From positions 1-64,000 of the forward strand of contig JAENYD010000005.1 in the NCBI GenBank assembly GCA_016842005.1: 64,000 nucleotides of DNA, written 5' to 3'. The stretch is from Clostridium thermobutyricum. GTDB lineage: Bacteria; Bacillota; Clostridia; Ch29. Both the position numbers and the translations under genes were made by a program. Under the pieces are notes generated by a model that was not told the origin of the DNA, did no database searches, and saw only the letters and a program-made list of their open reading frames with translations. Numbering within the stretch: position 1 is the first letter of the stretch; each line of letters begins with the position of its first letter. Shown here one piece after another: positions 1-64,000 of this stretch.

Positions 1-71
1 ACTGACATTTTATCAAGATAATTAACAAGGTGACATTATCACACGATAATCACATATACACAAATTCATGG

Positions 72-100
72 TTGACATCGGGATAAGTATGTTATAGAAT
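72..100 (+). promoter_or_regulatory. Sigma-A-type promoter for ylxM-ffh
   Basis: TTGACA (72-77), 17 nt spacer, TAGAAT (95-100). Confidence 0.7.
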
Positions 101-102
101 TA

Positions 103-132
103 CGCCTGTAAAGTACTATGCCTTTACAGGCG
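103..132 (+). other. 5'-UTR stem-loop upstream of ylxM
   Basis: CGCCTGTAAAG (103-113) pairs perfectly with CTTTACAGGCG (122-132), then TTTT. Confidence 0.6.
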
Positions 133-146
133 TTTTGGGTGATAAT

Positions 147-518
147 ATGTACGATGAGTTTGTGGAAATCGGCTTCCTGTTTGACTTTTACGGTAAAACC
201 CTTACCGAAAAGCAGAGGGAGATAATAGACCTTTACTATTTCAAAGACCTGTCCCTGGCTGAAATAGGAGAAAACCTCAATATCAGCAGGCAGGCTGTAT
301 ACGACAACCTGAAAAGAGGCGAGAGACAGCTCAGGCAGATGGAGGAACAACTTGGACTGGTGGAGAGGTTCCTCGCGGAGAAGAATAAGTGGGAGGAAAC
401 TGTGCATAAAATGGAACTGGTTATTGGAAAACTACGGGAAGAATGCAGTGTATCCCCTGGGATAATACAGGAGTTGGAAGAGCTGAGAGAAGCGTTTTGT
501 GATATATTGGGAGGTTGA
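147..518 (+). CDS. ylxM: YlxM/p13-like HTH protein, SRP-associated
   Basis: ORF with sigma-70 region 4-like HTH (LAEIGENLNISRQAVYDNLKR), immediately upstream of ffh; ATG 147 preferred over TTG 135. Confidence 0.9.
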   Translation: MYDEFVEIGFLFDFYGKTLTEKQREIIDLYYFKDLSLAEIGENLNISRQAVYDNLKRGERQLRQMEEQLGLVERFLAEKNKWEETVHKMELVIGKLREECSVSPGIIQELEELREAFCDILGG

Positions 519-523
519 AACAG

Positions 524-1864
524 GTGGCATTTGAAGGTTTAACAGAAAAACTGCAGCAGACCTTTAAAAAACTTAAAGGGAAAGGGAAGCTGTCGGAAAG
601 AGATATAAAAGACGGAATGAGAGAAGTCAAGCTGGCACTGCTGGAGGCTGATGTGAATTTCCTGGTGGTCAAGGATTTTATCAGCCAGGTATCCAGGAGG
701 GCTGTCGGCAGTGAAGTGATGGAAAGCCTCACCCCTGCCCAGCAGGTGATAAAAATTGTCAACCAGGAACTGACGCGGCTAATGGGGGAAGTACCGAGCA
801 AAATCGTGTTTTCTCCCAGAGGGAGCACCAGAATAATGCTGGTAGGCCTTCAGGGGGCCGGCAAGACAACGGCGGCCGCCAAAATCGGACATTACCTCAG
901 GAAGCACAACGGCAAAAATCCTCTTCTGGTGGCATGTGACATATACAGACCCGCTGCCATCAAGCAGCTCCATGTCGCCGGTGAAAGGGCCGGCATTGCG
1001 GTCTTTTCCATGGGTGACAGGGTAAATCCCGTGGATATTGCAAAGGCGGGTATAAATGAGGCAAACAACAAAAATAATGACGTAATCATTTTCGATACGG
1101 CCGGAAGGCTTCATGTTGATGAAGAACTGATGGAGGAGATAGTCCGGATGAAGGAGAGCATAAATCCGGATGAAATACTCCTGGTGGTGGATGCCATGAC
1201 CGGGCAGGACGCTGTCAATGTTGCCGAAGCGTTCAATAAAAAAATAGGCATAGACGGTGTGGTGCTTACCAAACTGGATGGTGACACAAGGGGGGGAGCA
1301 GCCCTCTCGGTCAAGGCCGTTACCGGCAAGCCGGTAAAATTTGCCGGGACAGGGGAGAAAATCGAGGACCTGGAGCAGTTCTACCCCGACAGAATGGCTT
1401 CCCGCATCCTGGGTATGGGTGATATGTTAACTCTCATTGAAAAGGCACAGCAGAATTTTGATGAGAAAAAAGCCATGGAGCTGGAAAAGAAAATGCGGAG
1501 CCAGCAGTTTACCCTGGAAGACTTCCTGGAACAGCTCAAGCAGGTAAGAAATATGGGTCCGGTGGACCAGCTGATGGGCATGATACCGGGGTTCAGGCCC
1601 GCCGGGGCCGGACCTGTGTCCATAGATGAAAAGCAGCTGGTGAAACTGGAGGCCATCATCAATTCAATGACCCCCGGAGAGAGAAGGGACCCTTCAATAA
1701 TCAAGGCGGGCAGGAAGAAGCGTATAGCGGCAGGCAGCGGGACCGACATTCAGGATGTAAACAGATTATTGAAGCAGTTTGAGCAGACGAAGAAACTCAT
1801 GAAACAGATTGGAGAATTACAAAAAAAGCCGGGTAAGGGTAATTTGAAATTTCCCTTTATTTAA
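524..1864 (+). CDS. ffh: Signal recognition particle protein Ffh
   Basis: MAFEGLTEKLQ start (GTG 524), GTPase motifs GLQGAGKTT, DTAGR, TKLDG, Met-rich M domain. Confidence 0.97.
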   Translation: MAFEGLTEKLQQTFKKLKGKGKLSERDIKDGMREVKLALLEADVNFLVVKDFISQVSRRAVGSEVMESLTPAQQVIKIVNQELTRLMGEVPSKIVFSPRGSTRIMLVGLQGAGKTTAAAKIGHYLRKHNGKNPLLVACDIYRPAAIKQLHVAGERAGIAVFSMGDRVNPVDIAKAGINEANNKNNDVIIFDTAGRLHVDEELMEEIVRMKESINPDEILLVVDAMTGQDAVNVAEAFNKKIGIDGVVLTKLDGDTRGGAALSVKAVTGKPVKFAGTGEKIEDLEQFYPDRMASRILGMGDMLTLIEKAQQNFDEKKAMELEKKMRSQQFTLEDFLEQLKQVRNMGPVDQLMGMIPGFRPAGAGPVSIDEKQLVKLEAIINSMTPGERRDPSIIKAGRKKRIAAGSGTDIQDVNRLLKQFEQTKKLMKQIGELQKKPGKGNLKFPFI

Positions 1865-1905
1865 TAAACAATGGCATGGACTTATTTTAGAAGGAGGTGA
1901 TTTTA

Positions 1906-2166
1906 TTGGCTGTAAGAATCAGACTTCGCAGGATGGGCGCAAAAAAAAGACCTTTTTACCGAATTGTAGTGGCTGATTCCAGGTCTCCCAGAGACGGAAG
2001 ATTCATTGAGGAAATAGGTTACTATAATCCCATATCCGAACCAAAAGAGATTAAGATTAACACAGAAAAAGCCCTAGAATGGATTGGCAAAGGTGCAAAG
2101 CCTTCGGATACCGTAAAGGCCCTTTTCCAGAAGAATGGAATATACGAGCAGCTTAAGGGAGAATAA
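1906..2166 (+). CDS. rpsP: 30S ribosomal protein S16
   Basis: [29 protein letters not shown] start at 1906 after AAGGAGGTG. Confidence 0.97.
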
Positions 2167-2192
2167 CATTAACAGTAACAGGAGGTGTGCTC

Positions 2193-2423
2193 ATGAGAGA
2201 CCTGGTCGAAATAATCGCCAAAGCCCTGGTAGATTATCCCGAGCAAGTGGAAGTGAACCAGATTGAAGGTGAACAGTCGATTATAATTGAGCTCAAGGTT
2301 GCACCGGAGGACATGGGAAAGGTAATAGGAAAACAGGGAAGGATAGCAAAATCCATCAGAACCATTGTAAAAGCGGCAGCAACAAGGGAGAGTAAAAGGG
2401 TCGTGGTGGAAATAATAGAATAG
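2193..2423 (+). CDS. khpA: KH-domain RNA-binding protein (YlqC/KhpA family)
   Basis: GKVIGKQGRIAKSIRTIVKA KH signature between rpsP and rimM. Confidence 0.92.
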   Translation: MRDLVEIIAKALVDYPEQVEVNQIEGEQSIIIELKVAPEDMGKVIGKQGRIAKSIRTIVKAAATRESKRVVVEIIE

Positions 2424-2450
2424 ATAGGTTTGGTGAACCTGACTATTTGT

Positions 2451-2478
2451 AAAGGCCCGGACATTGAGCCGGGTTTTT
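2451..2478 (+). terminator. Intercistronic terminator/attenuator between ylqC and rimM
   Basis: AAAGGCCCGG / CCGGGTTTTT hairpin with 5-T tail. Confidence 0.55.
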
Positions 2479-2578
2479 GACAAGATATGGCTGGTAACCA
2501 GGCAGGTAGGCATCAGGACGGGTCAGAAGAATTCCCTCTTGAATCAGGGATTTGAAAAGGCTGGGTGGTGGCAGCAGG

Positions 2579-3085
2579 ATGGAGTATATTAAAATAGGTT
2601 ATATTACCAATACCCTGGGGATTAACGGTGAACTGAAGGTTGAACCCCTTACCAGCGATGTTGGCAGGTTTGGCGTGCTGGAATCCTGTTATATAAACAT
2701 GGGAAAACACAGGAAAAAAGTCCGGCTTGAAAGGTACAGGCGGTACAAGAAAAAACATGTTATCGTCAAGTTCGAAGGCCTTGATGATATAGCCTCGGTG
2801 GAGAGATTTAAAGGCAGGTATATGGAGATAGACATGGAGAATGCTGTCCGGCTGCCGGAAGGACACTATTTCATCTTTCAGCTGTTAGGGTGCAGGGTTT
2901 ATACATCCCAGGGGGATGACCTGGGACAGGTTGTGGAAGTCCTTCAGCCGGGAGGAAATGACGTATACGTTGTCAAAAGTCCGGCAGGAGAGGTGTTGAT
3001 ACCTGCCCTGAAAGACGTTGTCAGGGAAATCGATATAGAGAACAAAACTATTCGTGTAGACCTTCCGGAGGGGTTATTGGAATGA
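2579..3085 (+). CDS. rimM: Ribosome maturation factor RimM
   Basis: GYITNTLGINGELKVEPLT and PRC-barrel region; located between ylqC and trmD. Confidence 0.95.
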   Translation: MEYIKIGYITNTLGINGELKVEPLTSDVGRFGVLESCYINMGKHRKKVRLERYRRYKKKHVIVKFEGLDDIASVERFKGRYMEIDMENAVRLPEGHYFIFQLLGCRVYTSQGDDLGQVVEVLQPGGNDVYVVKSPAGEVLIPALKDVVREIDIENKTIRVDLPEGLLE

Positions 3086-3810
3086 AAATCAATGTACTTA
3101 CCCTGTTTCCAGAAATGTTTTACGGGGTGCTGAGCAGCAGTATTCTCGGCAAAGCCATTGAAAAGGACATACTGCATATCCGCCTGATCAATATAAGAGA
3201 TTTTTCCACGGACAGGCACCGGCGGGTGGACGACTATCCGTACGGCGGAGGTGCAGGGATGGTAATGATGCCGCAACCCCTGTATGATGCTGTTGAAAAC
3301 TCCAGGAAACAGCTGCCTGATGCAAAAGTACTGCTTACAAGCCCGAAAGGCAAAATATTCGACCAGCAGACGGCACGCCGCTTGAGCAGGGAATCCCGGT
3401 TGATAATTGTGTGCGGACACTATGAAGGCATTGACCAGCGGGTTATTGACCGTTGTATAGATGAAGAAATATCCATAGGGGATTATATACTTACGGGAGG
3501 AGAGCTGCCGGCAATGATAATTGTTGATGCCCTGGCAAGGCTTCTCCCTGAAGTCCTGGGAAGTTCCGCATCCCTTCAGGAGGAGACCTTCGAAAGGGGA
3601 CTGCTGGAATATCCCCAGTATACAAGGCCCGCACGGTTTATGGATATGGAGGTCCCCGGAGTGCTGCTGTCCGGCAACCATAAGGAGATTGACCGGTGGA
3701 GGAGAATGAAGGCCCTGGAAATGACATATGCCAGAAGACCTGATCTGTTGAAAAATGCCAGACTAAGGGAAGACGAGCAAGAATGGCTAAGAAATAAAAA
3801 TCCATTGTAA
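3082..3810 (+). CDS. trmD: tRNA (guanine-N1)-methyltransferase TrmD
   Basis: MKINVLTLFPEMF, GGGAGMVM, CGHYEGIDQRV, SIGDYILTGGE. Confidence 0.98.
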   Translation: MKINVLTLFPEMFYGVLSSSILGKAIEKDILHIRLINIRDFSTDRHRRVDDYPYGGGAGMVMMPQPLYDAVENSRKQLPDAKVLLTSPKGKIFDQQTARRLSRESRLIIVCGHYEGIDQRVIDRCIDEEISIGDYILTGGELPAMIIVDALARLLPEVLGSSASLQEETFERGLLEYPQYTRPARFMDMEVPGVLLSGNHKEIDRWRRMKALEMTYARRPDLLKNARLREDEQEWLRNKNPL

Positions 3811-3833
3811 ATACAGGTATATTGTGCTATAAT
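3805..3833 (+). promoter_or_regulatory. Promoter for rplS overlapping the trmD stop codon
   Basis: TTGTAA (3805-3810), 17 nt spacer, extended -10 TGCTATAAT (TATAAT 3828-3833). Confidence 0.65.
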
Positions 3834-3848
3834 AACTTTTGGCATTAC

Positions 3849-3885
3849 GGGCGGTCCAATGTCGTACATTGCGGCAAGAACGTCC
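3849..3885 (+). ncRNA. Candidate L19 (rplS) mRNA leader
   Basis: GGGCG (3849-3853)/CGTCC (3881-3885) closing helix around hairpin CAATG-TCGTA-CATTG (3857-3871), just upstream of rplS; Firmicute L19 leaders are a described autoregulatory class. Confidence 0.5.
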
Positions 3886-3906
3886 AGGAGGGAAGGAGGT
3901 ACGGCA

Positions 3907-4251
3907 ATGGATATATTAAAGATGATAGAAAATCAACAGCAAAAAAAAGATGTTCCCCAATTTAACGTTGGTGATACGGTAAGGGTTCACGTGAAAGTTA
4001 AAGAAGGAAACAGGGAAAGGGTTCAGATATTTGAAGGCATTGTTATCAAAAGACAGCACGGCGGCATAAATGAATCGTTTACTGTAAGAAGAATCTCATA
4101 CGGTGTTGGTGTTGAGAGAACTTTTCTTTTACATTCACCAAAATTTGACAAGATCGAAGTTGTGCGAAAAGGAAAAGTCAGAAGGGCAAGACTTTATTAC
4201 CTGCGTGACAGAGTTGGTAAAGCTGCTAAAGTAAAAGAAAAACAGAGATAA
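3907..4251 (+). CDS. rplS: 50S ribosomal protein L19
   Basis: [40 protein letters not shown] 3907 after GGAAGGAGG. Confidence 0.97.
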
Positions 4252-4304
4252 TTGTTATGGGGCTGGGGAGCAGTCCCATAATTTGTTTAAAGGAGAGAAA
4301 TGGA

Positions 4305-4826
4305 ATGACCGGAAATGCTAAAAGTCAGACCCGAGAGTGGATAGAGTCCATAATATTTGCAATTATTATTGCCATAGCCATAAAGGCATTTTTTGTTGAA
4401 ACAATACAGGTGGAAGGAAGTTCTATGGTTCCGACCCTGCATGACAGGGAAAGGCTGATGGTGAACAAGATAGGTTATATCATAGACCAGCCTGAGCACG
4501 GAGATATTGTGATCTTCAAATATCCGTCCGACACATCCCTTACCTTTATAAAAAGGGTTATTGCCCTGGAGGGGGATACCGTTGAGATAAAAGGACACGA
4601 GGTGTATGTAAACGGTCAAAAGCTTGATGAACCATATATTCTGGAAAAGACTATGGGTGAATTTCCGGCAGCCAAAGTGCCGGAGAATACGGTTTTTGTA
4701 TTGGGAGATAACAGGAACTACAGCAAGGACAGCAGGTACCCGGATGTGGGATTTGTACCTCTGAAATATGTCAAAGGGAAGGCTGTATTAAGACTGTGGC
4801 CTTTGCCAATGGAAAGAATTAAGTAA
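4305..4826 (+). CDS. lepB: Type I signal peptidase
   Basis: VEGSSMVPTL catalytic Ser motif, FIKRVIALEGD, VLGDNRNYSKDSR. Confidence 0.95.
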   Translation: MTGNAKSQTREWIESIIFAIIIAIAIKAFFVETIQVEGSSMVPTLHDRERLMVNKIGYIIDQPEHGDIVIFKYPSDTSLTFIKRVIALEGDTVEIKGHEVYVNGQKLDEPYILEKTMGEFPAAKVPENTVFVLGDNRNYSKDSRYPDVGFVPLKYVKGKAVLRLWPLPMERIK

Positions 4827-4842
4827 TAAGGGACTGGTTGTT

Positions 4843-5697
4843 ATGGAAATACAGTGGTTTCCCGGTCATATGGCCAAGACCAAAAGGCTCATCAAGGAAA
4901 ACATAAAACTGGTTGACCTGGTGATAGAACTTCTGGATGCGAGGATTCCTTACAGCAGCAGTAATCCCGATTTGAATGAAATAACGGGAGACAGGGAAAG
5001 GATTATTGTGCTGAACAAGTCGGACCTGGCAGACCCGGTCATTACTCAGATGTGGAAGAGATATTTCAGGGACAGGGGCATGACGGCTGTTGAAGTGAAT
5101 TCGATCAAAGGGGAAGGAATTGACATGCTTCTTAAGGAGGTCACCGGGGTGTCCCGCAACATCAGGGACAGGTGGCGTGAAAGGGGCAGACGGCTGAAAC
5201 CCATAAGGGCTATGATAGTGGGGATACCCAATGTGGGGAAATCTTCCCTTATTAACCGGCTGGCCGGCAGGAGCGCAGCAAGAACAGGGGAAAAACCGGG
5301 AATAACCAGGGGGAAACAGTGGATACGGGTGAGCAGAGAGATAATGCTGCTGGATACACCGGGAGTGTTGTGGCCTAAATTTGGAGATGAGAGGGTAGGA
5401 CTCAATCTCGCCTTTGCCGGCTCAATCAAAGAAGAAATCCTGGACAGGGAAGAGCTCGGGATAAGGCTTATTGAACGGCTGGCTGATATTGATGCAGAAC
5501 TGTTCAGCCGAGAATACGGTATTGAGGATAGGGAATTGGCGCCCCATGAGGTCCTGGAACAGATTGCATTTAAAAGGGGCTGCCTGATGGGAGGCAATAA
5601 AGTGGATATCCTCAGGGCGTCCGGGATCATCATGGAAGATTTCAGGTCGGGGAAACTGGGGAGAATTTCGCTGGAAGTACCGTGTGCGGCACCTTAG
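4843..5697 (+). CDS. rbgA: Ribosome biogenesis GTPase RbgA (YlqF)
   Basis: QWFPGHMAK start, NKSD before GIPNVGKSS (circularly permuted GTPase), DTPG. Confidence 0.96.
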   Translation: MEIQWFPGHMAKTKRLIKENIKLVDLVIELLDARIPYSSSNPDLNEITGDRERIIVLNKSDLADPVITQMWKRYFRDRGMTAVEVNSIKGEGIDMLLKEVTGVSRNIRDRWRERGRRLKPIRAMIVGIPNVGKSSLINRLAGRSAARTGEKPGITRGKQWIRVSREIMLLDTPGVLWPKFGDERVGLNLAFAGSIKEEILDREELGIRLIERLADIDAELFSREYGIEDRELAPHEVLEQIAFKRGCLMGGNKVDILRASGIIMEDFRSGKLGRISLEVPCAAP

Positions 5698-5708
5698 AAT
5701 AAGGTGCC
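5688..5708 (+). other. Hairpin overlapping the rbgA stop codon
   Basis: GGCACCTT-AGAAT-AAGGTGCC perfect 8-bp inverted repeat; no U-tract. Confidence 0.5.
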
Positions 5709-5771
5709 TGTTCTATATTGGCATCACTATAATCCTGCCCGGTAATTCAGGGGATGGAAAGAGGAGAAATT

Positions 5772-6545
5772 ATGAAAACAAGGAGTGTCTCCCAAATACG
5801 GGAAATGATAAACGGGGCCTGCAGGGACGAACTGGATGATATAATAGACGAATTGCTGCAAGATGAGAGAATATCGGTACGCCGGATGGGTGAAAGATTA
5901 ATGAAAAAATTAAAGCAGGAAGACAAAGAACTCGAAAGAATAAATAAGATGAAAGAGATGGAAAACAGATTAAAGGCAAAAGGGTACAGCCTGATAGCCG
6001 GAATTGATGAAGCGGGGAGGGGACCGCTGGCAGGGCCGGTGGCAGCGGCGGCTGTGATTCTCCCCCTTGATTTTGCGGTTCCCGGGATAAAGGATTCAAA
6101 AAAACTTACGGCGGGCAAAAGGGAAACCTTATATGATGCCATCATCCAGAAGGCTGTCAGCTACGGTGTGGGTATGGTGGATAATCATGAAATTGACCGT
6201 ATAAATATTTTGCAGGCTACGTACAAAGCAGTGCTTATTGCTGTTGACAGGATGGGCGTTGTACCCGACTGCCTTTTAATCGACGCAATTACTGTTCCGC
6301 AGTGTTCCATTCATCAGGAAAGCATAATAAAGGGAGACCAGAAATGCCTGTCCATAGCCGCTGCCAGTATCATTGCGAAAGTGGAAAGGGACAGGTATAT
6401 GGACAGGATGCATGAAATATATCCCTGTTATAATTTTATCAGCAACAAAGGCTATGGAACCATGGAACACATGGAAGCCTTAAGGAAAAACGGGCCGTCA
6501 CCAATCCACAGGAAAACATTTATTCGGCAGGTGAACAGGAGATGA
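5772..6545 (+). CDS. rnhB: Ribonuclease HII
   Basis: AGIDEAGRGPLAGPV, DSKKL, SIAAASIIAKVERD. Confidence 0.97.
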   Translation: MKTRSVSQIREMINGACRDELDDIIDELLQDERISVRRMGERLMKKLKQEDKELERINKMKEMENRLKAKGYSLIAGIDEAGRGPLAGPVAAAAVILPLDFAVPGIKDSKKLTAGKRETLYDAIIQKAVSYGVGMVDNHEIDRINILQATYKAVLIAVDRMGVVPDCLLIDAITVPQCSIHQESIIKGDQKCLSIAAASIIAKVERDRYMDRMHEIYPCYNFISNKGYGTMEHMEALRKNGPSPIHRKTFIRQVNRR

Positions 6546-7825
6546 ATATCAATCAGGTAATTATGGGTATGTCCAATCTGGTTATGGAGAAGCCGGCACC
6601 TTTGAACCTGCAGGTAGGAGATGTGCTGGCGGCGAAGGTGGCCGTTGTAAAGGGGGAGATGGTACTCCTGCTTCTTAACAATAAGGTTCCCCTGCAGTCC
6701 CGTACCGACGGGCAGTTAGAGCTGAAAGAAGGCCAGCAGGTGGATTTTGTTGTCAAGAGCATGGAAGGCAACAAAGTGGTCCTCCAAATTGCAGAAGGGG
6801 CCAGGCCGGCAGGGCAGTCAGCAGATCATCAGATCCGGGCACTGCTGGGACAAATGGGTATGGATACAACCGAGGATGGAATCGAGACAGTCCGTCTGCT
6901 GATGAATAACGGGGTACCTGTCACAAAGGAAAACATTGAATCTGCTGCGGCCAGTCTGAAAAGTCTGCAGTACATACTGCAAAATATTGATAAAATGGAA
7001 GAGGTTGATTTTCCGGCTGAATTGAAATTACTAAAAATGCCGGTGGAAAAGATTGCAAGATGGCTGGTGCACAAAGAGGAAGGAGGGACTGCTGGCCATG
7101 TCCCGGAAAAGGGAGGGCAGATACTCAAAGAAGTACTGCAGCGGATTTCCGCCAGGGATGTGGTCAGGGTATTGAAGACCGGGACAAAATCCACCCCTGA
7201 AACTCTGGATATTGTAAAAAATATAAGGGAATATGAAGGCTTCTTCAAGACACTGGTGAAGGGGTTGCAGGGATATCTGGAGCGGGAGGAAGATATGCAG
7301 GCCCTGCGGCATGTCTTCAGTGAAGAAATTTTGAAACACAATGGAATTACCCGCCTGTCAAAATTACTGGACCTGCTCAATGACGGGGAAATTGACGGTG
7401 AAACAGTGAATACATTGGTCGGCATGATATTTGAGAGGGCGAACATCTTCCACCAGATTTTCAAGGGGTTGAACCTTTTCATAATACCCTTTGTATTTGA
7501 CAGAAAAATACAGGAAGCTATAATATTAGTTGATGAGGAAAATAAGAGCGACAAGGAAGACAGCAGGGACAGCGTACAGCTGAATATACTGACAAACACC
7601 GATTTTCTGGGAAGGATGGAAGTGGCGGTAAGGAAACAGAATAAAACCCTCACATGTTGTTTCTATACACAATCGGAAGAGGTATCAACAGTTATAGTCC
7701 GGGAGAAGGATTTCATCGAGGACAGGCTGAATACCCTGGGTTACCGTCTTGCAAAGCTGGAATGCATTACACTGGAAAAACAGCCGATGCTGCCCAGAGA
7801 AAAATTTTTTGATATGCGGGTGTGA
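6542..7825 (+). CDS. YlqG-like protein with FliK C-terminal-like region
   Basis: Gene order rnhB-ylqG-ylqH; C-terminal LNILTNTDFLGRMEVAVRKQNKTL resembles FliK Flg_hook segment. Confidence 0.7.
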   Translation: MNINQVIMGMSNLVMEKPAPLNLQVGDVLAAKVAVVKGEMVLLLLNNKVPLQSRTDGQLELKEGQQVDFVVKSMEGNKVVLQIAEGARPAGQSADHQIRALLGQMGMDTTEDGIETVRLLMNNGVPVTKENIESAAASLKSLQYILQNIDKMEEVDFPAELKLLKMPVEKIARWLVHKEEGGTAGHVPEKGGQILKEVLQRISARDVVRVLKTGTKSTPETLDIVKNIREYEGFFKTLVKGLQGYLEREEDMQALRHVFSEEILKHNGITRLSKLLDLLNDGEIDGETVNTLVGMIFERANIFHQIFKGLNLFIIPFVFDRKIQEAIILVDEENKSDKEDSRDSVQLNILTNTDFLGRMEVAVRKQNKTLTCCFYTQSEEVSTVIVREKDFIEDRLNTLGYRLAKLECITLEKQPMLPREKFFDMRV

Positions 7826-8139
7826 ATGAAATGACCGTAAAAAAAAGGAGAATGGCAGCAACTCTGAAATATGATGAAGGAGATATTGCGCCAAAATTGA
7901 CTGCTTTCGGAGAAGGAGAGGCTGCCGAAAAGATTATTGAGCTGGCGTTGAAAGAGGGTGTTCCCGTTTACCGGGAAGACAACCTGATAAAGGATTTGAA
8001 AAAACTGGAGATTGGCAGGGAAATACCCCCTGAATTATACGAAATAGTAGCCGAAATACTCGCTTTTATTTACTACCTGGATGAAAAAGAAGGGAAGAAA
8101 GAATATGATGGAAAAGAAGGAAATAGGGGAAGCAGGTGA
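7822..8139 (+). CDS. YlqH, FlhB cytoplasmic C-terminal-like protein
   Basis: AATLKYDEGDIAPKLTAFGEG...VPVYREDNLIKDL...GREIPPELYEIVAEILAFIYYL aligns with FlhB C-terminus in this window; no NPTH. Confidence 0.85.
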   Translation: MNEMTVKKRRMAATLKYDEGDIAPKLTAFGEGEAAEKIIELALKEGVPVYREDNLIKDLKKLEIGREIPPELYEIVAEILAFIYYLDEKEGKKEYDGKEGNRGSR

Positions 8140-8473
8140 ACGGGCCGCCAGGGAATACCTGGAAAAAACAGGATACAGAATTGTAGATACCAACTTCAGG
8201 ACCAGGACAGGGGAAATTGACATAATCGCCTATGACAGTACTGTGCTTGTTTTTGTTGAAGTGAAGACCAGAAGAAGTAAAAGGTTCGGAACCCCGGCCG
8301 AAGCGGTCGACTGGAAGAAACAGAAAAAAATCAAAAAAACTGCACTGACCTATCTGGCCAAAAACAGGCTTTTTTACGGCAATATAAGATTTGATATTGT
8401 GGAAGTGGTCATAGAGGGTAGTGAGATTAAAAAAATCTGTCTTATAAAGGATGCCTTCCAGGCTGTTGAATAA
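8105..8473 (+). CDS. yraN: YraN/UPF0102 endonuclease-like protein
   Basis: GEAGERAAREYLEKTGYRIVDTNFRTRTGEIDIIA...FVEVKTR. Confidence 0.93.
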   Translation: MMEKKEIGEAGERAAREYLEKTGYRIVDTNFRTRTGEIDIIAYDSTVLVFVEVKTRRSKRFGTPAEAVDWKKQKKIKKTALTYLAKNRLFYGNIRFDIVEVVIEGSEIKKICLIKDAFQAVE

Positions 8474-8486
8474 AGTGGGTGAGAAA

Positions 8487-10013
8487 ATGCTGTCTAAAAT
8501 CCATAGCTGCTGTTTATGCGGCATGAACGGGATCACCGTTGAAATTGAAACATTTATTACTACAGGGCTTCCGGCTTTCAATATTGTGGGGCTGCCGGAC
8601 ACTGCGGTGAACGAGTCCAGGGAGAGGGTAAGGTCGGCAGTCAAGAACTGCGGCCTTGAATTTCCTCCCAGAAGGATAACGGTTAACATGGCTCCCGCCG
8701 ACGTAAGGAAAGAGGGTACATACTATGACCTGCCCATTGCCCTGGGGATTTTGCTGTCTTCCGGGCAGATTTGCTGGAAGCTGGATGGATATGATGTGGC
8801 TTTTATCGGAGAACTGTCCCTTGGAGGCGACGTTAAACCGATAGATGGTATTTTGCCTATGGCCATATCATTGAAAGAGCTGGGGTTTGAAAAACTGGTT
8901 TTACCCGAAGAAAATGCCCCTGAAGCTTCCATGGTGGACGGCATTCAGGTATACGGCATAAGAACGCTCAAACAGGCTGTTGAATATATCAGCGGTCAGC
9001 GACAGTTAACGCCCCATATCAGAGAAGGGACTACAGCACAGACGGTTGAAAAGAGAGAGGATTTCAGTGATGTGAAAGGACAGGAAACGGCAAAGAGGGC
9101 ACTGGAGATAGCCGCTGCCGGTATGCATAATATTATAATGATTGGCCCGCCCGGGTCGGGGAAGACCATGCTTGCAAGGAGGCTGCCCACTATACTGCCC
9201 CCCCTGTCCCGGGAACAGGCCATGGAAGTTACCAAGATATACAGTATCGCCGGGGAATTGAAGGGAAGGCCGGCAGTCTTTCAGCCGCCCTTTCGGGCAC
9301 CTCATCATAACATTTCAGCCGCTTCCCTGGTTGGGGGAGGCAAGATACCCAGGCCCGGAGAAATAAGTCTTGCCCACCACGGGGTCCTCTTCCTGGATGA
9401 AATGCCTGAATTCCCGCGAAAGTCCCTGGAATCTCTCAGGCAGCCTATGGAGGATGAGATGATTACTGTTTCCAGGGTTAATGCTACATATTCGTATCCT
9501 TCCAAGTTCTTGCTTGTGGGCAGTGCCAACCCGTGTCCCTGCGGCTATCTGGGAGATGCAAAGAGGGAATGCAGGTGCTCTCCCCACGAAATAAGGAGAT
9601 ATTTTGGCAGGATATCAGGACCGCTGCTGGACAGGATTGACCTGCAGGTAGAAATCCGAAGGGTTGATTTTGAGGACTTCGACAGAAACCGGACAGGGGA
9701 TTCCTCGGCAGAAATCGGTAAAAGAGTAATCAAGGCAAGGAAAATCCAATATAATAGGTTCAGAGGAAAGGGGATATCGTATAATTCCCAGTTGACACCC
9801 CGGGATATGGACATTTACTGTGCCATAACCGGCGAACAGAGGGATTTCCTTAACAGGGCCTACGAAAGGCTGCACCTGAGCGCCAGGGGATATTACAAGG
9901 TACTCAAGGTTGCCAGGACTATAGCCGACCTTGCGGAGAGAGAGGCAATGCAAATCTCGGATATTGCAGAAGCCCTTCAATATAGAAATTTTTATTTAAG
10001 GGATGATATGTAA
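8487..10013 (+). CDS. comM: YifB/ComM family Mg-chelatase-like AAA ATPase
   Basis: FNIVGLPDTAVNESRERVRSA, GPPGSGKTMLARRLP, LFLDEMPEF. Confidence 0.95.
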   Translation: MLSKIHSCCLCGMNGITVEIETFITTGLPAFNIVGLPDTAVNESRERVRSAVKNCGLEFPPRRITVNMAPADVRKEGTYYDLPIALGILLSSGQICWKLDGYDVAFIGELSLGGDVKPIDGILPMAISLKELGFEKLVLPEENAPEASMVDGIQVYGIRTLKQAVEYISGQRQLTPHIREGTTAQTVEKREDFSDVKGQETAKRALEIAAAGMHNIIMIGPPGSGKTMLARRLPTILPPLSREQAMEVTKIYSIAGELKGRPAVFQPPFRAPHHNISAASLVGGGKIPRPGEISLAHHGVLFLDEMPEFPRKSLESLRQPMEDEMITVSRVNATYSYPSKFLLVGSANPCPCGYLGDAKRECRCSPHEIRRYFGRISGPLLDRIDLQVEIRRVDFEDFDRNRTGDSSAEIGKRVIKARKIQYNRFRGKGISYNSQLTPRDMDIYCAITGEQRDFLNRAYERLHLSARGYYKVLKVARTIADLAEREAMQISDIAEALQYRNFYLRDDM

Positions 10014-11104
10014 TGAAGCAGGACAAATATTTAATCTGGCTGGCCGGTGTAAAGAAAATCGGACCCGTCAGGATGAAGCGGCTCCTTGAGCATTTCGGCT
10101 CGGCAAAGGCCGTATGGGAGGCAAAACCCCATGAACTGCTCAAAATTGAAGGAATAAATAAAGAGTTGTGTCATAACATAATATCTAGCAGGAAAGAAGA
10201 TAAACTGGAAACCTATTTAAATAACTTAACAAAATTTGGCGTAATGACAATCGATATCAATTCGGGGTTTTACCCGGAACTTCTGAAGGAGACATATACC
10301 CCGCCGTATCTGCTGTACCTGAAGGGTGATATAAATATTCTTAAAGGTAACTGCATTGCGATTGTGGGTTCCAGGAATGCCAGCTACTACGGAAAAAAAG
10401 TGGCCTTTAAACTGGCCGGCCAGCTTGCAAGACGGGGCTTTGTGATAGTAAGCGGTCTTGCCAGCGGGATTGACAGCTATGCCCACAAAGGGGCCCTCTC
10501 GGTAGGAGGGAAAACCATTGCAGTGCTGGGAAACGGACTGGATGTGGTATATCCCAGAGAAAACTATTCTTTAATGAAGGAAATTTTCCGTAGCGGGTTA
10601 ATGCTCAGCGAATATCCACTGGGAACAAGCCCCCTTAGAGGAAATTTTCCTGCCCGGAACAGGATTATAAGCGGGTTGTCCTTGGGAACAGTTGTGGTGG
10701 AAGCTTCGGAACGCAGCGGGGCGCTGATTACTGCTGATTTCGCCCTGGAACAGAACAGGGAAGTGTTTGCGGTTCCGGGTAATATCAACAGTCCCACCAG
10801 TGTAGGTGCCAACATGCTTATAAAACAGGGAGCCAAAATAGTAAACTCGGTTGAAGATGTACTGGAGGAACTCCCGGTAAATGTTGGGACTAAAAAAATC
10901 CCAAAGGGTGATTCAGACGGAAAAACCGGAACAAAATCAGAAGGAAAAGTTCTGAATTTTATCGGCTGGCAGCCCATACACATTGAAGACCTTCAGAAAG
11001 AAACCGGACTGCAGGCCGGGGAACTTAACGCTTTCCTGGCACGTCTGGAAGTGGATGGGAGCATAGAGAGGCTGCCTGGCAATTATTATGTCTTAAAGGA
11101 ATAG
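10013..11104 (+). CDS. dprA: DNA processing protein DprA
   Basis: IAIVGSRNASYYG, GLASGIDSYAHKGAL, NRIISGLS, ALEQNREVFAVPGN. Confidence 0.96.
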   Translation: MKQDKYLIWLAGVKKIGPVRMKRLLEHFGSAKAVWEAKPHELLKIEGINKELCHNIISSRKEDKLETYLNNLTKFGVMTIDINSGFYPELLKETYTPPYLLYLKGDINILKGNCIAIVGSRNASYYGKKVAFKLAGQLARRGFVIVSGLASGIDSYAHKGALSVGGKTIAVLGNGLDVVYPRENYSLMKEIFRSGLMLSEYPLGTSPLRGNFPARNRIISGLSLGTVVVEASERSGALITADFALEQNREVFAVPGNINSPTSVGANMLIKQGAKIVNSVEDVLEELPVNVGTKKIPKGDSDGKTGTKSEGKVLNFIGWQPIHIEDLQKETGLQAGELNAFLARLEVDGSIERLPGNYYVLKE

Positions 11105-11118
11105 CGGAGGTGAAACAA

Positions 11119-13188
11119 ATGGCAAAATACCTTGTAATTGTGGAATCACCGGCAAAGGCAAAAACCATTAAAAAATTCCTGGGAAAAGGTTATAAAGTCG
11201 AGGCTTCCATGGGTCATGTAAGGGACCTCCCCAAAAGCCAGATGGGCGTCGATATTGAAAACCGGTTTGAGCCTAAATACATCACCATTAGAGGTAAGGG
11301 TCCTGTGTTAAGCAAAATCAGAAAAATGGCCAGAGATGCGGACAAAGTATTTCTGGCTACCGACCCGGATAGAGAAGGAGAGGCCATATCATGGCATCTG
11401 ACGCATATACTGGACATAGACGACCATTCGCCGTGCAGGATTGAATTCAATGAGATAACCCGTGATGCAATAAAAAAGGCCATTAAGACGCCGAGACCCA
11501 TCAATGAAAAACTGGTTAACGCCCAGCAGGCACGGCGCATTGTTGACAGGCTTGTTGGTTATAAAATAAGTCCTCTGCTGTGGAAAAAAGTCAGGAAGGG
11601 TTTAAGTGCCGGAAGGGTGCAATCTGTATCTTTGCGTTTGATTTGTGACAGGGAAGACGAGATTGAGAATTTTGTGCCGGAAGAGTACTGGACCATAACG
11701 GCCCATCTCAGGAGAAAAGGTGAAAATAAGACCTTCGAGGCTGAGCTCCATTCGTTTAAAGGGAAAAAAATATCCATAAAGACAAAACAGCAGGTGGAGG
11801 ATATAATAGCCCGGATAAAGGGCCGGCCTTTTACAGTCAGCCGGATAAACAAGGGGACAAAGACAAGAAGCCCTTCCCCTCCCTATACCACCAGCAGTCT
11901 CCAGCAGGATGCCTATAATAAACTGGGATTCAGCGCAAAAAGAACCATGATTACCGCCCAGCAGCTTTATGAAGGTATTGATATAAAAGGAGAAGGGTCT
12001 GTGGGACTGGTAACCTATATACGAACGGATTCAACACGGGTCTCGGATGAAGCGATGAAACAGGTACGGGACCTGATTGAAGAGAAATGGGGAGAAGGCT
12101 ATCTCCCCGAAAAACCCAGAATATATAAAGGCAAAAAAGGTGCGCAGGATGCCCACGAAGCAATAAGGCCGACATCGGCTAACAGGCACCCGGACAATAT
12201 CAAAGGGTCTCTCAAGCCGGACCAGTACAAGCTTTACAGGCTAATATGGCAGCGTTTTGTTGCCAGCCAGATGACAAATGCACGGTATGACACTCTGACT
12301 GTAAATATTGAGAACGGTGATTATACCTTCAGGGCAAGCGGGTCCAAACTGGTATATAAGGGATTTTTGGAAGTATTTAAAGATGATAAAGATGATAAGA
12401 AAGAGAGGGACATTCCGTTGCTCAACGAAGGGGAAGTCCTCAATGTGAAAAAACTGGCGGACAAACAGCACTTTACACAGCCTCCCGCCAGGTATACCGA
12501 GGCATCCCTGATAAAAACCCTGGAAGAAGAGGGGATTGGACGGCCCAGTACCTATGCGCCGATAATATCCACAATTATTCAAAGGGGATATGTGGAGAGG
12601 GAAAAGAAGTCACTGAAGCCGACCTATCTCGGTGGAGTGGTAAACGGCGTTATGAAGGAGTACTTTAAGGATATAGTGGACATAGATTTTACTGCAGAAA
12701 TGGAAAAAAAGCTTGATGAAATTGAAGACGAGGGGATTGACTGGAAAAAAGTGGTGGAAGAATTTTATCAGCCTCTGGAACACATGGTTCAATTCGCAGA
12801 AGGGGAAATGGCCAAAATAGCCATAGAAGAAAAGGAAACCGATGTGGTATGCGAAAAATGCGGACGGAACATGGTTGTCAAGCACGGCAGATATGGAAAA
12901 TTTCTGGCATGTCCCGGGTTCCCCGAGTGCAGAAATACAAAACCTTATCTGGAAAAAACCGGTGCGAACTGCCCCAGGTGCGGGGGAGATATTGTCATCA
13001 GGAAAACCAGGAAAAAGCGGTCATTTTTCGGGTGTATCAACTATCCGGAGTGTGAGTTTGTTACCTGGGATAAACCAATCGGGGAAAAGTGCCCGGAGTG
13101 TGGAAACAATCTGGCGGAAAGAAATAACAGGGGCAGAAGGGAGATTGTATGTCTGAACGAGGAATGCGGTTATACAAGAAAAAGATGA
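11119..13188 (+). CDS. topA: DNA topoisomerase I
   Basis: [19 protein letters not shown], Toprim [16 protein letters not shown], three C-terminal Cys4 zinc ribbons. Confidence 0.98.
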
Positions 13189-13204
13189 AGAGCAGGTGCT
13201 TGTT

Positions 13205-14503
13205 ATGGATGCAGTAAAGGTAATAGGAGGGGGACTGGCAGGAAGTGAAGCGGCATGGCAGCTTGCCCTCAGAGGAATGGAAGTACAACTGTACGAGATG
13301 CGGCCTGAAAAATTTACCCCGGCCCATCATACCGCCCATTTCGCCGAACTGGTCTGCAGCAATTCGTTTCGTTCAGTAGGCATGGAAAACGCTGCAGGGC
13401 TGTTAAAAGAAGAGATGAGGCAGCTGGGTTCCCTGATAATGGAATGTGCGGACAGGAACAGGGTTCCGGCGGGAGGGGCCCTGGCGGTCGACAGGGAAAG
13501 CTTCTCGGGAGAGGTAACTGCCAGGTTGCATGGACACCCGAAGATTACCATTATCCATGAAGAAGTGGAGGCGATTCCGGACGGTAATGTTGTAATTGCA
13601 TCCGGACCGCTGACGTCAGAACCCCTGACTGAAAGCATAAAGAAGACCGTAAATGCAGGGTGCCTTTATTTTTATGATGCTGCTGCGCCTATAATTACCT
13701 ATGAATCCATAAATAAAGACATTGCATTCAGGGCCTCAAGATACGGAAAAGGAGGAGCCCATTACCTTAACTGTCCCATGAATGAAGCTGAATATGACAG
13801 GTTCTGGACCGAACTTGTAAATGCAGAGGTATCCCCCCTGAAGCCCTTTGAGAACTTGAAAGTATTTGAAGGGTGCATGCCTGTGGAAGTAATGGCCGGA
13901 AGAGGCAGGAATACGTTGATTTTTGGTCCTTTGAAACCGGTCGGATTAATTGACCCCCGTACAGGGAAAAGGCCCTTCGCAGTTGTTCAATTGAGGCAGG
14001 ATAACAAAGAAGGTTCCTTATATAATATGGTTGGATTCCAGACCAACTTGAAGTGGGGGGAACAGAGAAGGGTGTTCAGCATGATACCCGGCCTTGAAAA
14101 AGCGGAGTTTGTGAGGTACGGCGTTATGCATCGCAATACGTATATAAATTCTCCCCGGGTCCTTAATGCCACACTGCAGTCACGGCTCAACCCCAGGCTT
14201 TTTTTTGCAGGACAGATTACAGGAGTGGAGGGATATATCGAATCTGCTGCAACAGGTATTGTGGCGGGTATCAATATGTACAGGGTTTTAAAGAATAAAG
14301 CCCCTGTGATATTACCGAGAGAAACAGCAATCGGCGCCCTTCTCAGTTATATATCCGATGAAAGCATAAGTTCCTTTCAACCAATGCATGTGAATTTCGG
14401 CATTATGCCCCCTCTGGAGGGAAAAATCCGGGATAAAAAGAAAAGAAATCAGAGGTTATCGGCCAGAGCGCTGGAAATGATAAAAACTATAGATTTAAGG
14501 TGA
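13205..14503 (+). CDS. trmFO: Folate-dependent tRNA-U54 methyltransferase TrmFO
   Basis: [39 protein letters not shown]. Confidence 0.96.
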
Positions 14504-14645
14504 AAAATTGTTGTATTTTTTTGAATTTTGTGTTAATATCATTTAGCCATAGTTTTATTAAATATGTATATAATGCTTTTGGTAGGCAATCGGATATGTA
14601 CCGTTTACCCGTGACATGTTTTATACATAGAAGGTGGTGTGTATA

Positions 14646-15176
14646 GTGATTAAAGGTACTACTATAGTGGCAGTGAGGAAGGAAGGGCAGGCAGCCATTG
14701 CCGGTGACGGACAGGTAACCATTGGAGAAAACACTGTTATGAAACATACGGCTAAAAAAGTGAGAAAGATATATGATGATAAAGTCCTTATAGGATTTGC
14801 CGGTTCTGTAGCGGACGCCCTGACACTTACCGAGAAATTCGAGAGGAAACTTGAACAATACGGAGGAAATCTCAGAAGGGCTGCGGTGGAGCTTGCCCGG
14901 GACTGGAGAACAGATAGGGTGCTGAGGAGACTGGAGGCCATGCTTATTGCCCTTGACAAAGATTATCTGCTGGTTATTTCGGGAAATGGAGAGGTTATCG
15001 AGCCTGATGACAATATTGCCTCTGTGGGTTCCGGAGGGGCCTATGCCCTTGCAGCCGCAAAAGCGCTGTATCATAATACCAGTCTGAGTGCGAAAGAGAT
15101 TGCGGAAAATGCATTGAGGATTGCGGCCTCTATATGCGTTTACACTAATGACAATATAACAGTATTGGAATTGTAA
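14646..15176 (+). CDS. hslV: HslV (ClpQ) protease subunit
   Basis: [23 protein letters not shown]; followed by hslU; GTG 14646 is best placed relative to AAGGTGGTG. Confidence 0.95.
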
Positions 15177-15180
15177 AGAG

Positions 15181-16590
15181 GTGATGGTAGCTGTGAATGA
15201 GTTAACCCCGGTGCAGATTGTGAAGGAACTGGATAAGTATATCATCGGACAGGATAAGGCGAAAAAATCAGTGGCCGTAGCCCTGAGAAACAGGTACAGA
15301 AGAAAACAATTGCCTGAAGAACTGCAGGAGGAGATAAAACCCAAAAATATTCTGATGATAGGTCCCACCGGTGTGGGAAAAACAGAAATAGCCAGAAGGC
15401 TGGCCAGACTGGTTAATGCCCCCTTTGTAAAGGTTGAGGCAACAAAGTTTACTGAAGTGGGATATGTAGGCAGGGACGTGGATTCAATGGTAAGGGACCT
15501 TGTCGAAACATCCATAAGGATGGTCAAGAATCATGAACTGAAGGAAGTACAGAACAGGGCGGAAAAATTGGCGGAGGACAGGATAGTTGAAATCCTTGCG
15601 CCTTACCCCAGAAAAGCGTCTTCTTTTAAAAACCCCTTCGAAGCATTGTTCGGCAACGGGGGAAAGTCGGTACAGGATGAGAACATCGAAACCAAAGACT
15701 ATGAAAACATTGAGGAAGAGAGAAGAATTATCCGCTCCAAACTTAAAATAGGCGAGCTGGAGGAAGAGGTTATTGAGATAGAAGTGGAAGACAAAGGCGA
15801 TGGAGCAGTACAATTCTTTACCGGTCTGGGAGCCGAAGAGATGAGTATAAACTTTCAGGACCTCTTTGGGGGTGTTTTCCCGGGCAGAAAGAAAAAGAGA
15901 AAGGTAACGGTGAAAGAAGCAAGGAAAATTCTTACGCAGGAAGAAGCCAATAAGCTTATAGACATGGACCAGGTAATATCAGGCGCTATCAGCAACGCAG
16001 AACAGAGAGGTATAATTTTCCTTGATGAGATAGATAAAATAGCCAGCAGGGACTTTAGAGGAGGTCCGGATGTATCCCGGGAGGGGGTCCAGAGGGATAT
16101 ACTTCCCCTTGTGGAGGGAAGTACGGTAATGACCAAGTACGGTCCTGTAAAGACCGATCATATATTGTTTATTGCAGCCGGGGCGTTCCATATTTCAAAA
16201 CCCTCGGATTTAATCCCGGAACTCCAGGGACGGTTCCCGATCAGGGTGGAACTGGATAACCTCACAGAAGAAGACTTCAAGAGAATACTTACCCAGCCTA
16301 AAAATGCCATAATCAAACAGTATATTGCTCTTCTGGAGACCGAAAACATTAAAATAACAGTCCAAGACAGTGCAATAGAGCAATTGGCCCACATAGCATA
16401 TGCGCTTAACGAATCAGACGAGAATATAGGAGCAAGAAGACTCCATACAATTGTTGAGAAATTGTTCGAAGAGATATCATATTCAGCAGCCACAATGGAG
16501 AACAGTGAAGTGGACATTGATGATGCATACGTGAAGGAACAGCTGAAGGACCTTATCAGGGAGAAGGATATAAACAAGTTTATACTATAA
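15181..16590 (+). CDS. hslU: HslU (ClpY) ATPase subunit
   Basis: [52 protein letters not shown]. Confidence 0.98.
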
Positions 16591-16612
16591 TGCGTTACGA
16601 GGAGGATAAATA

Positions 16613-17398
16613 ATGAGCCACACTGTACTGGAAAAAATGAGAAAGATAAACAAGATACTGCAAAGACAGGCAAACCGCCCTATTAATTTCTATGAGCTGA
16701 GCAGTGTCCTTAGTAAAATTCTCTATGCCAATATATATGTGGTCGGTACAAACGGTCATGTGCTCGGTTTCGGCCTGACAGAAGGTTACAACTGCAATGT
16801 GGTGGTGGAAGAAATCCTTGAAGGGAAAAAGCTCCCCGAAAAATTAAATCAGGAACTGCTTGATGTACAGGAAACCAAAGTGAATGTCATAAACAATGAA
16901 CATGACTGCATTATAGATTCTGATATTCGCTGCCCTTACAGTGAAAGGTATAATGTATTTATACCTATAAACGGAGGCGGAGAGAGGCTGGGAACTCTGA
17001 TCCTGTCGAGGTCCCATGACGAATTCAATGATGAGGATGTTGTCCTGGGTGAACACAGTGCCACCGTGGTAGCCCTTGAGATACTGTATTCGGTAAGTCA
17101 TAAGAAAGAGGAAGAGGCAAGGGAAAAGGCAGTTGTCCAGATGGCCATAGGCACCCTCTCATACTCTGAACTGGAGGCAATGGAGCATATTTTCAGAGAA
17201 TTAAACGGAAAAGAGGGACTGCTGGTAGCCAGCAAGATTGCCGACAGGGTAGGAATAACCCGTTCGGTTATTGTAAATGCCCTCAGGAAATTCGAGAGCG
17301 CCGGTGTTATTGAGTCCAGGTCACTGGGTATGAAAGGGACATACATCAAGGTTTTGAACAACAAACTCATTGATGAACTGAAAAAATTCAGAACGTGA
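16613..17398 (+). CDS. codY: GTP/BCAA-sensing repressor CodY
   Basis: N-terminal GAF-like region; C-terminal winged HTH KIADRVGITRSVIVNALRKFESAGVIESRSLGMKGTYIKV. Confidence 0.97.
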   Translation: MSHTVLEKMRKINKILQRQANRPINFYELSSVLSKILYANIYVVGTNGHVLGFGLTEGYNCNVVVEEILEGKKLPEKLNQELLDVQETKVNVINNEHDCIIDSDIRCPYSERYNVFIPINGGGERLGTLILSRSHDEFNDEDVVLGEHSATVVALEILYSVSHKKEEEAREKAVVQMAIGTLSYSELEAMEHIFRELNGKEGLLVASKIADRVGITRSVIVNALRKFESAGVIESRSLGMKGTYIKVLNNKLIDELKKFRT

Positions 17399-17429
17399 TT
17401 TAAAAACTATATTAAATTAATGCAAAAAA

Positions 17430-17458
17430 GGAGGATTATGTTAAGATTTGTAGAATTC
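17430..17458 (+). promoter_or_regulatory. Candidate sigma-H-type promoter upstream of the riboswitch
   Basis: GGAGGATTA (17430-17438), 11 nt spacer, GTAGAATTC (17450-17458); fits RnAGGAwww-N11/12-RnnGAATww except the last position. Confidence 0.4.
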
Positions 17459-17473
17459 TAAAAATAATGAAAT

Positions 17474-17565
17474 CCGATAAGGGCAAACCCATCTAAAGAT
17501 GGGGACGCAAAGCCACGGGCCTAAGGAGGTTAATGACTACCACTATGGCAGCCGGGTTGCCGGAA
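17474..17565 (+). ncRNA. Cyclic di-GMP-I (GEMM-I) riboswitch aptamer
   Basis: AGGGCAAACCC-ATCTAAAGAT-GGGGACGCAAAGCC-ACGGGCCTAA...GGCAGCCGGGTTGCC matches GEMM-I conserved core; P1 UCCG (17474-17477)/CGGA (17562-17565). Confidence 0.93.
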
Positions 17566-17582
17566 AGAAGGCTTATTATTTG

Positions 17583-17619
17583 CTGCTTCGCCGGTTATCG
17601 CGGCGATGCAGTTTTTTTT
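17583..17619 (+). terminator. Riboswitch expression-platform intrinsic terminator
   Basis: CTGCTTCGCCG (17583-17593)/CGGCGATGCAG (17601-17611), one T-T mismatch, then 8 T. Confidence 0.9.
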
Positions 17620-17702
17620 GGCTTCTGGGGGCATATACATCCATATAGACCTAAATCTGCTGCTGATTAAAAAAATCGAATAATTTGCTTAACCTTGAAG
17701 GA

Positions 17703-17747
17703 AATTGGCAATTATTATCGAAATATTAAAAGATAATCCGGCCAATT
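17703..17747 (+). other. Second stem-loop in the flgB 5' UTR
   Basis: AATTGGC (17703-17709)/GCCAATT (17741-17747) with inner ATTATC (17714-17719)/GATAAT (17732-17737). Confidence 0.45.
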
Positions 17748-17796
17748 GAGGATGAATATAGCTTACATGCTTTTAATAGGCGGAGGTGGTTATTTT

Positions 17797-18204
17797 ATGA
17801 AAGGAGAGTTAAACAGTATTTCCATACTGAGAAAGGCGCTGGATGCTGCATGGCTCAGAAATCAGGCAATCTCCAATAATATATCCAATGTGGATACGCC
17901 TAATTACAAGGCCTACAGAGTGAAGTTTGAAGATATGTTGAAGGATGCCGTGGAAAACAGAAGTATTCAGGGATACAGAACAAACAAGAAGCATATTCCT
18001 GTTGGAGGCGGCAGACTGGACAACGTTAAACCGGTGGTTTCACGGGTAAACAATACCAGTACCCGGGAAGACGGAAATAATGTAGATATAGATACTGAAA
18101 TGGCCAACCTGGTTAAAAATAATATTATGTACCAGGCACTGGCAGACCAGATATCCGGGAAATTTGAAAGGCTCAAGAATGTTATTAATGGAGGCGGGAG
18201 GTAG
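17797..18204 (+). CDS. flgB: Flagellar basal-body rod protein FlgB
   Basis: AISNNISNVDTPNYKAYRVKFEDML; first gene of flg/fli cluster. Confidence 0.96.
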   Translation: MKGELNSISILRKALDAAWLRNQAISNNISNVDTPNYKAYRVKFEDMLKDAVENRSIQGYRTNKKHIPVGGGRLDNVKPVVSRVNNTSTREDGNNVDIDTEMANLVKNNIMYQALADQISGKFERLKNVINGGGR

Positions 18205-18209
18205 ATTTT

Positions 18210-18656
18210 ATGGGAATTTTTGATGCCATAAACATAAGTGCTTCCGGATTAACTGCTCAGCGGATGAGAATGGATATTATATCCAAGAACATTGCCAACG
18301 CCAACACTACAAGGACTGATAACGGACTGCCTTACAGGCGACAGGTAGTGGTTTTTGAAGAGCATAAAAGCGATGTTCCTTTTTCGGCTTATCTCACCCG
18401 GGAGAGCAGGAGACTGATTCAGGGCGACGGTGTAAAAGTAACCGCCATCAAGGAGGATAACGGTCCTTACAAGAGGGTATACGACCCCGGTCATCCTGAT
18501 GCCGATAAGGAAGGATACGTGTTAATGCCCAATGTGGACATTGTAACTGAAATGGTGAACATGATATCCGCCACAAGGGCTTATGAGGCCAATGTTACCG
18601 TATTGAACGGCACAAAAGGAATGGCGATGAAGGCATTGGAGATTGGAAGAGGTTAG
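18210..18656 (+). CDS. flgC: Flagellar basal-body rod protein FlgC
   Basis: INISASGLTAQRMRMDIISKNIANANTTRT...YVLMPNVDIVTEMVNMI. Confidence 0.97.
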   Translation: MGIFDAINISASGLTAQRMRMDIISKNIANANTTRTDNGLPYRRQVVVFEEHKSDVPFSAYLTRESRRLIQGDGVKVTAIKEDNGPYKRVYDPGHPDADKEGYVLMPNVDIVTEMVNMISATRAYEANVTVLNGTKGMAMKALEIGRG

Positions 18657-18670
18657 GAGGGTAATAGGAG

Positions 18671-18967
18671 ATGAAGATAACTTTTCCGGAAACAGTTAGT
18701 CTGAACAACGTTATATATCGGAACAACACTGAAGAAAAGGACCAGGAAATCAAATTCGGGGATTTTCTGGCCAGCGCCATTGAGAAGGTGGACAGCCTGC
18801 AAAAGAAAGCGGACGCTTCCGCTATAGCTCTTGCCACAGGAGATGCAGAGAACTTGCATAACGTAATGATAGACATGGAAAAAGCGGAAATAGCACTGCA
18901 GTTTACAATCCAGGTGAGGAACAAGGTTTTGGAGGCATACCAGGAAATAATGCGAATGCAGGTTTAA
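18671..18967 (+). CDS. fliE: Flagellar hook-basal body protein FliE
   Basis: NLHNVMIDMEKAEIALQFTIQVRNKVLEAYQEIMRMQV. Confidence 0.97.
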   Translation: MKITFPETVSLNNVIYRNNTEEKDQEIKFGDFLASAIEKVDSLQKKADASAIALATGDAENLHNVMIDMEKAEIALQFTIQVRNKVLEAYQEIMRMQV

Positions 18968-18997
18968 CACTGACCCTGTTATGGAGGAGTGACCTGA

Positions 18998-20542
18998 ATG
19001 GGAGAAAGCATAAACAAGATGATAAAACAGCTGAATGAATTCTGGCAGGGCAGGTCAAAAACTCAGAAGATTAAGATAGCAGCCAGTGCTGCTCTTCTGC
19101 TTGCAAGTATTTCCATATTGTTATTTTTCACGTCCCGACCGGAAATGGTTCCCCTTTACAGCCAGCTTGATATAAAGGATGCCGGGAATATTGCAAACAA
19201 GCTGGATGAACTGAACGTCAACTGGAAGGTGGGCGGTAGTGAAACCGAAATACTTGTTCCCAAAGAAGAAGTGAACCGTTTGAGGATGCAACTGGCTACC
19301 GAAGGGCTTCCAAGAAACGGTTTTAGTCTTGTGGAAGCCCTTGACAATACAAGCCTGGGTACCACGGATATGGAAAGAAAAACACGGATCAGACTGGGAC
19401 AGGAATATGCCATTGCCGGTGCCATAGAAACCATAGAAGGCGTAAATTATGCCCAGGTTAATCTGTACATACCGGATGACAACCTCTTTGCATTAAGCAG
19501 TCAGGAGTATGAAGCCAGTGCGGGGGTCATCCTTCAGATGGAACAGGGGGTTGAACTTTCCCGGGAACAGATAGAAGGGATCATTAAATTCATATCAAAA
19601 AGTGTTAAGGGCTTGAAGATTGAAAACATATCCATAATCGACCAGACAGGAAGAGAGCTTACGGTGGACAATTATACCGTTCAGGGCAGACTGCTGAAAC
19701 AGATGGAAATCGAGAATAACAGCCAGCAGAGACTCCAGAGAAGCCTGAAAGAGTTTCTTGAGACTGCCTACGGAAAAAACAATGTTGATGTACGGGTAAA
19801 CCTGAAGCTTGATTTTGACAGCAAGGTTACAAATATAGTAAGGTTCGAGCCGCCCATAGCCGGTGATACCAAGGGACTGGTGCGGAGTATGGAAGAACTG
19901 GAAGAACACACCACCAATGATGCTACCGGAGGCATACCCGGTACCGACAGCAATCCCGACGAGAATATCAGCTACGGAGAAGTGGAAAATGAGACCTCCA
20001 AATATGATAAGGTCAACCAGATAGTCAATTACGAGTTGAATGAAATCAAAGAGCAGATTGTCCAGGCCCAGGGGCAGGTAAGAAGTCTTTCGGTGGCGGT
20101 GCTTATCAACAGAAACGTCCTGGCCCAGGACCTGACAGGACAGCAGAAAACCGATATAAGCAACATGGTGGCAGCGGCTGCCGGAATAGATGCAAACCTG
20201 GTTGAGATACAGACTCTGCCCTTTGATACTACATTTGTTGATGCAATGAATGAAAGGTTTGAGGAAAGAGAGAGATTTGAAAGGATTAAATTCTACACCT
20301 ATCTGGGTGGAATTGCTGCGGTACTGCTGGCAGGTCTTATATCTACAGCCCTGGTTGTGAGGAGGAGACGGCGGAAGAAAGAGATGGAGTTACTTGCCGG
20401 GGCCGATATTGGTAGAGAAGATGTGGAAGATATAAATATTGTGCAGGACCAATCCGCATCCAAGAAGCAGGTGGAGAGGTTTATTGACAGAAAACCTGAC
20501 GAAGCGGCACAATTACTTAAATCCTGGCTTAGTGAGGAGTAG
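18998..20542 (+). CDS. fliF: Flagellar MS-ring protein FliF
   Basis: Two TM segments, NGFSLVEAL, GVNYAQVNLYIPDD; position between fliE and fliG. Confidence 0.97.
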   Translation: MGESINKMIKQLNEFWQGRSKTQKIKIAASAALLLASISILLFFTSRPEMVPLYSQLDIKDAGNIANKLDELNVNWKVGGSETEILVPKEEVNRLRMQLATEGLPRNGFSLVEALDNTSLGTTDMERKTRIRLGQEYAIAGAIETIEGVNYAQVNLYIPDDNLFALSSQEYEASAGVILQMEQGVELSREQIEGIIKFISKSVKGLKIENISIIDQTGRELTVDNYTVQGRLLKQMEIENNSQQRLQRSLKEFLETAYGKNNVDVRVNLKLDFDSKVTNIVRFEPPIAGDTKGLVRSMEELEEHTTNDATGGIPGTDSNPDENISYGEVENETSKYDKVNQIVNYELNEIKEQIVQAQGQVRSLSVAVLINRNVLAQDLTGQQKTDISNMVAAAAGIDANLVEIQTLPFDTTFVDAMNERFEERERFERIKFYTYLGGIAAVLLAGLISTALVVRRRRRKKEMELLAGADIGREDVEDINIVQDQSASKKQVERFIDRKPDEAAQLLKSWLSEE

Positions 20543-20553
20543 GAGTTGAGGAT

Positions 20554-21567
20554 ATGGTTACCAAGAAAGGGGATTTAACAGGCAAACAAAAAGCTGCAGT
20601 ACTTCTTATTGCCCTTGGTCCTGAGAATTCCGCAAAGATTTTTAAACACCTGAATGATGAGGACATAGAGGAATTAACTCTTGAAATTGCCAACATGAGA
20701 AAGGTAACACCTGAACTGAAAGAAAAGATAATCGAGGAGTACTATCAGCTTTGCATAGCCCAGGAATACATATCTGAAGGTGGTATAGAGTACGCAAAGG
20801 AAGTACTGGAAAAAGCCCTGGGAAGCCAAAAGGCATTGGATATAGTCAACAGGCTGACTTCCTATTTACAGGTTAAACCTTTTGATTTTGTGAGAAAAAC
20901 AGACCCTGACCAGATACTCAATTTTATTCAGAACGAGCATCCCCAGACTATCTCTCTGGTATTGGCATACCTGAACCCCCTGCAGGCCGGCGCAATACTG
21001 TCGGCTCTTCCACCGGAAAAGCAGGCGGAAGTAGCCAAGCGGATTGCCATAATGGACAGGACATCGCCTGAAATTATCAAAGAAGTGGAAAAGGTCCTGG
21101 AAAAAAATCTGTCTTCTATGGTTGTCCACGATTATACCTCTGCCGGAGGTATCCAGGCAATTGTGGACATCCTGAACTCTGTTGACAGGGGTACCGAGAA
21201 AAATATCATGGAAACCCTTGAGGCCGATGATACAGAACTGGCAGAGGAAATCAAGAAGCGTATGTTTGTATTTGAAGATATTATTACCCTTGATAACAGG
21301 TCAATCCAGAGGTTCCTGCGAGAAGTGGACAACGATATTCTTTCGATTGCACTCAAGGGGGCCAATGACGAGGTTTCCAATGTAATATTCAACAACATGT
21401 CCAAACGTCTGGCAGAGATGATAAGAGAAGATATGGAATATATGGGTCCTGTGAGATTGAGGGATGTGGAAGAAGCCCAGCAGAAAATTGTGAATGTTAT
21501 TCGCAGACTGGAAGAAGCGGGAGAAATAGTTATTTCTAGAGGCGGAGGAGATGAGATAATTGTCTAG
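20554..21567 (+). CDS. fliG: Flagellar motor switch protein FliG
   Basis: GKQKAAVLLIALGPENSAKIFKHL, FIQNEHPQTISLVLAYL, C-terminal FEDIITLDNRSIQRFLREV. Confidence 0.98.
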   Translation: MVTKKGDLTGKQKAAVLLIALGPENSAKIFKHLNDEDIEELTLEIANMRKVTPELKEKIIEEYYQLCIAQEYISEGGIEYAKEVLEKALGSQKALDIVNRLTSYLQVKPFDFVRKTDPDQILNFIQNEHPQTISLVLAYLNPLQAGAILSALPPEKQAEVAKRIAIMDRTSPEIIKEVEKVLEKNLSSMVVHDYTSAGGIQAIVDILNSVDRGTEKNIMETLEADDTELAEEIKKRMFVFEDIITLDNRSIQRFLREVDNDILSIALKGANDEVSNVIFNNMSKRLAEMIREDMEYMGPVRLRDVEEAQQKIVNVIRRLEEAGEIVISRGGGDEIIV

Positions 21568-22345
21568 GGTACTGAAATATAACAGAATAGTACTGGGAGA
21601 ACCTCTGGAAATACAGGACAGCACTATGCCCTATCAGGCTGAAGAATGTACTGCCGGTGATGGTGAAATTAAAGAGAATTCTGATACCGAGTCCGAACAG
21701 ATACGGGTTCAGATAATGAAAACGGCCGAACACGAAAAAAAGGCCATACTGGAGGAGGCCAGCCGGCGGGCCAGGCAGATAATGGATGATGCCGCAGAAA
21801 AGGCGGAGGGAATTACCCGGGAGGCCTTTAATAAAGGGTATGAAGAAGGACAGGAAAAGGGATATATGGAAGGGCTTCAAAACGGGAGAAAGGAAGGCCT
21901 TGAAACGGTTGCCGCCCTGGAGGCGGAGCTGCTGGAGGCAAAGAAGAACATTGCAGAGATGAAGGAAAGGGCCCTGAGAGAAGCAGAAGGCAAGATTGTT
22001 GAGCTTGTGCTGGATATCTCCAGGAAGGTTATAGGACGGCAGATAGATACTGACAGGGAAGCGGTTTTAAGTATTATAAGAAAGGCAATGAACAGGTGCC
22101 CTGTTTCCAGCAAAGTTAACATGAGAATTGCTCCCGAAGATTATGATATTGTACTTTCGTCGAAGGACAAGCTGTTACGGGAAGCAGAAACCGTGTCCGA
22201 ACTCGAGATTGTCATGGACAACAGCCTTGCCCCGGGAAGCTGTGTCCTGGAAACCGAGGCCGGCTTTATTGATACAAGTGTGGAAACACAGCTCAATAGA
22301 ATAGAAAAGTCTTTTAAGGAGCTGCTGAACTATGAGCAGTACTGA
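21560..22345 (+). CDS. fliH: Flagellar export ATPase regulator FliH
   Basis: Coiled-coil, EGQEKGYMEGLQNG repeat, LVLDISRKVIGRQI; position before fliI. Confidence 0.93.
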   Translation: MSRVLKYNRIVLGEPLEIQDSTMPYQAEECTAGDGEIKENSDTESEQIRVQIMKTAEHEKKAILEEASRRARQIMDDAAEKAEGITREAFNKGYEEGQEKGYMEGLQNGRKEGLETVAALEAELLEAKKNIAEMKERALREAEGKIVELVLDISRKVIGRQIDTDREAVLSIIRKAMNRCPVSSKVNMRIAPEDYDIVLSSKDKLLREAETVSELEIVMDNSLAPGSCVLETEAGFIDTSVETQLNRIEKSFKELLNYEQY

Positions 22346-23645
22346 CCTGGACAAGTATGTTGCTCTTCTGGACAGCATAGATACCGTCAAATACAGCGGA
22401 AGGATCAACAAGGTAATAGGGCTGACCATTGAGTCAACAGGTCCTTCGGTAAACATGGGAGAGATATGCGAAATCTACTCAGCAAAAAACCGCACCCCCA
22501 TAAAAGCCGAGGTTGTCGGCTTCCGGGAAAACAGGGTACTGCTCATGCCCCTGGGCGATATGGAGGGCATAGGTCCCGGAAGTACTGTTGTTGCCACAGG
22601 AGACACCCTGAAAGTACCGGTGGGGGAAGAGATGCTGGGAAGGGTTATTGACGGCCTGGGAGAACCGATTGACGGCAGAGGACCAATAAAATTCGACACC
22701 CTGTATTCGGTTTCAAACACACCGCCCAATCCCCTGGCCCGCCAGCGGATTAGAGAGGTGCTTCCACTGGGCATCAAGGCAATTGACGGTCTTTTAACCT
22801 GCGGTAAGGGACAGAGGGTAGGCATATTTTCAGGCAGCGGCGTGGGGAAAAGTACCCTTATGGGTATGATTGCCCGCAATACTTCTGCCGATATAAATGT
22901 AATAGGGTTAATTGGCGAAAGGGGCAGGGAGGTAAGGGAATTTATCGAGAACGACCTGGGAGAAGAAGGTTTGAAGCGCTCGGTGGTAATAGTGGCCACA
23001 TCCGACCAGCCGGCCCTTGTGAGGTTGAAGAGCGCCCTGCTGGTAACCTCAATAGCTGAATTCTTCAGGGATAAAGGTAAAGACGTAATCCTTATGATGG
23101 ACTCATTATCACGGTTTGCCCTGGCACAGAGGGAAGTGGGGCTGGCCATCGGTGAACCCCCTGTGAGCAGGGGATATACCCCTTCAGTATTTGCAATACT
23201 GCCAAAACTGCTGGAGAGAACCGGTACCTCATCAGTGGGCTCGATTACCGGACTGTACGCGGTACTGGTAGATGGAGATGACATGAATGAACCGATAGCT
23301 GATGCGGTAAGGGGTATTCTGGATGGTCATATAGTATTGTCCAGAAAACTCGCAAACAAAAACCACTTTCCCGCAGTTGACATACTGGCCAGTATCAGCC
23401 GGCTCATGCCGAACATAGTGGAAGAAAGACATTTGGAACAGGCCAGAAAGATAAAGGAAATAGTCGCCACATACAGGGAGGCGGAAGACCTGATCAGTAT
23501 AGGTGCTTATGCTAAAGGTAACGACCCGAAAATTGATTATGCCATAGAGAATATAGACAGGATAAATAAATTTCTGAAACAGGGGATAAACGAAAATGCA
23601 GACTACTGGAATATGCTGGACGAAATCCTATCAATTGTTGATTGA
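22332..23645 (+). CDS. fliI: Flagellar export ATPase FliI
   Basis: GIFSGSGVGKSTLMGMIARN, GLIGERGREVREF, MMDSLSRFALAQREVGLAIGEPP. Confidence 0.98.
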   Translation: MSSTDLDKYVALLDSIDTVKYSGRINKVIGLTIESTGPSVNMGEICEIYSAKNRTPIKAEVVGFRENRVLLMPLGDMEGIGPGSTVVATGDTLKVPVGEEMLGRVIDGLGEPIDGRGPIKFDTLYSVSNTPPNPLARQRIREVLPLGIKAIDGLLTCGKGQRVGIFSGSGVGKSTLMGMIARNTSADINVIGLIGERGREVREFIENDLGEEGLKRSVVIVATSDQPALVRLKSALLVTSIAEFFRDKGKDVILMMDSLSRFALAQREVGLAIGEPPVSRGYTPSVFAILPKLLERTGTSSVGSITGLYAVLVDGDDMNEPIADAVRGILDGHIVLSRKLANKNHFPAVDILASISRLMPNIVEERHLEQARKIKEIVATYREAEDLISIGAYAKGNDPKIDYAIENIDRINKFLKQGINENADYWNMLDEILSIVD

Positions 23646-23656
23646 GAGGTGCTGAA

Positions 23657-24100
23657 ATGAATACTAGTTTCAAATTCAAGCTGCAGAAGGTGCTGGATTA
23701 TAAAGAATTGCAGGAGAAACAGAAAATGGGCGAAATGGCTAATGCGATGCAGTTGCTGCAAGAGGAAAAGAAGGCCCTGGACAGGCTGTTAATGGAAAAG
23801 GAGTGGACCTTCTCACAGATGAACGTCCAGAGCAGCAAGGGAGTACAGGCCGGGTATCTGACACAGTACAACAGGTATCTGGAATCGCTGAACACCTTTA
23901 TAGACGAGCAGAGAACAAGCCTGAACCTTGCCGAGAACAAGGTTGACCGGTGCAGGGAAAGCCTTGTAGAAGCCTCCGTAAATAAAAAAATAATGGATAA
24001 ACTGAAGGAAAAATATTACCATAGATTTCTCTATCAAATCAACAGGGAGCAGGAAAAGGAAGTGGAAGACGTAGTAAACTTTAATACCATTAAGGTGTAG
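23657..24100 (+). CDS. fliJ: Flagellar protein FliJ
   Basis: Short coiled-coil ORF FKFKLQKVLDYKE directly after fliI. Confidence 0.92.
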   Translation: MNTSFKFKLQKVLDYKELQEKQKMGEMANAMQLLQEEKKALDRLLMEKEWTFSQMNVQSSKGVQAGYLTQYNRYLESLNTFIDEQRTSLNLAENKVDRCRESLVEASVNKKIMDKLKEKYYHRFLYQINREQEKEVEDVVNFNTIKV

Positions 24101-24109
24101 GAGGTAACA

Positions 24110-24703
24110 ATGAAGACCGCCAAAAAAGAAAAATCCCCTGCCGGAAAAGGCAAAAAAATCTTAATATTCATTGTTATTATATTGGTTGCCTCTGCGGCTA
24201 CCTTTGGTGTTATGATAGCCTTCAACATAGGGAATACCGGAGTGAAGACAAATAATTTTCTGGCTACCCTGCCTGTTGCAAAACATTTTTTCAAACCAAT
24301 AGGACCTGTAAAGACACCGCAGGAACTGGAGGAAGAAAAACTGGAGGCCCAGAGAAAACAACTGGAACTGGAAAAGACTCAAATGGACGAGTTTTCCGAG
24401 CAACTGGCCCAATGGGAACTGCAGTTGAAGGCCAAAGAATCAGAATTGATTGACCGGGAGAAATATATTGAGGGCCTGAGGCGAAAATTGGAAACCCGTC
24501 TGGATAACATAACCAAACTGACAGAGTATTATGAAAAAATGGAACCCGAAGATGCGGTGGAGATTTTGAACAATATTGCCGATAATGAATTAGTGGTGGT
24601 TATTTTAAAAAATATGAAACAGCAGAACACTTCGGAGATACTTGCTCTTATGGAGCCCGCCAGAGCCGCCAGGCTCATGGAAATGATGGCTCCACAGGAG
24701 TAA
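24110..24703 (+). CDS. YlxF/MotE-like membrane protein with MgtE-N-like C-terminus
   Basis: N-terminal TM, coiled coil, MEPEDAVEILNNIADNELVVVILKNMKQQNTSEILALM; located between fliJ and fliK. Confidence 0.85.
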   Translation: MKTAKKEKSPAGKGKKILIFIVIILVASAATFGVMIAFNIGNTGVKTNNFLATLPVAKHFFKPIGPVKTPQELEEEKLEAQRKQLELEKTQMDEFSEQLAQWELQLKAKESELIDREKYIEGLRRKLETRLDNITKLTEYYEKMEPEDAVEILNNIADNELVVVILKNMKQQNTSEILALMEPARAARLMEMMAPQE

Positions 24704-24736
24704 TTATATAAAACTACCGGGAAGGAGGTGATACAT

Positions 24737-25984
24737 ATGGAAGCAGTAAAAATGCCTGTGCCGGCGGAAGTATCCCCTAAACCGGCAGACAGCCTGCCTG
24801 CCATTATAGGTCAACGGGGAAAAAACGGGGAGAAACTTTCATCCCCTTTCAGCAGCATGATGAAGGAGAAAATTGAATCCCTGGCCGGAACAGAAGATGT
24901 GGAGCAGGCGGATTGCCAGGCTGAAGAAGATGCTTTAGTGCAACTGCCTGTGATAATGACCTTCTTTCAGGGTGAAGCTCCCCTGGAATCATCCGGAGCC
25001 GATGGGGCAGTGGAAAGTGCAGAGATGCAGGTGATGTCGCCGGACAGCCTCCCGCTGAAAGACACGGTAGTTGCAATTCCTGTTGAAGAGACGGTTCCGG
25101 TACTGACAGATGAAAATAATGCCCCTCAGCTTAATACCGGAGAAGATACACCGGAAACGGTGCCCGAAGCTGTGAAACCACTGCTGCAGGCAGAGGAAAA
25201 TGCTGGGGATACCGTGGAAAATGCCGTGCAGACTGCGAAGGATGCCGCGACAATGAACCCGGAACGGCTGAAGGAGCAGGAGACAGTTAACACAATGAAA
25301 GATGCAGCACTTTCGCCCGTAAATAAAGATGCCCCGGCAAACAAGCTGGAACCCGTACCGAACAGCAGCCAATCCAAACAGAATATGGAAAAACAGGATA
25401 CCGGGCCGGAGGGCAGGGATAGCCAACCCGTGACAGCGGTGAAAGGAACCGGTATTCAGGAAACAAAAGTGCAAGATATGGCTAAACCCCAGATATTCAT
25501 AGAAAACAGCCAGGCCGATGTGAAAGAAAAAGTGGATGAAATACGCATCCCTGTTTCCGAAAGCGTTGATGTCCAGAGAAAAGAGATAATAGCAAAGCTG
25601 GCTGACAGAATCAGGGTAATGGTGGCGGATAACAGGTACGAAATAAGCATACAGCTGAAACCGGAGAGTCTGGGAAGGGTGAACCTCAGGCTGGAGATGG
25701 CCAACGGAGTGCTGAACGGGCGGATAGTGGTCCAGAACGCCCTGGTAAAAGAGACGGTGGAGAACAACCTCCCACAGCTGAGGAACAGCCTTGAACAGCA
25801 GGGCATACCGCTGAGCGGTTTTTCGGTGGATGTAAGGGGCGGCAGGGATTTTGCCCGGCAGTCCTCTGAAGGCGGCAGGAAACCGGTGATGATTGTAAAA
25901 TCACCAAACTCCGTGTACCAGGATGACGAAAAAGAGCAATACGTAAAATGGAACGGAAGCGGAACGGTTGATTATTTGGCATAG
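24737..25984 (+). CDS. fliK: Flagellar hook-length control protein FliK
   Basis: Low-conservation N-terminus; C-terminal [28 protein letters not shown]...[10 protein letters not shown]; before flgD. Confidence 0.92.
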
Positions 25985-25995
25985 GAGGTGAGATT

Positions 25996-26508
25996 ATGCA
26001 GGTAACAGGAACCACCAGTACAGGTGACCAGAGCACAAGCTATGAAAGCACTGTGACAAAAAGTGCGGAAATGGGGAAAGATACCTTTCTTCAACTGCTG
26101 GTTAACCAGTTGAAAAATCAGGATCCCCTTAACCCGGTTGATGACAAGGAATTTCTGGCCCAGATGGCCCAGTTCAGCACCCTTGAGCAGATGCAGAACC
26201 TGAGCGAAACAATGGAGACGCAAATAGGAGACCTGGCAGAGACAATGGAAACAGCCATGCAGCAAAACTTCGATGCCCTTGTCGGAATAAACAACAACCT
26301 GGTGATGCAGCAGAACTTCCAGGCCATGAACCTGCTGGGACAGGATATTGTGGCAGTGATAGAACCGGAAGAAGGTGTTGAGGAAACGGTTGAGGGTATA
26401 GTCCAGAATGTTGCATTCAAGGAAGGCAGAGTCCGGATAACGGTGGGAGACAGGCAACTGTATATGGATGAAATCACGCAGATGGAAATGAATAATACAA
26501 CACAGTAA
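25996..26508 (+). CDS. flgD: Flagellar hook cap protein FlgD
   Basis: [40 protein letters not shown]. Confidence 0.97.
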
Positions 26509-26551
26509 CCGTAACAGACGGTGTCAGGATATATGAACAGGAGGAACAGCT

Positions 26552-26935
26552 ATGGGTGGAGTGAATAAGGTAAACAATCACATTATCCCTGTAAGCCAAG
26601 GGATGGTAAGGCAGCCCCGCATAGTTGACACCCAGGAAGAGAAATCCTTCAAAGAAGCACTGGATATTGCGGCAAAACAGCTGGACGTAAACCTGTCCAA
26701 GCATGCCCTGCTCAGAATGATGGACAGAAAAATACAACTGGACAGCAGTCAGGTGGAAAGGCTCAACGCAGGCGTGAACAGGGCCAGGGGCAAAGGAATA
26801 AGCGATACGCTGGTGCTGATGGACGACAAGGTATTCGTGGTGAATGTCAGGAGCAGTACGGTAATTACCGCAGCGGAAGGTAAGGACATAAAGGAAAGAG
26901 TATTTACAAATATTGACGGAGCTGTAATAGTATAG
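26552..26935 (+). CDS. Conserved flagellar operon protein (TIGR02530-like)
   Basis: FKEALDIAAKQLDVNLSKHALLRMMDRKIQLDSSQVERL...LVLMDDKVFVVNVRSSTVITA, between flgD and flgE. Confidence 0.85.
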   Translation: MGGVNKVNNHIIPVSQGMVRQPRIVDTQEEKSFKEALDIAAKQLDVNLSKHALLRMMDRKIQLDSSQVERLNAGVNRARGKGISDTLVLMDDKVFVVNVRSSTVITAAEGKDIKERVFTNIDGAVIV

Positions 26936-27011
26936 CCGGACCTTTTCAGGAGGCTATGCTTTCCCGAATGGCTGACGGAAAGCATTACAGCTAAATAAGG
27001 AGGTCATTTAT

Positions 27012-28274
27012 ATGATGCGTTCACTTTTCTCCGGCGTATCCGGCCTGAGGGCTCATCAGGCCAGGATGGACGTTGTGGGAAACAACATATCGAATGTAAA
27101 CACTGTAGGCTATAAGTCTTCAAGGGCTACGTTTCAGGAGGTATTCAGTGAAACCATAAAAGGAGCGGGAAATCCCGAAGGTGGAAGGGGAGGTACCAAC
27201 CCCATGCAGATAGGTCTGGGCATCAGCCTGGCATCCATAGACACCTTCCATACGAGGGGCAGCATAGAAAGGACCGACAACCCCCTGGACCTTGCCATTG
27301 AAGGAAACGGTTTCTTCGTGGTATCCGACGGGACCGCCCCCAAATTCACCAGGGCGGGGAACTTCTTCCGGGACACCGAAGGCAACATCGTAAACGGTAA
27401 CGGGATGAAGGTCCTGGGCTGGATGGCGGATGCCACCGGGGCTATTGATACAAGCGTAACACCGGGGGCCATCACCATACCCAAGGACCTGCAGATGGCG
27501 CCCATGGCAACCGATGCCATCACCATAATAGGCAATTTGGATGCGGACACTGCAAATAATGATACAGTACCCTTTGAGACCGTTGTGTATGATAATTTAG
27601 GCAGGGCAAATAAACTCAATTTTGTACTACAGAAAACTGGTGCAAATGCATGGCAAATATCAGATGATGGTACAAATGCTAATCGAGTTTTGGTAACTCC
27701 CCCTGGAGGTACAGCTGTATCAATAACAATTACAACGCCACCAACTATTACATATCTAAACGGTCAATTGAACATTGGTGGCGGTGCTACTCCAACATTC
27801 ACTATACCAAATAATGGAGCAGAAGTACCTGTAGATATAGTTGTCGACATCTCCCAGATAACGCAATACGCCGCAGAATCCGGCATAGATCCCCTATCAG
27901 TTAATGGTTACCCGGTAGGGGACCTGGAGGAGTTCAATTTCGATGCCTCCGGCGTTGCCACAGGGGTGTTCACCAACGGGCAGAGCATGGTTCTGGGCAG
28001 AATTGCCCTGGCCAACTTCAACAACCCGGCGGGCCTGCAAAAGATAGGAAGCAATCTGTACCTGCAGACCCCCAACTCGGGTGAGCCCTCGATAGGTATC
28101 TGCGGAGATAACGGCAGGGGTGTTATAAGTCCGGGTTCCCTGGAGATGTCCAATGTGGATATATCCAAGGAGTTCACCGACATGATTATTACCCAGAGGG
28201 GTTTCCAGGCCAATTCAAGGATTATAACCACCTCCGACGAGATGCTGCAGGAACTGGTAAATCTGAAGAGATAG
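27012..28274 (+). CDS. flgE: Flagellar hook protein FlgE
   Basis: MRSLFSGVSGLRAHQARMDVVGNNISNVNTVGYKSSRATFQEV; C-terminal SNVDISKEFTDMIITQRGFQANSRIITTSDEML. Confidence 0.97.
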   Translation: MMRSLFSGVSGLRAHQARMDVVGNNISNVNTVGYKSSRATFQEVFSETIKGAGNPEGGRGGTNPMQIGLGISLASIDTFHTRGSIERTDNPLDLAIEGNGFFVVSDGTAPKFTRAGNFFRDTEGNIVNGNGMKVLGWMADATGAIDTSVTPGAITIPKDLQMAPMATDAITIIGNLDADTANNDTVPFETVVYDNLGRANKLNFVLQKTGANAWQISDDGTNANRVLVTPPGGTAVSITITTPPTITYLNGQLNIGGGATPTFTIPNNGAEVPVDIVVDISQITQYAAESGIDPLSVNGYPVGDLEEFNFDASGVATGVFTNGQSMVLGRIALANFNNPAGLQKIGSNLYLQTPNSGEPSIGICGDNGRGVISPGSLEMSNVDISKEFTDMIITQRGFQANSRIITTSDEMLQELVNLKR

Positions 28275-28287
28275 GGTGGAAGGGCTA

Positions 28288-28325
28288 CCCGGTTCCGCCG
28301 GGCGGCCCGGGACCCCTTAAAAGGG
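28288..28325 (+). other. GC-rich double hairpin between flgE and flbD
   Basis: CCCGG-TTCCG-CCGGG (28288-28302) and CCCTT-AA-AAGGG (28314-28325). Confidence 0.5.
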
Positions 28326-28332
28326 TGATTGA

Positions 28333-28539
28333 ATGATAAAAGTAACCCGGTTAAACGGGAAAGAGTTTGTAGTAAATGCCGAACTGATAGAATTTGTTGA
28401 AGCCACTCCTGATACGGTAATTACTCTGGTATCCGGGAAAAAGATCGTAGTACGGGAAAGCGTGGATCAGGTTATAGAGAGGGTAGTCAGATATAAAGGC
28501 AGTTTTGCAAGCGTACTATGCAGAGAAAATGAGGTGTAG
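28333..28539 (+). CDS. flbD: Flagellar protein FlbD
   Basis: MIKVTRLNGKEFVVNAELIEFVEATPDTVITLVSGKKIVVRESVDQVI. Confidence 0.96.
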   Translation: MIKVTRLNGKEFVVNAELIEFVEATPDTVITLVSGKKIVVRESVDQVIERVVRYKGSFASVLCRENEV

Positions 28540-28541
28540 AT

Positions 28542-29351
28542 ATGGACATTGCAACTTTGATGGGGATAGTTATAGGGGTCAGCTTTCTGATTATGGGTAT
28601 TTTGATTAACGGTACTCTCGGCACATATTACGATATGGCATCCATATTCATAGTGCTGGGAGGCACCCTTGCATCCACCCTTATAAGCTTTCCTCTCCCC
28701 AAGTTCTTTCAGACCATGAGAAGTGTAAGGCACATATTTGCAGGGAAAGAAATGAACCCCAAAGAGGCTATTGATATGATTATTGACCTGGCCAATATTG
28801 CCCGTAAGGAAGGCCTGCTGGCGTTGGAGGAGGCGGCTTTCAAACTGGACGACGAGTTTACCAAGAAGGGCATACTGCTTATAGTGGATGGAACCGACCC
28901 TGAACTGGTCAGAAACATACTGGATACCGAACTGTCCTTTATGGAAGAGCGTCACAGCAACGGGCAGAGCCTTTTTGAAACAATGGGTGCCTTCTCGCCT
29001 GCCTTTGGTATGATAGGGACACTGATAGGTCTGATCAATCTGCTGAAAAACCTGGAAGACCCGTCTACCGTTGGTCCTAATATGGCGGTGGCCCTGATAA
29101 CCACTTTTTACGGCGCCGTTATGGCAAACCTGTTTTTCCTGCCCATGGCAAGAAAACTTAAAGTCCGAAGCAGGGAAGAGATACACCTGAAAGAAGTCCT
29201 GGTGGAGGGGATCCTGTCCATACAGGCCGGGGAGAACCCCAGGATAATAGAGGAGAAACTCAAGGCATTCCTGTCACCCAAGATGAGAGCCAAGCTCAGC
29301 GAAGAAAAAGAAGCGGAAAGCGAGGAAGAGGCGTATGCGGGTGCGAGGTAG
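28542..29351 (+). CDS. motA: Flagellar stator protein MotA
   Basis: FETMGAFSPAFGMIGTLIGLINLLKNLEDPSTVGPNMAVALITTFYGA. Confidence 0.97.
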   Translation: MDIATLMGIVIGVSFLIMGILINGTLGTYYDMASIFIVLGGTLASTLISFPLPKFFQTMRSVRHIFAGKEMNPKEAIDMIIDLANIARKEGLLALEEAAFKLDDEFTKKGILLIVDGTDPELVRNILDTELSFMEERHSNGQSLFETMGAFSPAFGMIGTLIGLINLLKNLEDPSTVGPNMAVALITTFYGAVMANLFFLPMARKLKVRSREEIHLKEVLVEGILSIQAGENPRIIEEKLKAFLSPKMRAKLSEEKEAESEEEAYAGAR

Positions 29352-30081
29352 CCGGAAAAACGATGATTCCACCAGTACCACCGGTGAGTGGATAGTTACG
29401 TACAGTGACCTGGTAACCCTGCTTTTATGTTTCTTTGTACTGCTGTTCTCCTTTTCGGAAATAGACGCAAGAAAATTCGAAGCCATTGTCAGGTCCTTCC
29501 AGGGGTCACTGGGTATACTGGAAGGGGGAAAAACCATAGATGAGGACCAGTTTGTCAATCAGGCATCTCAGAGCAACAGGCTTTTCAGGGAGCAGGAAGA
29601 GGCGGAAAGCATGGACTGGCTTTACCAGCGGCTGGGCAGTTTTATACAGGAGAACAATCTGGATGCCACCGTTATACTTGGTATAGAGGAAAGAGGACTG
29701 ATTATCAGATTCACCGATCAGGTACTTTTCGATTCCGGGAAGGCGGTTATCAAGAAAGAAGCCAGGGAAATCATGACGACTATAGGAGAAATCCTGAAGC
29801 AAAGTGAAAAATACATAAGGGTGGAAGGCCATACCGACAATGTCCCTATCAATACCAGCAAATACCCGTCCAACTGGGAACTGTCCACTGCCCGGGCGGT
29901 TAACGTAGTAAAATTCTTTATTGAAGACAGCGACATACCTCCCGAAAGGCTGTCGGCAGCGGGCTATGGAGAATATCATCCTATAGTGCCCAATGACAGC
30001 AGTGAAAACCGCCAGAAGAACCGAAGGGTGGATGTGGTTATATTAAAGGCCAGTTACGCAAAGAACGAGCCCTACTATTGA
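29335..30081 (+). CDS. motB: Flagellar stator protein MotB
   Basis: EWIVTYSDLVTLLLCFFVLLFSFSEID, OmpA-like VEGHTDNVP...NRRVDVVIL. Confidence 0.97.
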   Translation: MRVRGSRKNDDSTSTTGEWIVTYSDLVTLLLCFFVLLFSFSEIDARKFEAIVRSFQGSLGILEGGKTIDEDQFVNQASQSNRLFREQEEAESMDWLYQRLGSFIQENNLDATVILGIEERGLIIRFTDQVLFDSGKAVIKKEAREIMTTIGEILKQSEKYIRVEGHTDNVPINTSKYPSNWELSTARAVNVVKFFIEDSDIPPERLSAAGYGEYHPIVPNDSSENRQKNRRVDVVILKASYAKNEPYY

Positions 30082-30093
30082 TGAGGTGAAGAT

Positions 30094-30507
30094 ATGAAGG
30101 GGAAAAAAATTATATTGATCGTATTGCTATTAATAGTTGTTGTAGCTCTGTCATTTACAGGCGCCTTGCTGTATTCCAAGGCCATGCCGAAAGAGAAAAA
30201 AGTAGATACCATTATTTACTCTGTGGGGAGCAAGTTCCAGACAAATCTGAAGGAAAGCAGGAGCATCATCTCACTGAATTTACAGCTGGAAGTGGAGGAG
30301 GATAAGAAACTGCTTGCCAGCCTGGAAGAGAGAAATCCTGAATTGAGAAGCAGAATATTAGATATTATAAGGGACAAAACCGTGGAGGACGTGGCCGGTA
30401 CGGCGGGCAAACGGATGCTGGAACAGGAAATACTCAGTTGCCTCAGGAGTATATTTGGAAAAGACAAAATAATCGATGCATTCATTGATGACATTGTTGT
30501 GCAGTAG
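30094..30507 (+). CDS. fliL: Flagellar basal body-associated protein FliL
   Basis: N-terminal TM, SIISLNLQLEVEEDKKLLASLEERNPELRSRILDIIRDKT; before fliM. Confidence 0.92.
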   Translation: MKGKKIILIVLLLIVVVALSFTGALLYSKAMPKEKKVDTIIYSVGSKFQTNLKESRSIISLNLQLEVEEDKKLLASLEERNPELRSRILDIIRDKTVEDVAGTAGKRMLEQEILSCLRSIFGKDKIIDAFIDDIVVQ

Positions 30508-30521
30508 AAAGGGGTGAGGGT

Positions 30522-31517
30522 ATGCCGGACGTACTGTCTCAGGGCGAAATAGACGAACTTCTAAAGGCCATAAGCACCGGGGAACTCGATGTAACCGAAG
30601 TGGAACAGGATACAAAAGAGAAAAAAATAAGGGTGTACAATTTTAAGCGGCCCAATAAATTCTCCAAGGAACAGCTCAGGACCTTCGAAATGATTCATGA
30701 AAATTATGCGCGGCTTATATCAACTTTTTTATCAGGATATCTGAGGTCCTATGTAAATGTTGAGGTAACTTCGGTTGAGCAGCTTACTTATTATGAATTC
30801 ACCAATTCCCTCGCGAATCCGACCATAATGGCCTTGAGTGATTTTAAACCCTTATCCGGGACGCTGATACTGGAAATAAACCCGTCCATTACCTTTGAGA
30901 TTATAGACAGGGTTTTGGGGGGACAGGGCAAAAATGAATTCAAGATGAGATCATTTACCGAAATCGAATTAACAATAATGGAGAATATAGTCAGAAAGAT
31001 GCTGAGTCTTCTGGCAGAGCCATGGAAAAATGTAGTAGAGATCTACCCCAAATTCGAGAAAATTGAGACAAATTCACAGTTTGCCCAGATATTATCACCC
31101 AATGAGACGGTGGCACTGATAACCATGAGGCTCAAGCTGGGAGAAGTGGAAGGGTTTATCAACCTGTGCATTCCCCACCTTACACTGGAGCCGATTATAA
31201 GCAAGATCAATATGAAATACTGGTTTAAAAATTCGGGGGAAGAAACTACCGAAGAGGACCTGCGGGTATTGAAGCAACGACTGGAGAATGCCGAGGTTAC
31301 GCTAAAAGTGTATCTGGGGAAATGCATGATACTTGTAGAAGATATACTTGATTTGCAGGTGGGGGATGTGATACAGCTGGACCAAAAACGCAACCAACCG
31401 CTGGAAATGTTTGTGGATGGCAGGTTGAAATTTACAGTAAAACCGGGGATAAAAGAAAAGAAAATAGCTGTAAAAGTTGCGGAGGTATTGAAGAAAGGAG
31501 AAGAAGCCTATGAGTGA
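30522..31517 (+). CDS. fliM: Flagellar motor switch protein FliM
   Basis: N-terminal DVLSQGEIDELLKAI, YNFKRPNKFSKEQLRTFEMIHENYARL. Confidence 0.98.
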   Translation: MPDVLSQGEIDELLKAISTGELDVTEVEQDTKEKKIRVYNFKRPNKFSKEQLRTFEMIHENYARLISTFLSGYLRSYVNVEVTSVEQLTYYEFTNSLANPTIMALSDFKPLSGTLILEINPSITFEIIDRVLGGQGKNEFKMRSFTEIELTIMENIVRKMLSLLAEPWKNVVEIYPKFEKIETNSQFAQILSPNETVALITMRLKLGEVEGFINLCIPHLTLEPIISKINMKYWFKNSGEETTEEDLRVLKQRLENAEVTLKVYLGKCMILVEDILDLQVGDVIQLDQKRNQPLEMFVDGRLKFTVKPGIKEKKIAVKVAEVLKKGEEAYE

Positions 31518-32661
31518 CATGTTGTCTCAGGAAGAAATCGATGCATTATTGAGCAAGAGTGGCGATGACCAGGAAGAACTGCTTACTGCTGAAGAAATTG
31601 ATGCACTGGGCGAAATAGGAAACATAAGCATGGGAACTTCTGCTACCGCTTTATATACCCTGCTGAAAAACAAGGTGACTATTACGACACCCGTGGTGAA
31701 AATCACAGAACCCAAAACAGTGTGCGATGAATATCCCCTGCCCTTTATTGCCGTGAATGTGCTGTTTACCGAAGGAATAGAAGGTGCGAACCTTTTATTG
31801 CTGAAAGAGCATGATGCAAGGATAATAGCCGACCTTATGATGGGAGGGGACGGGAGTTCACCTGCCGAGACCATTGACGAAATCCACTTAAGCGCCATAA
31901 GCGAGGCCATGAATCAGATGATTGGGTCAGCCTCTACTTCCCTTGCTACCATGCTGGAAAATGCTATAAGCATTTCTCCCCCGGAAACCTTTAAGGTTGA
32001 TCTGGGCTCTGAAGCTGTTAATCTGGATTTCTTCAATAATAATGAAAAGATTGTCAGGATAGCATTTAAAATGGTAGTTGGAGATTTGATAGACAGTGAA
32101 ATAATGCAGCTGCTCCCGGTTGATTTCGCAAAAGCCCTGGTGGCGGGTCTCATCACTACAAAAGAGGAAGAAGAACCGGAAGAGAAAATAGACCTGGACC
32201 TCATCAAGAAAGAACTGAACCTGGAAAAAACAGATGTTGAGTACCATGAAGAGACAGTGGACCAGACAGAAGATGATGAAGTCTATGAAGAAACAAGACC
32301 CCCTGAAAACAGGAGGAAGGGTGCGAAAGTTCTAAAGCAGGAAGAAGTGAAAGTGCAGCCGGTTTCACTAAAAGACTTTGAGACGGAATCCAGGCCCGGT
32401 GAGAGAAGAAGCATTGACCTGATAAAGGACGTGCCGCTTCAGGTTGTGGTGGAACTGGGGAGGACGGAAAAACAGATAAAGGATATTTTACAGTTTGGTG
32501 TTGGCACAATCATTGAACTGGACAAACTTGCCGGAGAGCCTGTTGATATCCTGGTCAACGGGAAATTTATTGCGAAAGGGGAAGTGGTTGTTATAGATGA
32601 AAGTTTTGGTGTCAGGATAACAGATATAATCCATCCGGCAAAGAGGATTACCAGCGTTTAA
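31510..32661 (+). CDS. fliY: Flagellar motor switch phosphatase FliY (CheC-like + FliN)
   Basis: MLSQEEIDALL, CheC-like EIGNISMGTSATAL, C-terminal VPLQVVVELGRTEKQIKDILQFGVGTIIELDKLAGEPVDILVNGK. Confidence 0.97.
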   Translation: MSDMLSQEEIDALLSKSGDDQEELLTAEEIDALGEIGNISMGTSATALYTLLKNKVTITTPVVKITEPKTVCDEYPLPFIAVNVLFTEGIEGANLLLLKEHDARIIADLMMGGDGSSPAETIDEIHLSAISEAMNQMIGSASTSLATMLENAISISPPETFKVDLGSEAVNLDFFNNNEKIVRIAFKMVVGDLIDSEIMQLLPVDFAKALVAGLITTKEEEEPEEKIDLDLIKKELNLEKTDVEYHEETVDQTEDDEVYEETRPPENRRKGAKVLKQEEVKVQPVSLKDFETESRPGERRSIDLIKDVPLQVVVELGRTEKQIKDILQFGVGTIIELDKLAGEPVDILVNGKFIAKGEVVVIDESFGVRITDIIHPAKRITSV

Positions 32662-32678
32662 CAAAAGGAGGAAGATTT

Positions 32679-33038
32679 ATGGGTAAAGGGATTTTGATCG
32701 TTGATGATGCTGCATTTATGAGAATGATGATTAAAGATGTTCTGGTAAAAAACCAGTATGAGGTTGTCGGCGAGGCGGAAAACGGTGCAAAAGCGGTTGA
32801 AAAATTCAGCGAGCTAAAACCGGAACTGGTCATAATGGATATCACCATGCCTGAAATGGACGGAATTGAAGCAGTGAAGAAGATCAGAGCAATCGATCCC
32901 AATGCAAAGATTATCATGTGCTCTGCCATGGGTCAGCAGGCGATGGTAATAGAAGCCATCCAGGCCGGGGCCAAAGACTTCATAGTAAAGCCCTTTCAGC
33001 CAGAAAGGATAATGGAAGCTGTACAAAAGGTATTATAA
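32679..33038 (+). CDS. cheY: Chemotaxis response regulator CheY
   Basis: ILIVDDAAFMRMMIKDVL, LVIMDITMPEMDGIEAVKKIR, FIVKPFQPERI. Confidence 0.97.
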   Translation: MGKGILIVDDAAFMRMMIKDVLVKNQYEVVGEAENGAKAVEKFSELKPELVIMDITMPEMDGIEAVKKIRAIDPNAKIIMCSAMGQQAMVIEAIQAGAKDFIVKPFQPERIMEAVQKVL

Positions 33039-33056
33039 TAAGGCGAAGAGGCAGGG

Positions 33057-33467
33057 ATGGAAATGAACGACACAATTGCAGGGGTATTAAAGGTATTCTA
33101 TTTTGTTGTAGTCTTTGGATTAATAATTTTCTTCGCCTATTTTGTTTCCAGGATGATTGGCAGGCGAGGACGATTTAATACCGGCAAGTACATGAAAGTC
33201 ATAGACAGTCTGTATCTGGGCACAGACAAGATGCTTCTTATTATCCAGGTGGGAACTGAATACATGCTGGTTTCGGCTGGGTCCAAAGATATATCTCTAA
33301 TAAAAACACTGGACAGTTTTGCAGTGGAAGAGGAAGTCGAAACACCTTTTGAGCAGTCGGGGTTTACTTATTATCTGGAGAGATACGGCAAAAACTACAA
33401 GAACAGTCTGCAAAAACTCAGAGGAAAGAAAAACAATTCTTCTAACAGGGATGGTATCAATGAATAG
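33057..33467 (+). CDS. fliO: Flagellar biosynthesis protein FliO
   Basis: Single TM then [30 protein letters not shown]; between cheY and fliP. Confidence 0.93.
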
Positions 33468-34224
33468 CAAAAAGGTCTGGGTAATAGCAACAACAATAGT
33501 CCTTCTATTATTATGCAGTCAGCATCTGGTATCAGCCGCGCCCCAGTTTCCCGTACCGAAAATCGGGGTTAATATGGAACCGGCAGAAACACCCCAGGAT
33601 GTGGCACTGAGTTTGCAGATACTTTTTATTCTGACCATACTGAGCCTGGCTCCGGCTATTCTGATAATGATGACCAGTTTCACAAGGATAATAATTGTCC
33701 TGTCATTTGTGAGAAATGCACTGGCAACTCAGCAGATGCCGCCAAATCAGGTGCTTATCGGGCTGGCGCTGTTTCTTACACTTTTTGTGATGTCGCCGGT
33801 TATTTCACAGATAAATAACGATGCCGTACAGCCATATATGGCCGAGGAAATCACCCTTGAGGAGGCTGCGAACAGGGCTATGGAGCCTTTAAGGACTTTT
33901 ATGCTGAAGCAAACCAGGCAGAAAGACCTTGCCTTGTTTTTAAATCTTGCAGGGGAAAACAAACCAGATGATGTTACTGATGCGCCCAACAAAGCATTAA
34001 TTCCTGCTTTTATGACCAGCGAACTTAAAACTGCCTTCCAGATGGGTTTTCTCCTTTTTATACCTTTTTTGATTATTGACATGGTGGTTGCCAGTACCCT
34101 CATGTCCATGGGAATGATGATGCTGCCTCCTGTAATGGTGTCCCTTCCTTTCAAAATATTGCTGTTTATAATGGTAGACGGCTGGAACCTGATAGTCCAG
34201 TCTCTGATAATGGGATTTAGATAG
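33460..34224 (+). CDS. fliP: Flagellar export gate protein FliP
   Basis: [44 protein letters not shown]. Confidence 0.98.
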
Positions 34225-34234
34225 GGGGTAGAAC

Positions 34235-34504
34235 ATGGGACAGGGATTGATAATTGATATAGCCCGGGAGGCACTTTATACAGTGATACTTCTTGCCATG
34301 CCCATGCTGGGACTGGCCCTGCTGGTTGGGCTGGTAATAAGCATTTTCCAGGCCACAACACAGATACAGGAACCTACCCTGACATTCATCCCTAAAATAC
34401 TGGCAGTGATATTTGCAATAATTGTATTTGGACCGTGGATGTTGAACGTATTAATGGATTTTACGTATAGGATTTTTAATAACATTAACGGGTTCATATT
34501 CTGA
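34235..34504 (+). CDS. fliQ: Flagellar export protein FliQ
   Basis: 89 aa, two TM, VGLVISIFQATTQIQEPTLTFIPKI. Confidence 0.97.
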   Translation: MGQGLIIDIAREALYTVILLAMPMLGLALLVGLVISIFQATTQIQEPTLTFIPKILAVIFAIIVFGPWMLNVLMDFTYRIFNNINGFIF

Positions 34505-35298
34505 TGAGGGTGTTGGCTGTGGACCAGATGATGAATTTGATAGCTGGTAAATTCGAAATCTTTTTGCTGATAATGGTGAGAATCAGCGGCGTTTTCATGA
34601 TAACGCCCATATTTGGCAGAAGAAACGTGCCCGCAATGTATAAGATAGGGCTGGCCTTCATGATAAGTCTTATACTTTTGAATACCGTATCCGTTGACGG
34701 GCATCTGTTTATGGATTTTCCCCGATACCTGCTGGTTGTTGCAAAGGAACTGATGGTGGGATTCTCCATTGGTTTTGTTACTTTTTTAATATTCAGCTCG
34801 ATATATATTGCCGGCCAGATAATAGATATGGAGATTGGGTTTGGGGTTGTAAACGTACTGGACCCCCAAAGCAACATACAGGTTCCTATTATGGGGAATT
34901 TTTTGTATATTCTTGCTTTGATGGTATTTGTAATGATTGACGGGCACCATATGCTGATATCGGCCCTCTATCACAGCTTTAAAATAATTCCCCTGGGAAA
35001 GGTGAATCTTTTTGGCGAATTTGCTACGGATTTTGCAAGGATTTTTGGTGAAACTTTCGTAATCGGGTTTAAAATTGCTGCCCCGGTGGTCGCAGCAATA
35101 TTTCTCACAGATGTGGCCCTGGGGATTTTGGCAAGAACAATGCCCCAGATGAATGTTTTTATGGTCGGTATGCCCTTGAAAATTATTGTGGGGCTTGTCA
35201 CCCTGATGCTTATGATACCTGTTTTGTCCATCATACTGGATTTTATATATAACAATATTTCGGATAATATTTACAGAATACTTACCCATCTAAGGTAG
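34504..35298 (+). CDS. fliR: Flagellar export protein FliR
   Basis: MITPIFGRRNVPAMYKIGLAFMISL, GQIIDMEIGFGVVNVLDP. Confidence 0.97.
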   Translation: MRVLAVDQMMNLIAGKFEIFLLIMVRISGVFMITPIFGRRNVPAMYKIGLAFMISLILLNTVSVDGHLFMDFPRYLLVVAKELMVGFSIGFVTFLIFSSIYIAGQIIDMEIGFGVVNVLDPQSNIQVPIMGNFLYILALMVFVMIDGHHMLISALYHSFKIIPLGKVNLFGEFATDFARIFGETFVIGFKIAAPVVAAIFLTDVALGILARTMPQMNVFMVGMPLKIIVGLVTLMLMIPVLSIILDFIYNNISDNIYRILTHLR

Positions 35299-35311
35299 GT
35301 GAAACGCCTCC

Positions 35312-36394
35312 ATGGACCTGTATATAAACCTGCAGCTGTTTGCCGAAGAAAAAACCGAAAAACCTACACCAAAGAAGAAAAGGGAGGCCCGGCAAAAGGG
35401 CCAGGTTGCACAGAGCAGGGAAATCAATTCAGCCTTTGTATTGATTGGATGTTTCCTGGTATTGTACCTGTTATCCTCCTACATGATGGAACAGCTTGAG
35501 AACACTGCACGATATACGCTGTCTCTCAACGTAAAAGAAGGTTTGTATACGGTGGAAGGAGTCAGGGAATTATTTGCCGGCAGCGTGATTACCGCAGCCA
35601 AGGTTGCAGGCCCTGTAGCAGGGGTTGCCCTGATTATAGGACTTATGGCCAGTTATGCCCAGGTCGGGTTTCTTTTCACAACCAAGCCCCTGGAGTTCAA
35701 GCCGGACAGGTTAAACCCTGTAGAGGGACTGAAGAAAATATTTTCCCGGAGGTCCCTGGCACAGCTGCTCAAATCATTGCTGAAAGTATTTATTATCGGT
35801 TTTATTTCATATAAATACCTCATTGCCCAATACAGCAGTATCCCGAGGCTTCTGGACATGGAAGTGGAAGAAATCACCCGGTTTATAGGCATGACCACTG
35901 TCAACATAGGTTTTAGGGCGGGAATAGTGCTGCTGATGCTGGCGGTGTTCGACCTTGCCTACCAGAGATATGAATTTCAAAGAAGCATAATGATGACTAA
36001 ACAGGAACTCAGGGAAGAGTATAAGCAAACCGAAGGAAACCCCCAGACCCGGTCAAGAATACGGGAAAAACAGAGACAGATATCCATGCGCCGTATGATG
36101 GCGGAAGTACCGAAGGCAGATGTTGTGATTACAAATCCTACCCATTTTGCTGTCGCCTTGAAATATGATTCTGATGTGGCAGATGCGCCGTATGTTCTTG
36201 CCAAAGGTCAGGACCTGGTTGCATTGAAGATAAAGGAGATTGCCCGTAAGCATGATGTGGAAGTGGTTGAGAATCCTCCCCTTGCCCGGAGTATTTGTGA
36301 GGCGGTGGACATAGGTGAAGCAATACCTTCCGAGTTGTACCAGGCTGTGGCAGAAATACTTGCATTTGTATACAGTTTAAAGAATAAGAGTTAG
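35312..36394 (+). CDS. flhB: Flagellar export switch protein FlhB
   Basis: EKTEKPTPKKKREARQKGQVAQSREI; autocleavage motif NPTHFAVALKYD. Confidence 0.98.
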   Translation: MDLYINLQLFAEEKTEKPTPKKKREARQKGQVAQSREINSAFVLIGCFLVLYLLSSYMMEQLENTARYTLSLNVKEGLYTVEGVRELFAGSVITAAKVAGPVAGVALIIGLMASYAQVGFLFTTKPLEFKPDRLNPVEGLKKIFSRRSLAQLLKSLLKVFIIGFISYKYLIAQYSSIPRLLDMEVEEITRFIGMTTVNIGFRAGIVLLMLAVFDLAYQRYEFQRSIMMTKQELREEYKQTEGNPQTRSRIREKQRQISMRRMMAEVPKADVVITNPTHFAVALKYDSDVADAPYVLAKGQDLVALKIKEIARKHDVEVVENPPLARSICEAVDIGEAIPSELYQAVAEILAFVYSLKNKS

Positions 36395-36414
36395 ATTTGT
36401 GGGGTGCGCTTATA

Positions 36415-38445
36415 ATGAAGTTTGGTGACATTATAGTAACTTTAGCAATAGTATTTATGGTAATTATGATAATAATTCCATTACCTTCGGGTCTCCTTGA
36501 CGTTTTACTTACTTTTAACATCACGCTTTCTCTTATTGTATTGCTTATTTCCATGTATACTACTGAACCGCTGCAGGTTTCCATATTTCCATCGCTGCTG
36601 CTGTTAACCACCCTGTTAAGACTGTCCCTAAATATTTCAACCACCCGTCTCATATTGAAGGACGCCTATGCCGGCGAAGTCATTAAGGCTTTCGGGGACT
36701 TTGTTGTTGGAGGAAATGCGGTTGTAGGATTCATAATATTTCTAATCATAGTTATAATACAGTTTATTGTCATTACAAAAGGGGCAGAAAGGGTAGCAGA
36801 AGTTTCCGCCCGTTTCACCCTGGACGCCATGCCCGGAAAGCAGATGGCCATTGATGCGGACCTTAATGCCGGGCTGATCAGTGACACTGAAGCAAAAGAG
36901 AGAAGACGAATAATTCAGAAAGAAGCTGATTTCTATGGCGCAATGGACGGTGCCAGCAAGTTTGTGAAGGGGGATGCCATAGCCGGTATAATAATAACAC
37001 TGATAAATATTACCGCCGGTTTAATAATCGGTATTGTTCAGAAAGATATGGCATTCAATACGGCCCTTTCAACCTATACCTTATTAACTGTAGGCGACGG
37101 TCTTGTAAGCCAGATACCTGCCCTGCTCATATCCACCTCCGCAGGTATAGTGGTTACCCGTGCTGCTTCTGATACAAACCTGGGAACAGATGTGCTTCAG
37201 CAGATATTTACCGAACCCAAAGTACTTTTCATTGCATCCGGTGTCCTTGCGACACTGGGCCTTGTTCCGGCCCTTCCGCAGATTCCCCTGTATGCTATGG
37301 CCATTATGATGGCCTTTCTGGCATGGAATTTGAATAAGGCTGCAAAGGAAAGTGCGGCGGCAGAACAGGAAGAACTTGAACCAAAGCAGATTGACGACAT
37401 GAGGAAACCGGAGAACGTACTGAACCTGATGCAGGTTGACCCTATTGAGGTTGAGTTCGGGTATGGCATAATTCCTCTTGCTGACGTCAATCAGGGGGGA
37501 GACCTGCTGGACAGGGTTGTTATGATAAGAAGACAGCTGGCTCTGGACCTGGGGATTGTTGTACCGGTAATCCGACTGAGGGATAATATCCAGCTTGCTT
37601 CCGATAAATACAGGATAAAGATCAGGGGAGTGGAAGTGGTTGATGGTGAGCTCATGATGGATGGTTTCCTGGCCATGGATCCCGGCACTGCCAGCGGAAC
37701 GATAGAAGGAATTGATACTGTTGAGCCTGCCTTCGGGCTGCCGGCTAAATGGATTAAAGAGGATGAAAGGGAGAAAGCTGAGATAATGGGATATACAGTG
37801 GTTGACCCTCCTACTGTGATCTCCACCCATCTGACAGAAGTGATCAAAAAATATGCCCACGAGCTACTGGGCCGGCAGGAAGTCAAAAAACTCATTGACA
37901 ATGTAAAGGAAAGTCACCCTGCACTGGTGGAAGAGCTTATACCCAAGCAATTAACCATTGGAGAGGTCCAGAAAGTACTGGCCAATCTTGTTAAAGAAGG
38001 GGTGTCCATTAGAGATCTGGTTACCATTCTGGAAACACTGGCCGATTATGCGCCTTCTTCCAGAGACCCGGACATGCTTACCGAATATGTCAGGCAAAGC
38101 CTGTCACGGGCAATCTGCAAAAAATTCATTCAGGGCAATAAGGCTAAAGTGATTACGCTGGACCAGAAACTGGAAGAAAAGATTATGAACTCCATCCAGC
38201 AAACCGAACAGGGCACCTACTTATCCATGGACCCGGGAACAACTCAGAAAATAATGAACAGTGTATCCAGGGAAGTGGAGAAGTTCACCCTTTCAGGAGA
38301 ACAACCGATTGTTGTTACTTCACCTGTTGTAAGACTTTATTTTAAACGGCTTACAGAACACTTTATCTCCGATTTGGCAGTGCTGTCATATAATGAACTT
38401 CAGCCTTCGATAGAAATTCAGTCAGTGGGGATGGTGAGTGTTTGA
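36415..38445 (+). CDS. flhA: Flagellar export protein FlhA
   Basis: FPSLLLLTTLLRLSLNISTTRLIL, GGNAVVGFIIFLIIVIIQFIVITKGAERVAEVSARFTLDAMPGKQMAIDADLN. Confidence 0.98.
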   Translation: MKFGDIIVTLAIVFMVIMIIIPLPSGLLDVLLTFNITLSLIVLLISMYTTEPLQVSIFPSLLLLTTLLRLSLNISTTRLILKDAYAGEVIKAFGDFVVGGNAVVGFIIFLIIVIIQFIVITKGAERVAEVSARFTLDAMPGKQMAIDADLNAGLISDTEAKERRRIIQKEADFYGAMDGASKFVKGDAIAGIIITLINITAGLIIGIVQKDMAFNTALSTYTLLTVGDGLVSQIPALLISTSAGIVVTRAASDTNLGTDVLQQIFTEPKVLFIASGVLATLGLVPALPQIPLYAMAIMMAFLAWNLNKAAKESAAAEQEELEPKQIDDMRKPENVLNLMQVDPIEVEFGYGIIPLADVNQGGDLLDRVVMIRRQLALDLGIVVPVIRLRDNIQLASDKYRIKIRGVEVVDGELMMDGFLAMDPGTASGTIEGIDTVEPAFGLPAKWIKEDEREKAEIMGYTVVDPPTVISTHLTEVIKKYAHELLGRQEVKKLIDNVKESHPALVEELIPKQLTIGEVQKVLANLVKEGVSIRDLVTILETLADYAPSSRDPDMLTEYVRQSLSRAICKKFIQGNKAKVITLDQKLEEKIMNSIQQTEQGTYLSMDPGTTQKIMNSVSREVEKFTLSGEQPIVVTSPVVRLYFKRLTEHFISDLAVLSYNELQPSIEIQSVGMVSV

Positions 38446-39551
38446 TGAAAGTGAAAAGATACATAGGACCCACCATTGAAGATGCCCTGGGCCGCGTGAA
38501 GGAAGAGATGGGCAGTGATGCCATTATTCTTCACAGAAGAAAAATTAAGTCAGGCAGAGGTATAGCGAGATTATTCGGCAGGACTGTTTATGAGGTGGTT
38601 GCGGCTATCGACCAGCCGGATGTAAAACCGGCTATTAAGCCCCGGGCAGCCGACAGCAGTATTGGCGGGCTGGAGGCAAAAGTGGAAGAACTGAGGACAA
38701 GCCTGAATTCACTTATGGATAGAATGCAGCAGCCTGAACGGCCGGAAAAGAAAAAGGAAGAGATACCTGAAATCCTGATGCCTTATTATACCCTGCTTCA
38801 GGGCAACGACGTTGCACCCGATATCATTGACAGAATTATTGGACGGGTGCAGAAAGACCTGAATCCGCATACGGCTTACGATAATGACTACCTGTACTAC
38901 AAAATCAAAAAAGAAATATCGTCCTTCTTTACAAATATCAAGACAATCGAGCTGGAGACAGGCAAGCCCAGTGTAGTCGCCTTTGTGGGGCCTACAGGTG
39001 TCGGAAAGACTACCACCCTTGCAAAACTGGCTGCACAGTACTCTCTTATGAAGGGCAAAAAGGTGGGCGTTATAACCTGTGATACCTATAGAATAGCTGC
39101 CATCGACCAGCTTAAAACCTACTGCGAGATTATGGATGTGCCGGTTAAGGTTATTTATCAGTCGGAAGACATAATGGAGGTTGTGGAGGAATACAGCGGG
39201 AAAGATCTGATACTGATAGACACTGCAGGCAGGAGCCACAGGGATAAGATGAGGCTTATGGAATTGAACAATCTGCTGAAAGGTTTTGGGAAACAGCAGA
39301 CATTTCTCGTAATAAGTGCAACAACAAGCTTCAAGAATTGTCTGGATATAATTGCCAACTACAGTTTTCTTGAGGATTACCGGATACTTATTACAAAAAC
39401 CGATGAGAGCGTGACCAATGGAATAATTCTGAACCTTGCAGATAAGATGGACAAACCGCTTTCCTATATTACCACGGGTCAGAATGTGCCGGATGACATA
39501 CAAAAGGTGGATGGAGAAAGACTGGCGTCTTTACTGCTGTCGAGTGAATAA
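38445..39551 (+). CDS. flhF: SRP-family GTPase FlhF
   Basis: [44 protein letters not shown]. Confidence 0.97.
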   Translation: MKVKRYIGPTIEDALGRVKEEMGSDAIILHRRKIKSGRGIARLFGRTVYEVVAAIDQPDVKPAIKPRAADSSIGGLEAKVEELRTSLNSLMDRMQQPERPEKKKEEIPEILMPYYTLLQGNDVAPDIIDRIIGRVQKDLNPHTAYDNDYLYYKIKKEISSFFTNIKTIELETGKPSVVAFVGPTGVGKTTTLAKLAAQYSLMKGKKVGVITCDTYRIAAIDQLKTYCEIMDVPVKVIYQSEDIMEVVEEYSGKDLILIDTAGRSHRDKMRLMELNNLLKGFGKQQTFLVISATTSFKNCLDIIANYSFLEDYRILITKTDESVTNGIILNLADKMDKPLSYITTGQNVPDDIQKVDGERLASLLLSSE

Positions 39552-39572
39552 GGGGAATTGGGGGTGTGATTT

Positions 39573-40502
39573 TTGACCAATCTCAGGTTTGGGGAGGACC
39601 AGGCTGACAAATTGAGGGAGATTGTGAACAATCTGAATGAAAAACCTGGAGATGCAGCGGAGCCTGAAATCGAAAAAGAAACGGTTGCAACCAGGCTCAT
39701 TGCAGTTACCAGCGGTAAAGGGGGAGTCGGTAAAACCAGTTTTACAGTCAATCTTGCAATCTGGCTCAAAAAATTGGGGAACAGGGTCTTGATTATTGAT
39801 GGGGATTTGGGGCTGGCAAATATAGAAGTTTTACTGGGGGTTGTTCCGAAATCCAGCCTGAACGATTATCTGAACTCGGACATTCCTCTCTCACAGATCA
39901 TCAATCTGGGACCCGCTGGTATACAATTCATATCCGGTGGTTCGGGTATCACCGGCCTGGCCAATCTGGACAGAGGAAAATTCAAAAAGATTATTGAGAT
40001 TATGTCCAAATTTGACAGCTATGTTGATTATATTCTTGTGGATACAGGAGCAGGCATTTCCAGGAAAGTCACCAATTTTATGCTGGCGGTGAAAGAGGTT
40101 ATTCTGGTAACCAACCCTGAACCTACGTCAATTACGGATGCCTATGCAATGCTCAAGGTGATGAAGACTAATAATCACCGGTGCGATGTAAAGCTGGTTG
40201 TCAACAGGGTACAGGATGCTGCCGAAGCGCAGGAGATAATGGATAAAATCGGATCCGTAGCCCGGAAATTTCTGGATATAGAAGTAAATAACCTGGGATA
40301 TATCCTGGATGACCGGCATGTTTCCAGGGCGGTAAAATTGCAGGAACCCTTTGTGCTGCGCTTCCCGGGATGTAAAGCTGCGAAAAATATTGAAGATATT
40401 GCGGAAAGACTTGCACTTAACGGTGAATTCGGGGAGAGCGGTTCTGACGGGGTCAGAAATTTTTTGAACAGACTGTACGGATTGCTGAGTTCGGTGAACT
40501 AA
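39573..40502 (+). CDS. flhG: MinD-like ATPase FlhG (YlxH)
   Basis: N-terminal DQADKLRE motif, VTSGKGGVGKTSFTVNLA, after flhF. Confidence 0.96.
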   Translation: MTNLRFGEDQADKLREIVNNLNEKPGDAAEPEIEKETVATRLIAVTSGKGGVGKTSFTVNLAIWLKKLGNRVLIIDGDLGLANIEVLLGVVPKSSLNDYLNSDIPLSQIINLGPAGIQFISGGSGITGLANLDRGKFKKIIEIMSKFDSYVDYILVDTGAGISRKVTNFMLAVKEVILVTNPEPTSITDAYAMLKVMKTNNHRCDVKLVVNRVQDAAEAQEIMDKIGSVARKFLDIEVNNLGYILDDRHVSRAVKLQEPFVLRFPGCKAAKNIEDIAERLALNGEFGESGSDGVRNFLNRLYGLLSSVN

Positions 40503-40521
40503 TCGCAGGGAGGGATGCGGC

Positions 40522-41175
40522 TTGGTCTTACCCTTGAAAGTTGGAGAAAAGCTTGAAATAATTCGCTACAGCCTCTCAGGAGAAGAAGAACATCTGGCCA
40601 GCCAGCTGCTGGAAATCAGCGGGAGAGACCTGCTTGATGTTGCAATGCCTATAAAGGAAGGCAGGTTGATACCCCTACATGCCGGCAGTATGATAAAGGT
40701 GCTGTTCTTCAGAGAAAACGGTCAGTTTCATTTTAAGGCAAGGGTAAAAGAAAGGATAAAAAAGAGAATACCTGTTCTCAGGGTTGAAAAAGTCAGTGAG
40801 ATTCATAAAATTCAACGCAGAGGATATTACAGGTTGAGCACGATCATACCGGTCAAAATTACTGTAAAAGCCCCGGATGGCATTGAAAAAAATGAAGGGT
40901 TTGAGACATTTACACTGGATATCAGTGGCGGAGGTTTGAAATTCGTATCAAGCGACAGGATTGAAAACGATACAGAGGTGATTTGTGTGCTGAATCTCGG
41001 TGACAAAAATTATAGTCTTAATGGAAGGGTTGTCAGAGCAAGTTATGTGTACCATTCGGATTACGCATATGAAGTATCGGTTGAATTCATTGATATCGAT
41101 GAACATACCAGGGGTGAATTAATAAAATTTGTTCTGGACAGGCAGATGAAAATGAAACGTAAAGGAATGATATAG
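40522..41175 (+). CDS. YcgR/YpfA-family PilZ-domain protein
   Basis: RRGYYRLST (RxxxR-type) and DISGGGLKF (D/NxSxxG) motifs. Confidence 0.93.
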   Translation: MVLPLKVGEKLEIIRYSLSGEEEHLASQLLEISGRDLLDVAMPIKEGRLIPLHAGSMIKVLFFRENGQFHFKARVKERIKKRIPVLRVEKVSEIHKIQRRGYYRLSTIIPVKITVKAPDGIEKNEGFETFTLDISGGGLKFVSSDRIENDTEVICVLNLGDKNYSLNGRVVRASYVYHSDYAYEVSVEFIDIDEHTRGELIKFVLDRQMKMKRKGMI

Positions 41176-42228
41176 GTGCAACAAATCAATGTTATGATAG
41201 TGGATGATTCAGCGTTTGTAAGAAAGGTCATGGAAGAGATATTGACCACCCGGGAGAACATCAAGGTTGTTGCAAAAGCGAGGAACGGCGTGGAAGCCCT
41301 GGAAAAGCTAAAAAGGCATAAAATTGATGTTATTACTATGGATGTTGAGATGCCTGAAATGAATGGCCTGGAAGCACTGGAAGCCATTATGCATCAGTGT
41401 CCCACACCGGTTGTTATGGTAAGCAATTACACCCGGAGAGGGACTGAAGAGACCTTAAGGGCCCTGGAAATTGGAGCAGTGGATTTTGTTGCAAAACCAA
41501 CTGATTTTGCAAATACAAATCTGGATGAACTGAAAGAAAAAGTGATAGAAAAGGTGCGGATAGCTGCCGTAGCCAGGCTCCAGAGGCGCAATACGGATAA
41601 GGGCTCCTCTCGTCCAGTATCAGGAAAAGGAGGTGCTGCTCCAAAGATAGGCAAAATAGTTGCCATAGGCGCTTCAACCGGAGGGCCCAAAGCACTGCAG
41701 GAAGTCCTGGCAGGGTTACCCGATAACCTGGATGCCGCTATACTGGTGGTTCAGCACATGCCCCATGAGTTTACCCGATCCTTTGCGGAACGGCTTGACA
41801 GCATATGTCAGCTTGAGATTAAAGAGGCTGAAGACGGAGAGATTATAAGAACCGGTTGCGGGTATATAGCTCCCGGCGGTTTTCATATGCGGGCAGTCAG
41901 GAGCCAGGTTGACAATAATTGTATCATCAAACTCGGAAAGGACCAGGCAGTGTCGGGGCACAGGCCTTCAGTGGACGTACTGTTTGAGTCTCTGAGTAAT
42001 TTGGGTGCAGGAAAAATTGCGGCTGTTATTATGACAGGTATGGGTAGTGACGGAGCGAAAGGGATGAAAATGATCAAAGAAAAGGTAAAATGCTTTACAT
42101 TAGCTCAGGATGAAGAAACTTCAATTGTTTTTGGCATGCCCCGGTCAGCCATAAAGCTGGGTATTGTGGATAAGGTAGTACCCCTGAAAAGCATAGCCGG
42201 TGAGATAACAAGGTACCTGGAGGTGTAG
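41176..42228 (+). CDS. cheB: Chemotaxis methylesterase CheB
   Basis: Receiver domain plus GASTGGPKAL, VQHMPHEFTRSFAERLD, IMTGMGSDGAKGM. Confidence 0.98.
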   Translation: MQQINVMIVDDSAFVRKVMEEILTTRENIKVVAKARNGVEALEKLKRHKIDVITMDVEMPEMNGLEALEAIMHQCPTPVVMVSNYTRRGTEETLRALEIGAVDFVAKPTDFANTNLDELKEKVIEKVRIAAVARLQRRNTDKGSSRPVSGKGGAAPKIGKIVAIGASTGGPKALQEVLAGLPDNLDAAILVVQHMPHEFTRSFAERLDSICQLEIKEAEDGEIIRTGCGYIAPGGFHMRAVRSQVDNNCIIKLGKDQAVSGHRPSVDVLFESLSNLGAGKIAAVIMTGMGSDGAKGMKMIKEKVKCFTLAQDEETSIVFGMPRSAIKLGIVDKVVPLKSIAGEITRYLEV

Positions 42229-42232
42229 CAAA

Positions 42233-44209
42233 GTGGATTCCAGCCAATTTATGGATATTTTTTTAGAAGAAGCCAATGAACATCTGGAAAATCTGAACAA
42301 CTGCTTGCTGGAACTTGAAAAAGATCCTGATAATATGCAATTGCTAAATGAAATATTCAGAGTAGCCCATACTTTAAAAGGAATGTCTGGCACAATGGGT
42401 TTTCAAAAGATGACAAAGTTAACCCACCAGATGGAAAACATGCTGGACGATATCAGGAAGAAAAAACTGAAGGTGGATGTCCAGGTGGTGGACCTCCTGT
42501 TTGAATGTCTGGACGGCCTGCAAGCATTTATTGATTTGATTATCAGAACGGGCAGCGAAGGCGACCTTGATACTTCCCTACTTGTGGATAAACTGAAGGT
42601 TCTACAGGGTGACCCGGATAAGGATATCGAAATAGAGGATGAACATGCCGGTGAACATACGAGGATTAATTTAACCTATTATGACTCCAAAATAATTGCC
42701 AAAGCACAGGGGGAAGGGTTTTACGGCTATCAGGTGGACGTTACTCTTGATGAAAGCTGTATGCTCAAATCCGCCAGGGCGTTCATAGTATTTAGCATAC
42801 TGGAGAAGCATGGCGAAATAATCCGATCGGTGCCGGAAGTTGAAGATATTGAAGATGAAAAATTCTCCAATATTATAAGCATCATATATATCAGCAAACA
42901 CGAACCGGAGATTATAGAAAGAGAACTTAAGAGCATTTCGGAGGTTAAAAGTGTCCGTATTGACGTTCTGGATATTCAAACCGATTCTACGGTGAGAAAA
43001 AACAATGCAGACAATGTTCAGGTCCCAAAAACCGGAGAAACGGGAAGAATGAAAAGGAATATTACCGGGAAAACCGTCAGAGTTGATATTGACCGTCTGG
43101 AAAATCTTATGAACCTGGTAAGCGAATTAATAATAATTAAAACGAGAATTGAAGAAAATTCAACCATTATGAATGATGTCAACACCAGTGAAGCCCTGGA
43201 ATATCTGGAAAGGGTCACAACCAATCTGCACGATGCGGTTATGAAGGTCAGGATGGTGCCTATAGAGAGGGTCTTCAACCGCTTTCCCCGGATGGTTAGA
43301 GACCTTTCCAAAGAATTGAACAAAGAGATTACTCTGGAAATGTTCGGAGAAGAGACCGAAGTGGACCGTACTGTTATAGATGAAATTGGCGACCCTTTGA
43401 TTCATCTTGTCCGGAATGCTATTGACCATGGCATTGAAAGGGTGGATATCAGGGAAAAACTTGGCAAGTCCCCTGAAGGAAGAGTAATACTGAAGGCCTA
43501 TCACGATGGAAATATGGTTGTGATTGAAGTGGAAGATGACGGGAGAGGGATTGATGTCGCCAAAATAGCCGAGAAAGCAGTAAACAAGGGACTGTACACC
43601 ATGCAGCAGATTGAGGTGATGCCGGAGGAACAGCTGACCGAGCTGATATTCACACCGGGCTTCAGTACCACCAGCAAGATTTCGGACCTCTCTGGAAGAG
43701 GAGTGGGCCTTGATGTTGTAAAGACCAAAATAGAATCAATGGGCGGTTTTGTGGAAGTAGAGACCAGGAGGAACATCGGCAGCAAGTTCATAATCCGACT
43801 GCCCCTTACCCTTGCAATAATTCAAGCGCTTCTTGTAAACCTCGGAGATGAGAGTTACGCTATACCATTGAATTCCATCAAGGAAATAGTCACTGTGCGA
43901 AGGTCGGATATAAAGGTTGTTCAAAACCAGGAAGTAATACTGTTAAGAGGGGAAATTCTGCCTTTGATTGATCTGAAAAAGGAATTGGATATCCAGGTAG
44001 ACAAGGAGGAACCGGAAGAGATTACGGTTGTGGTTGTCCGGAAGGGTGAGAAGTTAGCCGGGGCAATGGTTGATAGTCTCATCGGACAGCAGGAAATTGT
44101 AATAAAATCTCTCAGCAGGTACCTGTCCGGTATAAATTACTTGGCCGGCGCAACCATCCTGGGAGATGGAAAGGTATCCCTGATACTTGATACCAATTCA
44201 CTTTTATAA
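42233..44209 (+). CDS. cheA: Chemotaxis histidine kinase CheA
   Basis: HPt FRVAHTLKGMSGTMGF, HLVRNAIDHGIE, DDGRGID, GRGVGLDVVKTKIESMGG, CheW-like C-terminus. Confidence 0.98.
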   Translation: MDSSQFMDIFLEEANEHLENLNNCLLELEKDPDNMQLLNEIFRVAHTLKGMSGTMGFQKMTKLTHQMENMLDDIRKKKLKVDVQVVDLLFECLDGLQAFIDLIIRTGSEGDLDTSLLVDKLKVLQGDPDKDIEIEDEHAGEHTRINLTYYDSKIIAKAQGEGFYGYQVDVTLDESCMLKSARAFIVFSILEKHGEIIRSVPEVEDIEDEKFSNIISIIYISKHEPEIIERELKSISEVKSVRIDVLDIQTDSTVRKNNADNVQVPKTGETGRMKRNITGKTVRVDIDRLENLMNLVSELIIIKTRIEENSTIMNDVNTSEALEYLERVTTNLHDAVMKVRMVPIERVFNRFPRMVRDLSKELNKEITLEMFGEETEVDRTVIDEIGDPLIHLVRNAIDHGIERVDIREKLGKSPEGRVILKAYHDGNMVVIEVEDDGRGIDVAKIAEKAVNKGLYTMQQIEVMPEEQLTELIFTPGFSTTSKISDLSGRGVGLDVVKTKIESMGGFVEVETRRNIGSKFIIRLPLTLAIIQALLVNLGDESYAIPLNSIKEIVTVRRSDIKVVQNQEVILLRGEILPLIDLKKELDIQVDKEEPEEITVVVVRKGEKLAGAMVDSLIGQQEIVIKSLSRYLSGINYLAGATILGDGKVSLILDTNSLL

Positions 44210-44226
44210 ATATACGAGGTGATTTT

Positions 44227-44649
44227 ATGGGCTATAATCAGTTTGTAATCTTCAGGATTCAAGACCAGGAATTTGCCATTGATATCAATTCGGTCAAAAC
44301 AATAGAAAGGGTAACAGATATCACAAGGGTCCCCGGTTCGCAGGAATTTGTGAAAGGTGTTGTGAATATGCGGGGGGAAGTAGTGCCTATAATTGATACG
44401 GCAAAACGTCTTAAACTGCAGCAGAATGAATTGAATGACGATACAAGGATAATCATTGTTAGGGTTGATGACCTGGAAATAGGCATGATGGTTGATGCGG
44501 CTTCCGAAGTAGTAAGCCTCGAGGAAGACGAAATTGAGAGTGAATTTAACTATTCAAAAGAAATTGAAGAAAATCTTGTAAAAGGCATAGGTAAAATGGA
44601 CGGCCGGATTGTGGTAATCCTTGATTTGCACTGTATGCTGAAATTGTGA
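44227..44649 (+). CDS. cheW: Chemotaxis coupling protein CheW
   Basis: FAIDINSVKTIERVTDITRVPGSQEFVKGVVNMRGEVVPIID. Confidence 0.97.
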   Translation: MGYNQFVIFRIQDQEFAIDINSVKTIERVTDITRVPGSQEFVKGVVNMRGEVVPIIDTAKRLKLQQNELNDDTRIIIVRVDDLEIGMMVDAASEVVSLEEDEIESEFNYSKEIEENLVKGIGKMDGRIVVILDLHCMLKL

Positions 44650-44732
44650 TGATGCGGACATAACCGGTGTGCTCCTGAAATGTTTTTCAGTTAAGGATGG
44701 CATCAGTATTAAGAGGGATTAGAGGTGAGAAG

Positions 44733-45347
44733 ATGACCATTGACTTTGAGAGTTTAAACTCCCTGCAACTGGATGTTTTGAAGGAACTGGGGAATATAGG
44801 TGCCGGAAACGCTGTTACCGCCCTCGGGAAAATGATAGACAAAAAGATTCATATGCAGGTACCGAAAGTGGAACTGCTGGAATTTGACAAGGTCGGTGAC
44901 ATGCTCGGGGGCGCGGATACGCCTGCGGTAGGGGTTCTCTTCAGGTTTGAGGGTGAAATAACAGGAAACATAATGTTTTTGCTGCCTATACATTCGGCAA
45001 GAACGCTTCTGGAAATTCTTACCGATAAAACAGGTGACAGTGAAGAATTCAGCAGCATGGAGGAATCTGCCCTGGAAGAAGCGGGAAATATACTGGTATC
45101 TGCGTATATATCCTCCCTATGTGTTTTAACAGGTATGAGACTTAATATATCTGTGCCAGCCCTTGCTATTGATATGGTAGGTGCCATATTAAGCGTTCCC
45201 ATTATACAATTTGGGCAAATAGGAGACAGGGTGCTTTTAATTGAAACTCAGTTTTCTGAAGGAGATTTTTCAGTTAAAGGTGATTTTTTGTTAATACCTG
45301 ATGTCGGTTCTTTTGAAAAATTACTAAGGGATCTAGGAGTAGCATAA
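44733..45347 (+). CDS. cheC: CheY-P phosphatase CheC
   Basis: LKELGNIGAGNAVTALGKM and ESALEEAGNILVSAYISSL; ATG 44733 preferred. Confidence 0.96.
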   Translation: MTIDFESLNSLQLDVLKELGNIGAGNAVTALGKMIDKKIHMQVPKVELLEFDKVGDMLGGADTPAVGVLFRFEGEITGNIMFLLPIHSARTLLEILTDKTGDSEEFSSMEESALEEAGNILVSAYISSLCVLTGMRLNISVPALAIDMVGAILSVPIIQFGQIGDRVLLIETQFSEGDFSVKGDFLLIPDVGSFEKLLRDLGVA

Positions 45348-45348
45348 A

Positions 45349-45837
45349 ATGTCTGATACGATTGTAAAAGTAGGGATGGCTGAACTTAAGGTAGCCAGAA
45401 GTCCGGTTGCCTTGATTACTCTGGGGCTGGGTTCCTGTGTGGCGGTGTGCCTGTATGATGCTGAGGTACAGGTTATAGGAATGGCTCATATAATGCTGCC
45501 TTGCAGCAGGGATATAAAAAATAATATGAACAGTGCAAAATTTGCAGATACGGCAATAGAAGTATTAATAGAAAAAATGACCGGTCTGGGGGCCTCAAAA
45601 AGCAGGATGGTTGCAAAAGTTGCGGGGGGAGCACAGATGTTTTCTATCAAAAGCGCCAATGAACTGATGCGTATAGGGGAAAGGAATGTAGAGGCCGTCC
45701 GAAAGGAGTTCAAAAGGCATACCATACCGATAATAGCCGAAGACGTTGGTGGAAATTACGGGCGTACGGTAGAATTGCATTCACAGGATGGCGCCCTGGT
45801 GATAAAAACTATAGGAAAAGGGATAAAAGTGATATAA
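45349..45837 (+). CDS. cheD: Chemoreceptor glutamine deamidase CheD
   Basis: LGLGSCVAVCLYD, GMAHIMLP, VAGGAQMF. Confidence 0.97.
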   Translation: MSDTIVKVGMAELKVARSPVALITLGLGSCVAVCLYDAEVQVIGMAHIMLPCSRDIKNNMNSAKFADTAIEVLIEKMTGLGASKSRMVAKVAGGAQMFSIKSANELMRIGERNVEAVRKEFKRHTIPIIAEDVGGNYGRTVELHSQDGALVIKTIGKGIKVI

Positions 45838-45846
45838 GGTGGTTGT

Positions 45847-46200
45847 ATGGTTAGATTTAGACAGTTATTTCCCGGAATGATGGCATTAGCAGCAGCAATT
45901 ATTACACTGGTATTCAGTTTGATAAACAGGATCACTCTTTTATTGTTTTTAAAAAGGATGGTTATCTCTGTAAGTGGCTTTTATTTTCTTGGTTTCTTAC
46001 TAGTTAGGTATATGCTGAATGAAAAACCCAGAAAAGAGGAAAACAAGGGAAGCATTGTGGATATCGTTGTAAATGATGATAATGATGTAACAGGAGAAAA
46101 AAACGGTGCAGAACAGGAGGAAGAACTGGAAGAGTTTTTACCGCCTGAGATTACCAACATGGATAATGTAATCAAAGAAGAAATCCGTGGTGGGAGGTAG
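45847..46200 (+). CDS. Uncharacterised membrane protein between cheD and sigD
   Basis: 117 aa, two predicted TM helices then acidic tail (EQEEELEEFLPPEI); RBS-like GGTGG before start. Confidence 0.75.
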   Translation: MVRFRQLFPGMMALAAAIITLVFSLINRITLLLFLKRMVISVSGFYFLGFLLVRYMLNEKPRKEENKGSIVDIVVNDDNDVTGEKNGAEQEEELEEFLPPEITNMDNVIKEEIRGGR

Positions 46201-46205
46201 CGCAT

Positions 46206-46976
46206 ATGGAGATTGAGAGAGTTTGGCAACAGTACAAGAAAACAGGCGAACAGCAGGAAAGGAACATTCTTATAGAAAACTACATAGATCTCGTGAAGAT
46301 AACTGCAGGCCGTCTGAAGAGTACTCTCACCGCCAGCAATGTGGAGATGGATGATTTAATCAGTTATGGAATTATCGGGCTAATGGATGCCATAGAAAAA
46401 TTCGATATAAATAAAAATGTGAAGTTTGAAACTTATGCTCAGTTGAGGATCAGGGGTGCCATGATTGACCAGCTCAGAAAATATGACTGGGTCCCCCGGT
46501 CATTGAGGCAGAAATCCAAGGATATTGACCAAGCATACAGGTCATTGGAGAGCAGACTGGGCAGAAGTCCCAGTGACCATGAAATGGCTTCTGAATTAGG
46601 GATTGATGTTGATGAATACCAGGACCTGCTGGGACAGATAAGTGCTCTGTCAATGGTATCACTGGAGGAAATGCTGGATAACAGAATGGAGAGCAAAATT
46701 GCTGCCGGGGATAAATCCGGTAGCGGACAGCCGGAAAAGCATGCAGAAATTAAAGAAATGAAAAGAATCCTGCATAGCAGTATTGACAGCCTTCCATACA
46801 GGGAAAAACTGATTATTTCACTTTATTATTACGACGAGCTTACCTACAAAGAAATCGGGAGAATTATAGGGGTATCCGAGTCCCGGGTGTCTCAATTACA
46901 TAGCAAAGCCGTAATGAAGCTGAAACATAATCTTTCAAAACATGAATCGGATTTGATGATAGAAGGAGGTGGATAA
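46206..46976 (+). CDS. sigD: Flagellar sigma factor SigD/FliA (WhiG family)
   Basis: DLISYGIIGLMDAIEKFD, FETYAQLRIRGAMIDQLRKYDWVPRSLRQK, ELTYKEIGRIIGVSESRVSQLHSKA. Confidence 0.97.
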   Translation: MEIERVWQQYKKTGEQQERNILIENYIDLVKITAGRLKSTLTASNVEMDDLISYGIIGLMDAIEKFDINKNVKFETYAQLRIRGAMIDQLRKYDWVPRSLRQKSKDIDQAYRSLESRLGRSPSDHEMASELGIDVDEYQDLLGQISALSMVSLEEMLDNRMESKIAAGDKSGSGQPEKHAEIKEMKRILHSSIDSLPYREKLIISLYYYDELTYKEIGRIIGVSESRVSQLHSKAVMKLKHNLSKHESDLMIEGGG

Positions 46977-48740
46977 ATGCTATTTAAGGGGAAAACCTTT
47001 AAAGAAGCTTTGCAGAAAGGGCTGGAGCATTTCGATGTACCAAGGGAAATGGCAAAGATAAGAGTTATAAAGGAAGGCAAGGATGTGCTGGGAGTTAATG
47101 TTATTGAATATGAACTGGATATAGAGCCACTGGACCATATAACGGTGAAAGCAGACGGGTATTTCAGGATACTGTATAAAGATGATGGGGTTTATCTTGA
47201 GATATATCCTCCCATTGAAGGAGGTAGAAAGGTCAAAAAAGAGGATATCCTCGGACGCCTGGAATATAAAAAGGTACGCGATTATGATGAAAAGGCGATT
47301 GATTTCGCCCTGGATGACCATAAAGAAAATGTAATAAAAATCGCACCGCCACAGGAAGAATTCAAGTATGATGCACAGCTCCTGGTGGAAATAAGTCATG
47401 ATGCAAAAAAAGCTTTTGCGACCCTGCTTCCCCCGGATGGAGGCAAGATGATTACTGTGGAAGAGGCCGAGAAAATACTTGAACAAAACGGTGTTGTATA
47501 CGGTATCTACAGGGACAAGCTGGAAGAGGTTATTTCCCAAAAAATGTTCAACTATTCCTTCCAGGTTGCGTCTGCAACACTGCCGGTTGACGGTAGAGAC
47601 GGCTATATAGACTACAAGGTTTCCATCAGGAAAGACAGAAAACCCAAACTGAAAGAAGACGGGTCTGTCGATTTTCATGAACTCAACCTGATTGAGAATG
47701 TAGCGGAAGGGGACAGTCTTGCAGAGCTTATACAGGCTACGGAGGGAAAAGACGGCACGGATGTAAGGGGAAAAGTACTGAAAGCGGTTTCAGGCAAGCC
47801 GGTCAAGCTGGTGAAAGGAAAAAATACCGAAATAAGCAGCGATGGGAAACTGCTTTTCTCTCTAATTGACGGTCAGATTAACTACAGTGACGGCAAGATA
47901 AATGTTTTTCCTGTGTATGAGGTTCCCGGAAATGTTGACAGTGCTACAGGAAACATCAGATTTGTGGGCAATGTAGTTATAAGGGGAAATGTTATCACCG
48001 GCTTCAAGATAGAGGCGGACGGAGATATTGAAGTGTCCGGTGTGGTGGAAGGTGCCCATTTAAAAGCGGGGGGGAATATTATCCTTAAGAGAGGTGTTCA
48101 GGGAAGCGGGAAGGCTTATCTTTACTGCAAAGGCAATCTTGTATCCAAATTCCTCGAAAACTGTACTGCTGAAGTGGAAGGGGATATACTTGCCGAAGCG
48201 ATAATGCACAGTAATGTAAGCAGCAAATCCACCATAGAGGTAAAAGGCCGGAAAGGCTTGATTGTAGGCGGAAATATTGCTGCCCAGAGTGAAATTGATG
48301 CCATTACCATTGGTTCACCTATGGCTACAGTAACCCGCATAGAGGTTGGTGTTGACCCTGACCTCAGGAAGAATATTGAAAAAACCAATAAAAGTCTGGA
48401 AGAAGAACGGAAGAATTATGAAAAGATAAACCAGGCAATAGTTCATCTTGCAAAGGCCGCAAAACAGGGCAATATTACTGCGGACAAAAAAGATATGCTT
48501 GAAAAAATAGTTAAAGCCAGGGCTCAACTGGAAGAGTCCATAAAGCAAAAAGAACAACAGAGAAACCTGCTGAAGTCAAGACTTGAAATCGTATCAAGGG
48601 GAAAGGTAAATGTAAAAGGAAAGGTATTTCCGGGTGTAAACATAACCATCGGACCCTCTGCCATGTTTGTAAAAGACTATCTGGAATACGTCTCTTTCTA
48701 CCGGGCCGAAGGCGAAATAAAACTGGGTTCATATGAATAA
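46977..48740 (+). CDS. FapA (DUF342) family protein with Jag-N-like N-terminus
   Basis: FKGKTFKEALQKGLEHFDVPREMAKIRVIKEGKDVLGV then DUF342 VRFVGNVVIRGNVITGFKIEADGDIEVSGVVEGAHLKAGGNI. Confidence 0.88.
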   Translation: MLFKGKTFKEALQKGLEHFDVPREMAKIRVIKEGKDVLGVNVIEYELDIEPLDHITVKADGYFRILYKDDGVYLEIYPPIEGGRKVKKEDILGRLEYKKVRDYDEKAIDFALDDHKENVIKIAPPQEEFKYDAQLLVEISHDAKKAFATLLPPDGGKMITVEEAEKILEQNGVVYGIYRDKLEEVISQKMFNYSFQVASATLPVDGRDGYIDYKVSIRKDRKPKLKEDGSVDFHELNLIENVAEGDSLAELIQATEGKDGTDVRGKVLKAVSGKPVKLVKGKNTEISSDGKLLFSLIDGQINYSDGKINVFPVYEVPGNVDSATGNIRFVGNVVIRGNVITGFKIEADGDIEVSGVVEGAHLKAGGNIILKRGVQGSGKAYLYCKGNLVSKFLENCTAEVEGDILAEAIMHSNVSSKSTIEVKGRKGLIVGGNIAAQSEIDAITIGSPMATVTRIEVGVDPDLRKNIEKTNKSLEEERKNYEKINQAIVHLAKAAKQGNITADKKDMLEKIVKARAQLEESIKQKEQQRNLLKSRLEIVSRGKVNVKGKVFPGVNITIGPSAMFVKDYLEYVSFYRAEGEIKLGSYE

Positions 48741-48757
48741 TAAGGGGGAACCGGAAT

Positions 48758-49051
48758 ATGTCCCTACGTTCAGCAGATATGCAAATAATAATACAGAAAT
48801 CTTCTGAAGTTATGAGGAATCAGCATCAGGAGAATGCCAGAGCGCGTCTGCAGCAGCAACAGATTGCCCAGCAATTTCAAAATCAGGTGGAAGCCGAAGG
48901 CCGGCAGGTAAATACCCTGGCAGAAACCTATAAAAGCCAGATAGAGAGCAAGAAGCAGAAAAACGGTAAAAAAGAAAACAAAAAAAAGAAAAGGAACAAA
49001 AATTCTCCAGGCCCTGATGCATCCAGCTCTGGTATAGATATTAAAATATAG
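48758..49051 (+). CDS. Small hypothetical protein, Gln/Lys-rich
   Basis: 97 aa ORF between fapA-like and SwrB-like genes. Confidence 0.65.
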   Translation: MSLRSADMQIIIQKSSEVMRNQHQENARARLQQQQIAQQFQNQVEAEGRQVNTLAETYKSQIESKKQKNGKKENKKKKRNKNSPGPDASSSGIDIKI

Positions 49052-49057
49052 AGGTGT

Positions 49058-49495
49058 TTGATGATGAACTTCGGACTGTTATTTTCGGGCATATCCCTGG
49101 TAATCATATCTTTTTTTCTTTTTATGATAGACGCCAGGAAAAAGGAAGATACAACAGTAAAGAAAGACCTGGAGAAAGCCAACAGTGATGTTGAATACTT
49201 GCTGGACGAACTAAACACAATGTCCTCTTTAATTGTGGATGAGATGGACAAACGACACAGTAAGATGCTTGACATGTACAGCGAGTTCGAACATCTGCTG
49301 ACCCTGGCATGCAAGGATAACCATCAACAGGAACCTGTCATCAAACCGGCTACTGGCAATAAGAGAGACGGGGTGCTGGAGCTTAGCGAAAAAGGGCTTA
49401 CAGCTTCCCAGATTGCCCGTAACATGGGTATAGGTACCGGGGAAGTGGAGTTAATTCTCAGATTGGCTAATAGGGGTGCAGACACTTATGATTAG
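49058..49495 (+). CDS. SwrB-like (DUF6115-type) membrane protein
   Basis: N-terminal TM, coiled coil, C-terminal LSEKGLTASQIARNMGIGTGEVELILRLANRG; downstream of sigD, upstream of rpsB as in B. subtilis. Confidence 0.7.
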   Translation: MMMNFGLLFSGISLVIISFFLFMIDARKKEDTTVKKDLEKANSDVEYLLDELNTMSSLIVDEMDKRHSKMLDMYSEFEHLLTLACKDNHQQEPVIKPATGNKRDGVLELSEKGLTASQIARNMGIGTGEVELILRLANRGADTYD

Positions 49496-50045
49496 ACCGT
49501 TGAAATACATTATACTGGGAGTGGGTATAGGACTGATTGCAGCATCTTTTTTTGTTGATAACCATAAGATTGTTTTTGAAGGGAATACGCAGCCCAAATA
49601 TGCTATTAACGGTACAGTACAGGAGCAGGATACAACCGGAGAAACCGCCAATACGCATCAAACCGGCAAGATTCGTACTGGTGAGGGGTGCAATACTGAA
49701 GATAAGGAAGAAGACAAATCCGGCAGTAACAGTGGATCCCCTGGAGGGGATAAAGAACAAAGCGGGGGAGTTGAAACGGAAACCAACGATGTATCCGGAG
49801 TAGAAACGGCTGATGACAGTAATAAAGCAATTGAGGTGGAAATATCCATTCCGGATGGGGTAAACAGTTACAGGGTCGGGGTGATACTGTCTGAAAACGG
49901 TCTTATTGCTGACCCCGCCGGATTTGAGGAATATATAATAGAAAAAGGGAAGGACAAGACAATTAAACCAGGAAAATATCTAATAAACACGGATATGTCG
50001 ATGGATGATATTATTGAAATTATTACTTCCGGAGAAGAAAAATAA
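49488..50045 (+). CDS. YceG/MltG-like protein (truncated domain)
   Basis: N-terminal TM; VEISIPDGVNSYRVGVILSENGLIADPAGFEEYI...IKPGKYLINTDMSMDDIIEIITSGE. Confidence 0.75.
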   Translation: MIRPLKYIILGVGIGLIAASFFVDNHKIVFEGNTQPKYAINGTVQEQDTTGETANTHQTGKIRTGEGCNTEDKEEDKSGSNSGSPGGDKEQSGGVETETNDVSGVETADDSNKAIEVEISIPDGVNSYRVGVILSENGLIADPAGFEEYIIEKGKDKTIKPGKYLINTDMSMDDIIEIITSGEEK

Positions 50046-50112
50046 GAAAAGGGTTCTGTATATATTTTTTTTGGGCAGGATAGAATAAATTAACAGAAGC
50101 AGTTAATTGATG

Positions 50113-50141
50113 TTGCTAAATAATAGGAACTGTGGTATACT
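50113..50141 (+). promoter_or_regulatory. Promoter for rpsB-tsf
   Basis: TTGCTA (50113-50118), 17 nt spacer, TATACT (50136-50141). Confidence 0.6.
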
Positions 50142-50173
50142 ACTCTAGGCAAAATACACACGCTTTCTAAAAG

Positions 50174-50203
50174 AGGAACAGGTGCCGAAAGGATGTTCCT
50201 TTT
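50174..50203 (+). other. rpsB leader stem-loop
   Basis: AGGAACA (50174-50180)/TGTTCCT (50194-50200), then TTT. Confidence 0.5.
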
Positions 50204-50242
50204 AATGATGAAAGTGGAGGAAAAACCATAGGAGGTGCCGTA

Positions 50243-51037
50243 ATGTCAGTAGTATCAATGAAACAATTGCTGGAAGCAGGAGTTCACTTTGGGCATCAGA
50301 CCAGAAGATGGAATCCGAAGATGGGCAAATATATCTTTACCGAGAGAAACGGGATATATATCATTGACCTCCAGCAAACAGTACAAAAAATCGATGAGGC
50401 ATATGAGTTCATTAAAAGCGTTGTTTCGGAAGGCAAGAGAATTCTCTTTGTGGGTACAAAGAAACAGGCGCAGGAGTCCATAGAAGAAGAAGCAAAAAGA
50501 TGTGAGATGCTGTATGTGAATCAAAGATGGCTGGGAGGCATGCTTACAAACTTCAAGACCATCAGGAAAAGGATTAACCGGCTGCATGAATTAAAAAAAA
50601 TGGAGGAAGACGGTACATTTGACCTGCTGCCCAAGAAAGAAGTAATAAAACTGAAGCATGAGCAGGAAAAACTGGAAAAGTTCCTGGGAGGAATAAAGGA
50701 AATGAAGGAACTCCCCGGTGCTTTGTTTGTAGTTGATCCCCGAAAAGAGAAGATTGCAGTTGCCGAAGCAAAAAAACTGGGCATTCCCATAGTGGGAATA
50801 GTAGATACCAACTGTGATCCTGATGAAATTGACCATGTAATACCCGGCAATGATGATGCAATAAGAGCAGTAAAACTTATTACATCTGTTATTGCAGATG
50901 CTGTTCTGGAGGCAAGGCAGGGTGAGCAGACCAGGCCGGAGGAACAGGAAGAGCAAAATAACCCGGAAGAAGATAAAGCACAATACACCGAGAACGAAGA
51001 ATTGTCAGATGACGGCGGACTGAACGAAGAAGAATAA
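50243..51037 (+). CDS. rpsB: 30S ribosomal protein S2
   Basis: [44 protein letters not shown]. Confidence 0.98.
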
Positions 51038-51038
51038 T

Positions 51039-51068
51039 TTTAAGGTAAGGGTTCGCCCTTACCTTAAA
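51039..51068 (+). other. rpsB-tsf intercistronic hairpin
   Basis: TTTAAGGTAAGGG-TTCG-CCCTTACCTTAAA, 13-bp perfect stem. Confidence 0.75.
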
Positions 51069-51109
51069 TATTTATCCAGCCAGAAAAAATACGGGGAGGT
51101 ATCTGGACA

Positions 51110-51760
51110 ATGGTTACGGCTGATAAGATAAAAGAACTCAGAGAAAGAACAGGAGCGGGTATCCTGGACTGTAAAAAGGTTTTACAGGAAACCGATGGAA
51201 ATATAGAAAAGGCCATCGACCTGCTTAGAGAAAAAGGACTGGCTGCTGCTGCCAAAAAAGCAGGCAGAATTGCCGGTGAAGGGATTGTAGATGCCTATAT
51301 ACATATGGGAGGCAGGATAGGTGTACTGATAGAAGTAAACTGTGAAACTGACTTTGTCGCAAAAAATGATGGTTTTAAGGAATTTGTTAAAAACATGGCT
51401 ATGCAGGTGGCGGCATCAAAACCGCGATATGTAAGACGGGAAGAGGTACCTGCAGAAGAGGTGGAAAGAGAAAGAGAGATATTGAAGCAACAGGCATTAA
51501 ACGAAGGGAAGCCTGCCCATATTGTTGATAAGATGATTGAAGGAAGGCTGGGCAAGTTTTATAAAGAAATATGCCTTCTGGAACAACCATATATCAGAGA
51601 CCCTGAAAAAACGGTTGAAGAGCTGTTGAAAGAAACTATAGCGAAGATCGGAGAAAACATTGTAATCAGAAGATTTGTCCGATATGAAATGGGAGAGGGA
51701 ATAGAGAAAAAAGAAGAAAACTTTGCGGAAGAAGTAATGAGTCAAATAAACAAAGGATAA
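51110..51760 (+). CDS. tsf: Translation elongation factor Ts
   Basis: [46 protein letters not shown]. Confidence 0.98.
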
Positions 51761-51790
51761 TTTAATGGGACACAGGGGTGTCCCATTAAA
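51761..51790 (+). other. tsf-pyrH intercistronic hairpin
   Basis: TTTAATGGGACAC-AGGG-GTGTCCCATTAAA, 13-bp perfect stem. Confidence 0.75.
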
Positions 51791-51832
51791 AAAATAGAGG
51801 ATTTCACGACGGGGGATAGAATTATCTTTTAG

Positions 51833-53121
<1,289 letters not shown>

Positions 53122-53122
53122 T

Positions 53123-53308
53123 ATGGAAATACCTCTGGTGGTATGCTATCCTACAGAATATGCCATAGAAATACTCAGAAAAAATGGTATAGAAAAGATT
53201 GAAACAATCAAAACCTGTGGTCGCAAAAGCGTTGAAGAATTTCATCAACCGGAACGGGTGATATGTCAGAGGGTTAGAAATGATGCTGTTCAGCTAATTG
53301 TAAGTTAA
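53123..53308 (+). CDS. Small hypothetical protein between frr and uppS
   Basis: 61 aa ORF starting 2 nt after the frr stop; coding-like and operonic. Confidence 0.65.
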   Translation: MEIPLVVCYPTEYAIEILRKNGIEKIETIKTCGRKSVEEFHQPERVICQRVRNDAVQLIVS

Positions 53309-53332
53309 ATGCCCCCTTGAAAGGGGGCATTT
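53307..53332 (+). other. Hairpin between the 61-aa ORF and uppS
   Basis: AAATGCCCCCTT/AAGGGGGCATTT; overlaps the stop codon, no U-tract. Confidence 0.7.
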
Positions 53333-53350
53333 CCGGGTGGAGGTTTAATA

Positions 53351-54061
53351 ATGAATAAAACCGAGAAAATTCCCCGGCATATAGCCATTATAATGGACGG
53401 AAACGGCAGGTGGGCAAAAGAGAGAGGACTGCCGAGAACCGAAGGTCATAGAGCCGGGGTGAATACTTTAAAGGATATAATAAAGCATTGCAATACAATC
53501 GGTGTTGAATACCTGACAGTTTATTCTTTTTCGACAGAGAACTGGAAGAGACCGGCTTCTGAAGTGAGTTTTCTTATGGACTTGCTGGTTAGATACCTGA
53601 GAACTGACCTGGAGGAGTTAAATAGAAACAACGTGCAAATAAGGGTTCTGGGAGATATTTCTGAACTTCCGGAAACTGTAAGAACAGAGGTGGAAACTGC
53701 CGTCAAAATTACACGCTCCAACAACGGACTGAAATTAAATGTTGCCCTCAATTATGGCGGCAGAGATGAAATAGTCAGGGCTGTCAGAAATTTGATAAGA
53801 GATCACGCAAAGGGAGAGATTTTGTATGAGAGTATTGATGAGGAAATGTTCTCAAAATACCTTTATACTGAAGGCATCCCTGATCCCGACCTGGTTATCA
53901 GACCCAGCGGGGAAATGCGAATAAGCAATTTTCTTTTATGGCAGATAGCATACTCGGAATTATGGTTTGCTGATTGTTACTGGCCGGACTTTACTCCCGG
54001 GGAACTGGACAGGGCTATACTTGATTACGGGGAACGGGAGAGAAGATTTGGAGGGATATAG
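53351..54061 (+). CDS. uppS: Undecaprenyl diphosphate synthase
   Basis: HIAIIMDGNGRWAKERGLPRTEGHRAG, PDPDLVIRPSGEMRISNFLLWQ. Confidence 0.98.
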   Translation: MNKTEKIPRHIAIIMDGNGRWAKERGLPRTEGHRAGVNTLKDIIKHCNTIGVEYLTVYSFSTENWKRPASEVSFLMDLLVRYLRTDLEELNRNNVQIRVLGDISELPETVRTEVETAVKITRSNNGLKLNVALNYGGRDEIVRAVRNLIRDHAKGEILYESIDEEMFSKYLYTEGIPDPDLVIRPSGEMRISNFLLWQIAYSELWFADCYWPDFTPGELDRAILDYGERERRFGGI

Positions 54062-54062
54062 C

Positions 54063-54866
54063 ATGCTGATAAGGATCTTGAGTGCAATATCAGGTCTCCC
54101 GTTATTAGTATATATAGTCCTTACCGGAGGAAAGGTTTTACTGGTATCGGTTATGGTAGTGACCTTGATTGCATTAAAGGAATTCTACGACATATTTGAC
54201 AGAACCGAGATATATCCCTTCAAACTTACCGGTACTGTTACCGGAACTGCCATAGTATTTGTCAGCGGTATTCACGGGGAACAATCGTACATGTTTACGC
54301 TGATGTTGATAATTGCCTGTACTATAGTCTGTTTTATCACGATGGTAGCCCAAAAAAGCTTTAGAATAGTTGACCTGGCTATAACACTGTTTGGCGTTAT
54401 ATATATATCGGTATTTATCAGTGTAATATTAATGATTTATAACCTGAAACATGGTCCTGACTTGCTCTGGCTTGTCTTTATAATAGCATGGCTTGGAGAC
54501 ACGGTGGCATATTTCAGCGGACTGACTTTTGGCAGGCACAAACTCTCCCCGGCTATCAGCCCAAAGAAATCAATAGAAGGAAGTATAGGAGGGTTGGTCG
54601 GGAGTACCGCAGGGGCCGTACTGTTTGGGTTATTGATGCATAGGTGGTCAGGGATAAATTTTAGCCCTGCGGCCTATACTCTGGTGGGGGTTGTGGGAGG
54701 TTTGATGTCACAGCTGGGGGACTTATCCGCATCTATTATAAAGAGATTCGCCGGTGTAAAGGATTTTGGAAATATTATCCCCGGGCACGGAGGAATTTTG
54801 GATAGATTTGACAGCATATTGTTTACAGCTCCTGTAGTATACATTTATATAAAATACTTTTTCTAA
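54063..54866 (+). CDS. cdsA: Phosphatidate cytidylyltransferase CdsA
   Basis: Multi-TM; DTVAYFSGLTFGRHKLSPAISPKKSIEGSIGG...KDFGNIIPGHGGILDRFDS. Confidence 0.96.
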   Translation: MLIRILSAISGLPLLVYIVLTGGKVLLVSVMVVTLIALKEFYDIFDRTEIYPFKLTGTVTGTAIVFVSGIHGEQSYMFTLMLIIACTIVCFITMVAQKSFRIVDLAITLFGVIYISVFISVILMIYNLKHGPDLLWLVFIIAWLGDTVAYFSGLTFGRHKLSPAISPKKSIEGSIGGLVGSTAGAVLFGLLMHRWSGINFSPAAYTLVGVVGGLMSQLGDLSASIIKRFAGVKDFGNIIPGHGGILDRFDSILFTAPVVYIYIKYFF

Positions 54867-54883
54867 GAATAGAGTGGTATTCA

Positions 54884-55000
54884 ATGCTATCAATGTATCC
54901 CGGATACCGGTTTATCGCAATTGAGGGAGTGATACTGGGTCCCGTTATGTTCTTTGTTATGAAGGAGTTTTCAGGCTTAAGGCATATCAGATGTGGTTAG
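54884..55000 (+). pseudogene. 38-codon fragment resembling the C-terminus of an AI-2E/YtvI-type permease
   Basis: MLSMYPGYRFIAIEGVILGPVMFFVMKEFSGLRHIRCG; below the ORF-track cutoff, between cdsA and dxr. Confidence 0.4.
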
Positions 55001-55007
55001 ATGGGAG

Positions 55008-56183
55008 ATGAAGCCGATGAAGAGGTTGGCGGTGCTGGGTTCTACAGGGTCCATCGGGCGACAGACCCTGGAGGTTGTCCGCAAAAACCCACAGCGCTTT
55101 AAAATAGTGTCTCTGACTGCCAAAGAGAATTACCGGCTGTTAAAGGAGCAGGTAGAAGAGTTTAAGCCGCCCTTAGCTGCACTGCTGGATAAGAATAAGG
55201 CTGAAATACTGAAGGACCAATTAAAATGGAACAAGGTCGATGTGCTGGCAGGTGAAGAAGGCATCGAGGCATCTGCTGTATATCCGGAATGTGATATGGT
55301 TGTAAATGGACTGGTGGGTATATCGGGTCTTGTCCCAACCATAAAAGCTGTAGAAGCGGGGAAGGATATAGCCCTTGCCAACAAAGAAGCCCTGGTTGCA
55401 GGCGGGCATCTGGTTATGGAAAAAGCGGCCAGACATAATGCTAAGATATTACCGGTGGACAGCGAGCATTCGGCAGTATTCCAGTGCATAGGTCAGACAC
55501 ACCGGTCCCGGGTTAAAAGGATAATCCTTACTGCATCCGGCGGCCCTTTCAGGGGCATGGAGACGGAAGCATTAAGAAAAGTGAGGGCGGAAGACGCCTT
55601 GAAGCACCCCAACTGGAGTATGGGGAAAAAAATTACCATTGATTCTGCCACTCTGATGAACAAAGGGCTGGAGGTAATTGAGGCAAAATGGCTGTTTGAT
55701 TTAGAACCTGATGAAATACAGGTAGTGATACACCCTCAGAGTATAGTACACTCCATGGTGGAGTTTATAGACGGGTCTGTTCTGGCGCAATTGGGATGGC
55801 CGGACATGAAAATTCCCATTCAGTACGCCCTGACGTATCCTGAAAGAATGCCTGCCGATGTTGAGGTGTTTAACCCGGCAGAGGCCGGATGTCTGGAGTT
55901 TTATCCACCTGATACGGCTACATTTCCCTGTATTAAACTGGCCTATGATGCCCTGAGGGAAGGCGGTTCAATGCCGGTTGTGCTTAACGGGGCCAATGAA
56001 GTTGCGGTTGATATGTTTTTGAAAAACAAACTGGCCTTCACAGATATACCGGAAGTTGTAGAAAAGGTGATGGATATGCATACAACTGCCCGAAATCCTA
56101 ACCTGGATGAAATAATGTACTGGGACGGATGGAGTAGGGAAAAAGCTGTCAGTATTATTAAAGGGGACGGTGCAGGACTTTGA
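55008..56183 (+). CDS. dxr: 1-deoxy-D-xylulose 5-phosphate reductoisomerase
   Basis: LAVLGSTGSIGRQTLEVVRKNP, DSEHSAVFQCI, NKGLEVIEAKWLF. Confidence 0.98.
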   Translation: MKPMKRLAVLGSTGSIGRQTLEVVRKNPQRFKIVSLTAKENYRLLKEQVEEFKPPLAALLDKNKAEILKDQLKWNKVDVLAGEEGIEASAVYPECDMVVNGLVGISGLVPTIKAVEAGKDIALANKEALVAGGHLVMEKAARHNAKILPVDSEHSAVFQCIGQTHRSRVKRIILTASGGPFRGMETEALRKVRAEDALKHPNWSMGKKITIDSATLMNKGLEVIEAKWLFDLEPDEIQVVIHPQSIVHSMVEFIDGSVLAQLGWPDMKIPIQYALTYPERMPADVEVFNPAEAGCLEFYPPDTATFPCIKLAYDALREGGSMPVVLNGANEVAVDMFLKNKLAFTDIPEVVEKVMDMHTTARNPNLDEIMYWDGWSREKAVSIIKGDGAGL

Positions 56184-57199
56184 TGACAATTATTGCTTCG
56201 GTGATTATTTTTGGATTACTGGTTATTGCCCACGAATTCGGACATTTTACAGTGGCCAAGTTATCGGGTATAACTGTAGAAGAATTTGCCATAGGGATGG
56301 GCCCGAAAGTATTCTGGTCAAAGAGGAACAATACCATTTATTCGGTAAGGATTTTTCCCATCGGGGGTTTCGTTAAGATGCTGGGAGAAGATGAAAAGGT
56401 GGAAGCCGAGGGCTCTTTCCAGAGTCAGCCCCTTATGAACAGGATAGCCACCATAGCTGCAGGGCCTGTAATGAATTTTATACTGGCTATAGTACTTTTC
56501 AGTATAATCTTTTTTGTAATCGGAACTCCCACTACCATAATCAACAGTACCACTCCCGGATTTCCTGCCGACAGGGCGGGTATTGTGCCCGGAGACAGGA
56601 TAACCGAGATAAACGGCAACAGCATAAAGACATGGGAGGACATATCCAATATCCTAAAAACATCTGAAAAGGATATTAATGAGATTAAAGTTGACAGAAA
56701 CGGACGCATAATTACCTTTGCCGTAGGGACTGAAGTTGACCAGGAAACCGGCAAAAGGATTATAGGCATCACCCCCGCCAGCAAAAGAAATATAGTTGCT
56801 TCCATTACTTCAGGCATAAAACACAGTTACAGGATTGTATCGGTTATGCTTTCATATCTGACGGGTCTGATACGGGGGGAAGCTTCTGCGGAGGATATTG
56901 TGGGACCGGTGGGAATAATTCACCTTGTGAACCAGGCAGCCAAAACAGGCATAATAAATCTGCTGTCCCTGGCAGGCCTTCTCAGTATAAACCTGGGCAT
57001 TATCAATCTGGTGCCAATACCTGCCCTGGATGGAAGCAGGATAGTGTTTTTGGTGCTGGAAGGTATAAGACGAAAACCAATTGATGTGGAGAAGGAAAGC
57101 CTTATTCACTTTGTCGGTTTTGTACTGCTTATACTGTTGATGATACTTGTAGCCTACAGGGATATTCTCAGATTCAATCTGTTCGGGTCAGGGGGATGA
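56183..57199 (+). CDS. rseP: Site-2 metalloprotease RseP family (PDZ)
   Basis: HEFGHFTVAKLSGI, PDZ region, NLVPIPALDGSRI. Confidence 0.96.
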   Translation: MTIIASVIIFGLLVIAHEFGHFTVAKLSGITVEEFAIGMGPKVFWSKRNNTIYSVRIFPIGGFVKMLGEDEKVEAEGSFQSQPLMNRIATIAAGPVMNFILAIVLFSIIFFVIGTPTTIINSTTPGFPADRAGIVPGDRITEINGNSIKTWEDISNILKTSEKDINEIKVDRNGRIITFAVGTEVDQETGKRIIGITPASKRNIVASITSGIKHSYRIVSVMLSYLTGLIRGEASAEDIVGPVGIIHLVNQAAKTGIINLLSLAGLLSINLGIINLVPIPALDGSRIVFLVLEGIRRKPIDVEKESLIHFVGFVLLILLMILVAYRDILRFNLFGSGG

Positions 57200-58251
57200 T
57201 AGCTGTGAGACGGGTGAGCAGATGCATCCGTATCGGAAGTGTTCCCGTTGGTGGAAACAGCCCTATTACCATTCAGTCAATGACAAATACCAGGACTGAA
57301 GATGTTGATGCAACAGTTGCTCAGATAAAGCAACTGGAAGAGGCAGGCTGTGATATAATACGGGTGGCTGTTCCCAGCCTGAAGGCGGCTTCGGTCCTGG
57401 GGAGGATAAAAGATAGGATTTCTATTCCCCTGGTGGCTGACATACACTTCGACTACAGGATTGCACTTGAAGCCATCGGGGAAGGGGTTGACGGATTAAG
57501 GATTAATCCGGGCAATATTGGGGATAAAAACAGAATCCAGCAGGTAGTACGGATGGCAAAAAAAAGCCGCATACCTATAAGGATAGGCGTGAACAGCGGT
57601 TCGCTGGAAAAAGACATTCTTGAAAAGTTCGGTTCACCCACAGCAGAGGCCCTGGTAGAGAGCGGCCTGAGACATGTTGCCATCCTGGAAAGCCTGGATT
57701 TTTATGATATCAAGATATCCTTAAAGTCCTCAGACGTATCTACAACCGTAAAGGCGTACAGAATGATCGGCGAAAAGGTTGATTATCCCCTGCATTTGGG
57801 TGTTACGGAAGCAGGAACGCTTATAGGAGGCACCGTGAAATCGTCAATCGGGATCGGTAGCCTGCTATTGGACGGAATAGGAGATACTATAAGAGTATCT
57901 CTTACCGAAGACCCGGTAAGGGAAATAGAGGTGGGGAAAGAAATACTGCGGTCACTGGGTCTTTACAGGAAAGGGATTGAGATTATTTCCTGCCCCACCT
58001 GCGGGAGGTGCAGTATTGACCTCATTAAAATAGCCTCCAGGGTTGCCGATGAGGTGAAAAGTTTGGACAAACCCTTGAAAATTGCAATAATGGGTTGTGC
58101 CGTCAATGGTCCCGGAGAAGCCCGGGAAGCTGATCTGGGGATTGCGGGGGGCAAAGATAAGGGGGTAATTTTCAGAAAGGGGAAAATAATCAGAACCGTC
58201 AAGGAAGAAGAGCTGGTGGATGCTTTAATGGAAGAGATAGAGAAATATTGA
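57196..58251 (+). CDS. ispG: 4-hydroxy-3-methylbut-2-enyl diphosphate synthase
   Basis: PITIQSMTNTRTEDVDAT, Cys motif CPTCGRC, GCAVNGPGEAREAD. Confidence 0.98.
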   Translation: MIAVRRVSRCIRIGSVPVGGNSPITIQSMTNTRTEDVDATVAQIKQLEEAGCDIIRVAVPSLKAASVLGRIKDRISIPLVADIHFDYRIALEAIGEGVDGLRINPGNIGDKNRIQQVVRMAKKSRIPIRIGVNSGSLEKDILEKFGSPTAEALVESGLRHVAILESLDFYDIKISLKSSDVSTTVKAYRMIGEKVDYPLHLGVTEAGTLIGGTVKSSIGIGSLLLDGIGDTIRVSLTEDPVREIEVGKEILRSLGLYRKGIEIISCPTCGRCSIDLIKIASRVADEVKSLDKPLKIAIMGCAVNGPGEAREADLGIAGGKDKGVIFRKGKIIRTVKEEELVDALMEEIEKY

Positions 58252-58276
58252 CAAAACGACTATTATTATATAGAAT
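58248..58276 (+). promoter_or_regulatory. Promoter for proS overlapping the ispG stop codon
   Basis: TTGACA (58248-58253), 17 nt spacer, TAGAAT (58271-58276). Confidence 0.7.
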
Positions 58277-58387
58277 TTTAGTAACGTTTGACCCAGTGAC
58301 ATATCAGGCATATAACATATTACACGTATCTTACACGGCTGTAAACAAAAAGAACCGTCCCTGTTGTTTTCTGAAAGGAGTGACAGT

Positions 58388-59830
58388 ATGGCAAAAAAAG
58401 AAGAAGAATTTGTCAGCCATATCACAAAGCAAAACGAGGATTTTTCACAGTGGTATACAGATGTAATCCTGAAAGCCGATCTTGTTGACTATTCACCTGT
58501 AAAAGGTTGCATGGTGATAAAGCCCAACGGGTATTCCATATGGGAAAACATGCAGAGGGAAATGGATGACAGATTTAAGGCTACCGGTCATAGAAATGCC
58601 TATTTTCCGCTGTTTATACCGGAGGAACTGCTGCAAAAAGAAGCTGAACATGTGGAAGGATTTGCCCCTGAAGTTGCCTGGGTTACGATGGGCGGTAAAG
58701 AAAAACTGGCGGAGCGGATTGCAGTCAGGCCTACCTCCGAAACAATAATCTGCAGTATGTATGCCAAATGGATCAACTCATACAGGGATTTACCGGTTTT
58801 ATACAATCAGTGGTGCAATGTTGTAAGATGGGAAAAAAGCACCAGGCCTTTTTTGAGGACATCCGAGTTCTTGTGGCAGGAAGGGCATACCGCCCATGCA
58901 ACTGAAGAGGATGCAGAGGAAGAAACATTGAAAATGCTTGATGTCTATACCGAATTTGCAAAAAATGTCCTCGCCATTCCGATGATTGTCGGTAGAAAGA
59001 CCGAAAACGAAAAGTTTGCCGGTGCTTTACGGACCTACACAATGGAAGCCCTGATGCTGGACGGTAAAGCCCTCCAGGCAGGCACATCCCACAATCTTGG
59101 ACAGCATTTTGCCAAGGTTTTTGATATACTCTACCTTGATAAAGACGGACAGCAAAAATATGTATGGACTACATCATGGGGAACCTCAACACGGATGATA
59201 GGGGCAGTCATAATGGTGCATGGTGACGACAGGGGCCTTGTACTACCGCCTAAAGTAGCGCCATATCATGTGGTCATTGTACCGGTGGCCCAGCATAAGG
59301 AAGGCGTACTGGAAAAAGCACGGGAACTGCATCAAAGGCTTTCCGCCAAATTCAGAGTGGTAATGGACGACAGGGATACATACAGCCCTGGCTGGAAATT
59401 CAATGAATGGGAACTGAAAGGTATACCGGTAAGGGTTGAGATAGGACCGCGGGACATCGAAAACAACCAGGTTATTGCCGTACGAAGGGATACCGGTGAT
59501 AAAACGGCCATACCCGAGGGCGAAATCGAAAACAGAATGGATGCATTATTGGAAGAGATTCACCTTAACATGTACGAGAAGGCTTTGAAATTCAGGGAGG
59601 AAAACACCCATACTGTTTACAATTTTGGAGAATTCAGGGATACCATAGAGACAAAGAAAGGTTTCATAAAAGCTATGTGGTGCGGAGACAGCAACTGTGA
59701 AGATCAGATTAAAGCGCAAACCGGGGCCACGGCGCGGTGCATACCTTTCCAGCAGGAGGTACTGAATGACAGATGTGTTTTTTGCGGCGGTAAGGCTAAA
59801 GAATTGGTTTATTTCGCCCGGGCCTATTAG
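58388..59830 (+). CDS. proS: Prolyl-tRNA synthetase, archaeal/eukaryotic-type
   Basis: [62 protein letters not shown]-terminal ARAY. Confidence 0.97.
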
Positions 59831-59865
59831 TGAGGCGGAACAAAGCTAGTGAGGTGGAACAAATC
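59828..59865 (+). repeat. 19-nt tandem duplication at proS stop codon/terminator
   Basis: TAGTGAGGCGGAACAAAGC then TAGTGAGGTGGAACAAATC (17/19 identical). Confidence 0.7.
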
Positions 59866-59880
59866 CACCTCCTATTTTTT
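59851..59880 (+). terminator. proS intrinsic terminator
   Basis: GAGGTGG-AACAAAT-CCACCTC then CTATTTTTT. Confidence 0.85.
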
Positions 59881-59890
59881 AGACAGTTTT

Positions 59891-59920
59891 TTGCAGTTAT
59901 TCAGCAAATTATGGTACTAT
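59891..59920 (+). promoter_or_regulatory. Promoter upstream of the glycosyltransferase gene
   Basis: TTGCAG (59891-59896), 18 nt spacer, TACTAT (59915-59920). Confidence 0.45.
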
Positions 59921-59996
59921 TTTAGTATGAAGATAAACCCTTGATAATCATAATAGCAAATGCACATGTGCAAGCAAGGTCTGGGGAGGTATGTAA

Positions 59997-60623
59997 ATGG
60001 AAGTTACTGCAGTAATCCCGGCTTACAATGAAGAAGAAAGAATAGGAAAGGTGCTGGAAGCCGTGAAAGCATCCAGCAAGGTGAACCGTATAATCGTAAT
60101 TGATGACGGGTCTGATGATAGGACAGCCCAAACCGCTCAGGACATGGGCGCTGAGGTCATAAAAAACAACCATAACATGGGAAAAGGAGGGGCCCTTCAT
60201 AAAGGATTCAGGGAATGCACTTCTGAAATAATTCTATTTTTGGATGCAGACCTTATCGGATTGAAGTCGGTGCATGTGGACCAATTGATAGAACCGGTCC
60301 TTGCAGGCGAGTGTGATATGAGCGTGGGAATATTTGAAAACGGGAGATTTGCAACCGACCTGGCCCAGAAGGTTGCACCATTTCTGTCCGGCCAAAGGGC
60401 CATAAGGCGGGAAATATTAATGGACGTTAGTGGTCTGGAGATAAGCAGATACGGTGTGGAAACAGCTCTTACAAGGTATGTACATAAAAACAATATAAAG
60501 ATAAAAGAGGTATTACTGCCGGATGTGTCCCATGTAATGAAAGAAGAGAAGCTAGGCTTTGTCCGAGGGTTTGCGGAGAGATTACGAATGTACTGGGATA
60601 TTGTAAGGGCTTTAAGAAGTTGA
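59997..60623 (+). CDS. GT2-family (DPM1/DPG synthase-like) glycosyltransferase
   Basis: VIPAYNEEERIGKVLEAV, IVIDDGSDDRT, FLDADLIGL. Confidence 0.9.
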   Translation: MEVTAVIPAYNEEERIGKVLEAVKASSKVNRIIVIDDGSDDRTAQTAQDMGAEVIKNNHNMGKGGALHKGFRECTSEIILFLDADLIGLKSVHVDQLIEPVLAGECDMSVGIFENGRFATDLAQKVAPFLSGQRAIRREILMDVSGLEISRYGVETALTRYVHKNNIKIKEVLLPDVSHVMKEEKLGFVRGFAERLRMYWDIVRALRS

Positions 60624-60635
60624 GGAGGTATTCCT

Positions 60636-61301
60636 ATGCTGACACTTGAAACAATACTGGTAAGGGTATTACTGGCATTTGTGCTGAGCGGAGCAGTCGG
60701 ACTGGAGAGGGAAACCAGGAATCACACTGCAGGCTTTAGGACCCATATACTGGTATGTGTCGGGTCCACCCTTGTGATGCTGGTTTCACTGTATATGTTC
60801 GAACTGTACAAGGGTCAGGTCAGCCTTGACCCTGCCCGGCTTGGAGCCCAGGTTATAAGCGGAATAGGTTTTCTGGGGGCAGGGACCATCCTGAAGGAAG
60901 GGGCATCAATAAGAGGGCTTACCACAGCGGCCGGTTTGTGGGCGGTAGCGTGCATAGGCCTTGCCGTGGGAGTAGGATTTTATGAAGGGGCGGTTGCTGT
61001 TACGGTCACAGTGGTGCTAACTCTCACAATAATGGATAAGCTTGAAGAAAGGCTGATAAAAAGGAAAAACCATTATTTCATAACATTGAGGGCCATTGAC
61101 CGGCCGGGGCAACTGGGAAAAATCGGATGTACCCTGGGGGATGAAGGTATTTCCATCAAGCATATCAAGATGTTAAAGGTAAGCGAGAATGTGATTGAGA
61201 TAAACCTGACATTAAAACTGCCCGAACGAATGGGCAGGGAAGATGTATGCAGGATACTGAGCAGTATTGACGGTATTGAACAAATTGTTGACGTAAGCTA
61301 A
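60636..61301 (+). CDS. MgtC/SapB family membrane protein
   Basis: GLERETRNHTAGFRTHILVCVGSTLVML, VISGIGFLGAGTILKEGASIRGLTTAAGLW, ACT-like C-terminus. Confidence 0.93.
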   Translation: MLTLETILVRVLLAFVLSGAVGLERETRNHTAGFRTHILVCVGSTLVMLVSLYMFELYKGQVSLDPARLGAQVISGIGFLGAGTILKEGASIRGLTTAAGLWAVACIGLAVGVGFYEGAVAVTVTVVLTLTIMDKLEERLIKRKNHYFITLRAIDRPGQLGKIGCTLGDEGISIKHIKMLKVSENVIEINLTLKLPERMGREDVCRILSSIDGIEQIVDVS

Positions 61302-61318
61302 CAGGGGGTAAAGGAATA

Positions 61319-64000
61319 ATGCAGGACCTCACCGACGGGATAATCAAAGTACTGGTTAACAGAAAAAAAAATGAAATTATGATTTTTTATAGAGAAACGG
61401 TATCTCCTAAGATCAAGGAGACAATACACAGAGCATTCAAAGAATGCAAAGATGTTAAACTTCAGTTTTATGCAATTGAAGAGGGCAAAGACCTGGAAAA
61501 ATTCGTAGAGTCGTATTGGGAACTGCTGTGCAGGATATGGCGGGAATATCACCCTTCCTGTTCGGGCTGGCTCAGAGAATGCCGCTACCGTGTAAAGGAA
61601 AACCGCCTAAATCTGGTTTTTTCTAGTGATATAGCGATACAGACCCTGGAAAGCAAAAAATTTTCAGTACTGGCAAAGAGAATCCTTGATGCCCTTTACA
61701 AGGAAAAAGTTGACATAAAAATGTTATGGGAAACTGATGTTGGGCGGGACAAAACACCCGTCCTGCGGAAAGAAGAGATTTTTGAAATAAAAAGAATTAT
61801 TTCTATGAACGGCAATAAGAATAAAAGAAATAAAAGGACCGGAAAAACACTCCTGGGGAAAACCTTTAATGGTGAAGCCCGGTCTATAAGTCAGGTTAAC
61901 CAGGAAGCCGGCACAGTGATAATGGAAGGAATAGTTTTTAAAGTAGAGTGCAAGGATATAAAATCGGATAAGTTTTCCAAGATAATCTCAATATATGTTA
62001 CCGATTATCAGGATTCTACAATTGTAAGAATTTTTGCGGACAGGGATAAGGAACAGCATCTGTCCAAAGCCCTCAAACCGGGTCTGCGGCTAAAAATAAG
62101 AGGAGAAATACAGTATAACAGATATATTAAGGAAAATATTGTTATTGCACGGGATATTATGCAGCTGGCTGCTGAAGAAAGAACGGACACCGCGGACAGG
62201 AAAAGAGTGGAACTTCATGCTCATACCCGGTTCAGCGCAATGGATGGGATAGCGCCGGTGGAAGATCTGATTAAAAGGGCATCCCAATGGGGCCTCAAGG
62301 CTATAGCCATTACAGACCACGGAGTGGTGCAGGCCTTTCCCCATGCCTATATTGCTGCAGAAAAGCTTGGGGTAAAAGTGATATACGGTGTGGAAGGGTA
62401 CCTGGTCAATGATGAGAAGGTGCAGGTTTATTCCGGGGACAGGGGATATGGCATTAACGATGAAATTGTTGTGGTTGATATAGAGACTACCGGACTGGAC
62501 CCGATCAAGGACAGGATTACCGAAATTGGTGCTGTAAAGCTCCGGAAGGGCAACATTGTTGACCGCTTCAGTCAATTGATAAACCCGGGAATACCCATCC
62601 CGTCGAAAATAACCGACCTCACAGGCATAACAAACCATATGGTTGAGGATTGTCCCGGTATAGAAGTTGTGCTGCCCCGGTTTCTGTCCTTTGCCGAGGG
62701 GTGTGTGGTAGCGGCCCATAATGCGTTTTTCGACATTGGCTTCATAAGACAGAAGGCTGCCTGTCTGGATATTGAGTTCAAAAACCCGGTTCTGGATACC
62801 CTTAACCTCACAAGATTTCTCTATCCGGAGTTGAAATCACACAAATTGAATATTGTTGCAAGACATCTGGGGGTCAGGCTGGACAGACATCACCGGGCGG
62901 AAGATGACGCCCTGGCTACTGCCCATATTCTGGTTAAATGCTTGAATACTGTCGGGGAGATGGGTATAGAGGGGTTTGAAGAGCTAAACCGAAAAGTTAA
63001 GGACAATGTGGATATCACAAAACAAAAGACATATCACGTGATTATACTGGCGAAAAATCAAGCCGGCCTTGAGAACCTGTACAGGATAATTTCCAGGTCT
63101 CATCTGGAATATTTTCACAAGGTGCCGAGGATACCCAGAAGTTTACTGGGAGAGATGAGAGAAGGACTTATAATCGGGAGCGCCTGTGAAGCCGGTGAGC
63201 TTTACCGCGGATTTGTTGAAAGAAGAACCCGTGAACAGTTAAGAGAGATTGCCGGGTTTTATGACTATCTGGAAATACAGCCCATTGGGAACAACCATTT
63301 TCTGGTGGATAACGGTACGGTAAAAGGCATAGATGACCTGGAACGCATTAACAGAGAGATATATCAATTGGGGAAAGAAATGGGTATACCTGTGGTAGCA
63401 ACCGGCGATGTGCACTTTCTGGAGCCTCAGGACGAGATATTCAGAAGAATAATAATGGCCGGTAAAGGTTTTGAGGATGCGGACAATCAGGCCCCTCTCT
63501 ATCTGCGTACCACCGGAGAGATGCTGGAGGAATTTCAACATCTGGGACCTGAGGCGGCCAATGAAGTTGTTGTAGATAATCCTCAAAAAATAAACCAGGA
63601 CATAGAAGAAATCATACCGGTTCCGCTCCAGACCTACCCCCCCAAAATTCCTGGTTCGGATGAAGAACTGAAGGAGATGACCCTTGATAGGGCAATTGGT
63701 ATGTACGGAGACCCGTTGCCGCAAATAGTTAAAAAGAGGCTGGTCAAAGAACTTAACGCCATAATCAATAACGGATATGCGGTTATGTACATAATTGCCC
63801 AGAAGCTGGTGAACAAATCAATGAAAGACGGGTACCTGGTGGGGTCAAGGGGTTCTGTAGGTTCATCCCTTGTTGCCACCATGAGCGGTATAACCGAAGT
63901 CAATCCCTTACCCCCGCACTATTTATGCAGTGAATGCAAATTCAGCGAATTTATAACCGATGGCAGTGTGGGCACTGGAGCAGACCTTCCGGACAGGGAA
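61319..64000 (+). CDS. polC: DNA polymerase III PolC-type alpha subunit (partial, runs off window)
   Basis: Read manually since it is open at the right edge: PHP VELHAHTRFSAMDG, exonuclease VVVDIETTGLDPIKDRITEIGAVK, CSECKFSEFITDGSVGTGADLPD. Confidence 0.95.
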   Translation, partial: MQDLTDGIIKVLVNRKKNEIMIFYRETVSPKIKETIHRAFKECKDVKLQFYAIEEGKDLEKFVESYWELLCRIWREYHPSCSGWLRECRYRVKENRLNLVFSSDIAIQTLESKKFSVLAKRILDALYKEKVDIKMLWETDVGRDKTPVLRKEEIFEIKRIISMNGNKNKRNKRTGKTLLGKTFNGEARSISQVNQEAGTVIMEGIVFKVECKDIKSDKFSKIISIYVTDYQDSTIVRIFADRDKEQHLSKALKPGLRLKIRGEIQYNRYIKENIVIARDIMQLAAEERTDTADRKRVELHAHTRFSAMDGIAPVEDLIKRASQWGLKAIAITDHGVVQAFPHAYIAAEKLGVKVIYGVEGYLVNDEKVQVYSGDRGYGINDEIVVVDIETTGLDPIKDRITEIGAVKLRKGNIVDRFSQLINPGIPIPSKITDLTGITNHMVEDCPGIEVVLPRFLSFAEGCVVAAHNAFFDIGFIRQKAACLDIEFKNPVLDTLNLTRFLYPELKSHKLNIVARHLGVRLDRHHRAEDDALATAHILVKCLNTVGEMGIEGFEELNRKVKDNVDITKQKTYHVIILAKNQAGLENLYRIISRSHLEYFHKVPRIPRSLLGEMREGLIIGSACEAGELYRGFVERRTREQLREIAGFYDYLEIQPIGNNHFLVDNGTVKGIDDLERINREIYQLGKEMGIPVVATGDVHFLEPQDEIFRRIIMAGKGFEDADNQAPLYLRTTGEMLEEFQHLGPEAANEVVVDNPQKINQDIEEIIPVPLQTYPPKIPGSDEELKEMTLDRAIGMYGDPLPQIVKKRLVKELNAIINNGYAVMYIIAQKLVNKSMKDGYLVGSRGSVGSSLVATMSGITEVNPLPPHYLCSECKFSEFITDGSVGTGADLPDRE

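Follow-up and report, generated by a model that had tools for sequence, protein, structure and literature searches.

How much of the transcription of a flagellar operon can be controlled by one riboswitch placed in front of it? The question is raised by a stretch of 64,000 nucleotides of Clostridium thermobutyricum (hereafter the window), which contains a long fla/che gene run on the + strand. The run opens with flgB (17797-18204; TIGR01396, 116 bits against a cut-off of 59) and continues at 18210-50045 with flgC, fliE, fliF, fliG, fliI, flgE, a motB-like gene, flhA and the gene of a FliA/WhiG sigma factor (46206-46976); ten of its genes were named by family search, and a single transcript of about 32 kb is assumed. 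Upstream, on the same strand, lies codY (16613-17398), recognized by its translation, with codY relatives at 53-63% identity. In the original prediction, a c-di-GMP-I (GEMM-I) riboswitch of the OFF type located between the two genes was proposed to silence the whole transcript. That such a riboswitch before flgB is already known in Clostridioides difficile was also stated there and is confirmed by the literature, in which Cd1 is described as an OFF switch acting by termination before flgB (PMC6366702, PMC3649979).

The aptamer is readily recognized. Rfam cmscan finds one RNA family at gathering score in the window, with an aptamer on the + strand at 17473-17565 (covariance-model matches span 17472/17473 to 17564/17565). 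The match to RF01051 (c-di-GMP-I) reaches 84.2 bits (E = 3.7e-17) against a gathering score of 35 bits, covers all 87 positions and is far above chance level, which bears out both the presence of a GEMM-I riboswitch before the flagellar locus and the covariance-model check proposed for it. Each of the six genomes of the source organism's family has the riboswitch immediately 5' of flgB; these genomes are related, and conservation among them does not amount to six independent events. Vc2 residue numbers were carried over to the window by us, and the ligand-contact residues G20, A47 and C92 (PMC4744006) are canonical, being G17482, A17509 and C17560. When folded alone, the aptamer shows P1, P2 and P3 all present at -31.2 kcal/mol. 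It departs from the RF01051 consensus in its P2 tetraloop, the expected docking partner of P3, which reads UAAA in place of the GAAA that is usual, and not defining, for the class (relatives carry CAAA, GAAA or AAAA), and in its long P3 loop; both features are within the range of the family's 37 copies. The same aptamer passes the cut-off of RF03167, known as c-di-GMP-I-GGC (72.4 bits, E = 3.4e-15; cut-off 59), and cmscan puts this family top by E-value. The name GGC presumably refers to the position of Vc2 A47. It is nevertheless very improbable that the aptamer is a GGC variant, perhaps sensing another ligand, and membership was rejected: the RF03167 consensus GACGCGAAG aligns with GACGCAAAG of the window, where A17509 stands in place of the consensus G, the bit score of RF01051 is the higher, and all three contact residues are canonical. 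Judged by its sequence, the window aptamer is a canonical c-di-GMP-I aptamer, for which ligand binding is predicted.

Within the expression platform, the strong intrinsic terminator (17583-17619, + strand; stem C17583-G17611 followed by eight T at 17612-17619) lies where it was originally placed, as do CTTC (17586-17589) and CCGG (17591-17594) in its 5' arm. The P1 strands, the aptamer-side CCGG and GAAG had each been placed one position too high; the corrected positions are UCCG 17473-17476 and CGGA 17561-17564 for the two strands of P1, 17560-17563 for CCGG and 17567-17570 for GAAG. The strand CCGGA (17560-17564) thus comprises C92 and the 3' strand of P1, and its CCGG doubles as an antiterminator strand which, together with GAAG, captures the segment CTTCGCCGG (17586-17594) of the terminator 5' arm. 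Partial transcripts were folded in the ligand-free state using ViennaRNA. P1 is retained in transcripts as far as 17570; at about 17573 it gives way to an early competitor at 17559-17572, a hairpin of GCC (17559-17561) and GGC (17570-17572) that was absent from the original prediction. In transcripts ending at 17594-17605, pairing of the aptamer-side CCGG with CCGG 17591-17594 has a probability of 0.7-0.95 and P1 one of at most about 0.003; the CCGG strand exchanges its P1 partner for the terminator 5' arm, and the proposed mutual exclusion of P1 and antiterminator is upheld. As for the details of the proposed antiterminator, the CCGG helix exists as described, and the exact inner helix of GAAG and CTTC is one of two alternatives of nearly equal energy, some 1 kcal/mol less favourable than the best. 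At 17601 the antiterminator beats P1 by about 7 kcal/mol, and from 17609 the terminator is dominant.

The logic of the switch follows from this topology. P1 and the terminator have no base in common and can form in the same RNA; the antiterminator is incompatible with either of them. The platform is therefore of the OFF type as first proposed, an arrangement that is kept before flgB in the six genomes. The class does have an ON member, namely Cdi1_1 of C. difficile, which is induced by c-di-GMP (PMC3649979), yet an ON switch is highly unlikely here, because P1 is compatible with the terminator, and it is the alternative fold that melts P1 and keeps the terminator from forming. The completed terminator prevails at equilibrium whether ligand is present or not; a purely thermodynamic switch was rejected for this reason, and control must be kinetic, exerted during RNA synthesis. 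The advantage of the antiterminator over P1 at 17601 further implies that the ligand has either to intervene at an early stage or to be bound with very high affinity, and GEMM riboswitches are reported to be picomolar binders (PMC7288161). A plausible course of events is that in the absence of ligand P1 would open at about 17573 through the GCC/GGC hairpin, CCGG would engage the 5' arm of the terminator once about 17594 is reached, and the polymerase would read through. When ligand is bound, P1 and C92 would be locked, the terminator arm would remain free, and transcription would stop at about 17612-17619.

The antiterminator of one sequence proves little, since 8.5% of shuffled linker-plus-5'-arm sequences reach P(AT) >= 0.9 and so match the window; taken alone it was rejected as proof. 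Among the six flgB orthologs, the stage at which the P1 strand serves as antiterminator is seen in four and not in L018 and L021, where the strongest pairing uses the 3' strand of P3. The six orthologs all retain CCGG in the terminator 5' arm; their CCGGA strand, common to P1 and the antiterminator, does not vary, in contrast to its P1 5' partner. When riboswitches and terminators were exchanged among the family's 31 pairs, native combinations paired better than exchanged ones (35 of 20000 permutations), and the same comparison in an 18-copy non-redundant subset gives p = 0.034.

The genomic setting of the riboswitch is less distinctive than it was thought to be. Its placement directly after codY had been called specific to this locus, a claim which did not survive comparison and was rejected as a novelty. 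An Rfam scan covered 40 codY loci; flgB adjoins codY in 19 of them, and the order codY-riboswitch-flgB recurs in another member of the family (L071) as well as outside it in a Bacillota MAG (L081) and a Symbiobacterium-like MAG (L084). The codY-flgB order is common in the Bacillota loci scanned, and the position of codY is therefore shared context and not special. Riboswitches of this class also occur in other settings. In genome G034, a c-di-GMP-I riboswitch (L032:589-676) lies on the flgB strand downstream of flgB and directly before a gene that we take, from its translation, to be fliF, which would put the riboswitch inside the flagellar operon. The aptamers L084:3894-3984, located between codY and flgB, and L155:597-704 have A at Vc2 G20 (AAAAGCAAACC and AAATAGCAAACC, respectively), and this G20A change has been reported to allow cGAMP binding (PMC7288161). 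The source genome holds six c-di-GMP-I copies and five GGDEF domains. One of its riboswitches (L004:1501-1592; G000:C21:155226) is followed by a gene that has a PAS-like region and, about 2 kb farther along, by a GGDEF domain in a 1084-aa open frame, an arrangement in which feedback on c-di-GMP synthesis is possible. Elsewhere in the same genome (G000:C7:1435-16508), AGGATTTAATCGCACCAGAGTGGAAT is found many times on one strand and is probably a CRISPR repeat.

What the original prediction missed is that the riboswitch is flanked by two sigma-H-type promoter sites. Sites were searched with the pattern RNAGGAWWW-N11-RNNGAAT, a spacer of 11-12 being admitted for membership; the consensus boxes of sigma-H are RNAGGAWWW and RNNGAATWW (PMC8510167). 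The upstream site, P-A (17430-17458, + strand), reads GGAGGATTA-N11-GTAGAATTC and is a strict match, the pattern itself covering GGAGGATTA-N11-GTAGAATT; transcription from it would be expected to start at about 17464-17467. The second site, P-B (17697-17725, + strand; GAAGGAAAT-N11-ATCGAAATA), lies downstream of the terminator and is one letter off in the window, with GAAA for the consensus GAAT that the other five genomes carry. A counterpart of P-A with spacing 11 is present in all six genomes of the family, and so is a counterpart of P-B, beyond the terminator and 66-100 bases before flgB (in L018 with spacing 10). Each of the six flgB regions thus carries two sites, against 0.006-0.02 sites expected per region from shuffles. 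In G002 the first site is retained even though a repeat stands between it and the aptamer. At L017 it is a palindromic repeat (GGGGACATTCCGC...GTGTCCCC) that separates the upstream sigma-H-type site from the aptamer, and similar repeats are found near the riboswitches of L067 and L070. The GGAGGA before the aptamer resembles a ribosome site but fits a sigma-H -35 box; a mini-ORF, MLRFVEF* (17439-17462), was rejected on two grounds: its GGAGGA coincides with the P-A -35 box, and of four relatives retaining that box three have no ATG behind it.

Sigma-H (Spo0H) promoters of Bacillota have the same boxes at a constant spacing of 11, and a sigH gene is present (TIGR02859, 382.9 bits; cut-off 294.8). 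The strict motif occurs at 52 places genome-wide against 5 for the reversed pattern, approximately a tenfold excess. It precedes dnaG (two sites) and a spoIID-like gene, both of which we named from their translations rather than by family search, and versions with one mismatch and the same spacing precede spo0A and spoVS. What sets the sites studied here apart from known sigma-H promoters is their location ahead of a c-di-GMP riboswitch and the fla/che genes. In the window, one further strict site (51796-51823) lies 24 bases before a pyrH-like gene. At four of the six riboswitches of the genome (L001, L002, L004 and L006) the aptamer is closely preceded by a sigma-H-type site, with spacing 11 (12 in L006). 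For the family as a whole, strict sites at most 110 bases upstream accompany 11 of 37 riboswitches against 0.085 expected, and 5 of 31 against 0.065 expected when the flgB copies are excluded. Outside the family, a sigma-H-type site lies within 260 bases of flgB, on its 5' side, at 10 of 60 loci (L024, L031, L032, L035, L078, L084, L086, L108, L109 and L128), where 0.3 would be expected.

The conserved sites may of course serve another factor, in which case P-A would be a sigma-A extended -10 promoter or its -10 part would be a Spo0A box (TGTCGAA-like). Some relatives carry TGCTAAAAT or TGATAGAAT just downstream of the pre-aptamer site, and P-A may in some of them be of the sigma-A extended -10 type; many genomic -10 boxes read TGTCGAAT, and the TCGAA in many of them resembles the Spo0A box. 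Such a reading is unlikely, as it leaves unexplained the AGGA box at constant spacing 11 and its enrichment over the reversed pattern, and the canonical sigma-H genes carry the AGGA box as well. A literature search of open-licence papers found nothing on point that treats sigma-H control of fla/che in combination with c-di-GMP riboswitches.

Taking both sites into account, we consider it probable, on the grounds of sequence comparison, that this is a co-transcriptional c-di-GMP OFF riboswitch with P-A upstream and a second sigma-H-type promoter producing flgB transcripts that are blind to c-di-GMP. On the + strand, the terminator scan found nothing resembling a terminator in the interval from codY to the aptamer, and the riboswitch may therefore gate read-through from codY in addition to transcripts from P-A; these two are most likely what it gates, with riboswitch RNA starting at P-A and in part entering from codY. 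P-B, beyond the terminator, would make flgB transcripts without the riboswitch, which c-di-GMP could not stop. If P-B works, it bypasses the riboswitch, and to say that c-di-GMP silences the transcript of about 32 kb would be too strong: the OFF logic of that claim is supported, and its whole-operon scope, which ignored the conserved P-B, would have to be qualified, since part of the transcription may escape. The alternative is that the riboswitch, like its C. difficile counterpart, is the sole gate and shuts down the entire fla/che transcript, P-B being inactive or serving some other purpose. The flgB gene of C. difficile has one leader of 496 bases with a riboswitch (PMC7438776, PMC3649979), and P-B of the window deviates from the consensus by one letter, which lends this alternative some credit. 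We still find it rather doubtful, given that P-B is kept at a similar place before flgB in all six genomes and that sigma-H-type sites precede flgB so much more often than expected in the loci outside the family. Under the two-promoter reading, flagellar transcription would be the sum of a part gated by c-di-GMP and a part blind to it, both tied to a transition-phase and sporulation sigma factor.

The locus shares with Cd1 (Cdi1_3) of C. difficile the aptamer class, the long leader 5' of flgB and the OFF control by intrinsic termination, and in both organisms a flagellar sigma factor is encoded inside the operon. The window differs in having codY as the upstream neighbour and in the sigma-H-type sites that flank the riboswitch, the second one beyond the terminator. 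SigH of C. difficile has been reported to modulate motility negatively (PMC3865298), so that sigma-H-type promoters on fla/che, if they are real, would constitute a difference in wiring, with a positive role of SigH here against a negative one there. The riboswitch itself is a known design confirmed in a new family, and the more useful point is the conserved pair of sigma-H-type sites. It also cautions against assuming that a riboswitch in front of an operon governs every transcript of that operon. Whether fla/che in this family has two SigH entry points, one passing through an OFF riboswitch and one beyond it, giving a floor blind to c-di-GMP and a gated part on top, with positive SigH-type control that may be wider in Bacillota, is in our judgement an evenly balanced proposition. 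The paired sites would offer a simple account of how a spore-former combines a developmental sigma factor and c-di-GMP at one operon.
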